The notes beneath the pieces are model-generated. The model ran no database searches. It saw only the letters and a program-made list of their open reading frames with translations, and was not told the origin of the DNA. A DNA stretch of 64,000 nt. Origin: Acidobacteria bacterium OLB17. GTDB taxonomy: Bacteria; Acidobacteriota; Blastocatellia; Pyrinomonadales; Pyrinomonadaceae. Position 1 is the first letter of the stretch. Each line of letters begins with the position of its first letter. A program made the position numbers and the translations under genes. The stretch covers positions 62,001 through 126,000 of the forward strand of contig LLEU01000039.1 in NCBI GenBank assembly GCA_001567505.1. The letters run 5' to 3'. Positions 1-64,000 of the stretch are shown here, in pieces.

Positions 1-697
1 TTGCCGCAAGGAGCGAGAACGTCGAGAGATAGATCACGTAGCTCGCATGTATCGGGGTCTTTACGCCGGGAAACGTCGTGACCGGGATCTCGGCGATCTT
101 GCCCTTCGCTGTCGAGACGATGTACGGGTTGAGCGGTTTGAAACCATCCGAGAACTTGCCGAAGAGCTGTTTCCTTTTTTCACGTTCTTCGTCCGACATC
201 TTCGGTGCCGTAAAAAAGTAGTACGCACGCGCAAGCGGTGCGATGTAGGTCGGGAATGTTGAGCAGTCGAGGTCATAGCCGCGTTCGGCGAGTGTTTCGA
301 GGACGAGCGGACTCAAGCTGAAACCCGGCCCGCGAAACGCTTTCGGGCGGCGGCCCGTCGCTTCCTCGATCGCGGCTTCCGAACGTTCGAATTCCTCGAT
401 CAGTTCCGCTTTCGAGTAAAGGTGCAGCCACGGTTCATGATGAAAACTGTGATTCCCGATCTCGTGTCCCGCGTCGGCGATCGAGCGGAGTGCCTCGCGG
501 TTCTTTTCAAGAGCGGCGTCCTGCCCGACGATAAAAAACGTGATCTTCTGATCGTGTTTTTCAAGGAACGAAAGGGCGGCCGGCACAACGCGGTCGAGAT
601 ACGAAGGGAAACTTTCCCAGCCCGCGTCGCCGTGCGTTTTCATATACGACCACTGATTGTCGAGGTCGAGCGAGAGGCTCGCGATCCGGTCTTTCAT
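1..697 (-). CDS. Polysaccharide deacetylase (NodB family), 3' end cut by window edge
   Basis: Reading the minus strand from the ATG at 697 gives an open frame of 232 residues to the window edge, with the C-terminus missing. It shows the NodB-fold motifs: SLDLDN near residue 10 (aspartates for catalysis and metal), ITFFIVGQD, then GHEIGNHSFHH, which holds the H-x3-H metal pair, and RGPGFSLSP. Such enzymes remove N- or O-acetyl groups from cell-surface or secreted polysaccharide. Its ATG overlaps the TGA of the upstream oxidoreductase (ATGA), so it is translationally coupled to the sugar locus. Substrate cannot be told from the sequence. Confidence 0.85.
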   Translation of the reverse strand, partial: MKDRIASLSLDLDNQWSYMKTHGDAGWESFPSYLDRVVPAALSFLEKHDQKITFFIVGQDAALEKNREALRSIADAGHEIGNHSFHHEPWLHLYSKAELIEEFERSEAAIEEATGRRPKAFRGPGFSLSPLVLETLAERGYDLDCSTFPTYIAPLARAYYFFTAPKMSDEEREKRKQLFGKFSDGFKPLNPYIVSTAKGKIAEIPVTTFPGVKTPIHASYVIYLSTFSLLAA

Positions 698-2189
698 CGA
701 GCTTCCTCCGCTGTGGCAAGGGACTCGATCAATTCGCCTGCGAACCGCTTTGCAAGGGCGACGGTCTCGTTCACGTTCAGCGTTCCGTTCACGATGTGCG
801 TCGAATTTACGACATAAAGCCCATCGACCGAGGTCTCGATCGGCGAAGATCTTCCGAGTAATTCAGAACGGGCACGGGAAAGACCTTTCGCACACGCGAG
901 ATGCGAAAAGCCAGCACATCGCGACGCCTGAAACGCGGATACATCCGCTCAAGGCCTGCAAGAAAGCTCTCGCGGATCTCGTCGTCGGATGCATCAAAGA
1001 GTTTGTCGTCCGGATCGACGTATTTTGGAAGATAGACGAGCGAGTTGCCGCCGAACTCATGCTTGGAAACGAGTGCGGTCATCTCGATCACGCCCGTAAA
1101 CGGAGCGTCGTCCGTGATATTCGTCACGTAGAACTTTGAGAGTGACGAACGCATCAGGACGGACGCACAGACGATGCCCTGATATCTGATGTTCGCGAGG
1201 TCGAGATGCTCGCGGCCATCGAGCTGCGGTGTGATCTCGGCGGCCTTCGCCGACGGGCAGGTCAAGATAACGCGATCGAATTCTTCGGGCGGTGCGGCCG
1301 GCCGAATGTCGGATCGGCGGCGTCGCGGCGTCGGGTCAGGTTCTGTGATGAACGCGCCGGAAAATCCGGGAACGACAGCTACGGCGGAGTTGAAGGCAGC
1401 GTACTTTGTTCGATGCGAATTGTAACCAGCGGCGAGGTCGGCCTTTCGTCGTGCGTCAACGACCTTAACGGCGAATCTGCCCGAGGACTGCTTTTCAACG
1501 AGACGGACAGGCGAGTTCAGGCGAACTTCAACACCCTTTTCCGCGAGTACCTCGCCAAAACGTTCGAGCACGTGTGCATAGCCGCCGCGGACGTAGCCGA
1601 ACATCTCTTTCTTCAGGCCGGAGCGGCGCGCGGCATACATTCGTTGGATCGTCGCCCAGATGAACGCCGCGGACGTGTCCTTGTACGACGCGCCGAGTTT
1701 TGCGATCAAGAGAGGCCGCCAGATCTTGTTGAATGTCTTTTTGCCCGAGAGACGCGTGAGCCATTCTTCGGCCGTGATCTTTTCGAGCTCTTTCCAATCG
1801 GTGATACGCGATGCGCGAAAGATCGTAAGTCCGAGCCGCAGTTTCGAGATGAGGCCGAGCGGTGGGAACTTCAGGAATTCGATCGCGTTCGACATCGAGT
1901 GAAGCTCGCCATCCGAGAAGAAACCCGTCTTCGTCTCGACCCAGCGAAAGCTGTCCTCGAGGCCGAGCTCGCGGACCAGTCCGCGAGTGTGTTCGTCCGA
2001 GAGAAGCGTGACGTGATAGTGCCGATCCCAAGTGAAATCGCCGATCCGCCACGCAGATGCGAGGCCGCCGATCTCGCCGCCTGCTTCAAAGATCGTGACG
2101 CGATGTCCGGCCTCGGCCAGACGCAGTGCGACGGTCATACCGAGAAAGCCGGAGCCGACTATCGCTATTTTCCGGGAGCTGTTGTCCAA
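694..2189 (-). CDS. NAD(P)/FAD-dependent oxidoreductase (amine-oxidase/protoporphyrinogen-oxidase-like), frameshifted near its 3' end
   Basis: The protein begins with a Rossmann FAD-binding motif (IVGSGFLGMTVALRLAEAGH, then FEAGGEIGGLASAW). The start is probably TTG at 2189, preceded by a good AGGGA ribosome site; the next Met lies inside the FAD fold. As read, the frame ends at 807 with an unnatural tail after NYSEDL. Adding one C/G near 845 restores the family-typical end (ETSVDGLYVVNSTHIVNGT, then NVNETVALAKRF), stopping at 694 in an ATGA overlap with the deacetylase gene. Repaired length is 498 residues. This family is common next to glycosyltransferases in polysaccharide loci; its substrate here is unknown. 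Confidence 0.8.
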
Positions 2190-2219
2190 TTTTTCCCTGC
2201 CTTTCCTGAAAAAGAAAAC

Positions 2220-2840
2220 TTATGCTGCCGCCGCTGCTGAATCTTGCTCGGTAACGACGCGGCCTGTGATCTCGTACCTTAGGCCGCAGCTGCACGCGAC
2301 GTTTGCCGTATCGCCATCGGCGAACTTGTGAACGAGACTGCCGCATTTGCAGACGACGCCGATCGAACGTGCCGGCGAACCGAGAGCGAGATGAAAATCC
2401 GGTATCGACTTGGTCACGACCGAGCCCATTCCGATCATCGCCCAGCGGCCGATCTCGAGGTCGTTGCCGATCGTGCACGCGGCGCCGATCGTTGCGCCTT
2501 CGCGGACGAGTGTCGGGAGCGTGTGTTCGTCGGGTTCGCTCGGACGCAAGGCCTTCAGGTCGGGCATCGTCGCACGCGGAAATCGATCGTTCGTGAACGT
2601 TGTCGAGGCCGAGATCATCACTCCGTCCTCGATCGTGACGGCCGCGCAGATGTAAACCATCGCGTTGATCTTCACGCGGTGGCCGATCTTTACGTCGTAA
2701 GCGATATACGTCTTTTCGCCGACGATGCACTCATCGCCAAGCGTTGCACCGTGGCGAATGTGGACGTTGTCCCAAACGCTTGTGCCCTCGCCGAGCGTAA
2801 CGTTCTCTTCGATAATTGCTGTCGGATGTACGCGTGCCAT
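2220..2840 (-). CDS. Left-handed beta-helix N-acetyltransferase, WbpD/WlbB-like, with C-terminal zinc-ribbon-like tail
   Basis: 206 residues from ATG 2840, which has an AAAGGA site 8-9 nt upstream; a longer frame from 2882 exists but runs into the structured spacer. Hexapeptide repeats (V/I-x-x-G pattern) cover roughly residues 5-155, with the family-typical FTNDRFPRA segment near 84. This type acetylates the 3-amino group of UDP-2-acetamido-3-amino sugars using acetyl-CoA. The tail carries CKC (164-166) and CSC (183-185), a probable four-cysteine metal site seen in some relatives. Its neighbours are the matching dehydrogenase and aminotransferase, which supports a UDP-diacetamido-uronic acid pathway. 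The exact sugar is inferred. Confidence 0.8.
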   Translation of the reverse strand: MARVHPTAIIEENVTLGEGTSVWDNVHIRHGATLGDECIVGEKTYIAYDVKIGHRVKINAMVYICAAVTIEDGVMISASTTFTNDRFPRATMPDLKALRPSEPDEHTLPTLVREGATIGAACTIGNDLEIGRWAMIGMGSVVTKSIPDFHLALGSPARSIGVVCKCGSLVHKFADGDTANVACSCGLRYEITGRVVTEQDSAAAAA

Positions 2841-2860
2841 AACTCTAGTCCTTTTGTCAC

Positions 2861-2933
2861 CACAGAGGGGCCCGAAGAGCACGGAGGTGCTAGAAACTAC
2901 GGTTTCTATTTCTCTTCGGGCCTCGCCTCTGTG
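2861..2933. repeat. Folded 73-nt element (two-part stem with two inner hairpins) inside the sugar operon
   Basis: Read directly: an outer 8-bp stem CACAGAGG (2861-2868) pairs with CCTCTGTG (2926-2933). A second 11-bp stem GGCCCGAAGAG (2869-2879) pairs with CTCTTCGGGCC (2912-2922), and a 3-nt bulge lies between the right arms. Inside are a small hairpin GCAC/GTGC (2879-2890, sharing one base with the main stem) and a perfect AGAAAC-TACG-GTTTCT tetraloop hairpin (2892-2907). The cacagagg/cacggagg wording resembles dispersed intergenic repeats found in many environmental bacteria. It lies between the dehydrogenase and acetyltransferase genes, about 20 nt before the acetyltransferase start. Confidence 0.7.
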
Positions 2934-2945
2934 ATCCTTGTGATC

Positions 2946-3944
2946 TTAAGCGGCGGCGAGTGCCTTCTCGACGACCGGCTGCCAAAGTTTCTCGCTCATC
3001 GAACGATATGCGGCCTCGATCACCTGCACGGACGCCATTGCGTCGGCCGGCGTGATGAGAAGATCTTCTTTACCGCGAAGGGCGTTGCCGAAATTCTCGA
3101 TCTTGCCCCTGAACGAGGCGACCTTGTCGTAGCCCGTGCCGAAGACCGTCCAGTCCGGATTCGATGCGGATTTATATTTCGATTCACGCCAGCCGACGTG
3201 AAGTGTCCCGCTTGAGCCGTAAATGCTGAGAAAATACGGCAGTTCCTTGTTGATGCCCCACGTAAGATCGACGCTTGCGGTCACGCCCGCCGAGGTTTTC
3301 GCAAAGAGCTTGACGTTCTCATCAACTGCGAGGCCCTGCGTTCCGCCTGCATCGACCGCGAGTACCGAATCGATCGAACCGAGAAGATATCGAATGATAT
3401 CGACCGAATGTGTGCCGTTGTCGATGAGCACGCCGCCGCCGGAAAGCTCCGCGTCTGAGTTCCAACGCTTCGACATATCGACCTTTGCGGTGAAGGCATT
3501 CTCTAACTGAAGGACGTCGCCGAGCGCGCCCGAGGCAAGAATGCTCTTTGCCTTGATCACGTCCTCGCAATAGCGGAACTTCGATGCCATCGTAAAGAGC
3601 GTGTTCGTCTTGGCCGCCGCCGCGATCATCCGTTCGGCGTCGCCCGTCGTGGTGCAGAGCGGTTTTTCGCAGAGCACCGGGATCGAGCGATCGAGAAAGA
3701 AGCACGCGATCTCGGCGTGCGTTGCGGGCGGCGTGGCGATGATCACCGCGTCGAGGCCTAGGCCCGCAAGCTCGTCGAGGGTCGCGTAGCTCTTGCCGCC
3801 TACCATTTCGGCAAGAGCCGCGGCCGCATCCGGACGTGTGTCCGTTACGGCAGCAAGACCGCAGCATGTGCTTTGATTAAAAGCTTGTGCGTATGCTTGG
3901 GCGATGCCGCCCGCTCCAACGATCCCGAATCTTAATTTCGTCAT
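2946..3944 (-). CDS. Gfo/Idh/MocA-family oxidoreductase (WlbA/WbpB-like sugar dehydrogenase)
   Basis: 332 residues. The N-terminal Rossmann fold begins FGIVGAGGIAQAYAQAF, and the family lysine motif CEKPL lies near residue 95. The C-terminal half is the usual alpha/beta substrate domain (NGTHSVDIIRYLLG). In Wlb/Wbp pathways such enzymes oxidise the 3-hydroxyl of UDP-GlcNAcA with NAD. The start lies 2 nt after the aminotransferase stop, and the acetyltransferase follows downstream, so the three genes read as one pathway block. Family assignment is firm; the exact sugar substrate is an inference from neighbours. Confidence 0.85.
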   Translation of the reverse strand: MTKLRFGIVGAGGIAQAYAQAFNQSTCCGLAAVTDTRPDAAAALAEMVGGKSYATLDELAGLGLDAVIIATPPATHAEIACFFLDRSIPVLCEKPLCTTTGDAERMIAAAAKTNTLFTMASKFRYCEDVIKAKSILASGALGDVLQLENAFTAKVDMSKRWNSDAELSGGGVLIDNGTHSVDIIRYLLGSIDSVLAVDAGGTQGLAVDENVKLFAKTSAGVTASVDLTWGINKELPYFLSIYGSSGTLHVGWRESKYKSASNPDWTVFGTGYDKVASFRGKIENFGNALRGKEDLLITPADAMASVQVIEAAYRSMSEKLWQPVVEKALAAA

Positions 3945-3946
3945 AT

Positions 3947-5176
3947 CTATTTGCGCAGCCTGCTTGCGGCGATCCTCACATTGTCGGCGATGTAGCGGAC
4001 GTGTTCTTCGGTGTACTTCTCATTCCAGGGAAGCACGAGCACATCGTGAAGGGCCTTTGCCGTGAGCGGATAATTCTCGATCTCGTAATCGACGGCGCCT
4101 TCGCGTGCCAGGTTGAACGGGAACTGGCTTGTGCCGAGCGTGTTCTTTTCCTGAAAGACCTGGCACATAAAGGCCGGCTTTACGATATAACGCGGGGCCG
4201 AGAAGATGTTCTTTTCCTTGAGAAGCTGAGCCATACCGACCGAGCCGCCTTCGATCTTCGAGTCATCGACGGTGAGGCAGTATTTCCAATAGACGTGCGT
4301 TGCGTCGTCGGCAATGACGGGCGTTTCGACGCCGTCGATCCCGGCAAGCAGTTCCGTCAGGAGAGCTGCGGTCCTTTGGCGATTCGCGACGCACGCATCG
4401 AGTTTCTCCAATTGGCCGACGGCGACCGCCGCCTGAAGCTCGCTCATACGGTAGTTCAACGCCATGAAGTAATGGTCGGGATCTGCGTCGCCGTAGCCCC
4501 AGGCTTTGTTGATGTAGAGGAACATCTTGCGGGCGAGTTTCTCGTCATTCGTCACGACCATTCCGCCTTCACCGGTCGTCATATGCTTGCCCTGCTGAAG
4601 CGAAAAGCAGCCAATGTCGCCGATCGTGCCGGCGAAAGCCTCGCCCTTGCGGGCAAGGAACGTCTGGGCAGAATCTTCGATCACGGGAATTCCTTTTTCT
4701 CGTGCGAGCTCCATGATCGGGCCCATTTCGCACGGATTCCCGAACAGATGCGTGACGATGATCGCCTTTGTGCGTTCGCTGATCTTCTTTTCGATCGTTT
4801 CGGCGGTGACGTTCAGCGTTTTGGGGTCAACCTCTGCAAAGACGGGAACTACGCCACGGTACATCAGCGGCGTAAGAGCGCCCATATCGGTGATCGAAGT
4901 CGTTATGATCTCGTCGCCCGGCTCGGGATTGATCGCGGCAACGGCGATATGGATCGCCGCAGAGCCTGACGTGCAGGCGTAGGCGAATTTCGCTCCGAGC
5001 TTCTCGGCGAACTTCTGCTCGAGCATCTTTCCGAATTTGCCCTTCGTCGTGGTCAGTGTGCCGCTGCGAAGCGCTTCGGTGACGTATCCGATCTCGGTCT
5101 CGTCAAAGGTACGGCCGCTTGAGTCCTGATCGGATGGGAGCGACATCAGTAGTTCGGGTTTTGCAACAGGTGTCAT
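3947..5176 (-). CDS. DegT/DnrJ/EryC1/StrS aminotransferase (WlbC/WbpE-like)
   Basis: 409 residues, full length for PLP-dependent sugar aminotransferases of fold type I. Visible landmarks are TSGSAAIHIAV (cofactor phosphate region), VIEDSAQTF (aspartate near the PLP pyridine nitrogen) and LQQGKHMTTGEGG, whose lysine should form the Schiff base. It would transfer an amino group, usually from glutamate, to the 3-keto sugar made by the Gfo/Idh partner gene immediately downstream. The stop is 2 nt before that gene's ATG. The precise nucleotide sugar is inferred from context only. Confidence 0.85.
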   Translation of the reverse strand: MTPVAKPELLMSLPSDQDSSGRTFDETEIGYVTEALRSGTLTTTKGKFGKMLEQKFAEKLGAKFAYACTSGSAAIHIAVAAINPEPGDEIITTSITDMGALTPLMYRGVVPVFAEVDPKTLNVTAETIEKKISERTKAIIVTHLFGNPCEMGPIMELAREKGIPVIEDSAQTFLARKGEAFAGTIGDIGCFSLQQGKHMTTGEGGMVVTNDEKLARKMFLYINKAWGYGDADPDHYFMALNYRMSELQAAVAVGQLEKLDACVANRQRTAALLTELLAGIDGVETPVIADDATHVYWKYCLTVDDSKIEGGSVGMAQLLKEKNIFSAPRYIVKPAFMCQVFQEKNTLGTSQFPFNLAREGAVDYEIENYPLTAKALHDVLVLPWNEKYTEEHVRYIADNVRIAASRLRK

Positions 5177-5250
5177 AGTTTTGGATGTGTGATTTTTCTT
5201 ATGGTCGGGAAATGTGCCGAGAACCCAAGCGAAAGCGGCGTCCCGGCGAG

Positions 5251-6939
5251 CTACCTAGTTTCTTCCTCAAGTGCAATAGAAGGTCGAATTGCCGCGGATT
5301 TCCGAAAGAATCGCAATTTTGCGAGCTTTGCGAGCAGTTTTAGGTGGCCGACGATCGTCGCCGCGGTCTTCATCTTTGAGAAGCCGAACAGCCGAACTTC
5401 AAGAACGGCGGGGAACTCGACGATGCGGCCGCCGTCAAGATCGATGCGGCCGAGCATTTCCGCAACGCCCAGAAAGCCGGATTCGTCGATCTCAAGGCCC
5501 TCGAACGAACTGCGGCGATAGACGCGAAAACAGCTCGTGTAGGTCGCAAGCTTTTGGTTGAGAACGGCACGGTAAAGAGCCGATGCGCCTTTGGATAGGA
5601 ATAGACGCCAGCCGGGGACGTTCCGAACGCCGCCCTGCTTGTGGTACGGCGAAGCGGTGACCAACGCGCAGTCTTTCTCAAGGAGCGGCAGCATGCGTGC
5701 AAGCTCGTGCGGGTCGTAGGTGCAGTCGCAGTCCATCGACGCGACGATCTCGGTCTCTGCTGCCTTGATCGCCGTCATTATCGCGGCGGCAACGCCAAGA
5801 TTCTGCTCGTGGCTGATGATCCGCGTATTTGGCCGGCCGTCGAAAAGCTCGTGGAGGAGTTCGAGTGTGTTGTCCTTGCTGTGGTCGTCAACGAATATGA
5901 AATTCGCGGAATATCCGGCGTCCGTGAGCGTTCTCTCGACGCTGCGAAGCGTGTTCGCAAGGTAGGGCAGAGCCTCGGTCTCGTTGTAGCAAGGTATGCC
6001 GATCGTAATGGGCGTTAGGTCGCGCGTTCTCGTTGCCGGTACGACGGAGATCTCCTCGGCGGCTTCGGCCTGCTCGGCCCGCAGCGATCTTTCTCCAAGT
6101 CCGAGGTGGTCGGCAATGCTGACGCAGTCATACGCGGAGAGATTCTCGCGCAGGATCCATTCCATCTTGTCGAGCTTGCGATAATGGCGGATCCGATTGT
6201 ATTTCGATGCGGCGGAGATCCGCGGCTGTTCGGGGTCGAGCTCCCAAACGTGAAAGTAGCTGACAAAAGGTTCCTCCGTCGTCTCGCCCCAAGCGCGGAC
6301 GGCAAACCGCATCAGCGTGTACGGTATCTGCCGGAAATAATTCCCGCCGGAGATCGGCAAAAGGCCGACGCCCATATTTCGGGTCGAGTACGGGAACTCC
6401 CAGATGCCGTCGCCGGCATCCATCCGATGCGCGACACGCTGCTCGGCCCTAGAGCTGCGCGTCGGCAGAAACGAAGCGTCGTACTTGTAGCCAGCATCCG
6501 AAAGCGGTGTGACGATCCAGCCGTCGCGCTCGTAATTCAACTTTTCGGCCGCACGATAGCCCACGATCCGCTGGCCGGACGCGTCGGAAAGTACGTCTGT
6601 CGCACGGGCGATGTCGTCGCGAAATTCTTCGGGCGAAAGCTGCCTGACCGACCGATGATAGTATCCGCGGCTTGCGACCTCGTGCCCGCGGGCGGCGATC
6701 TCGCGAACAAGGTCGGCGTTCTGCTCTGCGATCCAACCGAGGATAAAGAAGGTCGCCTTTGTGTCGAACTCATCGAGAAGATCGAGCGTTTTGAGCGTGT
6801 TCTGCTCGTATCGCGGTTCAAAATTCTCCCAATTCCGCTGCTGAATAAGCGTCTCGAACGCGCCGACGTGGAAATAATCCTCGACGAGTACGGTCAGCAG
6901 ATGCCTTGGCTTCCGAATTTTGTTGTCGGCTGACTTCAT
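5251..6939 (-). CDS. Fusion of a PEP-CTERM-locus-type polysaccharide deacetylase and a family 2 glycosyltransferase
   Basis: 562 residues in two parts. Residues 15-285 resemble the deacetylase with DUF3473 found in exosortase/EPS loci (VEDYFHVGAFE, KATFFILGWIAE, GYRAAEKLNY, FHVWELDPEQP). Residues 311-520 are a GT-A fold (ITIGIPCYNETEALPYL, VDDHSKDNT, DxD-like SMDCDCTY at 401-408). A charged linker joins them. In the deacetylase the expected H-x3-H is R91-G-Y-Y-H95, so one metal ligand is changed. The ATG overlaps the epimerase stop (ATGA). It could deacetylate and extend the same cell-surface glycan; whether the deacetylase half is active is uncertain. Confidence 0.82.
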   Translation of the reverse strand: MKSADNKIRKPRHLLTVLVEDYFHVGAFETLIQQRNWENFEPRYEQNTLKTLDLLDEFDTKATFFILGWIAEQNADLVREIAARGHEVASRGYYHRSVRQLSPEEFRDDIARATDVLSDASGQRIVGYRAAEKLNYERDGWIVTPLSDAGYKYDASFLPTRSSRAEQRVAHRMDAGDGIWEFPYSTRNMGVGLLPISGGNYFRQIPYTLMRFAVRAWGETTEEPFVSYFHVWELDPEQPRISAASKYNRIRHYRKLDKMEWILRENLSAYDCVSIADHLGLGERSLRAEQAEAAEEISVVPATRTRDLTPITIGIPCYNETEALPYLANTLRSVERTLTDAGYSANFIFVDDHSKDNTLELLHELFDGRPNTRIISHEQNLGVAAAIMTAIKAAETEIVASMDCDCTYDPHELARMLPLLEKDCALVTASPYHKQGGVRNVPGWRLFLSKGASALYRAVLNQKLATYTSCFRVYRRSSFEGLEIDESGFLGVAEMLGRIDLDGGRIVEFPAVLEVRLFGFSKMKTAATIVGHLKLLAKLAKLRFFRKSAAIRPSIALEEETR

Positions 6940-8144
6940 CTCGATACGGTTCGTGCAAGTTCGGGCGTTCGGGACACGGAAAAATGAGTTTCGATCGCGT
7001 CAACGATCTTCTTTGACGCGTTCCCGTCGCCGAAAGGATTCGGGATCTCCCGTACGGAATCGATCCATTCCGGATCGGCATAATTCTCTTCGAGAAGGTG
7101 TTCGAGCACGGTATGGCCGCCGGCAGCGAGCTTCGAGACACCGGCCGCGATCCCTTCGGGTCGTTCGGTATTCTCACGCAGCACGAAGAGCGGTTTGCCG
7201 AGACTCGGAGCTTCCTCCTGAACGCCGCCCGAATCGGACACCACGAGCCACGAGGCCTTCATAAGAGCCAAAAAGTCGGAATAATCCAGCGGTTCGAGCA
7301 GATGAATTCGCTCGCGGCCGCCTAGAATGGCGTCGGCCGCCTTTCTTACGTTCGGGTTCGGGTGCACGGGAAAGATCAGCGTCGTGTCGGCGTGTCGGTC
7401 GATGAATCGGGCGAGCGTCTCAAGGTTCTTGCCCATCGCATCGCCAAAACTTTCGCGTCTGTGCGTCGTAAGCAGGATGCGCTTTTGTCCGGCCGTAGCT
7501 TCGAGCAGATCGGTTATCGGATCGCTTACGGAAAGCGTCTTGAGCATCTTCGCGAGCGAATCCACGACCGTGTTTCCCGTTACGAAAATGCGGGACGCCG
7601 GAGCTCCGCTCTCGATCAGGTTCTCACGATTTTCGGAGGTCGCGGCGAAATGGAATGCCGCGATCTGAGTTATCAGTTTGCGGTTCGCTTCTTCGGGAAA
7701 AGGGCTCGAAATGTCGCCCGAACGAAGTCCCGCCTCGACGTGCCCAACGGGAATTTTCCGATTGAACGCGGCAAGCGCACCGGCAAGCGTCGTCGTCGTA
7801 TCTCCTTGTACGAGAACAAGATCCGGCATTTCCTCAACAAGGATGCGGTCAAGGCCGGCGATCACGTCCGCTAGCACGTCATTCGGGGTCTGGTCGCGTT
7901 TCATTACCGCAAGGTCGCGATCCACCTCGACGTTCAGCGTCTTAAGGAACGGAGCGAGCAGGTCCTTGTGCTGGCTGGAAGAAACGGTCAGCGTCCGGCA
8001 ACTTCGGCGTTTAAGCTCGGCGATGACGGGAGCGAGTTTGATGATCTCGGGCCTTGTGCCGAAAAGCACGAGAACCTTGAGGTCGCGGCCAAAGTTGGGC
8101 TTTGACGTGCCTTTCTCAAGCAGAATATTGAGGGAATCCATCAT
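6936..8144 (-). CDS. wecB: Non-hydrolysing UDP-N-acetylglucosamine 2-epimerase
   Basis: About 402 residues if started at the ATG at 8144; an in-frame ATG at 8183 would add 13. Neither has a clear ribosome site, so the start is uncertain. Family landmarks are LFGTRPEIIKLAPVI, VQGDTTTTLAGA, GHVEAGLRSGD, TTHRRESFG and SDSGGVQEEAPSLG with the following RENTERPEG. The enzyme interconverts UDP-GlcNAc and UDP-ManNAc, or the diacetamido-uronic acid version (WbpI type). It is first in the minus-strand sugar operon and overlaps the fusion gene by 4 nt, fitting supply of a mannosamine-type sugar nucleotide. Confidence 0.9.
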   Translation of the reverse strand: MMDSLNILLEKGTSKPNFGRDLKVLVLFGTRPEIIKLAPVIAELKRRSCRTLTVSSSQHKDLLAPFLKTLNVEVDRDLAVMKRDQTPNDVLADVIAGLDRILVEEMPDLVLVQGDTTTTLAGALAAFNRKIPVGHVEAGLRSGDISSPFPEEANRKLITQIAAFHFAATSENRENLIESGAPASRIFVTGNTVVDSLAKMLKTLSVSDPITDLLEATAGQKRILLTTHRRESFGDAMGKNLETLARFIDRHADTTLIFPVHPNPNVRKAADAILGGRERIHLLEPLDYSDFLALMKASWLVVSDSGGVQEEAPSLGKPLFVLRENTERPEGIAAGVSKLAAGGHTVLEHLLEENYADPEWIDSVREIPNPFGDGNASKKIVDAIETHFSVSRTPELARTVSR

Positions 8145-8284
8145 TTTGCCGTGTTCGAACAAGGGCGGATGTAAAAAGAGCATCCGCTCGACAAAAGGAG
8201 CAATACGGTGCAGATTCCTAAGTTTTCAGCGGTTTTCGGCCGAAATGGCTAAGCTTTGCAAACCTCTCTGTGCGAAAATGCATC

Positions 8285-8290
8285 TATACT
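8285..8290 (+). promoter_or_regulatory. Possible -10 element for the LolA-like gene
   Basis: TATACT lies 23 nt before the chosen ATG at 8314. No convincing -35 hexamer is seen. If used, the transcript would start near 8297, which excludes the upstream Met codons at 8278 and 8293 and supports the start at 8314. Confidence 0.3.
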
Positions 8291-8313
8291 CGATGCGGGG
8301 AAATGCGAACGAT

Positions 8314-9120
8314 ATGAGATCTGTGAAAAAGACGGGACTTCTATTTTTTGTGCTTGTGCTTGCGGTTTCGGGTTTTGCCCAGACATCTGCGGTCGTGCCC
8401 GGCGACCTAAGCCGCGAAAAGATCGACGAGATCATCAAGAAATTCACCGACAACGAGAACGTTTTCCGCGCGGCCTTCACAGACTACGTATTCAACCGCA
8501 AGGCGCTTGTGCAGACGATCGGGCTTGGCGGCCAGGTGACCGGAACTTACCGGCGCGATTCCTTTATGACGTTCGGTTCGGACGGCGGGCGGTTCGAGAA
8601 AGTGCTTTATGCTCCGATCGCGACGACGCCGCCGGGATTCGTCACGCCGGAAGATCTCGAAGACCTGGGCGGGATCAATCCGTTCGCACTCGAACCATCG
8701 GCGATCTCGCACTACAACTTCCGCTATGTCGGCACGGAGCACATTGACGAGCTCGAACTTTACGTCTTTGACGTTCGGCCAAAGGAGATACCAGATCCGA
8801 AAAAGTCGAAGCTCAGGCTTTTTACGGGCCGGATCTGGGTCGATAAGGACGACCTGATGATCGTGCGGTCGCAGGGCAAGGCCGTGCCCGAGACAAAGGA
8901 CAATAAATTTCCCGTTGTGCTTACGACGCGGGCGCAGATCGACGGAAAGTATTGGTTCCCGGTCGATGCACGCTCGGACGACGAACTTGTTTTTGACAAC
9001 GGTAACGTGATCAAGATCAGGATGCGCGTGACCTATGGCGACTATCGGCAGGGACGCACCGACATCGTCATCAAGGAGGATCCGGAGAACCCGGACGAAA
9101 CACCGCAGAAGAAACAGTAA
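8314..9120 (+). CDS. Secreted protein resembling outer-membrane lipoprotein-sorting (LolA-like) proteins
   Basis: 268 residues from ATG 8314, beginning with a signal peptide ending GFAQ near residue 23. The frame stays open far upstream but that part is shadow. The mature part has the antiparallel-sheet look of LolA/LppX-like periplasmic proteins: VTGTYRRDSF, RLFTGRIWVDKDDLMIVRS and KFPVVLTTRAQIDGKYWFP, repeated beta strands about the protein's own substrate-like sheet. There is no lipobox cysteine, and the C-terminus is charged (PENPDETPQKKQ). A carrier or binding role is possible, but no specific function can be assigned. It is transcribed alone, divergent from wecB. Confidence 0.65.
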   Translation: MRSVKKTGLLFFVLVLAVSGFAQTSAVVPGDLSREKIDEIIKKFTDNENVFRAAFTDYVFNRKALVQTIGLGGQVTGTYRRDSFMTFGSDGGRFEKVLYAPIATTPPGFVTPEDLEDLGGINPFALEPSAISHYNFRYVGTEHIDELELYVFDVRPKEIPDPKKSKLRLFTGRIWVDKDDLMIVRSQGKAVPETKDNKFPVVLTTRAQIDGKYWFPVDARSDDELVFDNGNVIKIRMRVTYGDYRQGRTDIVIKEDPENPDETPQKKQ

Positions 9121-9123
9121 GGT

Positions 9124-9900
9124 TCAGCCTTTGGAAAGTTCCTCGACGATTGCAGCACGCGTCTCGAGAAGGAGATCAAGCGGAGTTACGGCTCCGCTTC
9201 TTTCTTTTACGGGAACGGGCGGGAGCAGCACCATTTCGATCACGCCGGGATACGCGACGCCCGTGCGTTTGCCCATCAACACGTCAGTGTTCTTGATCGC
9301 AACGGGAATGATATCCGCGTTCGTTTGGATAGCAAGATGGAACGCGCCTTTCTTGAACGGGAGCAGTTGGCCCGGCAAGGCGCGCGTGCCCTCGACAAAA
9401 ACGCCGAACGAATAGCCCGAGTCCATCACCGAGCGAGCCTTTGCCATCGACTCGCGCGCCTTTTCAGGGTTGCTTCGGTCGATCGCGATGATATTCACGA
9501 ACGACATCCCTTGGCCCATGACAGGGACTTTCAGAAGTTCCTTTTTGGCAACAAGGCCCATCCGTTTTCCCGCATACGCGAACAACGTCGCCGTATCAAG
9601 ATAAGAGCGGTGATTTGCGGCAAAGACGTAGGACCTTTCAGGGTCGAGGTTCTCAAGGCCGGTGACCTGCACCTTCGCTCCACACGCCTTAAGCCACGTA
9701 CGGGCGCCGAAAAGGGCGAGTGGATAGAGCCAGATCTTTCGGTTGATGAGCCAAAGAAAGAGCAGCGATGGGATGCCGAGCACGAGCAGCATCGAGCCTG
9801 CCGCAAGCCAACACCACCAATATCGGAGTTTGCCGAAAGTTCGCGATCTGTGAGACTCTGGCAATGGAAACTCCACCAATTTATTTTCGAGCGTCGGCAT
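9124..9900 (-). CDS. plsC: 1-acyl-sn-glycerol-3-phosphate acyltransferase-like protein
   Basis: 258 residues with one N-terminal membrane segment (about 30-55). It has the PlsC/LPLAT motifs: NHRSYLDT (the H-x4-D catalytic pair, about residue 96) and FVEGTRA (about 168), followed by IPVAIKNTDVLMG. The enzyme transfers a fatty acyl group to lysophosphatidic acid in the inner membrane during phospholipid synthesis. The stop codon is 3 nt from the stop of the LolA-like gene (convergent). Its start is only 15 nt from the divergent peptidase start, so either the two promoters lie inside the opposite gene or one start is further in. Confidence 0.88.
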   Translation of the reverse strand: MPTLENKLVEFPLPESHRSRTFGKLRYWWCWLAAGSMLLVLGIPSLLFLWLINRKIWLYPLALFGARTWLKACGAKVQVTGLENLDPERSYVFAANHRSYLDTATLFAYAGKRMGLVAKKELLKVPVMGQGMSFVNIIAIDRSNPEKARESMAKARSVMDSGYSFGVFVEGTRALPGQLLPFKKGAFHLAIQTNADIIPVAIKNTDVLMGKRTGVAYPGVIEMVLLPPVPVKERSGAVTPLDLLLETRAAIVEELSKG

Positions 9901-9915
9901 CGACCTTCAAGTCTA

Positions 9916-12306
9916 ATGGCTAATAGACAAAGTCCAAAGTCCATCGTTCTGTGTCTTGCCGCAGCCGCAATTTTTGCGGCCGCCGCATTTGCGCAGGCTC
10001 CGTCCCCGAATTCCGTTCTCGGTTTCACGCCGGGCGACGATCGCAAGGTCGCCGATTGGGATCAGATCGTCGATTATTTTCGAAAGCTCGACAAGGGCAG
10101 CCCGCGGGTAAAGGTCGAGGAGATAGGCCGTTCGACGCTGGGCCGGCCGCTGATCGTCGCGTTCATATCAGACAGCGACAATATCAAGAAACTCGACAAA
10201 TATCGGCGCATCAATGCACAGCTTGCCGACCCGCGAACCATTTCGGACGAAGCGGAACTGAGCAAACTCGTAAAGGACGGCAAGACGATCGTCGCGATCT
10301 CCTGCTCGATCCATTCGACGGAGATCGTAGCTTCGCAAATGTCGATGAACCTCGCCTACGAGCTCGCGACGGCGGGCGATCCCGCAACAAAAGAGATCCT
10401 CAAGAACACGATCCTGCTGCTCATCCCTTCGCCAAATCCGGACGGCATCGAGATCGTCGCGGATTGGTACAAAAAGACGCTCGGCACGAAAAGCGAAGGC
10501 ACGGCACCGCCCGAACTTTATCATCACTACGCCGGCCACGACGACAACCGTGACTGGTTCATGATGAACCTCGTCGAGACGCGTGCCGTTACTAAACTCT
10601 TTTGGCAGGAATGGTTCCCCGAGATCGTCTATGACGTGCATCAGCAGGGACAATACTCATCGCGATTCATCATTCCGCCTTTCTTCGATCCGATAAATCC
10701 GCGTATCGCGCCGACGCTTCTTCGAGAAGTAGGCTTGATCGGATACAAGATGGCCGCCGACCTCCAGGCCGCGAATATCGCGGGCGTAGCGACCAATTCT
10801 ACCTACGACACGTGGTGGCACGGCGGTTTTCGCTCGGCGCCGTATTATCACAATTCGATCGGCATTTTGTCCGAGGCGGCGAGCGTCCAACTGATGACGC
10901 CGGTCACGGTCAAGCTCGAAGACCTGAGGCGAAGCCGCGGCGTCCGCGGGCTCGCAGACCTTACGACGCCGATGACGAATTATCCCGATCCATGGCTCGG
11001 AGGCGAATGGCATGCGAGCGACATCAACCGCATCGAGATGATCGCATCACGCGGGCTTCTTTCGCTTGCGGCAAAATACCGTGAGCGATATCTGCGGAAT
11101 TTCTACGATCTCGGGCGGGCGAATCTCGCTCCGGTCTCTGGCGGCCCGCAGGCGTTCTATATCTCAAAAGAGCAGGAAAGGCCCGAATCGACGAGTCGCT
11201 TGATCGAGATCCTGCGATGGCAAGGGATCGAGGTTCGCAAGGTCGGGCGGGCGTTCAACGCGGTCGGCGGCGAAAAGGAACGCTCGCCTGTCTCGGTTCC
11301 AAAGGACGGTTGGATCGTCTTCGTGGATCAGCCGCAGAAGAACAACGTCCTCAGCCTTTTCGAGCGGCAGGAATATCCGCATCGACTGCTCCCGAACGGA
11401 GATGCCGAAGTGCCGTATGACGTCGCCGGTTGGACGCTGCCGCTTCAGATGGGCGTCGCGTATCGTCCGCTTCGAGAGATCGGTGAACTTGAAAAGCTGC
11501 GGGCCGCTTCGAAACTCGTCGAGAGCGTGAATGACGTCCGTGATGAACTCGGCCTTCCCGACGCAAAGGCGCCTTTTGCGAAGATCAAGAACCCAATGCT
11601 TTCGTCGCCGCGGATCGGGCTTTATCGCGGCTTTACGGGGTCGATGGACGAAGGCTGGACGCGATTTGTGCTTGATACGTTCAGCATCCCGAACTATCGG
11701 ATCACGAATGAGCAGATGCGAAGCGGAAAATTCGAATGCGGCAACGGTCTGTGCGACTCGGTCATCTTGCCGTCCGATGGCGAGGCCTCCGTTTTGAGAG
11801 GGCTGCCCGCAAGCCGCTATCCGGAAGAATTAGCCGGCGGCATTGGCGATGAAGGCGTTCGATCTCTCAAGAAGTTCGTCGAGGACGGCGGCCGCGTTGT
11901 CTGCTTCGATCGCGGATGCGACCTCGTTATCGGGAAGTTCGAGCTTCCGGTTCGCGAAGCCTTATCGGGCCTCAAGCGCAGCGAATTCTACGATCCGGGC
12001 TCGATCGTCCGGATCGAGGTCGATCGAGGCGAGGGCGTACCCGAGGAAGTCCCTGCCTATTTTGCGTCGAGTTCCGCGTATGACGTTCTGCCCGACGCAA
12101 AGAACGTGCGCGTGACAGCACGATATGCCGCCGCGAACGCCTTGCTTTCCGGCTGGATGCTCGGCGAAGAATTTCTTAACGGAAAAGCGGCCATCGTTGA
12201 GGCGAGATACGGCAAAGGCTCGATCGTGATGTTCGGCTTCCGGCCGCAGCACCGCGGCCAGTCCTGGGCGACATTCTCGCTCATCTTCGACGCGCTTGAG
12301 AAATGA
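9916..12306 (+). CDS. Secreted M14-family zinc carboxypeptidase-like protein
   Basis: 796 residues from ATG 9916, with a signal peptide ending AAAFAQ near residue 27. The carboxypeptidase domain occupies about residues 45-330. It shows the H-x-x-E zinc pair (SIHSTE, H133/E136), NPDGIEIVADW, DNRDWFMMN and a third histidine in YDVHQQGQYSSR near 242. The remaining 450 residues hold a region that looks like a glutamine-amidotransferase-type alpha/beta domain, common in large bacterial M14 proteins. It probably trims peptides in the periplasm or outside the cell. It is divergent from plsC, and the ribosome site before the start is weak. Confidence 0.82.
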   Translation: MANRQSPKSIVLCLAAAAIFAAAAFAQAPSPNSVLGFTPGDDRKVADWDQIVDYFRKLDKGSPRVKVEEIGRSTLGRPLIVAFISDSDNIKKLDKYRRINAQLADPRTISDEAELSKLVKDGKTIVAISCSIHSTEIVASQMSMNLAYELATAGDPATKEILKNTILLLIPSPNPDGIEIVADWYKKTLGTKSEGTAPPELYHHYAGHDDNRDWFMMNLVETRAVTKLFWQEWFPEIVYDVHQQGQYSSRFIIPPFFDPINPRIAPTLLREVGLIGYKMAADLQAANIAGVATNSTYDTWWHGGFRSAPYYHNSIGILSEAASVQLMTPVTVKLEDLRRSRGVRGLADLTTPMTNYPDPWLGGEWHASDINRIEMIASRGLLSLAAKYRERYLRNFYDLGRANLAPVSGGPQAFYISKEQERPESTSRLIEILRWQGIEVRKVGRAFNAVGGEKERSPVSVPKDGWIVFVDQPQKNNVLSLFERQEYPHRLLPNGDAEVPYDVAGWTLPLQMGVAYRPLREIGELEKLRAASKLVESVNDVRDELGLPDAKAPFAKIKNPMLSSPRIGLYRGFTGSMDEGWTRFVLDTFSIPNYRITNEQMRSGKFECGNGLCDSVILPSDGEASVLRGLPASRYPEELAGGIGDEGVRSLKKFVEDGGRVVCFDRGCDLVIGKFELPVREALSGLKRSEFYDPGSIVRIEVDRGEGVPEEVPAYFASSSAYDVLPDAKNVRVTARYAAANALLSGWMLGEEFLNGKAAIVEARYGKGSIVMFGFRPQHRGQSWATFSLIFDALEK

Positions 12307-12312
12307 TCTGGC

Positions 12313-13586
12313 CTATTTTGCAACCAGGATCCGAACATAATGAACATTGTTCGGAATTACCGTTCCGGTGAGACCGAGGGTGCCATCGCTCTCTTTAAAA
12401 GCGGGCCCGAGGAACGTGTGCTGTGGAGCGATCCTTACTAAAACGGAGCCGCTGCGACCGAACCTGAGATCGCGAAGGCCGTTCGGCCAAAGGCGGTAGA
12501 TCTCGCCCGGATTTCTGCCGTTTTGTGCTGCTTTATAGCCGGTCACGTAGATCTTGCCCGATGACTGAAGTGAGAGAAATCCAGGGAAACTTGCGTTTGG
12601 GAACGTGACCTCGCCCGATGCTCCGAATGACAGGTCAAGTGTGCCGCCAGGCGTGTACTTGTACAACTTTTTTCCGGAAAGGGTGAGTGTGCCGTTATCG
12701 GCCGCCGCCGCGATATCCATGACGGGGTAGCTGTCGAAGTTAACGGTGCTGAACGTGTCATCGCTGCGCCGCTTGCCAAATATTTCTTTAGAATGGACTT
12801 TTCAATGAGATCTGTTCCGTTCGCCGCTCGTACGCGGGCGTAGAAAGATGCCGCGATCTTGCCGTTCGCAAAGGTGCTGATATTAGCCATGGATGCGGCA
12901 TTCGCCGTAGGTCCGGTACCCAAGGGCTCGCGACGGAAACCGTTGAAACCGAATGAAGGATCCAGATTGCCGTTTGGAAGAAACTTGATAAGCAATCCGT
13001 TAGCATCCTTATTGATATGATTCGTACTTAGGCCCGTTATCGCTGCGGCAAGGATGCCGCCATCAGGCGACAATGCGATCTCGAACAGATGTTCGTCGGA
13101 GAACCGTCCGGCTTCGATCTGAAGATCGTGAAAAACGAATCCGTTCGTTCCGAAGGTAGTGTCCAATGAGCCGTCCGCGTTAAGCCTTGCCAGCAGCAGG
13201 TCGGTCGGTTGCTCGGGCACCATAAAATTCGTTTCGCCCGCAAGCAGAAACTTCCCGTCCGAAAGCTCAACAACATCCTTTGCAATGCAATGCGGGCACT
13301 CGATCGACACGAAACCGCCTGCACCGAATGTGGTATCAGGCACTCCGTCTGGACGAAACTTTACTACATGGATATTTGGTTCTTGTTGACCGAGGAAAAT
13401 GATAGACCGATCTTCAAGCTGCCTTACGCGGCTTGGATATGTCGCACCGCCGCTAATGGTCGTGTATCCGACCCCATTTAACGTCGTGTCGAGCGCGCCG
13501 ACGCGGTTGTAGAGCAACTGCGCGTCTGCATTTTGAAACAGTCCAAGAGCAAAGAGGAATATTAGAGGAATAATGGTGAAGCGCAT
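12313..13586 (-). CDS. Secreted delta-60 repeat protein, broken by one frameshift
   Basis: The signal peptide ends NADAQ near residue 23. Repeats of the delta-60 type follow, each with an L-N/P-x-G-x-L-D-x-(T/S)-F-G core: FRPDGVPDTTFGAGG, LNADGSLDTTFGTNG, FLPNGNLDPSFGFNG and, past the break, YTPGGTLDLSFGASG. The frame breaks between about 12770 and 12800. Restoring one base joins it to KRRSDDTFSTVNFD and continues to 12313, giving 424 residues. Delta-60 repeats are predicted beta-propeller-like and extracellular; no enzyme role is known. It stands alone and its stop faces the M14 gene. Confidence 0.78.
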
Positions 13587-13755
13587 GGCGTGTAAAGTGT
13601 CAGGAGAGGGCGACCGCTCGGCCGCGACATCCTATTATATTATAAACGCGCGATGTGCGGCTTTTTCTTTTTTCGGGTTCGCGATGGGACCACTTAGAAA
13701 TACGGAACTTCGAAGTCTGGATGCGAACCTGCGTTTTGGGCTATCATTGAGGTTG
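13587..13755. promoter_or_regulatory. Divergent promoter region between delta-60 and SpoIID genes
   Basis: 169 nt between two divergent starts. An AT-rich core at 13633-13646 (tattatattataaa) supplies TATAAT-like -10 sequences on the minus strand and TATTAT/TATAAA on the plus strand. No clear -35 boxes are seen. Confidence 0.35.
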
Positions 13756-16077
13756 ATGTTCTTCAAGGCCTTCAGTATTTTCGCAGCAACAGTTTTTGTT
13801 TTTTCGGGCACGGCATCAGCAGATCCGATCCTTTTCCGCCTGCCCGCGGAGCCGTTGATACGCATCGGCCTTGCAACGAACGCCTCGCAAGTTTCGATCA
13901 CGACGAGCGATCCGTCACTTGTCGCATTCAGCCCGGACGAACCGAGCCGCATGCTTGCCTCCAACCGCGTTTCGATATCCGCACGTGCATATAACCCGCC
14001 GGAGATCGAGCAGTTCCGCATCGAATTTCAGAATTTGCCGTCGCAGGTCGATGCGAACTCGCTCGCGGACGACGTTCGGGCGGCAGTCGGCGAATCTGCG
14101 ATCGCAAGCATTGATGTCGAAAAGAACACTTGGCGCGTTTGGGTCGGCGGCATCAAGGCGACCGAAGAAGAAGCTCTCGAACTCAAACAGCGGCTCGCCG
14201 ACAAGGACCTTGATGATGCGGTCGTCGTCGTTGAAAAGAAACAGGTGGTCTCGCCCGACGCGATCGCACTCACGCGGCAGGTTCGCGATGCAAAGAAGAG
14301 CGAAGTTCGGAGCCTCGTGCGGACGACAGGTTCCGCAAAGCTCGCTCCGGGCGAATCGATCGATCCGAATCTTCGCGAAGTGATCGTAAGCGGTTCGTCG
14401 GAAGAATCTAAATTCTCCTCGCTCAAGACCGTCGCCTTCGGGTCTCTTAATGAACGCTCGACGCCCGTTCGCCTGAACGGCAAGGCATATCGCGGGAAGA
14501 TCGAGGTCTTTGTGAATGCGTCCGGAAGGCTCTCGGTCGTGAACGTCGTCCCGCTCGAAGATTATCTCCTCGGCGTTGTCCCGAGCGAGCTTTCGCTCCC
14601 GCAGCTCGAAGCTCAAAAGGCGCAAGCCGTCGCCGCCCGCACGTACGCGATAGCGAATATCGGCGGCTACGGCACGAAAGGCTTCGATATGGTTCCGACC
14701 GTCTATTCCCAGGTTTACAAAGGCGTTTCGATCGAAACGGCGATGGGTACGCGGGCCGTTCGCGAGACGCGCGGCATGGTCGCAACATACAAAGGCGAGC
14801 CGATAATGGCGTATTTCACTTCCACCTGCGGCGGCCGAACAGAGGACGGCGTGAACATCTTCGGTAAGGACGAGCCGTATCTGAAGGGTGTGGAATGCTC
14901 GCTCGAGGGCAGGCGGCATTTCGATCCGTTCACGATCCGCACGTCTCGCACGCCGGCAAAACTTCGCGATGGCAGCCACCTCGAACTCACACGCCTGATG
15001 TCGCGTCTTGCAGCGAACGGTGCATATCTCTCGGCCGCCGAGATGACCGACGACTGGTTCGATTCCGCGCCGAACGCAACCGAGATGGCGAATTGGCTGG
15101 GGCAGATCGCGTCGAAGCTCGGCAAGCCGCTACCGAGCGTGTCGAACACTACGGCCCGGCCGCTCGAGGCCGCCGCCGTCCTAGCAAAGTTGTTCTACGA
15201 ACCGCGAGCCAACGACACGCTGCTGTCGAATTCCGATGTTCTCTACCAGCTTTCGTTCGATGATGCCGCGGACGTACCCGCAGCGATGCGTCCCGACCTT
15301 GCGGCATTGCTTCGCGACGGATATTTTCGGCTTCGCCCGGACCTTACGCTCAAACCGAATATGCCGTTTACGCGGGCGGAATTCCTCTCGCTGATCGGGC
15401 AGATCTACGCGAAGAAAAAATGGCTTCCCGATCTTCAGAAAGCGACGGCGAAGCCAGCGGCGGATGGCAAGATCTCGATCGGTTCGGGTAGAAGTGCGCG
15501 AAGCCTTACCGTGCGGCCGGACGTTTTTCTCTTCAGGCAGTTCGGCGAGACGCTCTACCCCGTGCGTGAGGTTGCGCTTGTCGGCGGCGAGGACATTGCG
15601 TTCCAAACCGACGCGACGGGCGCCGTAGCTTATCTTGAGGTTCAGCCGACCTCGTCGCCGACCGCCGCTGAGAATATGTCGCCGTTCACTAATTGGAACA
15701 AGACGGTCTCCGCATCGGCCCTCCAATCCCGCCTTTCGCGTTATGTTCGAGGTATCGGAACGCTATATGACGTGAACGTGAAAAAGGTAGGTTATTCGCG
15801 ACGCCCGATCGAGATCGAGATCGTCGGATCCAACGGCATCAAGACCCTCTCGGGCGGCAAGATCCGCTCGGCCCTTCGCCTCCCGGAACAGCTTTTTGTG
15901 ATGAATAAACGCTACAATGGCAACACTGTCGCGTCATACACGTTCACGGGACGCGGCTGGGGACACGGCGTCGGAATGTGCCAATACGGAGCCTACGGAA
16001 TGGCAAAAATGGGCGTGAAATACGACGAGATCATCAAGCATTACTACACGGGCGTCGATCTGACGAAAGCATACTAA
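13756..16077 (+). CDS. Exported SpoIID/LytB-domain protein (amidase-enhancer-like)
   Basis: 773 residues from ATG 13756 with GAGG just upstream; a longer frame from 13573 lacks support. The signal peptide ends TASA near residue 25. The SpoIID domain runs about residues 230-430: VNVVPLEDYLLGVVPSE, KAQAVAARTYAIAN and YFTSTCGGRTEDG, all hallmarks of this peptidoglycan lytic-transglycosylase family. A middle part with an SLH-like segment (TRAEFLSLIGQIYA) follows. The C-terminus has the second family signature GRGWGHGVGMCQYGAYGMA. In spore formers SpoIID cleaves denuded glycan; in Gram-negative bacteria the homologues are thought to remodel the wall. It is followed 4 nt later by the HinP1I-like gene. 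Confidence 0.85.
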   Translation: MFFKAFSIFAATVFVFSGTASADPILFRLPAEPLIRIGLATNASQVSITTSDPSLVAFSPDEPSRMLASNRVSISARAYNPPEIEQFRIEFQNLPSQVDANSLADDVRAAVGESAIASIDVEKNTWRVWVGGIKATEEEALELKQRLADKDLDDAVVVVEKKQVVSPDAIALTRQVRDAKKSEVRSLVRTTGSAKLAPGESIDPNLREVIVSGSSEESKFSSLKTVAFGSLNERSTPVRLNGKAYRGKIEVFVNASGRLSVVNVVPLEDYLLGVVPSELSLPQLEAQKAQAVAARTYAIANIGGYGTKGFDMVPTVYSQVYKGVSIETAMGTRAVRETRGMVATYKGEPIMAYFTSTCGGRTEDGVNIFGKDEPYLKGVECSLEGRRHFDPFTIRTSRTPAKLRDGSHLELTRLMSRLAANGAYLSAAEMTDDWFDSAPNATEMANWLGQIASKLGKPLPSVSNTTARPLEAAAVLAKLFYEPRANDTLLSNSDVLYQLSFDDAADVPAAMRPDLAALLRDGYFRLRPDLTLKPNMPFTRAEFLSLIGQIYAKKKWLPDLQKATAKPAADGKISIGSGRSARSLTVRPDVFLFRQFGETLYPVREVALVGGEDIAFQTDATGAVAYLEVQPTSSPTAAENMSPFTNWNKTVSASALQSRLSRYVRGIGTLYDVNVKKVGYSRRPIEIEIVGSNGIKTLSGGKIRSALRLPEQLFVMNKRYNGNTVASYTFTGRGWGHGVGMCQYGAYGMAKMGVKYDEIIKHYYTGVDLTKAY

Positions 16078-16081
16078 TTAA

Positions 16082-16899
16082 ATGTCTCTCTCGCGTTTTA
16101 TTTCTCGGCGGATCGCGATCGCCTTTATCGTCCTTGCATCCGTCACTGCCGCCTTTGGGCAGTCGTCGTCGGCAAAACTCGGATCGGACACGGCGAAAGG
16201 CGGATTTAGGAATGAGGACGCGATCCGCGACAAATTCAACGCGTTCCGAACGGACGACGATGCGAAAGCGTGGCTGCGGGCGATGGGCTATGATCCGGCA
16301 GCGATCGTATCACTCGCGGCCTCGAAACCTCATGGCGAAAAGGCCGATGTCGAGATCGTCATCGAGACGGCAAAGGGCAAGACGCGCGAAGGCATCTCGA
16401 TAAAGCTCGTCTCCGGCCAACGCGGATTCAATCAGATCGACAAACGCAGGCTCTCCCATTATCGCGAGATGTGGAAAATGCCGGACGAGGTCGTTGCCGC
16501 TCTAAAGCTCTTCGTCGGTGAGACGCCTCCAACGAAGCCGGGACGCTCGAAAGACAGGATGTTCCTGAATGAGATCGATCCGCAGGCACGCGACGCCGTC
16601 ATTAAGTTCTTTTCGGAGAACAAAGAGCGGATCGTCTCCGACCTTTTTGCCGGAGACGGCGACCACGATGCCGGTTGGATCATGGTCGCGTTCAAACCGT
16701 CCGAAAAACGGAGTGGATCATTCGCACTGCGGCAAAGGCGGTCGAATTCTACGGCGACGGCGACGTGAAACTCACGCGCTCCGGCAACCTGAAGATCGGC
16801 CGGATCACAATGCAGCGAAAGGGCGGCGACGCGGGCCGCGAATCCGCAAAGATGCTGCAATTCAAGATCGATCCAGTAGAGCTCTTTAACGCAAAATGA
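16082..16899 (+). CDS. HinP1I-like type II restriction endonuclease with an N-terminal signal peptide (one frameshift)
   Basis: Repaired length is 272 residues. The frame as read ends at 16768; adding one A to the A run at 16704-16708 continues to 16899. From residue about 31 onward it aligns, from memory, along the whole of R.HinP1I (cuts G^CGC): LGSDTAKGGFRNE, IKLVSGQRGFNQIDK, YREMWK and the C-terminal QRKGGDAGRESAKMLQFK. The catalytic Asp and Lys positions are kept (ADVEI and SIK), but the middle Gln is Ser. The first 27 residues form a Sec-type signal peptide (RRIAIAFIVLASVTAAFGQ). No in-frame ATG, GTG or TTG start lies between it and the enzyme domain. No methyltransferase is nearby. Confidence 0.8.
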
Positions 16900-16979
16900 G
16901 ATTCTCACAAAGGCAGATCATCGGCGCTGTGATCATCCTCTTCGTCATTCTGATATTGTCTTTGATACGGATGATGTGA
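16896..16979 (+). CDS. 27-residue single-span membrane peptide coupled to the HinP1I-like gene
   Basis: The ATG at 16896 overlaps the endonuclease TGA (ATGA). The frame encodes MRFSQRQ, then a hydrophobic span of about 17 residues rich in Ile, Leu and Val, ending LIRMM. It has a positively charged head and tail. The four-base overlap and the strongly hydrophobic content suggest a real small gene, although chance cannot be excluded. Its role is unknown; accessory, anchoring or immunity function for the endonuclease is speculation. Confidence 0.5.
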   Translation: MRFSQRQIIGAVIILFVILILSLIRMM

Positions 16980-17020
16980 CGCACGTTCGGGCGAGGTCGA
17001 TGAGAGAGCAGGAACGCAAA

Positions 17021-17965
17021 ATGCCGATATTTGCCGTCTGCGGCCCGACCGCGTCCGGGAAGACGGCTCTCGCCGTTCACCTTGCGGGGCAGCTCGGCGC
17101 GGAGATCGTGAATTTCGACTCCGTGCAGATCTACCGAGGCATCGAGATCGCGACCGCAAAGCCGACGGCCGCCGAGATGCGCGGCATCCCGCATCATCTG
17201 ATCGGATATGTCGATCCGAATATCGACTATACGGCCGCAGATTGGGCCGAAGATGCGAAAGCGAAGATCAGCGAGATCGAATCACGCGGCAAGCGCGTCA
17301 TCCTCGTCGGCGGCACGGGTTTCTATCTGCGAACTCTCTGCCAGCCTCTTTTTGAAAGCCCGAAGACCGACCCGCAGCTTCGCGAAAAGTATCGCAGGCT
17401 CCACAGCGAACGCGGGGCCGAACACCTTCACGCTCTTCTTGCCGAAGCCGATCCGCAGGCCGCGGCGAACCTTCCCGTCCGCGACTATGTCCGCGTGATA
17501 CGTGCTCTTGAGGTCATCGAACAGACGGGCAAGAAGATCTCCGCCTTGCAGCCCGAGCGGCCCGCACCGCCCGAGCTTGCCCGCCGCATTCGCCGCATCG
17601 TCCTTTCACCGCCGCGAGACGAGCTTTACGAGAAGATAAACGCCCGAACCGCAGCCCATTTTTCGGCCGGACTCGTCGAGGAGGTCGAAAGCCTTCTTGC
17701 CGCCGGAGTTCGCGACAACGGCAATGCTATGGGAGCTCACGCTTACCGGCGGGTCTGCGAATTCCTTCGCGGAGAGCGGACGTATGAGAGCGCCATCGAG
17801 CGTTCGCAGCAGGATGTGCGAAATTATGCGAAACGTCAGCTCACTTGGTTTCGTAAAGAGAAAGAGGCCGTTTGGTTCGAAGGCTTTGGCACGGAGGCGC
17901 TTTTGGCTGAAAAAGTGGTCGAATTCTGTGAAAATTCGACATTAAATGAGCTAATTCAAATATAA
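17021..17965 (+). CDS. miaA: tRNA dimethylallyltransferase
   Basis: 314 residues from ATG 17021 (CAGGAA six nt upstream); a GTG at 16976 would add 15 residues not typical of the family. The P-loop is GPTASGKTALAVHLA. DSVQIYRGIEIATAKP and HHLIGYVDPNIDYTAADW are diagnostic. MiaA adds a dimethylallyl group to A37 of tRNAs reading UNN codons. The gene precedes hfq, as in many bacteria. Confidence 0.95.
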   Translation: MPIFAVCGPTASGKTALAVHLAGQLGAEIVNFDSVQIYRGIEIATAKPTAAEMRGIPHHLIGYVDPNIDYTAADWAEDAKAKISEIESRGKRVILVGGTGFYLRTLCQPLFESPKTDPQLREKYRRLHSERGAEHLHALLAEADPQAAANLPVRDYVRVIRALEVIEQTGKKISALQPERPAPPELARRIRRIVLSPPRDELYEKINARTAAHFSAGLVEEVESLLAAGVRDNGNAMGAHAYRRVCEFLRGERTYESAIERSQQDVRNYAKRQLTWFRKEKEAVWFEGFGTEALLAEKVVEFCENSTLNELIQI

Positions 17966-17978
17966 AACATTTTTCTGC

Positions 17979-17984
17979 TATAAT
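17979..17984 (+). promoter_or_regulatory. Extended -10 promoter element for hfq
   Basis: TATAAT preceded by TGC (TGCTATAAT), 53 nt before the hfq ATG, in an AT-rich stretch after miaA. The -35 region is weak, as often seen with extended -10 promoters. This would give hfq-tmk-holB its own transcript. Confidence 0.55.
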
Positions 17985-18036
17985 CGCGGCACTAGCTGTT
18001 GGCCATCACAATTTTGCTTATCGGAGAGGAGAGAAC

Positions 18037-18291
18037 ATGGAGAAGCAGGCTGCCCAGAATATCCAGGATGCGTTCCTGAATTCGGCAAGGCGAGAGAGGT
18101 TGAATGTCGTTGTACATTTGCTGCAAGGGGCAACTTTGACCGGCCGTATAAAAAGTTTTGATAAGTTCTCCCTTCTCCTTGATGTTGGCGGCCCCGACGT
18201 GCTTGTTTTCAAGCACGCGATCTCGTCCATAACACAGGAGCGTCGGCCTGCCCCGCAAACGCCGGCCCCGGCTGAACAGAACCAGGCTTGA
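18037..18291 (+). CDS. hfq: RNA chaperone Hfq
   Basis: 84 residues, with the Sm fold across 5-70: QNIQDAFLNSARRERLNV (Sm1), TGRIKSFDKFSLLLD, and the Sm2 motif VFKHAISSI (the usual form is YKHAIST). A proline/alanine-rich tail of about 15 residues follows. Hfq forms a hexameric ring that pairs small RNAs with mRNAs. A strong GGAGAGG site lies before the ATG. It follows miaA and overlaps the tmk start. Confidence 0.95.
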   Translation: MEKQAAQNIQDAFLNSARRERLNVVVHLLQGATLTGRIKSFDKFSLLLDVGGPDVLVFKHAISSITQERRPAPQTPAPAEQNQA

Positions 18292-18917
18292 AAGGCAGTT
18301 TTATTACCTTTGAAGGGATCGACGGCAGCGGCAAGACGACCCAGCTCGAAAGGCTTGCCGAAAGCCTCCGGCACTCCGGCCGGGACGTTCTCATTACGTG
18401 CGAACCCGGCGGGACGCCGCTCGGCCGCGAGCTCCGCAAGGCTTTCCTCGAAACAAAGCAGGACGTTGAACCTCTCGCCGAACTCCTGCTTTTTGCGGCC
18501 GACCGCGCGCAGCACGTTCAGCATCTGATCCGCCCGGCACTGGCCGAGGGCAAGATCGTAATCTCAGATCGGTATGCCGACGCGACCACCGCGTATCAAG
18601 GGGCGGGACGCGGCTTCGACCTCAAGTTGATCGAGAACGTGACCGCGATCGCGACCGGCGGATTAAAGCCCGATCTTACGCTCTTTTTTGATATCGAGCC
18701 GCAGGCCGCCGTCGATCGAATGGAGTTTCGTGCCGCGCACAAAAAGAATCGTATGGATCTCGAACCGCTGGAGTTCTACGAACGTGTCCGCGACGCTTAC
18801 CTGAGGATCGCCGCCGCCGAACCAGAACGCTTTCGTGTTATCGACGCGGGCCGCGGCATCGACGAGATCGCCGCAGAGACGCTCGAAGCAGTAACGGAGA
18901 TGTTAGATCGTGTTTAG
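18288..18917 (+). CDS. tmk: Thymidylate kinase
   Basis: 209 residues starting at a TTG whose bases overlap the hfq TGA (TTGA). No ATG is available before the P-loop FEGIDGSGKTTQLE. The DRY signature (SDRYADATTAYQGAGRG) and the LID region with RMDLEPLEFYERV are present. The enzyme phosphorylates dTMP to dTDP in DNA precursor synthesis. Its 3' end overlaps holB by 8 nt, the usual tmk-holB pairing. Confidence 0.94.
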   Translation: MKGSFITFEGIDGSGKTTQLERLAESLRHSGRDVLITCEPGGTPLGRELRKAFLETKQDVEPLAELLLFAADRAQHVQHLIRPALAEGKIVISDRYADATTAYQGAGRGFDLKLIENVTAIATGGLKPDLTLFFDIEPQAAVDRMEFRAAHKKNRMDLEPLEFYERVRDAYLRIAAAEPERFRVIDAGRGIDEIAAETLEAVTEMLDRV

Positions 18918-19950
18918 CCGCATTATCGGGAATGAAGCCGCAAAGATCGGGCTCGGCCGCCTGATCCATCAACGGCGGCTGCCGGGTTCGCTCCTTTTTT
19001 CGGGACCGGAGGGCGTAGGCAAAAAGCAGTTCGCGATAGAGACGGCCCGTGCTCTCGCATGCACAGAGCCGAACAACGATGAGGCCTGCGGAGCGTGTTC
19101 GAGCTGCGTGCGGATGGCCGCACTTCCGCCGCCGTCCTCGAATGCCGACGACTATAAACGCGTGTTCTTCACGCAGCATCCCGACCTCGGTTTCGTCCTC
19201 CCGAACAAACGCATCCTTCGTGTCGATGCGATCCGCGACCTCGAACGCGAGGTGAATTTCAAACCATACGAGGCCGCGGCGCGCACGTTCATAATCGACG
19301 ATGCCGATCTGATGAACGATGCGGCAGCGAACGCTCTCCTAAAATCGCTTGAAGAGCCGCCCGAGACCTCGCACATCATACTGATCACGTCGCGGCCGGA
19401 CGTTCTTCTTCCGACGATCCGTTCGCGTTGCCAAGTGGTGCATTTTGCACCTGTCGAACGAAAACTGATCGAGGAATACCTGATCGAGGATCGCGCATTC
19501 TCGCACGATGAAGCGAGGCTTGCCGCGGGCGTCGCTCACGGGAGCATCGGACGCGCCGTCGGGATCGATGTTGCGAACTATCGAAATATGCGGGATCGTG
19601 CGGTCCGCGTGCTTAGGGCAGCGGCCGTTGAATCCGACACGGCCGCATTGATGCGCATCTCCGAAGAGATCAATGACGCAAAGAATAAGGACAATTTCGA
19701 GGCCGAGCTCGATACTCTCGAAGCCGTCGTTCGCGACGTCTGGAGGCTTGCGTGCGGCATCGATCCCGCAAAACTGCTCGACCCGGAAATGGCCGCCGAG
19801 TATCAGAAGATCGCCGAATTTGCCGAGCCTGCCCAGCTTGCCGCCAACCTCGGCGAGATCGAGATGCTTCGACGTACGCTTGCCGTGAACATCAATCGGA
19901 AGGTCGCAACGGACGCGATGTTTTTGACAATGGCCGCGGGAAAGCGGTAA
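18910..19950 (+). CDS. holB: DNA polymerase III delta-prime subunit (clamp loader)
   Basis: 346 residues from GTG 18910, inside the end of tmk. AAA+ clamp-loader features are visible: GPEGVGKKQFAIE (P-loop-like), a four-cysteine zinc module around CGACSSC (about 57-63), FIIDDADLMNDAAANALLK (Walker B/sensor) and TIRSRCQVVHF, the SRC motif used for inter-subunit contact. It is part of the complex that loads the beta clamp. The order hfq-tmk-holB suggests one transcript. Confidence 0.92.
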   Translation: MFSRIIGNEAAKIGLGRLIHQRRLPGSLLFSGPEGVGKKQFAIETARALACTEPNNDEACGACSSCVRMAALPPPSSNADDYKRVFFTQHPDLGFVLPNKRILRVDAIRDLEREVNFKPYEAAARTFIIDDADLMNDAAANALLKSLEEPPETSHIILITSRPDVLLPTIRSRCQVVHFAPVERKLIEEYLIEDRAFSHDEARLAAGVAHGSIGRAVGIDVANYRNMRDRAVRVLRAAAVESDTAALMRISEEINDAKNKDNFEAELDTLEAVVRDVWRLACGIDPAKLLDPEMAAEYQKIAEFAEPAQLAANLGEIEMLRRTLAVNINRKVATDAMFLTMAAGKR

Positions 19951-19966
19951 TTAGGATGTAGGTGAA

Positions 19967-20395
19967 ATGAACGTACTCGCGTTGGAAGATCCATCAATGC
20001 TCACGAGGGCCTCGGCCGTTGCGGGCGCCGGCGCGCTCGGTGTCGGCTCGTTGATGGTCGCAGCTTTCGACCCCTCAAAGGCTCATTTCTTTCCCGTCTG
20101 TCCGCTGCTTGCTCTTACCGGGATCGCATGTCCGGGCTGCGGGCTCACGCGTGCTTTCCACGCGCTCTTCCACGGCGACATCGTGACGGCATTGGATTTT
20201 AATCTGCTCGTGCCGGTGTGGGCGGTCGCTTTTGCATGGACGTTCGTCTCGCTGCTGCTTTTCGGATTTAGGAAAAAAGGGCTGCCGATGTGGCCGACGG
20301 ATCCGAGATTCGTTTACGGGTTCTTTGCGGTCCTGCTTGTTTTCGGCGTGCTGCGGAATATCCCGGCCTGGCCCTTGACGATCCTTTACCCTTAG
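19967..20395 (+). CDS. DUF2752 membrane protein
   Basis: 142 residues with about three membrane segments and the signature CPGCGLTRAFHALFHGD, which defines DUF2752. The function of the family is unknown; the CPxCG motif could bind metal or be redox active. It begins 16 nt after holB. Its stop overlaps the ispG stop on the other strand by 4 nt. Confidence 0.8.
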   Translation: MNVLALEDPSMLTRASAVAGAGALGVGSLMVAAFDPSKAHFFPVCPLLALTGIACPGCGLTRAFHALFHGDIVTALDFNLLVPVWAVAFAWTFVSLLLFGFRKKGLPMWPTDPRFVYGFFAVLLVFGVLRNIPAWPLTILYP

Positions 20396-21501
20396 CCTAA
20401 CGGGACAAGTCGTTTTGCGGCTTCGATGGGCGAGACGGACGGCCCTTCGGTGCGGAGAAGTTCGACCTCTTTTACGAATTCCTCAACGATGTCCTCGCCC
20501 GAGACACGCCGCAGCGGAACGCCGTTCTTGAAGATCATCCCGACATTTCGGCCGAAGGTGATCCCAAGCTGCGAATCGTGAGCTTCGCCGGGGCCGTTCA
20601 CCGCACAGCCCATGATCGAAAGATGGAGAGGTTCCTCGACGTGTGCGAGGCGCCGCTCGACCTCGGTAACGATCTCGACGAAGTTGTCGATATCAAGCCG
20701 TCCGCATGTCGGGCAGGCGACGACCGTTACGCCGCGTTTGCGCAGTTCGAGCGACTTCAGTATTTCCCAGGCGACGCGGACCTCTTCGTGCGGTTCGGCG
20801 GCAAGCGAAACGCGTATCGTGTCGCCGATGTCCTCGCTTAGCAGGATGCCGAGGCCGATCGCGGACTTTATCGTCCCGCCGAAAGGCGTTCCCGCTTCCG
20901 TGACTCCAAGATGAAGCGGATAATCAACCTCTGCGGCCATCAGGCGATAGGCCGCGACCATTCGATTCACGTCCGAGGCCTTAAGCGAAATGATGATGTC
21001 GCCGAAGCCAAGATCTTCGAGGATGTGCACGTGCCGAAGCCCGCTCTCGAGCATCGCTTCAGGCGTTGCCGAACCGTATTTCTTGAGCAGATCCTTTTCG
21101 AGCGAACCGCCATTCACGCCGATGCGGATCGGCACCTTTTGAGCTTCTGCGGCACGGACGACCTCGCGCACGCGCTCGATCTTTCCGATATTGCCGGGGT
21201 TTATGCGGAGCTTGTCGATGCCGGCCTCGAGGGCTTTTAGTGCGAGCTTGTAATGGAAATGAATGTCGGCAACGAGCGGGACGTCCGTGCGTTTGCGGAT
21301 CTCTTTTAGTGCGTCGGCGGCGGCGTCATCGGGCACCGCGATGCGGACGATCTCGCAACCGGCGGCGACCATCTCCTCGATCTGCTTCAGCGTGCCGTCA
21401 ACATCGGTCGTGTCCGTTTTGGTCATCGACTGGACGACGACGGGTGCACCGCCGCCGATCTGTATGTCGCGAACCATTACCGGTCTTGTCGTCTTACCCA
21501 T
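20392..21501 (-). CDS. ispG: 4-hydroxy-3-methylbut-2-en-1-yl diphosphate synthase
   Basis: 369 residues. The N-terminal TIM-barrel is clear (VVVQSMTKTDTTDVDGTL, RINPGNIG, RIGVNGGSLEKDLL). The C-terminal iron-sulfur part has CPTCGRLD and IMGCAVNGPGEA, giving the three [4Fe-4S] cysteines. IspG performs the reductive ring opening of MEcPP to HMBPP in the MEP isoprenoid pathway. It sits downstream of dxr and rseP on the same strand; dxr belongs to the same pathway. Confidence 0.95.
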   Translation of the reverse strand: MGKTTRPVMVRDIQIGGGAPVVVQSMTKTDTTDVDGTLKQIEEMVAAGCEIVRIAVPDDAAADALKEIRKRTDVPLVADIHFHYKLALKALEAGIDKLRINPGNIGKIERVREVVRAAEAQKVPIRIGVNGGSLEKDLLKKYGSATPEAMLESGLRHVHILEDLGFGDIIISLKASDVNRMVAAYRLMAAEVDYPLHLGVTEAGTPFGGTIKSAIGLGILLSEDIGDTIRVSLAAEPHEEVRVAWEILKSLELRKRGVTVVACPTCGRLDIDNFVEIVTEVERRLAHVEEPLHLSIMGCAVNGPGEAHDSQLGITFGRNVGMIFKNGVPLRRVSGEDIVEEFVKEVELLRTEGPSVSPIEAAKRLVPLG

Positions 21502-21618
21502 TTGAAAAACGCAGCAAACCTAATCTTATCAGCCGAAAGGCAGCACACAAAAAAGGAGAAAGCTCGAGGTTAGATCGATCCGCAGCCGATGCAGCCTCGG
21601 GCCTCGCCGTTTTTAGAT

Positions 21619-23044
21619 CTACTTCGCGAAGAGCCTTGAAACGTCGAAGAAAATAGTTGTCACCATCAAAAGCAGCACGATACCGAGGCCCGTAAGCTGG
21701 ATCCGTTCGCGTGCGACAAGCGAAAGCGTCTTGCCGAACCAGGACAGGACCTTCTCGATGCCGAGCACCATGATCTGGCCGCCGTCGAGCATCGGGATCG
21801 GCAGCAAATTCATAACGCCGAGCGTCAAACTGATCGCCATCAGGAGCGGCAAAAGACCTAAGAAGCCGCCTGCGAAGACGGTCTTGACGATCATCTGTCC
21901 GATACCGATCGGGCCGGACAGTGTGTCGCGCGCAGAGCGTTCGCCGGTGCTGACCTGGCCGAGTGCAACGCCCGTAAGCCGCAGTATCCGCAGGTTCTGG
22001 TCGAGTGCGAATGCCGCAGCACCGCCAAGCCCGACCGCCTCGCGTTTTGCGAGAAGGCTCGGGTCGAAGCCGATGCCGATCAGGAATCTGTCACCTCGTT
22101 GCTCGGCGTGGGTCGTGACCGTCAACTGCTGCCCCTTTCGGTCGATCGAGAGCGTTAGCGGCTGGCCCTTTGAGTCCGTGACGACGGACTGCATCTTGCG
22201 AACATTCGTAATGTTGATACCGTTGACCGCCTTGATCCAATCGCCGACCTGTACGCCGTCCTTTGCAGCCGGAAGCGACGTATCGAGGATGCCGACCACG
22301 ACTGGCTCAGTAGCCGCGTCGGCTTCCATATCGAGTACTCCCATGGACTGTCCGCTAATTGTAAGGTTCGACGGTGTGATCGAAAGATCGAGGCGTTTCC
22401 CGTCGCGTTCGACGCTGATCGGGACCGGCTTTTCGGCAAAGAGGAGTGCGTCGTCCTCGATCCGCGTCCAGGACGGATTCTCCGTTCCCTGAAAAGCGAC
22501 GATGCGGTCGCGGCCTGGATCCCGGCGTGTGCGGCGGCCCCGTCCGGCGTTACAAAGCCGACGAGCGGAGCGGGATTTACCGGAACACCGAGCCAAAGGG
22601 CGATGCCGAGCGGGATGGCAAGCGCGAGCACGAAATTCATAAAAGGCCCGCCGAGCATCACAAAGAATTTCTGCCAACGCGGCCGAAGTTCGTAAAGCTC
22701 GGTAGGCGGCACGACGTAACTCGCCGCCCCTTTTCCTTCCTCAGCCGCGCCGATGTTGCGCTGGTCCATGAAGGTTTCCAGGTCGCCGATTTTCCACCTT
22801 CCAGCGGGGCGGTCACATCGTCCCCGTAAAGTTTCACATAAGCCCCGAGCGGTATCGCCGAAACGCGATAGTCCGTGTGGCCGATCTTCACGCCGAAAAG
22901 CCTCGGTCCGAGGCCGAACAGCGAGTACGCCTCGACACGCATCCCGAAGAGCTTCGCGATGATAAAATGCCCGAACTCGTGGATATTGATCGCGACCCCG
23001 AGTACGAAAATGATCGCTAGAATAGCTATTAGAACGTCCAACAT
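21619..23044 (-). CDS. rseP: RseP-type site-2 zinc protease (M50), two frameshifts
   Basis: The N-terminal part has NIHEFGHFIIAKLFG (the HExxH zinc site in the first membrane span). The middle has FVMLGGPFMNFVLALAIPLG, followed by PDZ domains (VQVGDWIKAVNGI). The C-terminal part has LLPIPMLDGGQ, the family DG motif. These lie in three different frames. One A missing at about 22791 and one base missing at about 22510 restore a single 475-residue protein. RseP cuts membrane-bound anti-sigma factors and leftover signal peptides. The ATG overlaps the dxr stop (TGATG). Confidence 0.88.
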
Positions 23045-24225
23045 CAGTTTTTACCGCTAGTGCCGGCCGCGGCCGGGCCAATTGCCATTATAGCGCGTTC
23101 ACGCGCCCAAGTATCGGCTGCAAGAACGGCCGCGAGCGTGTCCGCGGGTGTCGGCGTATGCTCGCGCATAACGCGCCGATTCGTCTCGCCGATGTGGTCA
23201 AAGCCAATTTTCCCGTCAAGGAACGCCTGAACGCTGACCTCGTTCGCGGCGTTCAACACCGCCGGCATCGTGCCGCCGGCCGCAAGGGCTTCGAACGCTA
23301 GCCCGAGACACGGAAAGCGTTCAATGTCGGGGTCCTCGAATTCAAGTTTGCCGACCGCAGCGAGATCGAGACGGCCGCAAGAGGCTTCCTGCCGCACCGG
23401 AAAGGTAATGGCGTACTGGATCGCGTGCCGCATATCCGGGACGCCAAGCTGGGCGATCACGGAACCGTCGATCATCTCGATCATAGAATGCACGACCGAC
23501 TGCGGATGCACGATCACCGAGATCCGGTCGGCGTCAAAGCCGAAGAGCCACTTTGCCTCGATCACCTCAAGCCCTTTGTTCATTAGCGTGGCAGAGTCGA
23601 TCGTGATCTTCTCGCCCATTTTCCAGTTCGGATGGTCGAGCGCCTCTTTGCGCGTCGCCGCGGCGATCCGTTCCTTTGTCCAGGTCCGAAAAGGGCCGCC
23701 CGAAGCCGTTAAAATAAGACGCCGGACCTCGCCTGCGCGTTCGCCGCGAAGGCATTGATGTATCGCGTTGTGCTCGCTATCGACGGGGACGATCTCGGCA
23801 CCCGAGCTTGCCGCGGCGGCAGTCATCAGTTCGCCCGCCATTACGAGCGTTTCCTTGTTCGCAAGCGCGATGCGTTTGCCCGCTTCGATCGCACGAAGCG
23901 TCGGGATAAACCCAACAGCACCAACAGTTGCGGAGACCACCGTTTCAGCTTGCGGATGCGTGGCGACGGCGACAAGCCCCGATTCCCCGCATTCGATGCG
24001 CGGTTTTTTGTCGAGCTTTGCGACCGCCTTTTCAAGGAAAACGGCACATTCCTCGTCACCGCAGGCGACGAGTTCCGGCGAGAAGCGCTCGATCTGCTCG
24101 ACGAATTTTTCGGTATTTCGGCCTGCGGCCATCGCGACGACACGCACATCGCCAAGATGTTCGACGACTTTCAGAGTATTGCAGCCGATCGAGCCGGTAG
24201 AGCCAAGGATTGAGATCGCTTTCAT
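23044..24225 (-). CDS. dxr: 1-deoxy-D-xylulose 5-phosphate reductoisomerase
   Basis: 393 residues. The NADPH-binding start is ILGSTGSIGCNTLKVV; ALANKETLVMAG and VPVDSEHNAIHQCL carry metal and substrate residues; the C-terminal domain has LAFEALAAGGTMPAVLNAANE. It converts DXP to MEP, the committed step of the MEP pathway completed in part by ispG nearby. Coupled to rseP by a one-base overlap, as in many bacteria. Confidence 0.95.
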   Translation of the reverse strand: MKAISILGSTGSIGCNTLKVVEHLGDVRVVAMAAGRNTEKFVEQIERFSPELVACGDEECAVFLEKAVAKLDKKPRIECGESGLVAVATHPQAETVVSATVGAVGFIPTLRAIEAGKRIALANKETLVMAGELMTAAAASSGAEIVPVDSEHNAIHQCLRGERAGEVRRLILTASGGPFRTWTKERIAAATRKEALDHPNWKMGEKITIDSATLMNKGLEVIEAKWLFGFDADRISVIVHPQSVVHSMIEMIDGSVIAQLGVPDMRHAIQYAITFPVRQEASCGRLDLAAVGKLEFEDPDIERFPCLGLAFEALAAGGTMPAVLNAANEVSVQAFLDGKIGFDHIGETNRRVMREHTPTPADTLAAVLAADTWARERAIMAIGPAAAGTSGKN

Positions 24226-24286
24226 ACGAAACGAGGACGCCCTTAGATTATCACATCGCTCCGGGGTGAAAGAATGTGCGGGGTGG

Positions 24287-24880
24287 TCAACCCTCGTCCT
24301 GCGAGAACTCGATCGCCGATTCCATACGATCGGACCTTACCGTCCCCGAGGCCTGCTTTTCTGCGAGGAACTCATTGAACTGCTGAGACCGGTTCTTTGG
24401 CACACTCAGCGTCTTCCATCCCGCTGCACGGAGGTGTTTTGCAAGGAAGACGATCTGGCCGATGTGGTATGCGTAATGCGTCATTTGGCGGTTCATCGCT
24501 TCGATGACCGTGTGTGGTTCGCCCCGGATCGTCACCGTCCGCGAAAGGTCGGCTTCCTCCAGCGGTTCAAGGCTGTCGAACAGGGTCTGCCAACCGTCTT
24601 CCCACGCTTTCATCAGCGATTCGCGCGTATCGCCGATCAGCTCGAATTCCGTATCGCGGTTCCGATCCGGCTTTTCCCCGTCCGTGGTAAAGAGATCTTT
24701 CCAACGCGAACGCAGATTCCCTGCAACGTGCTTTACGATGAGTGCGAGCGAATTGCTCTCAACGTCGATCTGGCCGAAGAACTCTTCGTCCGAGACCTGT
24801 TCAAGCGCGCGTTCGGCGAGTTTCTTGTAACTGCGAAAGGCTTGAAGCGCATCGGAATGATAGTTTTCGATCAAAGACAT
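24287..24880 (-). CDS. DinB-like four-helix protein (DUF1572 type)
   Basis: 197 residues, all helical in appearance. Candidate metal histidines appear in VKHVAGNLRSRW and in MTHYAYHIGQIVFLA, the layout of the DinB/YfiT superfamily, of which DUF1572 is a branch. Members include thiol transferases that use bacillithiol or mycothiol. No direct clue to the substrate is present. It stands just downstream of the SulP gene and upstream of dxr, on the same strand, but gaps of about 50-60 nt leave operon membership open. Confidence 0.72.
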   Translation of the reverse strand: MSLIENYHSDALQAFRSYKKLAERALEQVSDEEFFGQIDVESNSLALIVKHVAGNLRSRWKDLFTTDGEKPDRNRDTEFELIGDTRESLMKAWEDGWQTLFDSLEPLEEADLSRTVTIRGEPHTVIEAMNRQMTHYAYHIGQIVFLAKHLRAAGWKTLSVPKNRSQQFNEFLAEKQASGTVRSDRMESAIEFSQDEG

Positions 24881-24928
24881 ACGAGTCCTCCAAAATGCAA
24901 TACGTTTCAGCCGATCACGCTCGGCAGC

Positions 24929-26599
24929 TTATTTAGATACCCGATCTTTCAAAACTGCCTCGGCCCGTTCGAGTGCGACGAAGATATCGGGAGCAAAACT
25001 GTCCCGGCCGACAGTCTCGACAAAGCCGCTCTGTCGCATCACGCGGTAAACACCTCTCGATACGGCTGAGAAAATCAGCAGTTGGCCATTCTCCCTAGCC
25101 TCTGCTGCGAGTTCTTCTAGGACGTGGATGCCGCTCGCGTCTATCGTTGGGACTTGCCGCATCCGGAGGATGATAACCTTTGGCCGTTTCGCAACGACCC
25201 TGATCGACTCTTTGAACTGCCGAACAGCGCCGAAGAAAAGCGAACCGTAGATCTCGAATACCTCGACGCCTTTGGGTATCTCGACGGCCGACATATCGCG
25301 CGCCTTGAACTCCTCGTCATCCTTTAGATTCTCCGTGATGAGTGAAGCTGAAGTTTCGCTCGACATCTTTTGAAGGAAGAGAAAGGCCGCCAGCAAGATC
25401 CCGATCTGGATCGCAACCGTGAGGTCAATAAAGACGGTAAGTAAGAATGTGACAAGCAGTACGACGACATCGCCTCGCGGACTCTTGAGAAGGTGCACGA
25501 ACTCGCGCCATTCGCTCATATTGTAGGCGACGATGATGAGGACGGCGGCGAGAGTGGCCATCGGTATCAGGGCCGCCCATTTGCCTATGAAAAGCAGCAC
25601 CAAGAGCAGGAATATCGAGTGTATCAATGCCGCGACAGGCGTCTTGCCGCCGCTCTTGATGTTGGTCGCAGTTCGTGCGATGGCTCCAGTTGCCGGGATC
25701 CCACCAAAAATGATGGACACGATGTTGCCTGAACCCTGGGCGATCAACTCCATATTCGATCGGTGCCTTGCCCCGGTCATACCATCGGCGACGACCGCGG
25801 ACAATAAGGACTCGAGGCCGGCAAGCAGGGCGATCGTAACTGCGGGCATAAACAGCTGCTGTACCATTTCGAAGGAGATGTTCGGAAGATGAGGCGATGG
25901 CAGCCCGCTCGGTACGTTCCCAAACCGCGTCTCGATCGTTTGGACCGGTAGGTCAAAGAACTGGACAACAAAGGTCACAACAAGGATCGCGATCAGTTGG
26001 CCGGGGATCCTCTTAACCCACTTGTTCCAAAGTATGATGATAAGAAGGGAGCTTCCACCGACGGCAACAGTGTAAACGTCCGCCGTGTGAAGGTGCCGAA
26101 CATACTCGACCCACTTCTCGACAAAGTCGGCCGGGACCTTATCGATCTTCAGCCCGACAAACTCACTAACCTGCGATGAGAAGATGATCAGAGCAATTGC
26201 CGACGTGAATCCTACGGTCACCGGGTAGGGGACGAACTTCAAAAAGGCGCCCATGCGGGCAAGGCCCATGAGTATCAGCAGGACCCCGGCCATAAGCGTC
26301 GCGACCGCCAGGCCGTCATATCCATATTTCTCAACAATGCCGTAAACGATGACGATGAACGCACCCGTCGGGCCGCTGATGCCCGTTCGTGTGCCGCCAA
26401 GCAGGGCGATCGTGAAACCGGCGAAGATCGCTGTGTAGAGTCCCTGTTCGGGTTTGACGCCGCTCGCGATAGCAAGGGCGATGGCTAGCGGGAGAGCAAC
26501 AATTCCAACCGTCAGGCCGCCGAGGATGTCGCCGCGAAGCAATGCCTTCGTATAGCCTTCGCGGAAGACTGAAAGTAGTTTCGGTTCGAGCTTTGTCAT
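24929..26599 (-). CDS. SulP-family anion transporter with C-terminal STAS domain
   Basis: About 556 residues from ATG 26599; a TTG ten codons upstream is possible but lies in the end of hisS. There are about 12-14 membrane segments; GGLTVGIVALPLAIALAIAS and GPTGAFIVIV are SulP signatures. The STAS domain occupies the last 120 residues (RMRQVPTIDASGIHVLEEL). SulP proteins carry sulfate, bicarbonate or dicarboxylates. Within the same strand block a gamma carbonic anhydrase lies 1.4 kb away, so bicarbonate is one option, but the substrate is not shown by the sequence. Confidence 0.85.
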   Translation of the reverse strand: MTKLEPKLLSVFREGYTKALLRGDILGGLTVGIVALPLAIALAIASGVKPEQGLYTAIFAGFTIALLGGTRTGISGPTGAFIVIVYGIVEKYGYDGLAVATLMAGVLLILMGLARMGAFLKFVPYPVTVGFTSAIALIIFSSQVSEFVGLKIDKVPADFVEKWVEYVRHLHTADVYTVAVGGSSLLIIILWNKWVKRIPGQLIAILVVTFVVQFFDLPVQTIETRFGNVPSGLPSPHLPNISFEMVQQLFMPAVTIALLAGLESLLSAVVADGMTGARHRSNMELIAQGSGNIVSIIFGGIPATGAIARTATNIKSGGKTPVAALIHSIFLLLVLLFIGKWAALIPMATLAAVLIIVAYNMSEWREFVHLLKSPRGDVVVLLVTFLLTVFIDLTVAIQIGILLAAFLFLQKMSSETSASLITENLKDDEEFKARDMSAVEIPKGVEVFEIYGSLFFGAVRQFKESIRVVAKRPKVIILRMRQVPTIDASGIHVLEELAAEARENGQLLIFSAVSRGVYRVMRQSGFVETVGRDSFAPDIFVALERAEAVLKDRVSK

Positions 26600-26616
26600 C
26601 GAGAGTGATCGGCTGA

Positions 26617-27915
26617 TCAGGCCTTCCAACGAATGGCCGCACCAAGCTTTTTGATCGCATTTTCACGCTCAAGTGATTCCTGTTCGCCTGTCCGCAGGTC
26701 TTTGAGCGTAACTTTCCCTTCGGCGAGTTCGCTTTCACCGAGGACGCAGACGTAAGGAACCTTTAACGAATCCGCGTATTTGAGCTGCTTGCCGAGCTTG
26801 TCCGCGTCGGGATAGACGGTTACACGAAGTCCGGCGGCCCGCAGTTCTGCGGCGAGTTTTATAGTCTCGGCGGCAGTCTCTTCGTCCAGAACCGTCACCA
26901 TCACGTCTGCAGGCGTCGAGTCGGCGACCTCGGGCGGGAACATTCCACGCTCGTCCATCACCACAAGGATCCGTTCTAACCCAAGCGAGATCCCGCACGC
27001 CGGTATCTGCTCTTTGCCGAACATCCCGATAAGGCCGTCATAACGGCCGCCGCCGGCGAGGCTGCCGGGAAGGTCGGGCACATTCACCTCAATGATCATT
27101 CCGGTGTAGTAAGAAAGTCCGCGAGCAAGGCTCGGATCATCCTTGATCCGGTCGCTCGAACGTAAAAGGCTGACGACCTTTGCGATCGTTTCGCTTTGAG
27201 GAGCCGCTTCCGGATCTTTCGCGAATGAAAGGAATCGTCCCGCTGCTTCTCTTGAGATCCCGCGAGCCTGCAGTTCGTTCAAGACGCCTTCTTCGCCGAT
27301 CTTGTCGAGCTTGTCGAGCGCGACCATTGCGTCGGTCTCGAGCGATGCCTCAATGCCCGCGTCGCTGACCATTTTGCTTAGGCGTTTACGATCATTCAGG
27401 CGAAAAACGTAGTCCGTAAAACCCAGCCTTTCGAAGATCTCAGCGGCGGCCGAGATCAGCTCAGCCTCGACGAGCGGCGACGTCGAACCGATCGAGTCCA
27501 CGTCGCATTGATAGAATTCCCGATAGCGGCCACGTGCCGGGCGATCGGCACGCCAGACTGGCTGTATCTGATAGCGTTTAAAGAACTTAGGGAGTTTATC
27601 ACGTTTGTCCGCAACGACACGTGCGAGCGGCACCGTGAGGTCGTAACGAAGGGCAAGGTCGGCAAGGTCGGCGACTTTTTTGGCGTTCGCGATGTCGAGT
27701 TTCTCGCCGCGTTTCAGGATCTTGAACATCAACTGCCCGCCTTCCTCGCCGTATTTTCCCGTGAGCGTTTCGAGGTTCTCGAACGCCGGCGTTTCGAGCG
27801 GCTCAAAGCCATAGGATTCGTACACCTCTTTGATGATGCCGATCACATATTCGCGTTTTCTGATATCGGCGGGCAGGAAGTCTCGTGTCCCGCGTGCCGG
27901 ATTTGTTGAAGCCAT
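26617..27915 (-). CDS. hisS: Histidyl-tRNA synthetase
   Basis: 432 residues. Class II motifs are visible: GTRDFLP at the start, RYDLTVPLARVVA (motif 2 region with FKRYQIQPVWRADRP) and GGRYDGLIGMFG with GISLGLERILVVM (motif 3). The C-terminal anticodon domain ends GAAIRWKA. It charges tRNA-His. The sulP gene follows after a short gap. Confidence 0.96.
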   Translation of the reverse strand: MASTNPARGTRDFLPADIRKREYVIGIIKEVYESYGFEPLETPAFENLETLTGKYGEEGGQLMFKILKRGEKLDIANAKKVADLADLALRYDLTVPLARVVADKRDKLPKFFKRYQIQPVWRADRPARGRYREFYQCDVDSIGSTSPLVEAELISAAAEIFERLGFTDYVFRLNDRKRLSKMVSDAGIEASLETDAMVALDKLDKIGEEGVLNELQARGISREAAGRFLSFAKDPEAAPQSETIAKVVSLLRSSDRIKDDPSLARGLSYYTGMIIEVNVPDLPGSLAGGGRYDGLIGMFGKEQIPACGISLGLERILVVMDERGMFPPEVADSTPADVMVTVLDEETAAETIKLAAELRAAGLRVTVYPDADKLGKQLKYADSLKVPYVCVLGESELAEGKVTLKDLRTGEQESLERENAIKKLGAAIRWKA

Positions 27916-28005
27916 CGAAGCGTATTTTACAATAACTGCCGCGGCGATCAGGGCCTTGCCTGCGGCAAAATGAGAAACGAGGTGCGAAAATCCGTAAAAG
28001 AGCAG

Positions 28006-28506
28006 CTAATAGCGAAGTTTCAGCTCCGTGTAATTTCGCCATGAGCGGTCGAGGAATGCGATCTCGTCCTCGGTCAGTTCGCGTTTTACACGAGCGGGCG
28101 AACCAAGGATCATCGACCGAGGCGGCACGATCGTCCCCGGCGTGAGCAGCGAACCGGCGCCGATGAGACATTCTTCCCCGACATGGACGCCGTCCATCAG
28201 GATCGCACCCATTCCGATCAGGCAGCGGTTCTCGACAGTGCAGCCGTGGAGAAGGACGCGATGGCCGGCCGTTATCTCGTCGCCGAGGATCGTCGGATGA
28301 GTGCCGCCCGTGACGTGAATAACGCTGTTGTCCTGAATATTCGTGCGTGCGCCGATGCGAATGTGATTAACGTCGCCGCGGACGACCGTGCCGAACCAGA
28401 TGCTTGAATCTTCGCCGATCTCCACATCGCCGATCACCTCGGCGTTCTCGGCAATAAAGGCGGACGCATGAATGCGTGGTTCGTTGTTCTCGAAACGTCT
28501 GATCAT
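28006..28506 (-). CDS. Gamma-carbonic-anhydrase-family protein
   Basis: 166 residues from ATG 28506, overlapping the murJ stop (ATGA). A left-handed beta-helix of hexapeptide repeats is present, with the zinc-site histidines of the gamma-CA/PaaY family in NSVIHVTGG and GHRVLLHGC, and CLIGMGAILMDGV after them. Some relatives are active carbonic anhydrases and others are thioesterase-linked or of unknown function. The longer upstream reading (to 28695) is a shadow of murJ. Confidence 0.85.
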   Translation of the reverse strand: MIRRFENNEPRIHASAFIAENAEVIGDVEIGEDSSIWFGTVVRGDVNHIRIGARTNIQDNSVIHVTGGTHPTILGDEITAGHRVLLHGCTVENRCLIGMGAILMDGVHVGEECLIGAGSLLTPGTIVPPRSMILGSPARVKRELTEDEIAFLDRSWRNYTELKLRY

Positions 28507-30227
28507 ACAGGATCCCGTCCAAATCGTTTTTGGGCCATCGTATAGAGTTGATGAAGCTCGTGCACCCGCAACAAGAGAGCGCAAACTACAAATGCCGCCC
28601 CGCCTAGGATGATCGGCACGAATGCTTCGACAAGCCGCAGCGTAATGCCCTGCGAGCCGTATCGCCCGACGATGAAATGATAACTTGCGTAGCAAACGAC
28701 GGAAAGAACGGCCGACGAGACGGCGATCTTCACGAAGGCCGTCGCGATGCTGCGGCCGTTCAAACGGCTGATCTTCCGCCTCAAAAGATAAGCGAGTGCC
28801 GTGAAGTTAAAGAGCGCGACGAGGGACGTTGCAAGTGCGACGCCCAAGTGGCCGTATCCGAACGGCGTCTCGGGCGTGACGCCGTAATGCGAGAACCATT
28901 CGCGAAGGCCGTAGCACCCAACGAAATTAACGACGATCGATGCAAGTGCGATGATCATCGGCGTCTTCGCGTCGTCCAGCGCGTAGAACGCCGGCGAGAG
29001 TATCTTTATGGCCGCATAGCCCGTCAATCCGATCGAATAGCCGACAAGCGCCGTCGCCGTCATCTGCGTTGCGAGCGCGTCAAAACGCCCGCGTTCATAG
29101 ATGAGCCGAATTATCGGTTCACCCAGCACGATCAGGCCGCAGGCGCTCGGCAGCGTCATCAGGAAAACGAGATTCATCGACGACGAGATCGTATCGCGGA
29201 ACTCGCCTTTTTTGCCTTCGGCCGCAAGGCGTGAAAGCACAGGGATCGCCGCCGTCCCGACCGCAACACCAAAAAGGCCGATCGGGAACTGCATAAGGCG
29301 GAAAGCGTAATTCAGCCAGCCTTGTGCGCCGTCGATCGACGAGACGAAATAGGTGTTGACGAGCACGTTTATCTGCACGGCCGACGTGCCGAGGATCGCG
29401 GGCGTCATAAGGGCGACGACCTTTCGAACGCCCTCATCTGCAAGCGAGATGACCGGCGTGAAACGGAACCCGACGCGGAAGAGCGAAGGCAGCTGCATCG
29501 CGAGGCCGGCCGCGCCGCCGATGAGCGTTCCGATCGACATTCCGATGATCGCCCACTGTGCTCCCTCGTTCGGGATCACGTTCTTGTCCGTGGGCACCGT
29601 CCACCCGCCGCCGCTCAGCCAATATGCGAGCGAGAGGCCGACGCCGATCGAGACGATGTTAAAGACGGTCGAGGCCGAGGCGGGAATGCCGAAAATGTTC
29701 TTCGTGTTCAGTACGCCCATCGCGACCGCGGCAAGAGCGACCAGCAAAATGTACGGGAACATTATCTGCGTCAACGTCGTCGCGAGTGCGGCCTTTTCGG
29801 GCGAGAAGCCGTCGGCAACAACGCCGACCAATTCTTTTGAAAAAATGATGCCGACGATGCAGATGATGCTCAAGACGACCGCGAGCAGATTGAAGATCAG
29901 GCTTGCGAGCCGCCACGCCGCCTTTTCGCCGAGCTTGATCTGGTAGTCGGTAAAGACCTTGACGAAGGCGACCGAAAGGGCACCCTCGGCGAAAAGATCG
30001 CGAAGGACATTCGGCAGGCGAAATGCGACAACATACGCATCGGTCAAGAATCCCGCACCGAAGAACCGTGCAAAGATCATCTCCCGTACGAGCCCGAAAA
30101 GGCGGGAGAACATCACGGCGATCGACACGATACCGGCCGAACGCGCAACGCTCGTCGGACGCGGCGTCGGTGGTTCGGCGGCGTTCTCAGCGGTTTGAAA
30201 TGGCCTGGTATCTTCGATCGACGGCAT
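28503..30227 (-). CDS. murJ: Lipid II flippase MurJ
   Basis: 574 residues with about 14 membrane spans. MurJ/MviN signatures include SRLFGLVREMIFARFFGAG at the N-terminus, AYVVAFRLPNVLRDLFAEGA and FPIGLFGVAVGTAAIPVLS. It moves the peptidoglycan precursor lipid II across the inner membrane. It is coupled to the gamma-CA gene by an ATGA overlap. The dacB gene lies upstream on the same strand, so envelope genes are grouped here. Confidence 0.94.
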   Translation of the reverse strand: MPSIEDTRPFQTAENAAEPPTPRPTSVARSAGIVSIAVMFSRLFGLVREMIFARFFGAGFLTDAYVVAFRLPNVLRDLFAEGALSVAFVKVFTDYQIKLGEKAAWRLASLIFNLLAVVLSIICIVGIIFSKELVGVVADGFSPEKAALATTLTQIMFPYILLVALAAVAMGVLNTKNIFGIPASASTVFNIVSIGVGLSLAYWLSGGGWTVPTDKNVIPNEGAQWAIIGMSIGTLIGGAAGLAMQLPSLFRVGFRFTPVISLADEGVRKVVALMTPAILGTSAVQINVLVNTYFVSSIDGAQGWLNYAFRLMQFPIGLFGVAVGTAAIPVLSRLAAEGKKGEFRDTISSSMNLVFLMTLPSACGLIVLGEPIIRLIYERGRFDALATQMTATALVGYSIGLTGYAAIKILSPAFYALDDAKTPMIIALASIVVNFVGCYGLREWFSHYGVTPETPFGYGHLGVALATSLVALFNFTALAYLLRRKISRLNGRSIATAFVKIAVSSAVLSVVCYASYHFIVGRYGSQGITLRLVEAFVPIILGGAAFVVCALLLRVHELHQLYTMAQKRFGRDPV

Positions 30228-30327
30228 TAGCGACTAGAATCGAAGATTATCGCATGCTTGCGAGCGAATCGGGGAAGAGAATGAGAAGAAAATTCGATAA
30301 CGGCCGCAGCCATGCCGAACCTTGCCG

Positions 30328-31707
30328 TCAATGCGATGCATTGCGCGGATAAGAGATCCGCGAGGTCGCCATTCGTTTGTCGAGCGAAACGGCCGTGTAA
30401 TTGAAGGAGACGGGGCCGCCGAACTGTCCCTGCACGAGCGAGACGTAAAGATTCTGGAAAGAGCGGAACTGATTCACGCTGCCTCTCTGGTTGAAGATCA
30501 CGAAGAGCAGCTTGCCTTTTTGCGTGTTCACTTCGCCCGAGAGTGCACTTACGCCGTGGTCGGTCTGCCGCAGAGTTCCCGTCTTTCCGACGACGCTGCC
30601 CGCATAGAAATCATTATCGAAGCGATTTTCGAGCGTCCCTTCGTCGAGGCCCGCTACGGGCATAATGTCGGCAAAATTCATCCGATAACGGCCGAGTTCC
30701 TTCTGGAGAGCACGCAGAAGCCGCATCATCGCGTTCGGCGAGACCCGGTTTATGCCGAGGCCGCTCGTCGTCGCAAGTGAGAATTCGCTGTCGGGCACGT
30801 TCGCGTTCAGCTCAACGATCCGGGAAACGCCGAACGGCCCGCCGATCATATCGCCGAGGCGTTCTGCAAGAAAGTTGTTCGAATAGCAGAGAGTGGCCTT
30901 CAGGATCTCACGCATCTTCGCGGATTCGTGCGAAAAGAGAAGCGTAAGGTCGCTCGGGATCGGCTGTACGGACGCCGTACCGCCTACCGAAACGCTCGGT
31001 AGGCTCGGGATCGTGCCCATTCGGCCGGAGTTGTTCAAATAATCGACCCAAGCTCGTGCCGCCGCAGGCGAGCGCCTCGAAAGGTCAAGCGTTGACAGCA
31101 GCAGGTCGGCAGAACGCTGCGATGAGCCGGAGAGGTTCATCACGAAATCGAACGTGACGACGACGTTGCCGGTTATCGAGCGGATCCCGCGTCGATTGAG
31201 TTCGTTCGCGATCAGGATCGCATGTTCGTAGTTGAACACGGGATCCTTGCCGGAAATGTAGAGGTCGCCGTTGAGCGTTCCCGTGGTCCGGTCGATGGTG
31301 CCGTTCGTATAGACATTCGTCGCAAAACGGAAATCGGGGCCGAAGGTCTTAAGGACGGCGTAGGCCGTCGCGATCTTTACGTTCGAGGCCGGGTTAAAGA
31401 GTGCAGAAGAGTTAGATTCGACGACCACGCCGCCATCCATCGTTTCCACCAAGATGCCCGAGTATCCGGGGATCGTCTGCTCGGCAAGCAGCGGAAACGT
31501 TGTGCGGACAGCGTTTACGGGCTGCGTGGCCGCCGCTGTCGAAATGCCGGTCGGCTTTACTAGCGAGCCGTCGGAAGGCTGAGGCTCCGGCTTGTAGATC
31601 TTGATGTCCTGAAGCAGCGGCCGTGTAGCCTGTCCCTGCACGGCAAAAGATCCGAAAACCAGGGACGCGAAAACGACGACAAATTTTATCGTGGTGGCCT
31701 TGATCAT
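30328..31707 (-). CDS. dacB: PBP4-type D-alanyl-D-alanine carboxypeptidase/endopeptidase (S13)
   Basis: 459 residues from ATG 31707, with a signal peptide ending AVQGQ near residue 26; the frame stays open upstream but that part is not signal-like. The three penicillin-binding motifs are present: SNVK (in NPASNVKIATAY), SNN (in CYSNNFLAERLG) and KTG (in VVGKTGTLRQ). Such periplasmic enzymes trim peptide stems or cut cross-links in peptidoglycan. No clear ribosome site is seen before the start. Confidence 0.9.
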   Translation of the reverse strand: MIKATTIKFVVVFASLVFGSFAVQGQATRPLLQDIKIYKPEPQPSDGSLVKPTGISTAAATQPVNAVRTTFPLLAEQTIPGYSGILVETMDGGVVVESNSSALFNPASNVKIATAYAVLKTFGPDFRFATNVYTNGTIDRTTGTLNGDLYISGKDPVFNYEHAILIANELNRRGIRSITGNVVVTFDFVMNLSGSSQRSADLLLSTLDLSRRSPAAARAWVDYLNNSGRMGTIPSLPSVSVGGTASVQPIPSDLTLLFSHESAKMREILKATLCYSNNFLAERLGDMIGGPFGVSRIVELNANVPDSEFSLATTSGLGINRVSPNAMMRLLRALQKELGRYRMNFADIMPVAGLDEGTLENRFDNDFYAGSVVGKTGTLRQTDHGVSALSGEVNTQKGKLLFVIFNQRGSVNQFRSFQNLYVSLVQGQFGGPVSFNYTAVSLDKRMATSRISYPRNASH

Positions 31708-31836
31708 TACGTGGATCGATCTGCGAGAGCAGTCTGATGCGGAGCCGGGAAAACCGGCCTCGTCGTTATTGTACCACAGCTTGCGGCCGCGGCGTGACCT
31801 TTTTACATTCAGGGACATCTCGCAACCCTACAAATA

Positions 31837-31888
31837 CCGACGTCATCGCTCTGGGCTTTTGCCCATCTATTTGCGGAAAAGCTCCGCT
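31837..31888. repeat. Direct repeat copy 1 (two-hairpin unit)
   Basis: A 52-nt unit beginning ccgacg and ending gctccgct, containing tgggcttttgccca and gcggaaaagctccgc. Copy 2 starts 62 nt further on and matches at about 44 of 51 positions, with identity strongest in the hairpin halves. Confidence 0.75.
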
Positions 31889-31898
31889 ATTATCAAAT

Positions 31899-31949
31899 CC
31901 GACGCTGTCGATCTGGGCTTTGCCCACCTATTTGCGGAAAAGCTCCGCT
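31899..31949. repeat. Direct repeat copy 2 (two-hairpin unit)
   Basis: A 51-nt unit matching copy 1. One T is missing in the first loop and several changes lie in its left part. Base changes avoid the stem arms, so both hairpins can still form. Confidence 0.75.
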
Positions 31950-32131
31950 TTTCCGATCACGTCGCCAAAACTATTCATGCGGCTTTGCCGCCGACCGCAA
32001 CGTCTCTCGCTATTTGATGAAGGCCGTTCGGCCATTGATGCAGGGAATTTTCGTCGCTCTGGTGCAAAACCCGCGAAAATTGACTTTCCTTTCCCCGACT
32101 GCCTAGAATCCTACAACCGAGACGCGTTTTA

Positions 32132-32797
32132 ATGAAGAAAGACAAGGCTTTGCCGATCACTCCGAAGACGATCAAACAGGCCCACGCGGCATCCGCAGAC
32201 GCGATCAAGGCCAGGCTTGCGGAGTTCTCCGCCATTCTCGAAACAGGCGATGACTCGCGTTTCTGGGAAGAGATGGTGTTTTGCTTTTTTACGGGCGGCT
32301 GCTCGGCAAAAATGGGGATGAGGTCGATCGAAAAGGTGCGGCACCTACTTCAGAACGGTTCGCAGGAACAGCTCGCGAACGCACTGTCGGGAACGCATCG
32401 GTACCCGAACGCGAGGTCGCGATACATCGTAGCTTCGAGGGAATTTCTGCAGAAGGATTGCGATCTAAGGCTTAAGGCACGGCTTCTTGACTTCTCCGAT
32501 CCACACGAACGCCGCGATTGGCTCGTACGGGAAAAGGGGATAAAGGGCCTCGGGTATAAGGAAGCAAGTCATTTCCTGCGAAATGTCGGGTTTCGCGGCT
32601 ACGCGATCCTTGATAAGCACGTACTGAACTGCCTTGCCGCACTAAAAATAATTCCAGACCCAAAGCCACCAAATACGCGTTCTCGGTATCTAACCATCGA
32701 GGAAAGCCTTAAAAAACTTTCGCGCCGCACGGGGATCGACTTTGATGAGCTGGACCTCGTGCTTTGGTCGATGAAAACGGGCGAGATCCTCAAATGA
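32132..32797 (+). CDS. ogg: 8-oxoguanine DNA glycosylase/AP lyase, archaeal OGG2 type
   Basis: 221 residues. The helix-hairpin-helix and catalytic region reads KGIKGLGYKEASHFLRNVG (catalytic Lys) followed by ILDKHVLNCL (catalytic Asp). The rest is helical, with the C-terminal DELDLVLWSMKTGEILK typical of OGG2-type enzymes such as those of Methanocaldococcus. The enzyme removes 8-oxoguanine opposite cytosine and nicks the strand. It follows the hairpin-rich spacer and precedes the TPR gene by 24 nt. Confidence 0.85.
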   Translation: MKKDKALPITPKTIKQAHAASADAIKARLAEFSAILETGDDSRFWEEMVFCFFTGGCSAKMGMRSIEKVRHLLQNGSQEQLANALSGTHRYPNARSRYIVASREFLQKDCDLRLKARLLDFSDPHERRDWLVREKGIKGLGYKEASHFLRNVGFRGYAILDKHVLNCLAALKIIPDPKPPNTRSRYLTIEESLKKLSRRTGIDFDELDLVLWSMKTGEILK

Positions 32798-32821
32798 GAT
32801 CCGACAAGGCCTAAGATCGAT

Positions 32822-34396
32822 ATGATGCAGCCTTCCGAAAAACGATGTTTCTTGGGACCTCTCCTAAAGCTTGACTGCGTTCTTTTAATGGCCTGCATCG
32901 TTGTTTTGACGGCACCTGCCGCCTTTTCGCAACGGATCTCGGAGGCGACAAAGGACGACCTTAAAGAGGCGATCCGCCTGACACGGGCCAATGAGCTCAA
33001 GAAGAGCGAGGCGATCCTTCAGACGATCGTGCATTCCGCTCCCGGCTTCGCAAAAGCACGCACCGAGCTTGCCTTCAACCTAACAAAACAGCGTCGGTTC
33101 GTTGACGCCTACGATATGGTGCTGTCTGTCCTCGACAAGGATAAAGAGGACTCGCGAGCTCTCTCGGTTCTCGGAGCAATTTTGCTTTCGAGCGGACGGC
33201 TTCGCGAGGCACGGGCGATCGTTTATCGAGCGCTCGACCTCGATCGCAGCGAACATCTTGCCTGGGCGTGCCTCGGGATGCTCGATTATTACGACAACGA
33301 TGTCGATCAGGCATTGAACAGCCTGAAGCAGGCGATCTACCTTGCTCCGCGCGAGCCTGATTACTATTTTTCCTTGGCGCAGGCCTCCGTCCGGGCAGAT
33401 CGATACAAGGATGCGGCAACCGCTTACGACCGCTTTCTAGCCACGTCCGGCGTGATGGACGTCGATCGACGCGACAGGATCCGCGGCCTGATCAGCTTTC
33501 TTCGCTACCTGGGCGAGCGTCCTTCGCTCTACGATGCTGGCGGAAGCAGCGAAACGACATTCAAGTTCGAGCTTACGAACAACCTGCCCGTCATTCAGGT
33601 CTATCTGAACGGCCGCGAGAAGCCTTTCCGCTTTGTCATCGATACCGGTTCCGGAATGACCGTGCTGTCGCAGAAGGCGGCGAATGAGCTCGGGATGAAG
33701 GAGGTTGCAAGAGGCGGCAACGGACGCGGTGTCGGCGGTGACGGCAAGTTCGCGATCGTTTACGGCTTTCTGGATGAGATCAGGATGGGTGAAGTGAGTG
33801 TTCACAACGTTCCGGTCTATCTGCGGGAGATAAAGTCCCGACACAATGTTGACGGATACCTTGGCCTTGCGGTCATCTCGAAATACTTCTTTACGATCGA
33901 CTACGGAACGAGCACGGTCCTCTTGTCGAAGGAAGATAAGGCCGACATCTTCTCGAAGGAGAATGTTCAGCATACGCTTCCGCTTCGCCTTACGCCGAGC
34001 GGATTCTTAAGCGGCGAGGTGGGCGTTGCCGGGATCGAGGCCGAGCTGAATTTCATCGTCGATACGGCCGCGAGCGTTTCGGTCATTTCGGACAACGTCG
34101 CCGCCGCCGAGACGATCAAGAAATACCTCAGCGATCAGCGGTACAAGGTCGTCGGATCGGCGGGCGAGGTCGTTGACGTGCCTTCATTTCTGCTGCCGCG
34201 TGTTACATTCGGAAAGAACTTTCGAGCGCCTCTGCTGGCCGTTGCTCTCGACCTGGACGTCATAAACGAAACTTCCGGCTTCGAGCAGGCGGGGATACTC
34301 GGCGGGAATTTTCTGAAGAATTATCGTGTCGCTTTTGATTTCAAACGCTCGCGTGTCAAGTTGACGCCGATCGCCAACGAGGACCTGCCGGAATGA
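32822..34396 (+). CDS. Exported TPR protein with two retropepsin-like aspartic protease domains
   Basis: 524 residues. The signal peptide ends AAFSQ near 37; TPR-like helices run about 40-210 (AKARTELAFNLTKQ, AWACLGMLDYYDND). Then come two retroviral-type aspartyl protease halves. The first has FVIDTGSGMTVLS near 271-283 and a glycine-rich flap; the second has FIVDTAASVSVIS near 411-423 and ILGGNFLKNYRVAFD. A pair in one chain could form one two-lobed active site like pepsin, but the second copy has DTA-A instead of DTG-S. Coupled to the PIN gene by an ATGA overlap. Confidence 0.8.
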   Translation: MMQPSEKRCFLGPLLKLDCVLLMACIVVLTAPAAFSQRISEATKDDLKEAIRLTRANELKKSEAILQTIVHSAPGFAKARTELAFNLTKQRRFVDAYDMVLSVLDKDKEDSRALSVLGAILLSSGRLREARAIVYRALDLDRSEHLAWACLGMLDYYDNDVDQALNSLKQAIYLAPREPDYYFSLAQASVRADRYKDAATAYDRFLATSGVMDVDRRDRIRGLISFLRYLGERPSLYDAGGSSETTFKFELTNNLPVIQVYLNGREKPFRFVIDTGSGMTVLSQKAANELGMKEVARGGNGRGVGGDGKFAIVYGFLDEIRMGEVSVHNVPVYLREIKSRHNVDGYLGLAVISKYFFTIDYGTSTVLLSKEDKADIFSKENVQHTLPLRLTPSGFLSGEVGVAGIEAELNFIVDTAASVSVISDNVAAAETIKKYLSDQRYKVVGSAGEVVDVPSFLLPRVTFGKNFRAPLLAVALDLDVINETSGFEQAGILGGNFLKNYRVAFDFKRSRVKLTPIANEDLPE

Positions 34397-34854
34397 GAAC
34401 GAGCCTCTATCTTGAAACTTCGGTCATCGGCGCGTATCTCGACAACGGCGACACGTTTCGCCGCGACCTGACGATACGATGGTGGGAGCACGAGATGCAG
34501 GATTATGACGCCTTCTCGTCGTACCTCGTCCGCCGAGAGCTTGAGCGTTTTCCGGAGCCGCATCGAACGGGCTATCTGAACCTCGCAAAGGAGACGAACG
34601 AGCTCGACATCCCGGAAGAAGCAGCGATACTCGCCGAAGGCTATATCGAGCGAGGCGTCATCCATCGCCGATTCCTGTCGAACGCGGTGCATTACGCGGT
34701 CGCTTCCGTTTACAAGCTCGATTATTTCGTTACGTGGGATTTTGGCCATCTCGCGAACGTCCGCAAGCAGGCGCGTCTGCGACTATTCAACACGGCGGCC
34801 GGCTTTGCCTCCCCGACGATCATAACGCCCGAATTTCTCGTCCATTCGATCTAG
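34393..34854 (+). CDS. PIN-domain protein, orphan
   Basis: 153 residues. PIN landmarks are SLYLETSVIGAYLD (acidic-Thr-Ser start), RRELERF and WDFGHLANV. The usual DALH acidic residue is Asn here (NAVHYAVASVYKLDYFV). PIN domains are metal-dependent RNases, often VapC toxins, but no antitoxin-sized gene lies beside it. The ATG overlaps the stop of the protease gene instead. A strong terminator follows. It may be a solitary or inactivated PIN protein. Confidence 0.72.
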   Translation: MRTSLYLETSVIGAYLDNGDTFRRDLTIRWWEHEMQDYDAFSSYLVRRELERFPEPHRTGYLNLAKETNELDIPEEAAILAEGYIERGVIHRRFLSNAVHYAVASVYKLDYFVTWDFGHLANVRKQARLRLFNTAAGFASPTIITPEFLVHSI

Positions 34855-34882
34855 AAGGCCGTAATTCGGTACTTAGCCAAGA

Positions 34883-34919
34883 AAAAGGCTGCTCGGAGAT
34901 GCTCTCCGAACAGCCTTTT
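34883..34919. terminator. Strong bidirectional terminator hairpin
   Basis: A 16-bp stem with one mismatch: AAAAGGCTG (34883-34891) pairs with CAGCCTTTT (34911-34919), and TCGGAGA (34893-34899) pairs with TCTCCGA (34903-34909), around a 3-nt loop. T-rich on one side and A-rich on the other, it can stop transcripts from both convergent genes. Confidence 0.85.
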
Positions 34920-34946
34920 CGTCTTTTCGGCCTTAAGCCGGGAGGT

Positions 34947-35672
34947 TTACGGCCGTGGTTTGCCTTCAACGAATTTCGGAAGCGAGACCGCTTGATTCAG
35001 GTACACGCCGAATTCCGTTCCGGATTTCACATTCACATCCTCGCCCTTGGTCTGGGTCTCGGTAATTAGGCCGCCGACACCGCCGATGATACCGCCGATG
35101 AGAGCGCCTTTTCCGCCGCCGATCGCCGCACCTAGGATAGCGCCGCCCGCACCGCCGCCGCCGATGAAGATGAGCTTGCGATGCTTCATCTTATCGCCGG
35201 ATGCAGTTCCTTCGTTGTCGCTTTTGCCGTCCTTAGTGTCGAGGTCGGTGAGCGAGCCGTTGATGGAACGCGTCGTGCCGTTCGGCAGGCGAACCGATGT
35301 GAAACTCACATCGATCGTGCCGGGTTTGCCGCCCTTGCGCGCCTTCTGAACGCTGTCAACACGGCCATTCACCGTGCTGCCGACCGGAATGACGATCACG
35401 CCGTTGCTCGAATAGACGGGTTCGGTCACGGTCGTCGAGAAGGTCGAGCCTTCGACCGACGTCTTCGACGAGAGTTTCGAATTTAGACGTACTCGAACGA
35501 CCGTCCCGCTCGGGATCGAATAGACCGGAACAACGACCTTCTTGACGACCGTCGTCCGTTTTTTGCGGATCACCGGCCTCTTCTTCCTCTGAGAGAAGGC
35601 GTCAGTCACCCCGACGCCGACGATCACTGCGATCGCTGCGGCGATCATTTGTTTGTTGAATATTCGTTTCAT
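34947..35672 (-). CDS. Exported protein with C-terminal glycine-zipper segment, function unknown
   Basis: 241 residues. The N-terminal signal ends DAFSQ near residue 28. A very basic stretch (RKKRPVIRKKRTTVVKK) follows, then a beta-rich part (SIPSGTVVRVRLNSKLSSKT, VIPVGSTVNGRVDSV) like pilus/TraB-type beta-barrel linkers. A glycine-zipper segment (residues about 172-207, repeated GG-x3-G) could sit in or on a membrane, and a short beta tail ends the protein. I do not recognise a specific family. It is transcribed alone between the terminator and a divergent DUF5658-like gene. Confidence 0.6.
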   Translation of the reverse strand: MKRIFNKQMIAAAIAVIVGVGVTDAFSQRKKRPVIRKKRTTVVKKVVVPVYSIPSGTVVRVRLNSKLSSKTSVEGSTFSTTVTEPVYSSNGVIVIPVGSTVNGRVDSVQKARKGGKPGTIDVSFTSVRLPNGTTRSINGSLTDLDTKDGKSDNEGTASGDKMKHRKLIFIGGGGAGGAILGAAIGGGKGALIGGIIGGVGGLITETQTKGEDVNVKSGTEFGVYLNQAVSLPKFVEGKPRP

Positions 35673-35937
35673 AAAGGTTCCTCCAGCAGTTTTCTAAGAT
35701 AAAGCGACCGGACAATAAGATCTGCCGACAAAAAAAGAGATGCCCGATGTCTCGATATTATCATTTGAAAAGAGTAAGATAAAGGAAATCACATTTTTGT
35801 GGAATTTGCGTCTATTAGCTGTTTTGTCTGGCAAGTCAGTAAATTTACCGCGTTCGCTTTTCGTTGATCCGAGGCCTTGGATCTTTAGGCCGTCGTGTTT
35901 AACGCTGCTCGTTGAACGAGTTTTTACGGAGAAGAAT

Positions 35938-36324
35938 ATGCCGTTGACCAGGCCCGCGATCTTGCTTTTTGGACTGAATCTACTTGACGCCCTGCTTACG
36001 ATCATCTGGGTCAGGAGCGGCGTTGCGACCGAAAGCAACCAACTGATGGCGAGCCTGCTTGATATCGGCAATGCACCTTTTTTGATCGTGAAGGTCGCGA
36101 TCGGAGCTGTCGCCGCGGTCGTCATTATGCGATGGGGCTCAAGGCCGCTTGCGCGATATGGCCTGGCCGTCGCCCTTGCCGTCTATATCGGACTAATGGG
36201 CATCCATATCTTTACCGGCCTTGCGGCTTTTGGATACGTCGCGAACGATGTGGCAAGAGGAGCGAGCGAGCCCGTGGTCGGCTTCTTTTCTGCAGTATTC
36301 TCCGCCATTCCCTCACTTTTTTAG
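35938..36324 (+). CDS. DUF5658-like small membrane protein
   Basis: 128 residues from ATG 35938, which has CGGAG seven nt upstream; the frame stays open upstream without a site. Four predicted membrane segments are seen. The first helices read NLLDALLTIIWVRSG, then SNQLMASLLDIG, the pattern of DUF5658. Function unknown. It is upstream of and on the same strand as the HtrA-like protease, with a 160-nt gap that may hold its own promoter. Confidence 0.6.
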   Translation: MPLTRPAILLFGLNLLDALLTIIWVRSGVATESNQLMASLLDIGNAPFLIVKVAIGAVAAVVIMRWGSRPLARYGLAVALAVYIGLMGIHIFTGLAAFGYVANDVARGASEPVVGFFSAVFSAIPSLF

Positions 36325-36484
36325 ATATTCAAGACTTCTCGGTCGCCGATGTCGCGGTTCGCTTCCCGAAACGGCGGCGAAATGAAACCTTTCCGAAAAT
36401 TGCAATGTAATGCACAACGGGATGCCTTTTTTCGCGCATCTCAAAGGTTGTTATATTTATCTTTGGGCTTGAGGTATTCATAAA

Positions 36485-37681
36485 ATGAAGAGAACTCCGG
36501 TTTATCAGTTATCGGGCCGACAGATACTTGTGCTTTCGTTGGCATCGGCATTCATCGCGATCGGCATTAGCGCGGCTGTTGCGCTCTTCGTCGTTTCGAG
36601 GCAGTCGGCGGATCCTTCGGCGGTCGCAAAGGCGGAATCTGCATCGCCGAATGCGGGAATTTCCGACCCATCGACCGTTTCGGACGAGCAGAACAGCATC
36701 GAGGTCTATCGAACGCTCGCTCCGGGCGTTGCGTTCATCAACACGACGTCGTACCAGCAGGATTTCTGGGGCAATGTACAGGAAGGCAAGGGCAACGGTT
36801 CCGGTTCGGTCATTGATTCGAACGGCGATATCCTGACGAATTATCACGTTATCGAAGGCGCTCAAAAGCTCTCCGTCAGCTTCGGAGGTGACAAGACCTA
36901 TCCGGCGAAGGTGATCGGCGGCGACCCGGACACGGACCTTGCCGTTATTCGCATACAGGATCCGCCGCCCGGCCTTACCGTGATCCCGCTCGGTGATTCG
37001 GATAAGCTCGTGGTCGGGCAAAAAGTACTCGCGATCGGGAATCCTTTCGGGCTTGACCGAACTTTGACGACCGGTGTGATCTCCGGCCTTCAGCGTCCGA
37101 TCCGTGCGGTGAACGGCCGTCCGATCGACGCCGCGATCCAGACCGATGCGTCGATCAATCCGGGCAATTCCGGCGGCCCGCTGCTTGATAAATACGGCAA
37201 GATGATCGGCATCAATTCGCAGATCCTTTCGCCGAGAGGCGGTTCGGTCGGCGTCGGCTTTGCCGTACCGGTGAGCATCGCAAAACGCGTTATCCCGCAG
37301 CTCTTGCAGTATGGGGAAGTTCGTCGGCCGAAACTCGGCGCAAGCACGATGAGCGTTTCGAACCTCATTGACCAGGGAGCCCGTTTGCCGGTCGATAGCG
37401 GCCTTTTGGTGCGAAATGTGATGCCGAACTCGACCGCGGCCGTCGCGGGCCTTCAAGGCCTTAGCCAGGCCCCGGACGGCAGTATTCTGCTCGGGGATAT
37501 AATCCTCAGCATCGACGGTGAGAAGATCGCGACCACCGACGACCTCTATCGCCTGCTTGATAAACGGCAGATCGGAGACACGCTCCAGGTCGAGGTCTAT
37601 CGCGGAGGCAGACGGGTGACGATCCCCGTAAAACTCCTTGCGGCGTCGAATCAACGCACCTCAGCGCAGTATCAGGACTAG
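36485..37681 (+). CDS. HtrA/DegP-like serine protease with one PDZ domain
   Basis: 398 residues. One N-terminal membrane span (about 12-38) anchors it in the inner membrane. The trypsin-like domain has the full triad: NYHVIEGA (His), DTDLAVIRI (Asp) and NPGNSGGPLLD (Ser). One PDZ domain follows (about 280-385, SGLLVRNVMPNSTAAVAGL). The anchored, single-PDZ layout is that of DegS/HtrA-type envelope quality-control or stress-sensing proteases. An RseP-type protease is encoded elsewhere in the window, which would fit a two-step sigma-factor release, but no anti-sigma factor is seen. Confidence 0.9.
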   Translation: MKRTPVYQLSGRQILVLSLASAFIAIGISAAVALFVVSRQSADPSAVAKAESASPNAGISDPSTVSDEQNSIEVYRTLAPGVAFINTTSYQQDFWGNVQEGKGNGSGSVIDSNGDILTNYHVIEGAQKLSVSFGGDKTYPAKVIGGDPDTDLAVIRIQDPPPGLTVIPLGDSDKLVVGQKVLAIGNPFGLDRTLTTGVISGLQRPIRAVNGRPIDAAIQTDASINPGNSGGPLLDKYGKMIGINSQILSPRGGSVGVGFAVPVSIAKRVIPQLLQYGEVRRPKLGASTMSVSNLIDQGARLPVDSGLLVRNVMPNSTAAVAGLQGLSQAPDGSILLGDIILSIDGEKIATTDDLYRLLDKRQIGDTLQVEVYRGGRRVTIPVKLLAASNQRTSAQYQD

Positions 37682-37699
37682 GCTCGCGAAAAACAACAC

Positions 37700-37737
37700 G
37701 GGCGATGCGGCAGGAGCTTTCGGCCTCCGCATCGCCC
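37700..37737 (+). terminator. Hairpin after the HtrA-like gene
   Basis: A perfect 11-bp stem GGGCGATGCGG (37700-37710) with CCGCATCGCCC (37727-37737) and a 16-nt loop, starting 19 nt after the protease stop. The U-tract is poor on the plus strand. It also covers the ATG at 37705, which argues against that codon as a start for the next gene. Confidence 0.6.
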
Positions 37738-37755
37738 ATTCTCGAACAGGAACAG

Positions 37756-37994
37756 ATGCAGGACCTCGAACTTTTCTACAACGACGGCACGGGCTGGGCC
37801 TGCAAGCAGTGCGAGCGGGAACTCGGCCTTGAAAAAGAGGTCGAACATTCTCACGCGCGCTTTTTTCGCGAAGGCGAGGCCGAGAGCAAGTTCCTTCCTT
37901 CAAAGACCAGGCACGGGCGAAATGGCTCGATCGCGTGGCCGAGATACTTATCTGCCCGCGATGCGGCGTGACCGAAAAGGTCGATAAACACTGA
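37756..37994 (+). CDS. Small zinc-ribbon protein, one frameshift
   Basis: Repaired length 79 residues from ATG 37756 (CAGGA just upstream). The N-terminal CKQC is in the first frame. Adding one A at about 37903 joins it to DQARAKWLDRVAEILICPRC, bringing the second pair (CPRCG) into frame, and a stop at 37994. Two CxxC pairs suggest a structural zinc. As displayed, the frame would instead run to 37971 and lose the second pair. Function unknown. It lies just upstream of the CysQ-like gene. Confidence 0.6.
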
Positions 37995-38048
37995 GGCTTC
38001 CCTGCCGAAATTCGCCTCGCGCCGACGCTCCTGTATAATTCAATTCAG

Positions 38049-38891
38049 ATGCTTGATCTCGAACTTGAAACCGCCCGCAGGCTTGCGCTTGAGGCTTCGG
38101 GCCTGATCCTCAGCCACTATGCAGGCGAGATCCGGGCTGAAGAAAAGCTCGGGGCAGACAACAAGCTCGAACCTGTAACGGCGGCCGACCGAGCCGCAAG
38201 CCGCATCATCGTGGACGGCCTTGCGAAGGCATTTCCGGGCGATGCGATCCTTTCCGAGGAGGAGATCGGCGCCGATCTCGGTTGGACGCAAAATGCTAGG
38301 TGCTGGATCGTCGACCCGATCGACGGCACGGCGGGTTTTATCAAGCACGAGGACGATTTCGCTATACAGATCGGCCTTGCCGAGCACGGGAAACCGGTCG
38401 TCGGCGTCGTGCATCTGCCTGCGTTCGGAATAACTTACGAGGCCGCCCGTGGGCAAGGTACTTTCGTTTTGGAGAACGGTACGAGACGGCGTGTCCTTGT
38501 TCGCGAAGTGAGCGAGCCGCACGATATGCGCGTCGTTCTCTCCCGGAATCATTTCAGTCCGCGAATGAACGTGCTGCTGGAACACTTCGCGTTCGCCTCG
38601 AACGAGCGGCGCGGTTCCGTCGGATTGAAGATCGGCCTGATCGCGGCGGGTGAATGCGATGTTTACATACACCTGAGCGACCGCACGAAGCTCTGGGATA
38701 CGTGCGCGCCGCAGATCATTCTTGAAGAGGCGGGCGGCATCGTGACCGATATGTTCGGCGAGGCGTTAGTTTACGACACGCCGGAATTGAGCAATCTGCA
38801 CGGTATAATCGCCTGCGGTGCCGCCGGGCACGCAAAGATCGTCGAAGGCCTGCATCCGCTGCTCGTATCACTAAAGAAGGCGCAGCGTTGA
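38049..38891 (+). CDS. Inositol-monophosphatase-family phosphatase (CysQ-like 3'(2'),5'-bisphosphate nucleotidase)
   Basis: 280 residues. Metal-binding motifs of the lithium-sensitive phosphatase superfamily are present: EEEIGADLG, WIVDPIDGTAGFIKH (the DPIDGT core) and LWDTCAPQIILEEAGG. Relatives cleave PAP/PAPS or inositol phosphates; FIKHEDDFAIQIGL after the core resembles the CysQ group. Its stop overlaps the next start region, so it is coupled to the nuclease gene. Confidence 0.82.
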   Translation: MLDLELETARRLALEASGLILSHYAGEIRAEEKLGADNKLEPVTAADRAASRIIVDGLAKAFPGDAILSEEEIGADLGWTQNARCWIVDPIDGTAGFIKHEDDFAIQIGLAEHGKPVVGVVHLPAFGITYEAARGQGTFVLENGTRRRVLVREVSEPHDMRVVLSRNHFSPRMNVLLEHFAFASNERRGSVGLKIGLIAAGECDVYIHLSDRTKLWDTCAPQIILEEAGGIVTDMFGEALVYDTPELSNLHGIIACGAAGHAKIVEGLHPLLVSLKKAQR

Positions 38892-38896
38892 ACCGT

Positions 38897-40174
38897 ATGA
38901 AATTCCTCCACATTGCCGATGTTCATCTCGGCTGCACACGCTATCACCTGCCGGAAAGCCCGCGCGATTTTTTTGATGCTTGGATCGACGTTCTGCGGCG
39001 ATACGCAATAGGCGAGAACGTGGATTTTGTCGTGATGGCGGGCGATTTCTTCCACAAACGAGCCGTTCCGCCCGAGACGATGAACTACGCCGTCGAAGGC
39101 CTCAGCGAACTTCGGGACGCGGGCATTCCCGTGATAACGATCGAAGGGAATCACGATCAGAAATACACGGACAGCGAATTCAGCTGGCTACGGTCGCTTT
39201 CGAGTTGGGGGCTCGTAAAGCTGTTGGAACCAACATTTATCGACGGCTTGCCGAATTACGAGCCCTGGGACGCATCGGCCCGCCGCGGCGGTTATATCGA
39301 TGTTGGGCGTGCAAGGATCTTCGGTTCGCAATGGTTCGGAGCGCAAGGGAATCAAATGATCCCGCATTTGACGGATGCGATCGTAAAGAACCGCCGCGAA
39401 GGCGCATTCCACATCCTTCTGCTTCATACCGACGTCGAAGGACATCAGGTACATCCGATCCCGGCCTTGTCGGTCGAGGAGCTGATGCGGCTGCGTTCAG
39501 CGGTCGAATATGTCGGCCTCGGCCACACGCATATGCGGTACGAGATCGACAATTGGGCGTTCAACCCAGGTTCGATCGAAGTGACGAACATCGCGGAGTA
39601 TCGCGAGGATCGCGGCGTCTTTATCGTCGAGGTCGATGACGCAGGGCAGATCTCGGCACGGCATACGGACGAATACGATTTCAGGCCGTTCCAGCAATTG
39701 AGCTTTTCAGTGGACGGCATCGACGAGCCGAGAACAGTGACCGAAAAGGTGCTTGAGATGGTCGGGCGGGAAGCTCGTCCCGCCGAACCGGGCAAGCGGG
39801 CGCCGATCATCGAGATCTCACTTCGCGGACGCCTCGGATTCCCGAACTCGCAGCTCGAAGTGCGAAAGATCCGCGACCGTGCGGCCGAGATCACGTCCGC
39901 ACTACATATTCGCATCAAGAATCACACCGTTCCGGTCGAGTATCTCGAGGCCGAACCTGCCCAAACGGACGAGGGACGGCATCAGATCGAACGCCGCGTC
40001 GTCGAGGGACTTGTGCTGCGTGACGCCCGCTATAAGAACCGTGCCGAGGCGATCGCCGAGGCGGTCATCGGTGCAAAAAGAATGGCGCTTGGTGACGAAT
40101 CGCCCGAGAAGATCGCGGAATTCATCGCGCAAAAAGCAGCAGGCCTAAAGGCTTCGGAAACTTCGGCAGGCTGA
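38897..40174 (+). CDS. SbcD/Mre11-like DNA repair nuclease (metallophosphoesterase)
   Basis: 425 residues from ATG 38897; a TTG at 38888 overlapping the upstream stop is an alternative. The five phosphoesterase motifs are visible: HIADVHLG, MAGDFFHKR, EGNHDQK, LLHTDVEG and GLGHTHM. Mre11-family enzymes process DNA ends with an SMC-like ATPase (SbcC/Rad50). No such ATPase gene follows, and the next gene is on the other strand, so the partner must be elsewhere or absent. The C-terminal 150 residues are helical with no recognised motif. Confidence 0.85.
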   Translation: MKFLHIADVHLGCTRYHLPESPRDFFDAWIDVLRRYAIGENVDFVVMAGDFFHKRAVPPETMNYAVEGLSELRDAGIPVITIEGNHDQKYTDSEFSWLRSLSSWGLVKLLEPTFIDGLPNYEPWDASARRGGYIDVGRARIFGSQWFGAQGNQMIPHLTDAIVKNRREGAFHILLLHTDVEGHQVHPIPALSVEELMRLRSAVEYVGLGHTHMRYEIDNWAFNPGSIEVTNIAEYREDRGVFIVEVDDAGQISARHTDEYDFRPFQQLSFSVDGIDEPRTVTEKVLEMVGREARPAEPGKRAPIIEISLRGRLGFPNSQLEVRKIRDRAAEITSALHIRIKNHTVPVEYLEAEPAQTDEGRHQIERRVVEGLVLRDARYKNRAEAIAEAVIGAKRMALGDESPEKIAEFIAQKAAGLKASETSAG

Positions 40175-40192
40175 TCGAGTTGATGGCGCGGT

Positions 40193-41155
40193 TTATTCGG
40201 AAAGCGAGGCCCGGAAGAATTCGATCAATCTTTGGTCATATGCCTCAGACTGTTCGACCGAAGCGTTTATCATCGTCATTCCGGTCGGGCTAAGGTCTAG
40301 CTTTGCTTCGACCCGCGTCGATGATGGAAAGCACTTCGTCAGGCGAGTTGAAGAGTCCACATAAGCCGGCGCGTCCAGCCCCGCGAGCACAAGCACACGG
40401 CGGTCGGCGATCTTTTTGGCCGTCGAACAGGTCGGTTCGCGGTCAAAACACCCTTGATAATAGTAAAAACGCGAGCCGAGCAGGGCGAGTTTTCCCGTGA
40501 CCGTGCTCATGAACGGATATCGTTGATCGACGACCTGCTCAAGCAGCTGCTCAGAGCCTGAAGGTACGGAATCAAGGGCGATCGACGCAACTTCCGGCCT
40601 TTCGCTTGCGGCGGCAAGTGCGTAGAGCGAACCGAGTTCGATCCCGTAAACACCGATCTTCTTTTGTTGGATCAGCGAAATGCCTGTCGGCGTTCTCAGG
40701 TTCAGGAGAAAATCGATCGCGGCTGTCGCATTTACAGCGTCGCAGCCGCCGAATGTGCAGTAGCCGTCGGTCGTCGTCCCGTGCGAGCGAAGGTCGGGCA
40801 TCAGGACGGTGTAATTCGTCGATTCGTTTATCTTTACGCCGAGGTCGAGCAGGTGCGAGCGGTTCGCGCCGTAGCGGTGGTAGAGGATCACGGCGGGAGC
40901 CGATTCCGCGCCGCGCAGAAGCCAGCCGTGCGCCTGCGAGCCGTCCTTGTTCGACCAGGTCTCTTCGGTGATCTGGGCTGCTCGTGACGAGAGGCGGCCG
41001 TATTTATCGGGCGTCAGAATGTGCTGTGTCGGCAGCGGCCGCGCCACCGTATAGACGAGCCAGATCGCGACTCCGATCACGACCACGGCGATCAGAACGA
41101 TCACCGGCAGAACGAGCTTAACGATACTTTTGAGGATCCTTGTGAACTTTGCCAT
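40193..41155 (-). CDS. Membrane-anchored alpha/beta-hydrolase-fold protein with atypical nucleophile elbow
   Basis: 320 residues. A membrane span lies at about 10-38, then an alpha/beta-hydrolase fold: AVILYHRYGANRSHLLDLG (oxyanion region), VLMPDLRSHGTT, and the elbow YGIELGSLYALAAA. The usual Gly-x-Ser-x-Gly elbow is Gly-Ile-Glu-Leu-Gly, so the serine is replaced by Glu. VLAGLDAPAY holds the acid strand. A ribosome site (GGAAACACA) precedes the ATG. Either the enzyme uses another chemistry or it is a non-catalytic relative. Confidence 0.7.
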   Translation of the reverse strand: MAKFTRILKSIVKLVLPVIVLIAVVVIGVAIWLVYTVARPLPTQHILTPDKYGRLSSRAAQITEETWSNKDGSQAHGWLLRGAESAPAVILYHRYGANRSHLLDLGVKINESTNYTVLMPDLRSHGTTTDGYCTFGGCDAVNATAAIDFLLNLRTPTGISLIQQKKIGVYGIELGSLYALAAASERPEVASIALDSVPSGSEQLLEQVVDQRYPFMSTVTGKLALLGSRFYYYQGCFDREPTCSTAKKIADRRVLVLAGLDAPAYVDSSTRLTKCFPSSTRVEAKLDLSPTGMTMINASVEQSEAYDQRLIEFFRASLSE

Positions 41156-41318
41156 TGTGTTTCCAAGGGGGAATACAGGTCGAAGCCGCGAATTAGTGTA
41201 AGGCTAAAGACGAAAGAGGTCAGCGGGAAAACCACTCAGCCCGAAGAGCAAAAAGCTTTCGAGAAGACATCTCCGATGATAACATACTCATCAGACCGAT
41301 AAATACATCTTTTTTTTG

Positions 41319-43172
41319 ATGAAGTTCCTAAAAACAGCATTCCCGGCCTTCCTTTCGATCCTTTGCTTTGCGGCGTTCGCCGCCGCGCAGGCCATTCCGG
41401 CCGTTCCGGGGCGGGAAACAATGCCGCTTTCCGAGGTGCGTGCCGGTATGAAAGGCACGGCAAGGACGGTCTTTAGCGGATCAAAGCCGGAGGAATTCGG
41501 GGTCGAGATCCTTGGGATCGTCCCGAACGGGATCGGCCCGCGGCAGGATCTTATCGTCGGCAAACTTAGCGGTGCGAACGCCGACCGAACGCTCGTGTTC
41601 GCCGGAATGTCGGGTTCGCCCGTTTACGTTGACGGAAAACTCGTCGGCGCGATCTCGTACAGCTTTCCGTATGCGAAGGAAGCGATCTGCGGCATTACGC
41701 CGATCGGCAACATGATCTCGATGTTCGCAAGGCCGTCGGCAGAAACGCGTGCGGGAGCGAGCAAAGCGTCGTTCACGTATTCGGAATTGATGTCGGCGAA
41801 CTGGCGGGCGATCACGGGGCCGTTCTCTGCGATGGCTCCGGCCGATGCGGTCGTAAGCGGCGGTGCGGCTTCCGAACTTGCGCCTGTTGTCGGACAGACG
41901 TTCCGGCCGATCGCGACACCGCTCGCTTTCGGCGGATTCTCACAGGCGACGATCGACGCTTTTGCGCCTGACCTGATGCGTGCCGGAATGTTGAGTGTCG
42001 CGACCGTCGGCGGTTCGGGCGATATGGACTTCAAAAAGCCGACGGCGACAACGCTCCTTGGCGGCGACTCGATCGTGGTCGGGCTTGCCCGCGGCGACCT
42101 TTCCGTTTCTGCCGCCGGAACCGTTACTCTGCGGGACGGCGAAAAGATATACGCATTCGGGCACCCATACTTTTCGCTCGGTTCGATCGAACTTCCGATG
42201 AGCGAATCGCACGTCGTGACGGTCGTCCCGAACCTCAACAACTCGTTCAAGCTGGCCGTTCCCGATTCCGCTGTCGGAACGCTAACGCAGGATCGAGCTA
42301 CCGGCATCTACGGCATTCTCGGCCGCCCGCCGAAAATGCTGCCCGTCGAACTGCACGTGCGGACAAGCCGCGGCCGTGACGAAACGATCAGGTTCGAGAC
42401 CGTCGTTGACGATTTTCTTTCGCCGCTGCTGCTGAATGCCGGTACCATGAACACGATCGTCGGCAACGAACGATCGATCGGCGATACGACGATCGACATC
42501 AAGGGAAAGATCTCGGTCAAGGGCCTTCCCGATGTGAATATCGTGCGGCGTTACAGCGGGCCTTCCGCAGCGGCGACCGCTGCCGCGTCGCCGTCGGTGC
42601 CGCTGGCCGCGTTGCTGAACGCACAGCTCGCGGGCGTCGATATCACAGGCATCTCGCTTGATATTGTCGTGAATGAGGGCTCGAAATTGGCGGGCCTTGA
42701 GCGTATAACGGTCGATCGGGATGAAGTTCGGGCGGGCGAGGCCGTGAATGTCCTTGCGACGTTCAAGCGGCAGGACGGGACGCTCTTTACGAAGCCTTTT
42801 TCGCTTTCGATCCCGGCCGAGGCGACGCCCGGCAGCCTTACCTTGACGATTGCCGACGGCAATACCGTACAGCAGGCTTCCGCCGTTCAACAGTTCGAGC
42901 CGCGTGACCCGAACGAATTGATCGCGACACTCAATTCGCTGAGGCGTTCGGACAGGCTTTACGCAGTTTTTTCGAGAAAGGCCGCGGGAGCGATCGTCGG
43001 GGCAAGCGAGATGTCGGACCTGCCGCCATCAATGATCGTTACGCTGAATAACGGCCGCTCAACAGGCGGCGTGAAGGCAACGGCCGCGTCAACGATCGGC
43101 GAACAGATGCTAGATACCGGAGATCTCGTTCTCACCGGCTCGCAGGCGGTGACGCTAAATGTCGTGCGGTAA
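41319..43172 (+). CDS. Exported SpoIVB/S55-like peptidase-domain protein
   Basis: 617 residues from ATG 41319 (the preceding TTG is less likely). The signal peptide ends AAAQ. The S55-like domain has VFAGMSGSPVYVDGKLVGA (nucleophile serine region) and YAFGHPYFSLGSIELPMSE, both typical of SpoIVB-domain proteins in Gram-negative phyla. Beta-rich repeats and Ala-rich linkers follow (about 415-430). In spore formers SpoIVB triggers an RseP-like protease; here an extracytoplasmic role is likely but unknown. The gene is divergent from the hydrolase gene and converges on moaE with a 3-nt gap. Confidence 0.78.
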   Translation: MKFLKTAFPAFLSILCFAAFAAAQAIPAVPGRETMPLSEVRAGMKGTARTVFSGSKPEEFGVEILGIVPNGIGPRQDLIVGKLSGANADRTLVFAGMSGSPVYVDGKLVGAISYSFPYAKEAICGITPIGNMISMFARPSAETRAGASKASFTYSELMSANWRAITGPFSAMAPADAVVSGGAASELAPVVGQTFRPIATPLAFGGFSQATIDAFAPDLMRAGMLSVATVGGSGDMDFKKPTATTLLGGDSIVVGLARGDLSVSAAGTVTLRDGEKIYAFGHPYFSLGSIELPMSESHVVTVVPNLNNSFKLAVPDSAVGTLTQDRATGIYGILGRPPKMLPVELHVRTSRGRDETIRFETVVDDFLSPLLLNAGTMNTIVGNERSIGDTTIDIKGKISVKGLPDVNIVRRYSGPSAAATAAASPSVPLAALLNAQLAGVDITGISLDIVVNEGSKLAGLERITVDRDEVRAGEAVNVLATFKRQDGTLFTKPFSLSIPAEATPGSLTLTIADGNTVQQASAVQQFEPRDPNELIATLNSLRRSDRLYAVFSRKAAGAIVGASEMSDLPPSMIVTLNNGRSTGGVKATAASTIGEQMLDTGDLVLTGSQAVTLNVVR

Positions 43173-43175
43173 CCG

Positions 43176-43610
43176 TCAGGCGTTCGATTCGCCCTCGGCC
43201 CAGGCCTCGCCGTCGGCGTAAACCTCTTTTTTCCAGATCGGGACGGTTCGCTTCAGTTCCTTTATCAGCCATTCGCAGGCCGCGAATGCCGCGCGTCTAT
43301 GAGGTGCGGCAACCGAGATCACGACGCTCGTCTCGCCGATCTCAAGGCGGCCCGTGCGATGGACGATGCCGACGGCCGAAACTTCGAATTCCGCCTTCGC
43401 CCGGGCGACGAGCTTCTGCATCTCTTTGAGCGCCATCTCAGGATAAGCCTCGTAAACGAGGTGTTCGGTCTCGAGCACGCGGCCGTCCTTCTTTGTAAAT
43501 CTTCGTGCGTAACCATCGAGCGTGACGGTCGCACCGCATTCCGGCGGGACGACGCGCCTTGCAACTGAGCTGATGTCGATCCGCTCGGTTGTCATTTCGC
43601 AAAAGTCCAT
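43176..43610 (-). CDS. moaE: Molybdopterin synthase catalytic subunit
   Basis: 144 residues. MoaE signatures are YEAYPEMALKEMQKL, GIVHRTGRLEIGETSV, APHRRAAFAACEWLIKELK and PIWKKEVYADG (active-site lysines). With MoaD it inserts two sulfurs into cPMP to make molybdopterin. It lies 95 nt downstream of moaD across an AT-rich spacer; other moa genes are not in the window. Confidence 0.92.
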   Translation of the reverse strand: MDFCEMTTERIDISSVARRVVPPECGATVTLDGYARRFTKKDGRVLETEHLVYEAYPEMALKEMQKLVARAKAEFEVSAVGIVHRTGRLEIGETSVVISVAAPHRRAAFAACEWLIKELKRTVPIWKKEVYADGEAWAEGESNA

Positions 43611-43705
43611 CGCAATCTAATTAGTGATCAATAATTAGGAATTAATAATTTACAGGCAGCGATCAGCTTAAAGATCCAGCGCCGAGGGCTACTCGATCAT
43701 ATCGG

Positions 43706-43945
43706 TCAACCGCCCGACACGGCTGTAAAAACGGCGATCTCGTTGTCGCTGTGGACGGCCGTGGCCGGCGAAGCGTATTCCTGATCGACGGCGATATGCA
43801 GCTTGTGCCCGGCAAGCTTCGGAAAACGTGCCGCAAGAGCGTCGAGTACGTCCTTTGCGGCGGCGCCTTCACGGACGTCGAGTTCGTCGTCGCGTTTCCC
43901 GACGATGTCGCCCGCAGCCCCGAAAAATAAGACCTTGATCCGCAT
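43706..43945 (-). CDS. moaD: Molybdopterin synthase sulfur carrier subunit
   Basis: 79 residues from ATG 43945. A ubiquitin-like fold (RIKVLFFGAAGDIVGKRDDE) ending in the activated -Gly-Gly (FTAVSGG), where the thiocarboxylate forms. The ATG is 7 nt after the thiG stop. Between moaD and moaE the AT-rich stretch at about 43615-43655 may be a promoter for moaE. Confidence 0.88.
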   Translation of the reverse strand: MRIKVLFFGAAGDIVGKRDDELDVREGAAAKDVLDALAARFPKLAGHKLHIAVDQEYASPATAVHSDNEIAVFTAVSGG

Positions 43946-43952
43946 ACGCGTT

Positions 43953-44723
43953 TTACTTGATCGCTCCCTGTAACGGGCTCGAAGCCGATGCATAAAGCCG
44001 CTTTGCCATTCGGCCCGCACGATATGCCAGACGGCCGGCCTCGACGCCGAGTTTCATTGCCTTCGCCATTGCGGCAGGATCGGGCGATTCCGCGATCGCC
44101 GTATTCATAAGGATCGCGTCGGCCCCAAGCTCCATCGCGATCGCCGCGTCCGATGGCACGCCGACGCCCGCATCGACGATGATCGTCGCGTCCGGGAGCT
44201 GCTCGCGCATGATGCGCAGATTCGAGGGATTCTGCACGCCCATGCCCGAGCCGATCGGAGCCGCAAGCGGCATAACCGCGGCGCAGCCCGCATCGAGAAG
44301 CTTCTTGGCCATAATTAGGTCGTCCGTAAAGTACGGCAGGACGATAAAGCCTTCTTTTACAAGGACCTTTGCGGCCGCAAGCGTCTGTTCGTTATCGGGA
44401 AAGAGCGTTACGGGGTCGCCAATGACCTCAAGCTTGAGCCACTCGGTATCGAGGGCTTCCCGTGCCAATCTTGCCGTCCGGATCGCATGATCGGCATCGT
44501 AACACCCGGCCGTATTGGGCAGGATCCGCATCTTCGGATCGAGATGGTCGAGGAACGATTCGCTTGAGCGGTCCAACGGGACGCGATTGACCGCGACCGT
44601 CACCATTTCCGCTCCGGAAGCGGCGTGCGCGGCCTTCATCTCGTCATTGCTGCGGTATTTGCCCGTTCCGATGATGAGCCGCGAATTGAAGGTAGTGCCT
44701 GCGAGTAAAAAATTATCTTCCAT
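43953..44723 (-). CDS. thiG: Thiazole synthase
   Basis: 256 residues, TIM barrel. Landmarks are [26 protein letters not shown] (the Schiff-base lysine region), [11 protein letters not shown] and [12 protein letters not shown]. ThiG builds the thiamine thiazole from DXP, ThiS-thiocarboxylate and an imine donor. thiS lies 60 nt upstream. Confidence 0.95.
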
Positions 44724-44783
44724 TTGCTTTGATTTTCACGCAAATGGGGACAGGAAGCAAAGTATCAAAGGGAACTCTCGGAA

Positions 44784-44987
44784 TTAGCCGCCGCCGACGA
44801 AATGTACGATCTCAACACGGTCATTCGCCTTGAGGATCGTGTCGGGCCAGTCGGCCTTGCGAACTACGACTCCGTTCAATTCGACAGCAAGGCGTCTCTC
44901 AGGCATCGCAAGGCTTTGGACGAGGGTCGATATGGACGTCGCCTTTTCGACCTCTCGAGGTGTCCCATTTAGCGTTATCTCGTCCAC
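44784..44987 (-). CDS. thiS: Sulfur carrier protein ThiS
   Basis: 67 residues, ubiquitin-like, with LNGTPREVEKATSISTLV at the start, RLAVELNGVVV in the middle and a C-terminal -Gly-Gly-Gly that carries the sulfur for thiazole formation. Upstream of thiG on the same strand. Together with moaD/moaE it makes a block of two related sulfur-carrier systems. Confidence 0.92.
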   Translation of the reverse strand: MDEITLNGTPREVEKATSISTLVQSLAMPERRLAVELNGVVVRKADWPDTILKANDRVEIVHFVGGG

Positions 44988-45026
44988 GCTTCCAATTGTA
45001 ATTGAGTTATCGGAGGTTGGCGAATC

Positions 45027-45935
45027 TTAACCGGGCGTGACGAGACGGCGTGTTTCGAGCTCCTCGCCGTCCGCGATGACCTTGACGAGCATCGCGGCAC
45101 GGCCTGCCTGGAAGTGCGGTATCTGCAGGTGAACTTTAGCAAGGCCGTTAGCGTCGGACTTCGCGTGAAAGATGACGGGGCGGAACGCCGAGCCAAGGAC
45201 CTTGACCATCAGTTGAGCGTCTTTTACGACGCGGCGGTCAGTTCCGCGGCATACGAGAATGTTCAGCGAGAGGCGGTCGCCGCCCTTGAATTTGGTTTCG
45301 CCGAGGATATCGACGGAAAGCTTCTCGTTCCGTGGGCGTTCGATGCCTGAAAGTTCGCTTGCGATCTCGACAGCCTCATCGGGGAGGAGTTGGATCTCGT
45401 CGAGGATCATTACGGCGTCCTCAAAAACGGGGAGGTCGAAGAACTCGTCGTCGAGCTCGACCGTCGCGGCAGGCGGCTGTGTCGTCGGGATCTCGATGGC
45501 CGGTGCTTCAGGAGCAGAGACCGTGATGATGCGTTGCGTTTCGATCGGAGCAGTTGGAACGACCGCGGCCGCGACCGTCTCTTCGGGGACGGTGACGGTA
45601 GGCTGCGCCTCGGCCTCGTGAAGTTCCGTCGGAGCAGCGGCGGCATCGCGCTTTGCTGCACGCGCTTTCCCGGTCATCTGTTGGAGGTCGCTGATGCGTC
45701 CGGCTTTGACAGCGGCACAAATAAGTTTGTGTTGGCGTGAGAGGCGGTCGGAAAGGGCGGCCTCGTCGAGGGAACCGACGTTCAGGTCGTTGTACGGGGT
45801 TCGTTTGCTCGCAAGAATGGTGCCGCGATCGTAAACAAGGGACACGATCAGCTGCGACGAGAGGCCTTTGTCCTCCGTCTGAATGTGGTAAACCACACCA
45901 TTGTGTTCGACGTCAGTATTAAATCCAGAGATCAC
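45027..45935 (-). CDS. Conserved hypothetical cytoplasmic protein
   Basis: 302 residues, no signal peptide. The N-terminal 70 residues (GFNTDVEHNGVVYHIQTEDK, SLVYDRGTILASKRTPYNDL) look like a compact conserved domain that I associate with Acidobacteria, without a named function. The middle (about 100-175) is Ala/Pro/Val-rich and low-complexity. The C-terminal 100 residues are beta-rich (Ig-like: DRLSLNILVCRGTDRRV, GLAKVHLQIPHFQAGRAAML). Divergent from nuoA, with its own possible promoter. Confidence 0.65.
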   Translation of the reverse strand: MISGFNTDVEHNGVVYHIQTEDKGLSSQLIVSLVYDRGTILASKRTPYNDLNVGSLDEAALSDRLSRQHKLICAAVKAGRISDLQQMTGKARAAKRDAAAAPTELHEAEAQPTVTVPEETVAAAVVPTAPIETQRIITVSAPEAPAIEIPTTQPPAATVELDDEFFDLPVFEDAVMILDEIQLLPDEAVEIASELSGIERPRNEKLSVDILGETKFKGGDRLSLNILVCRGTDRRVVKDAQLMVKVLGSAFRPVIFHAKSDANGLAKVHLQIPHFQAGRAAMLVKVIADGEELETRRLVTPG

Positions 45936-46007
45936 GGGAAAAGTGGGTGAAGATCAACTAAAAATGCGGGTAGAACGGGCGAAAACAGCGACGTTCGCCA
46001 ACAAAGA

Positions 46008-46036
46008 AGTTAACATAAAGGCTTTTGCGCGGTCAA
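46008..46036 (-). promoter_or_regulatory. Possible sigma-70 promoter for the minus-strand hypothetical gene
   Basis: Minus strand TTGACC (46031-46036) and TTAACT (46008-46013) with a 17-nt spacer, about 75 nt before the start at 45935. The -10 match is weak. Confidence 0.35.
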
Positions 46037-46071
46037 CGTTTATTATACGGGCGGCCGCGCAACGCTCTGCC

Positions 46072-46100
46072 TTGACACTCCACAGGGCTTAACTTACGAT
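46072..46100 (+). promoter_or_regulatory. Sigma-70-type promoter of the nuo operon
   Basis: TTGACA (46072-46077), 17-nt spacer, TACGAT (46095-46100). Consensus -35 and a good -10 lie 100 nt upstream of the nuoA ATG, on the right strand. The transcript would begin near 46107. Confidence 0.7.
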
Positions 46101-46103
46101 TTA

Positions 46104-46159
46104 GGTGTGCTTTAACACCCAATTTTCCCGCACCAAAAAGACGCATTTTTAAGTGCGTC
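46104..46159 (+). promoter_or_regulatory. Two leader hairpins before nuoA
   Basis: GGTGT (46104-46108) pairs with ACACC (46115-46119), and GACGCA (46140-46145) pairs with TGCGTC (46154-46159, 8-nt loop). They lie between the promoter and nuoA. No U-tract follows, so an attenuator is not shown; they could affect mRNA stability or bind a regulator. Confidence 0.45.
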
Positions 46160-46199
46160 CTGCTCGAATTTGGGTCGATTCTGTTCAGAAGGATCAAAT

Positions 46200-46681
46200 A
46201 TGTCCGAATTCAGTTTTTTCGACTATGTCCGATCGGAATTATGTTTCTCGTGGCGGCCGGATTCGGCGTCAGCCAGCTGCTGGTGACGCAGCTCATCGGC
46301 CCGCGAAAACGCACTTCCGTAAAACTCAGCCCGTATGAATGCGGCAAAGACCCGGTCGGCACCGCCCGCGAAAGATTCTCGGTCAAGTTCTACACGGTCG
46401 CGGTCATCTTCCTGCTGTTCGACATCGAAGTCCTGTTCATCATTCCGTTCGCAGTCGCCTTCAAGAGCCTTCTGCAGGAGCCCGCGATATTCGGCGTCGT
46501 CGCTTTGCTTGAGATCCTCGCGTTTATCGCGACGCTGATCGTCGGATACATCTACGTCTGGAAAAAAGGCGTCTTCGATTGGGGAGTGCAGTCGCGTGCC
46601 GAGGCTCGCGAAGAGGCTAAGCGTATGGCTCGCGAGCGAAGGGAGGCCGCGAAGGCCGTGCCGGCGAAGATCGCCGCTTGA
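46200..46681 (+). CDS. nuoA: NADH-quinone oxidoreductase subunit A, one frameshift
   Basis: Repaired length 160 residues from ATG 46200 (AAGGA upstream). The first frame reads [10 protein letters not shown]; adding one C at about 46229 continues [17 protein letters not shown] and reaches the conserved [13 protein letters not shown] loop and [18 protein letters not shown]. Without repair the protein would start at Met 46241 and miss its N-terminus. A charged tail ([20 protein letters not shown]) is longer than usual. It is one of the membrane-arm subunits at the quinone-proximal joint. Confidence 0.9.
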
Positions 46682-46689
46682 TCTGATTT

Positions 46690-47337
46690 ATGGGGCTTGA
46701 GAACACTTTATTCGATTCACTGCCGGATGTCGTGACCGTCAAACTCGACGCCGTGGTCAACTGGGCCCGAAAATCGAGCCTCTGGCCCGCGACCTTCGGC
46801 CTTGCGTGCTGCGCGATCGAGATGATGAATACCGTCTCGGCGCGCAATGACCTTTCGCGGTTCGGCGCCGAGACGTTTCGTGCGAGCCCGCGGCAGGCCG
46901 ACGTAATGATCGTTTCGGGACGCGTCTCGCGAAAGATGGCTCCCGTTCTCCGCAGGATCTACGATCAGATGCCCGAACCGAAATGGGTCATCTCGATGGG
47001 AGCTTGTGCGACGTCGGGCGGCGTTTTTGATAATTACGCGATCGTTCAGGGCGTCGATAAGGTCGTGCCGGTCGATGTGTACGTGCCCGGATGTCCGCCG
47101 CGGCCGGAGATGCTCGTCCATGCGATCACGATGCTGCAGGACAAGATAATGAAGGATTCGGTAAAGGATCGACGCGACAGCTTCGAGCCCGAATCAAGAA
47201 AGTCGATCGTGCCCGGAACACTGCCGGTCACCGAAGCGACGGCCCTCGAACGCGAGATGCAGGAAGAGGTGCGCAGAGGCGAGGCCTCGCGGCCGTATTC
47301 GGTCCCGTCGCGGCACGAACGAAGAAAGGGTAACTAA
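46690..47337 (+). CDS. nuoB: NADH-quinone oxidoreductase subunit B
   Basis: 215 residues. The N2 cluster cysteines are visible: [11 protein letters not shown] (tandem Cys), [13 protein letters not shown] and [12 protein letters not shown]. It is the peripheral-arm subunit that passes electrons to quinone. The C-terminal 45 residues are an extra charged tail. It starts 8 nt after nuoA. Confidence 0.95.
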
Positions 47338-47340
47338 CGA

Positions 47341-47697
47341 ATGAAACGCTTTGCATTGTTCGCAGTATTCGCATTGCTTGTCGGGGCCTTTGCACAGGCT
47401 CCTGCGGGTGTCGAGGCCGCAAAGCCGGGAAGATGCCTTCTTGTGATCGACGGTAAGACGTATATTTCGGGCCGATGCGATATCGAGATGTATAACGACG
47501 GCACCGGCTCGTTCCAGATCACGGAACGCAGGAAACGCGGGGCCTATTTCGCTCAAGTTCTGATCGACAACGGCGAGGCCCTCGGCTACTGGAACGAGGA
47601 ACGCGCCGCGACACACGCTCACGCTTCGTTGGGAGCGCTTACGCGCGACGGAGCTTGTTGGAAGAATGATCGGGCACGCGTTTGTGCCTGGAAGTGA
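47341..47697 (+). CDS. Secreted small protein inside the nuo operon, function unknown
   Basis: 118 residues. The signal peptide ends at about GVEA (residue 26). The mature part is about 90 residues with four cysteines (GRCLLVIDG, GRCDIEMY, GACWKND, RVCAWK), which could form two disulfides in the periplasm. It is 3 nt after nuoB and 3 nt before nuoC, so it is co-transcribed. I do not recognise its family, and it is not a standard complex I subunit. Confidence 0.6.
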   Translation: MKRFALFAVFALLVGAFAQAPAGVEAAKPGRCLLVIDGKTYISGRCDIEMYNDGTGSFQITERRKRGAYFAQVLIDNGEALGYWNEERAATHAHASLGALTRDGACWKNDRARVCAWK

Positions 47698-47700
47698 TCT

Positions 47701-48180
47701 ATGACGGAAAAGCTGCAAACCTTTGTCGATGCACTGAAACAGAAGGACCCGGCGTGGGTCCTTGACGTTGTTTCGGCGCACGGCGAGACGACCGTATTCG
47801 TTGGCCGAGAGAATATCATCGATGCGTGCATCTTCCTTCGGGATGAGCATCATTTCGATATGCTTGCCGACCTCTGCGGCGGCGATCTCGGCCCGGAAGA
47901 AGACCCGCGATTCTTCGTCAACTATCACCTTTTCTCGACAACGCATCACTCGCGCCTTCGCCTAAAGGTGTTTCTGCCGGAGGACGATCCGAAGGTCGCT
48001 TCGGCAACGTCGGTCTGGAAGACGGCGAATTGGCACGAACGCGAGACCTACGACTTTTTCGGGATCATTTTTGAGGGCCATCCCGACCTCCGCCGGATCC
48101 TGCTTCCGTCGGATTTTGACGGATTCGCCCTTCGGAAAGATTATCCGCTGCGGGGATACGAACCTTATAGCTTGAATTGA
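47701..48180 (+). CDS. nuoC: NADH-quinone oxidoreductase subunit C
   Basis: 159 residues. The NuoC core SVWKTANWHERETYDFFGI and HPDLRRILLPSDFDGFALRK followed by PLRGYEP are diagnostic. It is a peripheral-arm subunit without cofactor that packs against NuoD. It is separate from nuoD here (they are fused in E. coli). Its stop overlaps the nuoD ATG (TGATG). Confidence 0.95.
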   Translation: MTEKLQTFVDALKQKDPAWVLDVVSAHGETTVFVGRENIIDACIFLRDEHHFDMLADLCGGDLGPEEDPRFFVNYHLFSTTHHSRLRLKVFLPEDDPKVASATSVWKTANWHERETYDFFGIIFEGHPDLRRILLPSDFDGFALRKDYPLRGYEPYSLN

Positions 48181-49403
48181 TGATGGAAACCGTCGCAGAG
48201 AATTCACAGGCCGCCGAGAACGTTCTTGATAACGCCCTCGAGTCCGAAATGACCCTTTCGATGGGGCCGCAGCATCCGTCCACGCACGGCGTGCTGAGGC
48301 TCGATCTCCGCCTTGACGGCGAGCTTGTGCTCAAGGCCGTGCCCGACATCGGGTATCTCCATACCGGTATGGAGAAGCTCTTCGAATACAAGAAGTATCA
48401 ACAGGGCATCGTCATCACGGATCGAATGGATTATCTGAATCCGCTCGGCAACAACCTCGCCTATGTGATGGCTGCCGAGAAGCTCCTCGGACTCGAGATA
48501 CCTGAACGGGCGCAGGTGATCCGCGTCCTTTTCTGCGAGCTTCAGCGAATTGCCTCGCATATGGTTTGGCTCGGAACGCACGGGCTTGATCTCGGAGCGA
48601 TGTCGCCGTTCTTCTACTGCTTTCGCCAGCGTGAAAAGATACTTAACCTGATCGAGGCCGCGTCCGGCGGGCGAATGACGCCAAGCTATTTTCGCATCGG
48701 CGGCCTGATGATGGACCTTCCGGCAGGATTTACCGAGCGTTGCAAGCAGTTCCTTGATGATTTTCCCGAGGCGATGGAGACCTTCGACACGCTGCTTACC
48801 GGGAACACGATCTGGCACAGCCGGACAAAAGGCATCGGCATCATCTCGCGTGAGGACGCGATCAGCTGGGGCCTTACGGGCCCGTGCCTTCGCGGAAGCG
48901 GCGTCGATCTCGACCTGCGGCGCGACAACCCGTATTCGGGTTATGAGACCTACGATTTCGAGGTTCCGGTCGAACACGATTGCGACGTCTGGGCGCGATA
49001 TATGGTGCGCATTCGCGAGTGCTACGAATCGGCGAAGATCGTCCGCCAGGCGCTCGAACGTCTGAAGCCCGGGCCGATCAAGGCGAACGCGCCGAAGATC
49101 GTGCTACCCGACCGCGATGATATGAGAAAGCATATGGATTCGCTCATCCATCACTTCCTGATCGTCGCCGAAGGCTTTAACGTGCCGCCGGGCGAGGTTT
49201 ATCACGCGATCGAGGCATCAAAGGGCGAACTCGGCGTTTATATGAAGTCGAACGGCGGCCCGAAACCGGAGCGTGTGCATTTCCGCGGGCCGAGCTTTGT
49301 GAACCTTTCGGCACTGCCGGAGATGGTCAAAGGCGAGATGGTCGCGGATGTCGTAGCCGTCATCGGCTCGCTCGACATCGTGCTCGGAGAGATCGATCGG
49401 TAA
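48180..49403 (+). CDS. nuoD: NADH-quinone oxidoreductase subunit D
   Basis: 407 residues from ATG 48180. The start has a short non-conserved leader, then MGPQHPSTHGVLRLDL (a quinone-site histidine loop), GYLHTGMEKLFEY and DRMDYLNPLGN. The C-terminus ends PSFVNLSALPEMVKGE with VAVIGSLDIVLGEIDR, as in the family. It forms the quinone pocket with NuoB. A 121-nt gap to nuoE holds no clear gene. Confidence 0.95.
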   Translation: MMETVAENSQAAENVLDNALESEMTLSMGPQHPSTHGVLRLDLRLDGELVLKAVPDIGYLHTGMEKLFEYKKYQQGIVITDRMDYLNPLGNNLAYVMAAEKLLGLEIPERAQVIRVLFCELQRIASHMVWLGTHGLDLGAMSPFFYCFRQREKILNLIEAASGGRMTPSYFRIGGLMMDLPAGFTERCKQFLDDFPEAMETFDTLLTGNTIWHSRTKGIGIISREDAISWGLTGPCLRGSGVDLDLRRDNPYSGYETYDFEVPVEHDCDVWARYMVRIRECYESAKIVRQALERLKPGPIKANAPKIVLPDRDDMRKHMDSLIHHFLIVAEGFNVPPGEVYHAIEASKGELGVYMKSNGGPKPERVHFRGPSFVNLSALPEMVKGEMVADVVAVIGSLDIVLGEIDR

Positions 49404-49524
49404 ACACAAGGAAAGGATAAGCAAGAAGCCGGCACGAAAAACGGGGAAAACGCCCGCGCGTCTGCGAGGCCGAAATTCGGCACAACCGCAGCGTGAAGTA
49501 AGAGGCTAGGGTAAATAAAGCGAA

Positions 49525-50055
49525 ATGGCAGCAGTAAGACCTTCAGACCATACGAACCAGGTCACCGTTACGGACGAGATCGCAGAATTCTCGCCCGAGG
49601 TGATGGACGAGATACGTTCGCATCTTGAGAAATATCCGCCGGACAGAAGCCGTTCGGCGTTGATCCCGCTTCTTTTTGTCATTCAGCGGGAGCGCGGCTA
49701 CGTTGACAACGCCGGCGTGAATTTCCTGGCGAAATTCCTGAATCTTGAAGTGACGGACGTCTGGGAGACGGCGACCTTCTACACGATGTTCAATATGCAT
49801 CGCGTCGGCCGCCACCACATACAGATATGCAAGACCTTGTCATGCAAGATAATGGGCGAACCGGACATCACCGATCATATCTGCACGAAACTCGGTATCA
49901 AGCCCGGCGAGACGACCGAGGACGGGAAGTTCACCGTCTCGCTCGTCGAATGCCTGGGAAGCTGCGGCACGGCCCCGATGATGCAGATCGGATTTGATTA
50001 TCACGAGGACCTGACGATCGATAAGGTCGATAAGATCCTGAGCGAGTGTGAGTAG
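49525..50055 (+). CDS. nuoE: NADH-quinone oxidoreductase subunit E
   Basis: 176 residues. The thioredoxin-like fold with the 2Fe-2S cysteines is seen at ICKTLSCKIMG and VECLGSCGTAPMMQI. It is part of the NADH-dehydrogenase module with NuoF. The helical N-terminal domain (LEKYPPDRSRSALIPLLFVI) is typical. A weak ribosome site precedes the ATG. Confidence 0.94.
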   Translation: MAAVRPSDHTNQVTVTDEIAEFSPEVMDEIRSHLEKYPPDRSRSALIPLLFVIQRERGYVDNAGVNFLAKFLNLEVTDVWETATFYTMFNMHRVGRHHIQICKTLSCKIMGEPDITDHICTKLGIKPGETTEDGKFTVSLVECLGSCGTAPMMQIGFDYHEDLTIDKVDKILSECE

Positions 50056-50072
50056 CGAACGAGGGTCTAAGT

Positions 50073-50465
50073 ATGAGCAATGCTGAGATAATTCGCGGGC
50101 TTTATGACGCATTTGCAAAGGGCGATGTTCCCGCTGTGCTCGGTGCGTTCGACGAGAAGATCTCGTGGACGGAGGCCGAAGGTTTTATGTATGGCGGCAC
50201 ATACAACGGGCCAACAGCGGTGCTTGAGAACGTCTTTATGAGGCTCGGCACCGAATGGGAAGGGTTTGCCGCGGTACCCGATAAGATCGTTGACGGCGGC
50301 GATGGGAACGTGATCTCTACCGGAACCTATTCGGGAAAATTCCTTGCGACCGGCAAGAGTATGAGCGTTCCGTTCGCGCACAGTTGGGAGTTGAGCGGCG
50401 GCAAGGTAACGAGATTCGTGCAGTACACGGATACTGCGGTGATCGCACGGGATCTGGGAGTCTGA
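50073..50465 (+). CDS. SnoaL-like (NTF2-fold) protein inside the nuo operon
   Basis: 130 residues of the NTF2-like fold: EIIRGLYDAFAKGDVPAVLG at the start, then WTEAEGFMYGGTYNGPTAVL and HSWELSGGKVTRFVQYTDTA. Proteins of this shape bind or convert small molecules and occur in many roles. No catalytic pair can be named. It is 17 nt after nuoE and precedes nuoF, so it is carried on the nuo transcript without being a known subunit. Confidence 0.75.
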   Translation: MSNAEIIRGLYDAFAKGDVPAVLGAFDEKISWTEAEGFMYGGTYNGPTAVLENVFMRLGTEWEGFAAVPDKIVDGGDGNVISTGTYSGKFLATGKSMSVPFAHSWELSGGKVTRFVQYTDTAVIARDLGV

Positions 50466-50500
50466 GAGTTCAGTGGCCGCCTGAGCGGGCCTAAGAAGGT

Positions 50501-51820
50501 ATGGAAATTAAAGCAATTGGCTGCGAGCCGTTACAGCTAAAGCGAGTGCTCGTCGAGGACGGGCACACGCTGAAGGTGTATCGCGATATGGGCGGATACA
50601 CGAGCCTGAAGAAGGCTCTCGCGATGTCGCCGGCCGATATCATCGAGGAAGTTAAGAAAAGCTCTCTTCGCGGACGCGGCGGCGCCGGTTTTCCGACCGG
50701 TATGAAGTGGTCGTTCGTGCCGAAAGATTCGCCGAAGCCGAAATACGTCGTCTGCAACGCGGACGAATCCGAACCGGGAACCTTCAAAGACCGTTATCTG
50801 CTCGAGCGCGACCCGCACGCGCTGATCGAGGGAATGGTGATCGCCGGCTGGGCGCTCGGCGCCGCGACCGGCTACATCTACTATCGCGGCGAATACCGCT
50901 ACCTGATCGACATAATGGATGCCGCACTCGCCGAAGCGCGTGAGGCCGGCGTGCTCGGCCGGAACATCCTCGGTTCTGGCTTTGATATGGATATCTTTAC
51001 GCACACGGGAGCGGGTGCGTATATCTGCGGCGAGGAGACGGCCCTTTTGAGTTCGCTCGAAGGCTTTCGCGGCCATCCGCGAATGAAACCGCCATTTCCC
51101 GCACTTGAAGGGCTTTACGCCTGCCCGACCGTCGTAAATAACGTCGAGACCCTGACCGCTATCCCCGAGATCATCGAGCTGGGGGCGGAAACTTGGCGTG
51201 ACCTCGGCACGGAAAAGAGCGGCGGCACAAAGCTCTGGTCGGTCTCGGGCCATGTGAAAAAGCCCGGCGTTTACGAGCTTCCGCTCGGTTATGCCGATAT
51301 GGAGAAGTTCATTATGGAGGACTGCGGCGGGATGCTTCGCGATGATCGCAAGCTGAAGGCCGTCATTCCCGGCGGCTCGTCCGTTTACATAATGAATACG
51401 AGCCAGATCCTCGGCAAGAACGTGACGATGGATTACGAAGGCCTTGTGGCGGCCGGTTCGATGGTCGGCTCGGGCGGCTTTATGGTGATGGATGAGAGCG
51501 TCGATGTCGTTGAATCGACGCGGAATCTCACGGAGTTCTATAAGCACGAATCCTGCGGGTGGTGCACGCCATGCCGCGAAGGCACGGATTGGCTTCTGAA
51601 GATCTTTAACCGGATCGCGGCCGGAGGCGGCCGGCCCGAGGACGCTCAGGTGCTTCTCGACCTTTGCGACAATATGGAGGGCCGTTCGCATTGCCCGCTT
51701 GCGGACGCTGCCGCGTGGCCGATACAGTCTGCGATCCAGCGTTTTCCGGAAGATTTCAAGAAATGGCTTTGGAAAAAGGTCGAGGGCGCCGAGGATAAAG
51801 GCCTTTCGGTGAACGCCTGA
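50501..51820 (+). CDS. nuoF: NADH-quinone oxidoreductase subunit F
   Basis: 439 residues. The NADH/FMN-binding region has LRGRGGAGFPTGMKW and ICGEETALLSSLEG; the 4Fe-4S cysteines are at ESCGWCTPCREGTDWL and HCPLADAAAWP. It accepts hydride from NADH. The start at 50501 lies very close to an AGAAGG run, so the true start could differ slightly. Confidence 0.95.
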   Translation: MEIKAIGCEPLQLKRVLVEDGHTLKVYRDMGGYTSLKKALAMSPADIIEEVKKSSLRGRGGAGFPTGMKWSFVPKDSPKPKYVVCNADESEPGTFKDRYLLERDPHALIEGMVIAGWALGAATGYIYYRGEYRYLIDIMDAALAEAREAGVLGRNILGSGFDMDIFTHTGAGAYICGEETALLSSLEGFRGHPRMKPPFPALEGLYACPTVVNNVETLTAIPEIIELGAETWRDLGTEKSGGTKLWSVSGHVKKPGVYELPLGYADMEKFIMEDCGGMLRDDRKLKAVIPGGSSVYIMNTSQILGKNVTMDYEGLVAAGSMVGSGGFMVMDESVDVVESTRNLTEFYKHESCGWCTPCREGTDWLLKIFNRIAAGGGRPEDAQVLLDLCDNMEGRSHCPLADAAAWPIQSAIQRFPEDFKKWLWKKVEGAEDKGLSVNA

Positions 51821-51827
51821 CAGTTCA

Positions 51828-53210
51828 ATGATGCGGTTCATTTACCGACGATCTTTGCGAGTTGTCCTGCTGCTCCTGTTCGTTCAGGCGGCAGGTTCGG
51901 CCGCGCTTGCCGCCGAACGGAACCCGGTCGTCATCATCCCAGGCGTTACGGGTTCGGAACTCGTCAATCCGAAGGCGAAGAAGGAACTTGTTTGGCCGAG
52001 CATCTCGCGTTCTAAAACGGACGACATTCGCCTTCCGATCACGGAGCATCCGCTCGAATCTCGCGATGGGCTCGTCGCAGGCGACGTCATTAGGTCGCTG
52101 AAGATCGGGGTGTTCCCGCGTATCGACATTTATCAGGGCCTGATCGACGCGTTGACCGACCGCGGCGGTTATCACGAGGAGAATTGGGAAGCCCCGACGG
52201 GGGCCGGCGGCGAGGCCGCGATCTACGTTTTCCCCTACGACTGGCGGCTCGATAACGTACACAACGCACGGCTGCTCGTTCGAAAACTCGAGGCGTTGAA
52301 GGCCGTCCTGAAGAAGCCTGAGTTGAAGTTCGACGTGATCGCTCATTCGATGGGCGGCCTCATAACGCGTTATGCCGCGATGTATGGCGACGCAGACCTT
52401 CCGGCCGCCGGACGCAAACCGACGCCGACCTGGGCGGGCGAGAAACTCTTCGGGAAGATCGTTCTTCTCGGTACGCCGAATGAGGGTTCGCCGATCACGC
52501 TCGCGGGATTCGTCCGAGGTGAGTCGTTCGGGCCCGTTGATGTGAACCTGCCGTTCGTCCGCAACGTTTCGCGGTTCGATATCTTTGCGATCCCGGCGGC
52601 ATACGAACTGCTTCCCGCACCGGGCACGTTCAGGCTTTTTGATGCGGATCTGAACGAGATCGAGGTCGATCTCTACGACCCGCGAGTGTGGAAGGAATAC
52701 GGCTGGGACCCGATCGAGGACCCGAAATTCAGGTCGGAATTCTCGCCCGCCGAACGAAAGGCGGCTCCGGTCTTCTTTGCGAAGATGCTCGCTCGTGCAA
52801 AGCTTTTTCACGAAGCACTTGCCGCGCGTTCGAACGCAAAGGTGACGGCCGAGTTCGACCTTGTAGGGTCGGAATGCCGGGCGACGGTCGATGCGGCCGT
52901 TGTTAGCCGCAACGGAAAGAGCGGCGGCTGGACGACGCTGTTTAACGTTGACGAGATCAGAAAAGCAAATGGCAAGGCCCTTGGCGCTGATGAACTTCGG
53001 GCGGCGATCTACACACCGGGCGACGGCGTCGTTACGGCGATCTCGTTCCAGGCAAAGGGCGAATTGAGCACGGAGCCCGCATCGACCAAGTTCGTGTGCG
53101 AGAGCCACAGTCGCCTGCCCGGCAACGCTGAGATCCAAGATCACATTATCGATGTCCTAAGGGGCGTCACATTAGAAAAACGAGGAGAGACAGATGGGAA
53201 AGGGAGATAA
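51828..53210 (+). CDS. Exported LCAT-like lipase/acyltransferase inside the nuo operon
   Basis: 460 residues. The signal peptide ends AALA near 28. The alpha/beta-hydrolase of the lecithin:cholesterol acyltransferase family is shown by PVVIIPGVTGSELVNPKAKK, YVFPYDWRLDNV and the nucleophile elbow IAHSMGGLITRYAA; GTPNEGSPITLAGF follows, and the C-terminal region holds the remaining acid/His (GDGVVTAISF, CESHSRLPGN). It probably acts on lipids in the periplasm or outside. Its gene starts 8 nt after nuoF and its end overlaps the bTHX start. Confidence 0.82.
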   Translation: MMRFIYRRSLRVVLLLLFVQAAGSAALAAERNPVVIIPGVTGSELVNPKAKKELVWPSISRSKTDDIRLPITEHPLESRDGLVAGDVIRSLKIGVFPRIDIYQGLIDALTDRGGYHEENWEAPTGAGGEAAIYVFPYDWRLDNVHNARLLVRKLEALKAVLKKPELKFDVIAHSMGGLITRYAAMYGDADLPAAGRKPTPTWAGEKLFGKIVLLGTPNEGSPITLAGFVRGESFGPVDVNLPFVRNVSRFDIFAIPAAYELLPAPGTFRLFDADLNEIEVDLYDPRVWKEYGWDPIEDPKFRSEFSPAERKAAPVFFAKMLARAKLFHEALAARSNAKVTAEFDLVGSECRATVDAAVVSRNGKSGGWTTLFNVDEIRKANGKALGADELRAAIYTPGDGVVTAISFQAKGELSTEPASTKFVCESHSRLPGNAEIQDHIIDVLRGVTLEKRGETDGKGR

Positions 53211-53337
53211 GAGAACCCGCCGCGGAAAGATATTCGCCGGCAGTTACGGAAAATCAAGGCCGAAGCACAAGGCCGCATCGTTCACGCCCCCGGCCGAAGA
53301 AAAGAAGCCGGCAAGAAAGACGAAGGCCAAAGAGTAG
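53194..53337 (+). CDS. 30S ribosomal protein bTHX (S31)
   Basis: 47 residues, too short for usual ORF cut-offs. It begins MGKGDKRTRRGKIFAGSYGK, nearly identical in wording to Thermus Thx ([20 protein letters not shown]), then SRPKHK and a Lys/Ala/Pro tail. Thx sits in a pocket of the 30S head and stabilises rRNA. A strong GAGGAGAG site precedes the ATG, which lies inside the last codons of the lipase gene. A hairpin (TTGCCGA/TCGGCAA, about 53351-53370) follows before nuoG. Confidence 0.88.
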   Translation: MGKGDKRTRRGKIFAGSYGKSRPKHKAASFTPPAEEKKPARKTKAKE

Positions 53338-53425
53338 CCTGCGAGCTTTGCCGAAAACCTCGGCAAGGACACGAGTCTCTTTTGAGCCATAGGCAAAGCG
53401 GAACGCAGTAGGTCCGAAAAGTTTA

Positions 53426-55684
53426 ATGTCAGAACCGATTAAAATAACGATCAACGGACGAGAGGTCGATACCGAAAAGGGTGCTCGCCTTATAGACGTC
53501 TGCCGAGAGAACGGCGTCGGCATCCCGTCCTTTTGCTATTACAAGGATCTTGCTCTGCAGTCATCTTGTCGTATGTGCCTTGTGCGCATAGAGAAGATGC
53601 CGAAGCTGCAAACTTCCTGCACGATAACGTGTACCGACGGAATGGTCGTTACCACCGTCAGCGAAGAGGTCGAGAAAGCGCAGCGTGCAATGGGCGAATT
53701 CCTGCTTGCGAATCACCCGCTCGATTGCCCGCAGTGCGACCGAGGCGGCGAATGCGAGCTGCAGGAGATAATCTTTGACTGGGGCGATGTCGAAGAACGC
53801 TTCTTCGAGAACAAGAACGTCCAGCCGGAGAAATTCCTATCGCCCGTCATCGCGAACGATCCGCAGCGGTGCATCCTCTGCAAACGCTGCACCCGCGTTT
53901 GTGATGAATGGATGGGCGAGGATGCGATCGAGGCGGCAAACCGCGGCGTGAGCACCGTTATCGGGACTTACGGCGGCTGGCTCAATTGCTCGCAGTGCGG
54001 CAACTGCGTCGAGGTCTGCCCGACAGGAACACTGCTTGACGCCGTTTATCGACACGAGACCCGTCCCTGGGAGCTCGAACAGATCATCTCGACAGATGTT
54101 TACGGTTCGGACGGTATGCAGATCTCGATCGGCGCACGCGGCGGCAAAGTTCATCGCGTCGTTGCACGCGATCGATACGTCGATGGCCTGAACGGCGAAT
54201 TCCTCGACGTAAAGGCGCGGTACGCGCACGGGTTCGTCAACCACGAGGATCGCCTTCGCACGCCGCTTATCCGATACACGAAAGGCGGAAAGTTCATTCC
54301 GGCAACATGGGATGATGCGATCAAGTTCGCGGCCGAGAAACTCGCCGCCGCAGGCTCGGATACGGCCGTCATAGCAAGCCCGCGGCTTACGAACGAGTCG
54401 ATCTTCGCGTTGAAGGAGTTCGCATCGGCGGCCGGTTCGGAGCGAACGGCGGTGAGCGATCCTTTCGACCTTCGCCCGATCTTTGAGAACTTGAGCGTTG
54501 AACTGGCAACACATTCCGAGATCCGAAAGGCACGGGTCATCGTCCTTATCGGCGGCGAACCCGAAGAAGAGCAGACCTTCACGGCCAAGCAGGTGCGTCA
54601 GGCCGTGCGGAACGACGGTGCGGAATTCATCTGCGTAAACGATACGCCGATAAACCTTTCGCGCCGTGCGACGAATTTCATCCACACGGCACCGGGCTGC
54701 GCGGACGCTTTCGCGCTTGCCCTGCTTGATAACGGTTCGATCGACCAGGCCGCTGCGAAAATGGCGGTCGATGCGGCGGATGTCCGCCGTGCGGTCGAGG
54801 CGATCGCCTCTGCGACGGGCGATGTCGTCATTATGTTCGGCGGTGATATCTCCGCCGAAGCACAACGCGCCCTCGCTGCAGGTGCCGCAAAGCTCGGCGG
54901 CGAAGGCCGGCGGATCTTGCTGCACCCGCTTGCACGCTATAACAATTCGGTCGGTGCGAACGACATTCTCGCTAAACGGATGGCGGTCGCCGATGCTTTG
55001 AACGGAGCAAAGGCCGCCCTCGTCGCAGGAAGCCTTCAAGACCCGTCCGTGCTCAAGAATGTCGGCTTCGTCGCCGTCCAGGAACTCTTCCTGACCGAAA
55101 CGGCGGAGATGGCCGATGTCGTTTTTCCGGCAGCAAGCTTTGCCGAGTGCGACGGGACGTTCACGAACAATGCGGGGAATGTCCAAAGAGTTCGAAAGGC
55201 GATAGAACCGGTCAACCAATCGCGGCCAGATCATCTGATCACGGCGCAGATCGCTCGCGAAATGGGGCTCGAGATCCTGCCCGACCGCTCGTCCTCGGCG
55301 ATATTCAGGCAGCTTGCGAAGTCCGTCGCTGTCTATGAGGGATTGAGCTATCCGGTGATCCGCGATGAGCGAGCGCCGGTGCAGGCGAAATATCCGGCCG
55401 GTGCGGCAAGCGCCGACCTCGATGCCTTGCGAAAGGCCGTCGAGGCGCTTTCGCCCGGCGAGAAGATCGTGGAGACGCCGCGAGTCGGGCACAAGCTTCA
55501 CCGCCTTACGACGATGACCTCGAAAACCCCGCAGTTCCACCTGCTTGCGAACGGAAATCCGAAGCCGCCGAATCTCCTTGTGGCTCCGCTCGTCCAGTTC
55601 GACCTTGACGGTAAGCCTCGGGAAGAAGGTATGGCAGAGGCAGCAGGCGTAAGCGCCAGCGATAGGAGCATTCCGAAAATTTAA
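53426..55684 (+). CDS. nuoG: NADH-quinone oxidoreductase subunit G
   Basis: 752 residues. In order: a 2Fe-2S ferredoxin domain (CYYKDLALQSSCRMCLVRIE), an HxxxCxxC site (HPLDCPQCDRGGECELQ), two 4Fe-4S sites (CILCKRCTRVC; CSQCGNCVEVCPTGTLLDAV), and then the molybdopterin-type domain with no cofactor ligand visible (TKGGKFIPATWDDAIK, GTFTNNAGNVQRV). It carries most of the clusters in the electron wire. It is separated from nuoF by the lipase and bTHX genes, an uncommon arrangement. Confidence 0.94.
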   Translation: MSEPIKITINGREVDTEKGARLIDVCRENGVGIPSFCYYKDLALQSSCRMCLVRIEKMPKLQTSCTITCTDGMVVTTVSEEVEKAQRAMGEFLLANHPLDCPQCDRGGECELQEIIFDWGDVEERFFENKNVQPEKFLSPVIANDPQRCILCKRCTRVCDEWMGEDAIEAANRGVSTVIGTYGGWLNCSQCGNCVEVCPTGTLLDAVYRHETRPWELEQIISTDVYGSDGMQISIGARGGKVHRVVARDRYVDGLNGEFLDVKARYAHGFVNHEDRLRTPLIRYTKGGKFIPATWDDAIKFAAEKLAAAGSDTAVIASPRLTNESIFALKEFASAAGSERTAVSDPFDLRPIFENLSVELATHSEIRKARVIVLIGGEPEEEQTFTAKQVRQAVRNDGAEFICVNDTPINLSRRATNFIHTAPGCADAFALALLDNGSIDQAAAKMAVDAADVRRAVEAIASATGDVVIMFGGDISAEAQRALAAGAAKLGGEGRRILLHPLARYNNSVGANDILAKRMAVADALNGAKAALVAGSLQDPSVLKNVGFVAVQELFLTETAEMADVVFPAASFAECDGTFTNNAGNVQRVRKAIEPVNQSRPDHLITAQIAREMGLEILPDRSSSAIFRQLAKSVAVYEGLSYPVIRDERAPVQAKYPAGAASADLDALRKAVEALSPGEKIVETPRVGHKLHRLTTMTSKTPQFHLLANGNPKPPNLLVAPLVQFDLDGKPREEGMAEAAGVSASDRSIPKI

Positions 55685-55690
55685 GGGAAA

Positions 55691-56786
55691 ATGGAAGAGA
55701 CTCTCAAACTAGTGTTTCCGTATGTCGTCATCCTGGTCGGCGTGCTTCTTGCATTCCAGGGCGTGCTGATGATCGTGGCATACACGGTGCTCGGCGAACG
55801 AAAAGTGCTTGGTTGGATCCAGGGCCGCGTCGGCCCGAACCGCGTTGGCCCCTGGGGCGTGCTTCAGCCGTTTGCCGACCTCCTTAAGTTCATCTTTAAG
55901 GAAGACATCGTTCCGAACGAATCATCTAAGCTTATTTACTACCTTGCGCCGATGATCGCGCTCACCTGCGCGTTGATGCCGATCGTCGTCTATCCGTTCG
56001 GCCCGACGATAACGTCGATCGACTGGAGTTTCCTGCCTTACGGCATTGCAGAGGGAGTTCACACGCTCCGGCTTGTGATCGCAAGGATCGATGTCGGTGT
56101 GCTCTTCGTCCTTTCGATCACCTCGGTCGGCGTTTACGGGATCATGCTTGCGGGCTGGTCGTCGAACAGCAAATACAGCCTTATGGGCGGCTTGCGTTCT
56201 TCTGCTCAGATGATCTCGTACGAGCTTGCGATGGGCACGTCCGTTATCGGCGTTGTGATGCTCGCGGGTTCGCTTGACCTGACCGAGATCATCCGGGTTC
56301 AGATGGGTTCGCCGTGGTATATGCGGTGGTTCATAATTCCGCAGTTCATCGGATTTGTTGTTTTTCTGATCTCGGCCTTCGCCGAGACGAACCGCGTTCC
56401 GTTCGACCTGCCGGAAGCCGAGACCGAACTCGTCGCAGGGTTTCACACGGAATATTCCGCCCTGAAATTCGCACTCTTCTTTATGGCCGAGTACGTGAAT
56501 ATGTTCACGGTCTCGATGATGGCGACAGTGCTTTTTCTCGGCGGCTGGTATGTGCCGGGCCTGAGCCACCTTTTCGATGTCGGCTCGGTCCCGTATGCGC
56601 TTATCAGTATCGGAGCATTCATAGGAAAAGTGATCTTTTTCCTTTTCCTTTATATTTGGATCCGCGGGACGCTGCCGCGTTTTTCGTTTCGATCAGTTGA
56701 TGAATTTCGGTTGGAAGTTCCTGCTTCCGCTCGGCCTTTTGAATTTGATCGGGACGATCATAGTTGTGTTCTTCCTAAATAGATGA
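55691..56786 (+). CDS. nuoH: NADH-quinone oxidoreductase subunit H, one frameshift near its end
   Basis: Repaired length 364 residues. Conserved loops are GWIQGRVGPNRVGPWGVLQP, FAETNRVPFDLPEAETELVA and WIRGTLPR. After this the displayed frame has five T where four (56680-56684) are needed; removing one gives FRFDQLMNFGWKFLLPLGLL and a stop at 56786. As displayed it would end with an unnatural tail at 56782. NuoH links the quinone site to the membrane arm. In most operons nuoI follows; here nuoJ does. Confidence 0.92.
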
Positions 56787-56830
56787 ACGGGTGCACGGCC
56801 GCATAATTCGTTGTCGGCCGAGCACCATTG

Positions 56831-57403
56831 ATGGATATGGTCTCAACAGCATTATTTTTTCTTTTTGCCGGTTTCGCGATAATGTGTGCGATCTCGATGG
56901 TCTATCACAAGAATCCGCTCTACAGCGCGATATCGCTCGTCGGCGTATTCATCGCGTTGGCGTGCATCTATCTGACGCTTGCGGCCCCGTTCATCGCGAT
57001 CGTACAGATCCTTGTGTACGCAGGCGCGATAATGGTGCTCGTTGTTTTCGTCATAATGCTTTTGAACCTTGATGACGAGCCGAACACCTCACGTTTGAGG
57101 TATCTATACGCGTTGGGCGGCGGCCTCGGCATCGTACTGCTTGCGCAGACGCTCTTTGTCGTCTATGCCGTTTCGCGTACGCCCAATACCGCGGTCGACC
57201 CGAACGCGACGGTCGGGAACACGCTCGATATCGGACGGGCGATGTACACGGAATATCTGCTGCCGGTCGAGATCGTCGGCGTAATGCTCCTGATGGCGAT
57301 CGTCGGGTCGGTCGTGCTCGCACGGCGTCTGTCGCAGCCTGCACTCGAACTCGTGATCGATAACGAACAAGAACGCGTCAACGAGGAATTAGGCTTGGAA
57401 TAG
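56831..57403 (+). CDS. nuoJ: NADH-quinone oxidoreductase subunit J
   Basis: 190 residues with about five membrane spans. Family landmarks are NPLYSAISLVGVFIALACIY and IVQILVYAGAIMVLVVFVIM (the pi-bulge helix, TM3). It lies 44 nt after nuoH with no nuoI in between. The C-terminus is a charged cytoplasmic tail. The TTG at 56828 is an alternative start. Confidence 0.92.
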   Translation: MDMVSTALFFLFAGFAIMCAISMVYHKNPLYSAISLVGVFIALACIYLTLAAPFIAIVQILVYAGAIMVLVVFVIMLLNLDDEPNTSRLRYLYALGGGLGIVLLAQTLFVVYAVSRTPNTAVDPNATVGNTLDIGRAMYTEYLLPVEIVGVMLLMAIVGSVVLARRLSQPALELVIDNEQERVNEELGLE

Positions 57404-57410
57404 CGAAGTT

Positions 57411-57716
57411 ATGGAACCGAATCTTGCAACATATCTCGGGCTATCGGGAATTCTTTTTACGATCGGATGCGTCGGCGTCGTCTTCAAACGGAACGCCCTC
57501 GGGATGTTCATGTGCATCGAGCTTATGCTCAACGCTGTGAACCTTACGTTCGTGGCTTTCTCGCGGTATTACGCCGATGTTCACGGCCAGCTCTTTGTCT
57601 TTATGGTTATGAGCGTCGCGGCTGCCGAGGCCGCCGTCGGCTTGGGCATCTTTATTGCATTCTTCCGAAATCGTCAGTCGATCGACGTGGATACTGCGAG
57701 CATTTTGAAGAATTGA
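57411..57716 (+). CDS. nuoK: NADH-quinone oxidoreductase subunit K
   Basis: 101 residues with three membrane spans. MFMCIELMLNAVNLTFVAFS carries the conserved TM2 glutamate, and AAAEAAVGLGIFIAFFRN carries the TM3 glutamate, both part of the proton path. It is 7 nt after nuoJ, and its stop overlaps the next ATG (TGATG). Confidence 0.95.
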   Translation: MEPNLATYLGLSGILFTIGCVGVVFKRNALGMFMCIELMLNAVNLTFVAFSRYYADVHGQLFVFMVMSVAAAEAAVGLGIFIAFFRNRQSIDVDTASILKN

Positions 57717-57922
57717 TGCTGAATGCCGACATCATCTCATTTAGGGAGTTCGTGATGCACGAGCCTTTGCCATTGTCGAAGATTCCCCGAATTGAAATGA
57801 CCGATGGAGAGGTTACGAAGCTGCTTCGGGAAAGAAATGCGAGTGACTTTGCGGTCAATTTTTGGCACGAGATCGTCGAACAGGATCTCACCGTCGATGA
57901 AGACGACGATCTGAGTTTTTAG
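57716..57922 (+). CDS. 68-residue hypothetical protein between nuoK and nuoL
   Basis: The ATG overlaps the nuoK stop (TGATG) and the gene ends 1 nt before nuoL, so it is embedded in the operon. The sequence is acidic and soluble (EMTDGEVTKLLRERNASDF, ending EDDDLSF) with no membrane span. An internal ATG at 57755 is a possible start. I recognise no family; the conserved spacing is the main sign it is real. Confidence 0.55.
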   Translation: MLNADIISFREFVMHEPLPLSKIPRIEMTDGEVTKLLRERNASDFAVNFWHEIVEQDLTVDEDDDLSF

Positions 57923-57923
57923 A

Positions 57924-60117
57924 ATGATTGAGAACAACCTTTTAAGTTTGATCATCTTCGCCCCGCTTGTCGGAGCCGTCGTGAACTGGCTCGTCGGCGG
58001 CCGTCTCAAGAACGAGCTGTTCTCGAGCGTGGTCGGCTGCTCGACGATCGCGATCTCGACGATCGCGGCGTTCATGCTCGCCTTCGGCATCGGGACCGGC
58101 CAGACGGGAGCTCTTTTTGCCGAAAGGCCGATCTTCGACCAGATCTGGACGTGGATGCAGGTTGGCGGCTTCCGCGCTGATTTCGGTCTCGCGATGGATC
58201 CGCTCTCGGGGATCTACGCCTGCTTTATCACGTTCGTCGGCCTGCTCATTCACCTATTCTCGGCGGGGTATATGCACGGAGACAAGGGATTCTACCGCTT
58301 TTTCGCGTACCTGAATCTCTTTATGTTCTCGATGCTTACGCTCATTCTCGCCGACAATATCCTGCTGATGTTCGTCGGTTGGGAGGGCGTCGGGCTTTGC
58401 TCGTATCTGCTTATCGGCTACTACATCAAACGCGACGAGGCACGCCGAGCGGCAAAGAAGGCGTTCGTGATGAATCGTATCGGCGACTGGGGCGTCCTGA
58501 TCGGTATCTTCCTGCTTTTTACGCTCACGGGCTCGATCTCATTCTTCGACAAAACGGTTGACGGACAGCACGTCGCAAGCTCGCTCAACGTGATCGCGCA
58601 AATGGCGCAGGAACCTTTCGGATGGGGCACGATCTTCGCAGGCGGCATCACGTCGGTGGCCGTGCTCCTCTTTATCGGAGCAACGGGCAAATCCGCACAG
58701 ATACCGCTTTTTACGTGGCTTCCGGACGCGATGGCCGGCCCGACACCGGTCTCAGCACTCATTCACGCAGCGACAATGGTGACCGCCGGCGTCTATATGG
58801 TCGTTCGTTGCAATGCGATCTTCCAGAACGCCCCGACGGCGATGTTCATCGTCGCGATCATCGGATGTGCGACCGCTCTATTCGCGGCCACCATTGGACT
58901 CGCGCAGAACGATATCAAGAAGGTGCTCGCCTATTCGACCGTTTCGCAGCTCGGTTATATGTTCCTTGCATGCGGCGTCGGGGCGTTCGTCGCGGCGATC
59001 TTTCACGTGATGACGCACGCGTTCTTCAAGGCGTTGCTCTTCCTCGGATCGGGTTCGGTGATCCACGGAATGCATCACGAACAGGATATGCGCCGTATGG
59101 GAAACCTGCGCAAGTATATGCCCATCACCTATATCACGATGGGCGCGGCCTGGCTTGCGATCTGCGGCATCCCGATCTGGGCGGGATTCTTCTCAAAGGA
59201 CGAAATTCTCTTTAAGACATTCGCTGCGTCAGGGCCGCTCGGGAATTGGGCGTACGTGCTTTGGGCGATCGGGCTTGCGACGGCCGTGCTTACGGCGGTG
59301 TATATGACAAGGCTCATGGTGATGACCTTTTTCGGCGAGGAAAGATTCCACCTTGCCTCGAGGCGACCACCATGCCGCCGCTGACGCTCACGATGACGAT
59401 CACGCCGCCGTTCACGACGACGATGATGAGGACGAGCATCACGCACTTCCTGCGGACTTCAAACCGCACGAGTCGCCGTGGACGATGACCGTACCGCTCG
59501 TCGTCCTCGCAATACTCTCGACGGTCGGCGGCCTCGTCGGTATTCCGTACGCGGTCAGCTCAATGTTCGGGGCCGGCGATGTGAATGCCTTCCACAAGGT
59601 GCTTTCACCGGTGATCGCGGAAGTCGGCAAGCCGCACGCGATCGCGGCTGCCGGTGAACATTCCGCTCCCGAGGCCGCTGCAGCACATTCGGCGGCGCCT
59701 GCTGCACACGGCGAAGAGGCTCACGATCCTGCCGAGATCTCGCTTGAGCGAACGCTTGCGGTCGTCTCTGTCGTGCTTGCGCTGATCGGCATCGGCATCG
59801 GCTGGTTGGTGTTCTCAAAAACGCCGCTCAAGGCCCTGCCGAAGATCCTGCAGGACAAGTGGCGCATCGACGAACTATACAACGGCTATATCGTCGATCC
59901 GATCACGAAGCTCTCTCGGCAAGGCCTTTGGAAGGGTTTTGATGTCGGGTTCATCGACGGGATCGTCAACGGTATCGGACATTTTATGGTCGAGGCCGGG
60001 AACGCCGTTCGCAGTCTGCAGGTCGGTTTTGTTAGAAGTTACGCGGCGATCATTCTCTTCGGAGCTCTCGCCGTCATCGGATACTTTATTTATTACGGGC
60101 TGAAATTGGTAGGGTAA
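57924..60117 (+). CDS. nuoL: NADH-quinone oxidoreductase subunit L, one frameshift, with His/Asp-rich loop
   Basis: Repaired length 730 residues. The antiporter-like core is clear: GWEGVGLCSYLLIGYY, GKSAQIPLFTWLPDAMAGPT, ALIHAATMVTAGVYMVVRC and LAQNDIKKVLAYSTVSQLGYM. The displayed frame ends at 59384. Removing one base in the CC/GG runs at about 59351-59362 joins it to a second part with a His/Asp-rich loop (GDHHAAADAHDDDHAAVHDD), then membrane helices and a long lateral helix region (DELYNGYIVDPITKLSRQG). It is the distal proton-pumping subunit. Confidence 0.92.
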
Positions 60118-60118
60118 G

Positions 60119-61012
60119 ATGCACTTGCATTTCAAATCTCTCGCGATCCTACTCGCACTCTCGCTCGGCGTCCTCGCCGCGGATGTCCGTGCGCAGGCGG
60201 CCAACGCGGGTAAATGGGCTGGCATCACGGGAGAAAAGGGCGAATTTCTGGTCTACATTCCAGCGGGCTACCTGGTGGGGGCCTCTACGAACTTTTATAT
60301 ACAAGCCAAACAAAAGAGATTCGAGATTCAGGAACATGTCATCGTTGCCCGCCTGTTCAACGGCGCGTTGCTGCGTTACGAGATGTACCAAGGGAACGTG
60401 GAGGGCCTTGAAGATCACCTTGCGCAAGGAACAGAGCTGACAAATGTGCGAAATGTCGGCGATTTTAAAGCGTCGTCGGCCGGAGTCTCAAAAAACGGGC
60501 GCACATATCATACTGAGTACTACAACAACGGAAAGCGGTTGTATGTTTTGAGCTCCGAAGGACGAGACGAGAAGAACCTCGCCGCCAAGGCTTTCTTTGC
60601 AAGTGCTAGGCTCCATGTTTCGAGTGGTTGGATCGACCCGAATTCGCCGACATCGACGGCGAAGATTACGCTCCCGCGACTGACCGAGATCCTCCCTGAG
60701 AAGTTAGGTGATGACCACATTGTCGCTCTCGGGGAGGTTGATCGTCCGCCGCTGATCCTTTTCAGGCCTAGGATGGATTGGTCGGCCGATCAAAGGCATG
60801 GCGTTGACGCCGGCCAGATCAAGGTCCGGGTCGTGCTTTCTTCGAATGGAACTGTCTCCAAGGTCGATATCGAGAAGAATAATTTTTTCTATATGCAGCA
60901 ACAGGCATTAGATGCCGCTCGGAAGATCGTGTTCATACCCGCCGAGAAGGACGGAAAGCTCGTCTCGGTCTCCGTTGAGTTTACGAATATTTTTGAGCGC
61001 AGCGTGCTTTAA
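60119..61012 (+). CDS. Exported TonB_C-like protein between nuoL and nuoM
   Basis: 297 residues; the signal peptide ends DVRAQ near residue 24. The first 190 residues are unrecognised but beta-rich. The last 95 look like the C-terminal domain of TonB-type energy transducers (DRPPLILFRPRMDW, GQIKVRVVLSSNGTVSKVDI, ALDAARKIVFIPAEKDGKLV). Without an N-terminal membrane anchor it is not a classical TonB. Base composition looks slightly less GC-biased than its neighbours, so late insertion into the operon is possible. Confidence 0.68.
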   Translation: MHLHFKSLAILLALSLGVLAADVRAQAANAGKWAGITGEKGEFLVYIPAGYLVGASTNFYIQAKQKRFEIQEHVIVARLFNGALLRYEMYQGNVEGLEDHLAQGTELTNVRNVGDFKASSAGVSKNGRTYHTEYYNNGKRLYVLSSEGRDEKNLAAKAFFASARLHVSSGWIDPNSPTSTAKITLPRLTEILPEKLGDDHIVALGEVDRPPLILFRPRMDWSADQRHGVDAGQIKVRVVLSSNGTVSKVDIEKNNFFYMQQQALDAARKIVFIPAEKDGKLVSVSVEFTNIFERSVL

Positions 61013-61020
61013 CCCTTTGT

Positions 61021-62628
61021 ATGGATCTTATTGCGAATAACCTATTGACCATTCTGATCTTGCTGCCGACGATCGGCGCGATCGGAGCGATCGCCTATCA
61101 GGCGGTCACGCGGTCGGATGAGCACCAGAAATGGATCGCGCTTTTCGTAACGGTACTTAACTTTCTGATCTCGCTCGTCCTGTTTACGAGAGGGGTGCCC
61201 GCGGTGGGCGGGTTCGAGTTCGAGCAGAATGTGCCGTGGATCAGCGCCATTCACACCAATTATCACGTCGGTGTCGATGGCCTGAGTTTCTGGCTTGTCC
61301 TCTTGACCACGTTCATAATGCCGCTCTCGGTGCTTTGCGCGTGGACGGCCGTTGAAAAGAAAAAGACCGCATTCTTCGCCTTTCTGCTCCTGCTCGAATC
61401 GGCGATGCTAGGCGTTTTCGTAACGCTCGACCTGCTCGTCTTTTATCTCTTTTTTGAAGCATCGCTCGTTCCGATGTTCTTCCTGATCGGCGTTTGGGGC
61501 GGCAAGAACCGCATCTATGCGGCCGTAAAATTTTTCATCTTTACGGCGGTCGGCAGCCTTCTGATGCTGGTCGCGATCATCGCACTGTATTACATCTATG
61601 CGGGAGCCGTGAACGGTGCGGGTTCCTTCGATTTTGTCGAGATCCTTGCCGCTATGCAGTCCGGCAAACTGATCCTCGGGCCGCAGGTCGGTATGCTGCT
61701 CTTCCTCGCATTCGCGCTTTCGTTCGCGATCAAGGTCCCGATCTTTCCGGTCCATACCTGGCTCCCGGACGCACATACGGAAGCTCCGACCGCGGGTTCG
61801 GTGATCCTGGCCGCCATTCTTCTAAAGATGGGAACGTACGGCTTGATGCGTTTTAACTTCGCGTTCTTCCCGGATCAGGCACGCGAGACCGCGTGGATCT
61901 TCATCACTCTCGCCGTGATCGGCATCATATACGGCGCTCTCGTCGCCATGGTGCAGCCGGATTGGAAACGCCTGATCGCGTACACGTCCGTTGCGCATAT
62001 GGGTTTCGTCGTGCTCGGGATGTTCTCGTTCACTGAACTCGGGATGCAGGGTGCGGTTTATCAGATGCTGAATCACGGTGTTTCCACCGGTGCACTCTTC
62101 ATCCTGGTCGGCTTTGCGTACGAACGGCGGCATACCCGCGAGATCAGCGAATACGGCGGCCTCGCGAATGTGATGCCGAACTACGCCGCGATATTTATCA
62201 TTACGACGATGTCGTCGATCGGCCTGCCGTTCCTTAACGGCTTTGTCGGGGAATTCCTTATCATGGTCGGGATGTTCAAATCGACGATCCTGAACGTAAC
62301 GGCCTCCGCGAATTGGAATTACGTCGCGGCGATGGCCGCCGGCATCGGCGTTATCCTTGCGGCGGTCTATCTGCTTTGGCTCGTGCAGCGTGTCTTTTTT
62401 GGAAAGGTCACGCACGCCGAGAACAAGAAACTTAAAGATCTGAACGCCCGTGAGATCGGGTTGATGATACCGCTTCTGATAGCGATGGTAGTAATGGGCG
62501 TATATCCGCGGCCTTTCCTTGAACGTACCGATAGTGCGATCAAGTCGATCGAAGCCCGAGTGATGAGGTCTGCAGGTGGAGCCGTCGCGAAGACGGAACT
62601 CGATACAAAGGCCCTCGAGAATAGATAA
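61021..62628 (+). CDS. nuoM: NADH-quinone oxidoreductase subunit M
   Basis: 535 residues, about 14 membrane spans. Conserved segments are HVGVDGLSFWLVLLTTFIMP, LLESAMLGVFVTLDLLVFYL with the following FFEASLVPMFFLIGVWGG, and KVPIFPVHTWLPDAHTEAPT. It is one of the three antiporter-like pumping subunits. Its stop overlaps the nuoN ATG (TAATG). Confidence 0.95.
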   Translation: MDLIANNLLTILILLPTIGAIGAIAYQAVTRSDEHQKWIALFVTVLNFLISLVLFTRGVPAVGGFEFEQNVPWISAIHTNYHVGVDGLSFWLVLLTTFIMPLSVLCAWTAVEKKKTAFFAFLLLLESAMLGVFVTLDLLVFYLFFEASLVPMFFLIGVWGGKNRIYAAVKFFIFTAVGSLLMLVAIIALYYIYAGAVNGAGSFDFVEILAAMQSGKLILGPQVGMLLFLAFALSFAIKVPIFPVHTWLPDAHTEAPTAGSVILAAILLKMGTYGLMRFNFAFFPDQARETAWIFITLAVIGIIYGALVAMVQPDWKRLIAYTSVAHMGFVVLGMFSFTELGMQGAVYQMLNHGVSTGALFILVGFAYERRHTREISEYGGLANVMPNYAAIFIITTMSSIGLPFLNGFVGEFLIMVGMFKSTILNVTASANWNYVAAMAAGIGVILAAVYLLWLVQRVFFGKVTHAENKKLKDLNAREIGLMIPLLIAMVVMGVYPRPFLERTDSAIKSIEARVMRSAGGAVAKTELDTKALENR

Positions 62629-64000
62629 TGAGCAACTTTTTGTTAGCACAACTGACGACACCGAACGCGGACGTTACGGTCATCCTTCCGGAGATCGTCG
62701 TCGCGGTGGCCGGCATTGTCGTAATGCTTTACGACAGCTTTTTCCCGAGACAGAAGGCGGTCTCCGGTGCGATCGCAATGCTCGGGGTGTTCGTTTCCGC
62801 ACTTTTGCTTGTCCTGATGTGGGGCGATAGTTTTTCCGGTTCGGCATGGAGCGGAATGATCGCACACGATAATCTGCGGCTCAGCTTCGGCCTCGTCTTT
62901 TTGATGATCGCGGCAATGACGATCCTTGCATCGACGCTTTGGGTCAATATCGAGGGTGTGCCGACCGGCGAGTTTCACGCGCTTCTTTTGTTCGCGACGT
63001 TCGGAATGATGATGATGGCGGCGGGAAATGACCTCGTCGTGATCTTCCTCGGGCTTGAGACCTCGTCCATCGCGACCTACGTTATGGCGGGCCTGCGAAA
63101 GGGCGATCTCCGCTCGAACGAGTCCGCGCTAAAGTATTTCGTACTCGGCTCATTCGCTTCGGCCTTCCTGCTTTACGGAATGGCGCTCGTCTATGGCGCC
63201 ACCGGAACGACCAATATACCTCGGATCGCGGCAAGCGTCGATTCCGCGAATTTCCCGGCACTGCTCCTGATCGGAAGCGCGATGATGATCGTCGGCTTCG
63301 GGTTCAAGGTCGCACTCGCACCGTTCCACGTATGGACGCCGGACGTCTATGAAGGTGCGCCGGCTCCGATCACGGGCTTTATGGCCGCGGGGCCGAAAGC
63401 GGCAGCATTCTCGTCGTTCGTTCGCGTATTCGTACTCGGATTCCCGCTTGTTGCCGGTGCACAGGCCGCAGGCATCCTGCACGAAACTTGGATCTCGCTG
63501 CTCGCTGTTCTGGGCATCATTACGATCCTTTTTGGCAACGTCGCGGCGATCCTGCAGAACAACATCAAGAGAATGCTCGCCTATTCGTCGATCGCACACG
63601 CGGGCTATGCGACCGTCGGTTTCGTCGGTGCAGGCCTGGCAAAGACCGCGGCCGAGCGGAACGAGGCTATCGCCGCGGTCGCGTTCTACTTGTTCGTTTA
63701 CGCGATCACGAATCTCGGCGCATTCGCCATCGTCTCGCTCCTTGGCCAACGCAACGACCGGCGCGCCGATTTCGAGGATTACAACGGCATCGGGTTCAAG
63801 GCTCCGCTGCTTTCCTTCTCACTCTCGGTCTTTATGCTCTCGCTGCTCGGCATGCCGTTGACGGCGGGCTTCATTGGGAAGGTGCTGGTCTTCCGGCCTG
63901 CGCTTGAATCGGGCAGCGTGCTTCTTGTTACGCTTGTCGTCGTCGCGGTCATCGGTTCTGCGATCTCCGCCTATTACTACCTGCGATTGCTGGTCGTAAT
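62628..64000 (+). CDS. nuoN: NADH-quinone oxidoreductase subunit N, 3' end beyond the window
   Basis: The ATG at 62628 opens a frame that stays open to the window edge (457 residues so far). NuoN landmarks are LETSSIATYVMAGLRKGDLR, SALKYFVLGSFASAFLLYG, KVALAPFHVWTPDVYEGAPA and NIKRMLAYSSIAHAGYATVG. The C-terminus is cut off by the window. It is the third antiporter-like subunit and normally the last nuo gene. Confidence 0.94.
   Translation, partial: MSNFLLAQLTTPNADVTVILPEIVVAVAGIVVMLYDSFFPRQKAVSGAIAMLGVFVSALLLVLMWGDSFSGSAWSGMIAHDNLRLSFGLVFLMIAAMTILASTLWVNIEGVPTGEFHALLLFATFGMMMMAAGNDLVVIFLGLETSSIATYVMAGLRKGDLRSNESALKYFVLGSFASAFLLYGMALVYGATGTTNIPRIAASVDSANFPALLLIGSAMMIVGFGFKVALAPFHVWTPDVYEGAPAPITGFMAAGPKAAAFSSFVRVFVLGFPLVAGAQAAGILHETWISLLAVLGIITILFGNVAAILQNNIKRMLAYSSIAHAGYATVGFVGAGLAKTAAERNEAIAAVAFYLFVYAITNLGAFAIVSLLGQRNDRRADFEDYNGIGFKAPLLSFSLSVFMLSLLGMPLTAGFIGKVLVFRPALESGSVLLVTLVVVAVIGSAISAYYYLRLLVV

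What the first reader, a model, noticed from the sequence alone, without database searches (positions are those of the whole stretch)
16082..16899. HinP1I-like restriction endonuclease with an export signal and no methyltransferase
From about residue 31 the protein matches, from memory, the whole length of R.HinP1I, including the GFNQIDK and QRKGGD..GRE..NMLQFK-type segments. The first 27 residues are a clear Sec signal peptide, and no in-frame start codon lies between it and the enzyme domain. An enzyme sent out of the cytoplasm would not need a protective methyltransferase, and none is seen. This could be a periplasmic or secreted DNA-cutting system acting on incoming or extracellular DNA, a use of this family I do not know of. 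The catalytic Asp and Lys are kept, but the Gln of the SD-x18-(Q/E)-x-K motif is Ser.
Basis: partly seen in the sequence, partly recalled or inferred. Interest (0 to 1): 0.88.

Follow-up and report, generated by a model that had tools for sequence, protein, structure and literature searches.

The report
Exported HinP1I-type restriction enzyme clade
A soil-and-water bacterial genus, and some Planctomycetes, carry a DNA-cutting restriction enzyme that has gained an export signal and lost its usual protective partner, so it probably cuts DNA outside the cell's interior; this clade was not found in the literature searched.

Summary
Window 16082-16899 encodes a Sec-type signal peptide followed by a complete R.HinP1I homologue, but in two reading frames: a one-base frameshift lies at the A-run 16704-16708. 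It is probably an assembly error, since the neighbouring rseP also carries two frameshifts while intact relatives show none.

The gene is a core gene of its genus (34 of the first 37 genomes searched), fixed between spoIID and miaA, and also patchy in Planctomycetota (18 of 170 genomes of one order). All 40 intact homologues checked there have a signal peptide; they form one clade (support 100/100). Homologues without the signal group apart, and most sit beside a cytosine methyltransferase. The exported clade has none adjacent, and three carrier genomes have no cytosine-methyltransferase family at all. D62 and K83 are invariant, the enzyme domain is under strong purifying selection, and an AlphaFold model matches DNA-bound HinP1I (TM 0.91).

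GCGC, the HinP1I site, is the most depleted of all tetranucleotides in this genus (obs/exp 0.44, against 1.04 in sister genera). In Planctomycetota, however, carriers and non-carriers do not differ.

Best reading: an exported GCGC endonuclease protected by compartment rather than methylation. Substrate and role are untested.

The parts
16082..16159 (+). Sec/SPase-I type signal peptide, residues 1-26 (MSLSRFISRRIAIAFIVLASVTAAFG|Q)
   Evidence: Direct reading. Simple signal-peptide call positive for the window and for 39 of 41 aligned homologues; the two failures are cytosolic L033 and L063, whose row began too late. Background rate 119 of 502 neighbouring genes.
16160..16708 (+). Enzyme domain, N-terminal three quarters (HinP1I residues 4 to ~184), in the signal-peptide frame; catalytic Asp (KAD), Ser-x-Lys (ISIKLVS) and GFNQIDK
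   Evidence: Pfam PF11463 1-144, PDB 1YNM 4-184, catalytic columns
16704..16708 (+). Site of the -1 frameshift (A5 run, ccgtccgaaaaacggagtgg); probably a sequence/assembly error, possibly a young pseudogene
   Evidence: Two frames abut here; absent in relatives
16705..16899 (+). Enzyme domain, C-terminal quarter (HinP1I 185-246: TEWIIR...QRKGGDAGRESAKMLQFK...) in the other frame, with its stop codon
   Evidence: Pfam PF11463 148-208, PDB 1YNM 185-246
13573..16077 (+). Conserved upstream neighbour: SpoIID-domain protein; the nuclease start codon is 5 bp after its end
   Evidence: PF08486; synteny cluster 1; gap
16976..17965 (+). Conserved downstream neighbour: miaA (IPP transferase), then hfq 18037-18291, tmk 18288-18917, holB-like 18910-19950
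   Evidence: Pfam; synteny clusters 2, 4, 5

Best explanation
The gene encodes a Sec-exported, monomeric HinP1I-type PD-(D/E)xK endonuclease (signal peptide plus a full-length enzyme). SHOWN: homology over the whole enzyme, conserved catalytic and recognition segments, a signal peptide throughout one clade, no linked methyltransferase, and one fixed locus in the genus. INFERRED: the preprotein is threaded unfolded through Sec, the signal is cleaved at AFG|Q, and the enzyme folds with Mg2+ in the periplasm or beyond. There it cuts double-stranded DNA at GCGC, such as DNA captured for uptake, released by neighbours, or otherwise outside the cytoplasm. The chromosome, which by extrapolation keeps about 12,000 GCGC sites, is spared because it is in another compartment, so no cognate methyltransferase is needed. 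The strong GCGC depletion of this genus suggests that its own DNA has still met a GCGC-cutting activity over long times: kin DNA during uptake, or some preprotein activity before export.
For: Homology over essentially all of HinP1I. AlphaFold model of the closest intact orthologue, pLDDT 91, matches DNA-bound HinP1I 2FKC with TM 0.91. D62 and K83 are conserved 50/50; the GFNQ-DK and QRKGGD-GR..LQFK segments are near invariant. Signal peptides in every member of the exported clade, which is monophyletic at 100/100. Cytosolic homologues pair with C5 methyltransferases. Genus-core gene at a fixed spoIID-miaA locus. dN/dS near 0.1 in the enzyme domain. No PF00145 in 16 of 41 genus genomes. Three carriers with neither PF00145 nor PF01555. 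GCGC obs/exp 0.44 in genus carriers against 1.04 in sister genera, the lowest of all 256 tetranucleotides, in all codon phases, without excess of deamination products. About 12,000 sites remain per genome by extrapolation.
Against: No experiment: cleavage, specificity and location are inferred. In Planctomycetota, GCGC depletion is the same with and without the gene (0.65 against 0.65, p=0.6), so the genus contrast is a single phylogenetic event and may be coincidental. A genus-core SPPY-type solitary methyltransferase of unknown specificity co-occurs in the genus. The window's own copy is frameshifted. The second catalytic residue (Gln) is Ser.
Confidence: 0.72

Rival explanations
1. It is an ordinary extracellular DNase in function: an exported enzyme recruited for scavenging phosphate or nucleotides or for remodelling extracellular DNA. 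Its GCGC specificity is only an inheritance and it has no role as a barrier.
For: Location by signal peptide; no defence-gene neighbours, housekeeping neighbours instead; no relative in phage or viral collections; no carrier effect on GCGC in Planctomycetota.
Against: A 4-bp-specific cutter is a poor general DNase. Recognition segments are kept under strong constraint. GCGC is specifically depleted in the genus.
Confidence: 0.3
2. It is a separated restriction-modification system: the genus-core SPPY-type methyltransferase (or another unlinked cytosine methyltransferase) protects GCGC, and the nuclease may act inside the cell before or without export.
For: The core methyltransferase is in nearly all genus genomes and absent from sister genera, the same taxonomic pattern as the nuclease. 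SPPY is typical of N4-cytosine enzymes (family knowledge). Unlinked R and M genes are documented (PMC3488263).
Against: All 18 Planctomycetota carriers lack it. Three carriers lack both cytosine-methyltransferase families. The three genus genomes without a detected nuclease keep the methyltransferase. A cytosolic enzyme would have no use for a conserved signal peptide.
Confidence: 0.14
3. The N-terminal segment is an uncleaved membrane anchor, so the nuclease is tethered to the periplasmic face of the inner membrane.
For: Basic residues before one hydrophobic helix would orient the enzyme outward (sequence).
Against: Small-x-small-Q type cleavage sites recur in nearly all members (AQ, GQ).
Confidence: 0.15
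4. The window copy is a young pseudogene: frameshift plus two changes at invariant sites.
For: Frameshift; Trp122->Arg and Asn263->Asp.
Against: The rseP gene of the same window carries two frameshifts, pointing to sequence errors. dN/dS of the window copy is the same as for intact copies. The second frame is intact to the normal stop.
Confidence: 0.25
5. The exported protein is a catalytically dead DNA-binding protein.
For: The Gln of the catalytic triad is Ser throughout the clade.
Against: Ser is also present in MTase-paired cytosolic homologues from Spiroplasma and from an Acidobacteriota of another family. Asp and Lys are invariant.
Confidence: 0.07

Closest known systems
R.HinP1I (Type IIP, G^CGC; PDB 1YNM, 2FKC; Pfam PF11463)
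   Same: Full-length homology at about 40% identity in the structural alignment, same fold (TM 0.91), catalytic Asp and Lys, and recognition segments.
   Different: Signal peptide added; no linked methyltransferase; core chromosomal gene; catalytic Gln replaced by Ser.
Solitary (orphan) restriction endonucleases (Ershova et al. 2012, PMC3488263)
   Same: Restriction-enzyme gene without a neighbouring methyltransferase.
   Different: That survey's text does not mention signal peptides or export. Here the lack of a partner is clade-wide and comes with an export signal.
Exported non-specific nucleases (Xds/Dns of Vibrio, ExeM of Shewanella, EndA)
   Same: Exported DNases acting on extracellular or incoming DNA (literature found).
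   Different: Unrelated folds and no sequence specificity (general knowledge); here a 4-bp-specific restriction-enzyme fold.

Membership tests
HinP1I endonuclease family (PF11463) | Sequence match over the whole domain above the curated cut-off | tested here: met
   110.9 and 83 bits in the two frames against a cut-off of 25; intact orthologues match 1-208
HinP1I endonuclease family (PF11463) | HinP1I/MspI fold | tested here: met
   AlphaFold model of the L037 orthologue against 2FKC: TM 0.91; MspI also found
HinP1I endonuclease family (PF11463) | Catalytic Asp62 and Lys83 | tested here: met
   50/50 sequences
HinP1I endonuclease family (PF11463) | Gln81 of SD-x18-(Q/E)-x-K (a HinP1I feature; family-wide requirement not established) | tested here: inconclusive
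   Ser in 50/50, but also Ser in MTase-paired cytosolic family members, so Gln is not a defining requirement of the family
HinP1I endonuclease family (PF11463) | Cleavage of GCGC | not testable with these tools
   Only indirect: conserved recognition segments and GCGC depletion in the genus
Type II restriction-modification system | Cognate methyltransferase protecting the host | tested here: not met
   None linked; no PF00145 in 16 of 41 genus genomes; neither PF00145 nor PF01555 in three carriers. An unlinked genus-core methyltransferase of unknown specificity remains possible in the genus
Type II restriction-modification system | Cytoplasmic enzyme | tested here: not met
   Signal peptides in all members of the exported clade; by sequence features only, no SignalP run
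Sec-secreted protein | N-region, hydrophobic core, SPase I site conserved across homologues | tested here: met

The most novel reading that the evidence does not exclude
A restriction barrier without modification: a sequence-specific endonuclease placed in the periplasm or outside the cell screens DNA before it enters. Self is spared by compartment and is marked by depletion of GCGC across the genus instead of by methylation, so kin DNA survives uptake better than foreign DNA.
Probability: 0.3. Interest if true: 0.92.

Novelty: new variant of a known kind. Interest (0 to 1): 0.76.

Why it matters
Type II restriction enzymes are understood as cytoplasmic enzymes that are lethal without their methyltransferase. 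A monophyletic, strongly conserved clade with an export signal and no partner would show that compartment can replace methylation as the self/non-self rule. It would explain some methyltransferase-less restriction-enzyme genes, and it gives a testable system: site-specific cutting of DNA outside the cytoplasm, site depletion in the host genome, and an effect on uptake of GCGC-containing DNA.

Tried and rejected
Mobile-element or phage origin: no hit in phage or viral collections, fixed synteny. Gln->Ser as a sign of inactivation: rejected, shared with MTase-paired relatives. GCGC depletion caused by 5-methylcytosine deamination: GTGC and GCAC are not in excess. GCGC depletion as a general consequence of carrying the gene: not supported in Planctomycetota, so I do not claim it beyond the genus. 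Genus-core SPPY methyltransferase as universal partner: rejected for Planctomycetota, open in the genus. Programmed frameshifting as explanation of the two frames: orthologues are uninterrupted, so not pursued. G005's apparent break is an N gap. Site depletion in genus genomes without the gene: only three incomplete genomes (0.51-0.64), too few to test. Literature searches for an exported restriction enzyme found nothing relevant in the held library. The HinP1I structure papers were not held, so residue roles rest on general knowledge. GANTC depletion as an explanation of low GATT/AATC counts: not confirmed.

Full report
CHECK OF THE OBSERVATION. ORF 16082-16768 (+, 228 aa) begins MSLSRFISRRIAIAFIVLASVTAAFGQ and then matches R.HinP1I: Pfam PF11463 E 7.9e-32, PDB 1YNM residues 4-184 E 3.8e-36. 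The remaining quarter of the enzyme (1YNM 185-246, E 7.7e-19) lies in another frame that ends at 16899. The two frames abut at the A5 run 16704-16708. There is one match region in the genome.

IS THE FRAMESHIFT REAL? Orthologues in the genus are uninterrupted. In this window the rseP orthologue (PF02163) is split over three frames, and at least two other conserved genes look shifted in a looser comparison, whereas the same comparison among three relatives finds no split genes. The window copy has the same dN/dS (about 0.1) as intact copies. I judge an assembly error more likely than a pseudogene, but two otherwise invariant residues also differ, so a young pseudogene remains possible.

A CLADE, NOT A SINGLE GENE. 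PF11463 was found in 34 of the first 37 genus genomes searched, and in no genome of other genera of the family examined. It is also present in Planctomycetota: 18 of 170 genomes in one order. In the genus the gene sits between a SpoIID protein and miaA-hfq-tmk-holB across many species, the mark of a long-resident core gene. Every member of this group has a basic n-region, a hydrophobic core and an AQ/GQ-type cleavage site directly before GS-x-TA. A simple caller was positive for 39 of 41 rows, failing only on the cytosolic L033 and on a row that began too late; the background rate was 119 of 502 neighbouring genes. SignalP was not available. The signal segment evolves fast while staying hydrophobic, as signal peptides do; the enzyme domain is under strong purifying selection.

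CONTRAST WITH THE CYTOSOLIC FORM. HinP1I, the Spiroplasma and Mycoplasmopsis homologues and two Acidobacteriota homologues of other families (L033, L035) lack the signal and group apart; the exported rows form a clade with 100/100 support. The Spiroplasma, Mycoplasmopsis and L033 genes each lie directly beside a C5 methyltransferase. L035 lies close to a contig end and its partner could not be judged. So gain of the signal and loss of the linked methyltransferase go together.

METHYLTRANSFERASES. GCGC has no adenine, so a protecting enzyme must be a cytosine methyltransferase (PF00145, or N4 enzymes in PF01555). PF00145 is absent in 16 of 41 genus genomes. PF01555 is present in all. A core ~266-aa SPPY-type enzyme is found in nearly every genus genome and not in sister genera, so within the genus an unlinked partner cannot be excluded. 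But none of the 18 Planctomycetota carriers has it, and three carriers (G427, G428, G431) have neither family; these are draft genomes of untested completeness.

ACTIVE SITE AND FOLD. D62 and K83 are kept in 50 of 50 sequences; Gln81 is Ser in 50 of 50, and also in the MTase-paired Spiroplasma and L033 enzymes (L033 is one of the 50). GFNQ-DK and QRKGGD-GR..LQFK are near invariant. The AlphaFold model of the closest intact orthologue (pLDDT 91) matches DNA-bound HinP1I with TM 0.91 and rmsd 2.2.

GCGC DEPLETION. In genus carriers GCGC is at 0.44 of expectation (27 genomes or loci, 0.28-0.70). It is at 1.04 in 11 genomes of sister genera and 1.10 in 12 genomes of other families, with no overlap; for 16 genus against 11 sister genomes p=1.6e-5, not corrected for phylogeny. 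It is the lowest of all 256 tetranucleotides and the largest difference from the sister genera; deamination products are not in excess; it holds in all codon phases under synonymous shuffling. Site avoidance is known to grow with the time an R-M system has been resident (PMC4687349). I then tried to break this. In the Planctomycetota order, carriers and non-carriers both have about 0.65 (p=0.6). So the association rests on one phylogenetic contrast and should be read as suggestive. By extrapolation from the window about 12,000 GCGC sites remain per genome, so an unprotected cytosolic enzyme would be lethal; export or methylation must protect.

MECHANISM. Most likely the preprotein is exported by Sec and cleaved, and the mature enzyme cuts duplex DNA at GCGC outside the cytoplasm. 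ComEC is present in 38 of 41 genus genomes, so screening of DNA during uptake is possible, but ComEC is widespread and this is not proof. General extracellular DNase duty is the main rival for the role.

NOVELTY. The library held no report of an exported Type II restriction enzyme, and the survey of solitary restriction enzymes does not mention export. Most subscription papers are not held, so absence from the literature is not established. I file the enzyme as a member of the HinP1I family, not as a Type II R-M system, since the defining methyltransferase and cytoplasmic location were tested and not met.

Noticed in passing
21622-23044 (-): The rseP orthologue (M50 protease with PDZ domains) is split over three frames in the window while intact in relatives, pointing to indel errors in this assembly.
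   Followed up: partly
697-2189 (-) and 12316-13655 (-): Two further conserved genes (amine oxidase-like; DUF5122 beta-propeller) also look frameshifted compared with relatives.
   Followed up: partly
L194, L197; G000:C13:8416-9213: A genus-core solitary methyltransferase with a TSPPYDDLR motif (about 266 aa), in nearly all genus genomes and no sister genus; specificity unknown.
   Followed up: partly
genus genomes, window included: GATT/AATC (0.54 of expectation) and CATG (0.47) are also unusually rare in this genus; the GANTC pattern did not explain the former.
   Followed up: partly
L104:9851-10717: A divergent HinP1I homologue without a signal peptide (Acidobacteriota, G281) overlaps a downstream ORF of no known Pfam family, cut by the contig end.
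   Followed up: no
Planctomycetota order of G426: GCGC is depleted to about 0.65 of expectation across the order whether or not the exported HinP1I homologue is present; cause unknown.
   Followed up: partly
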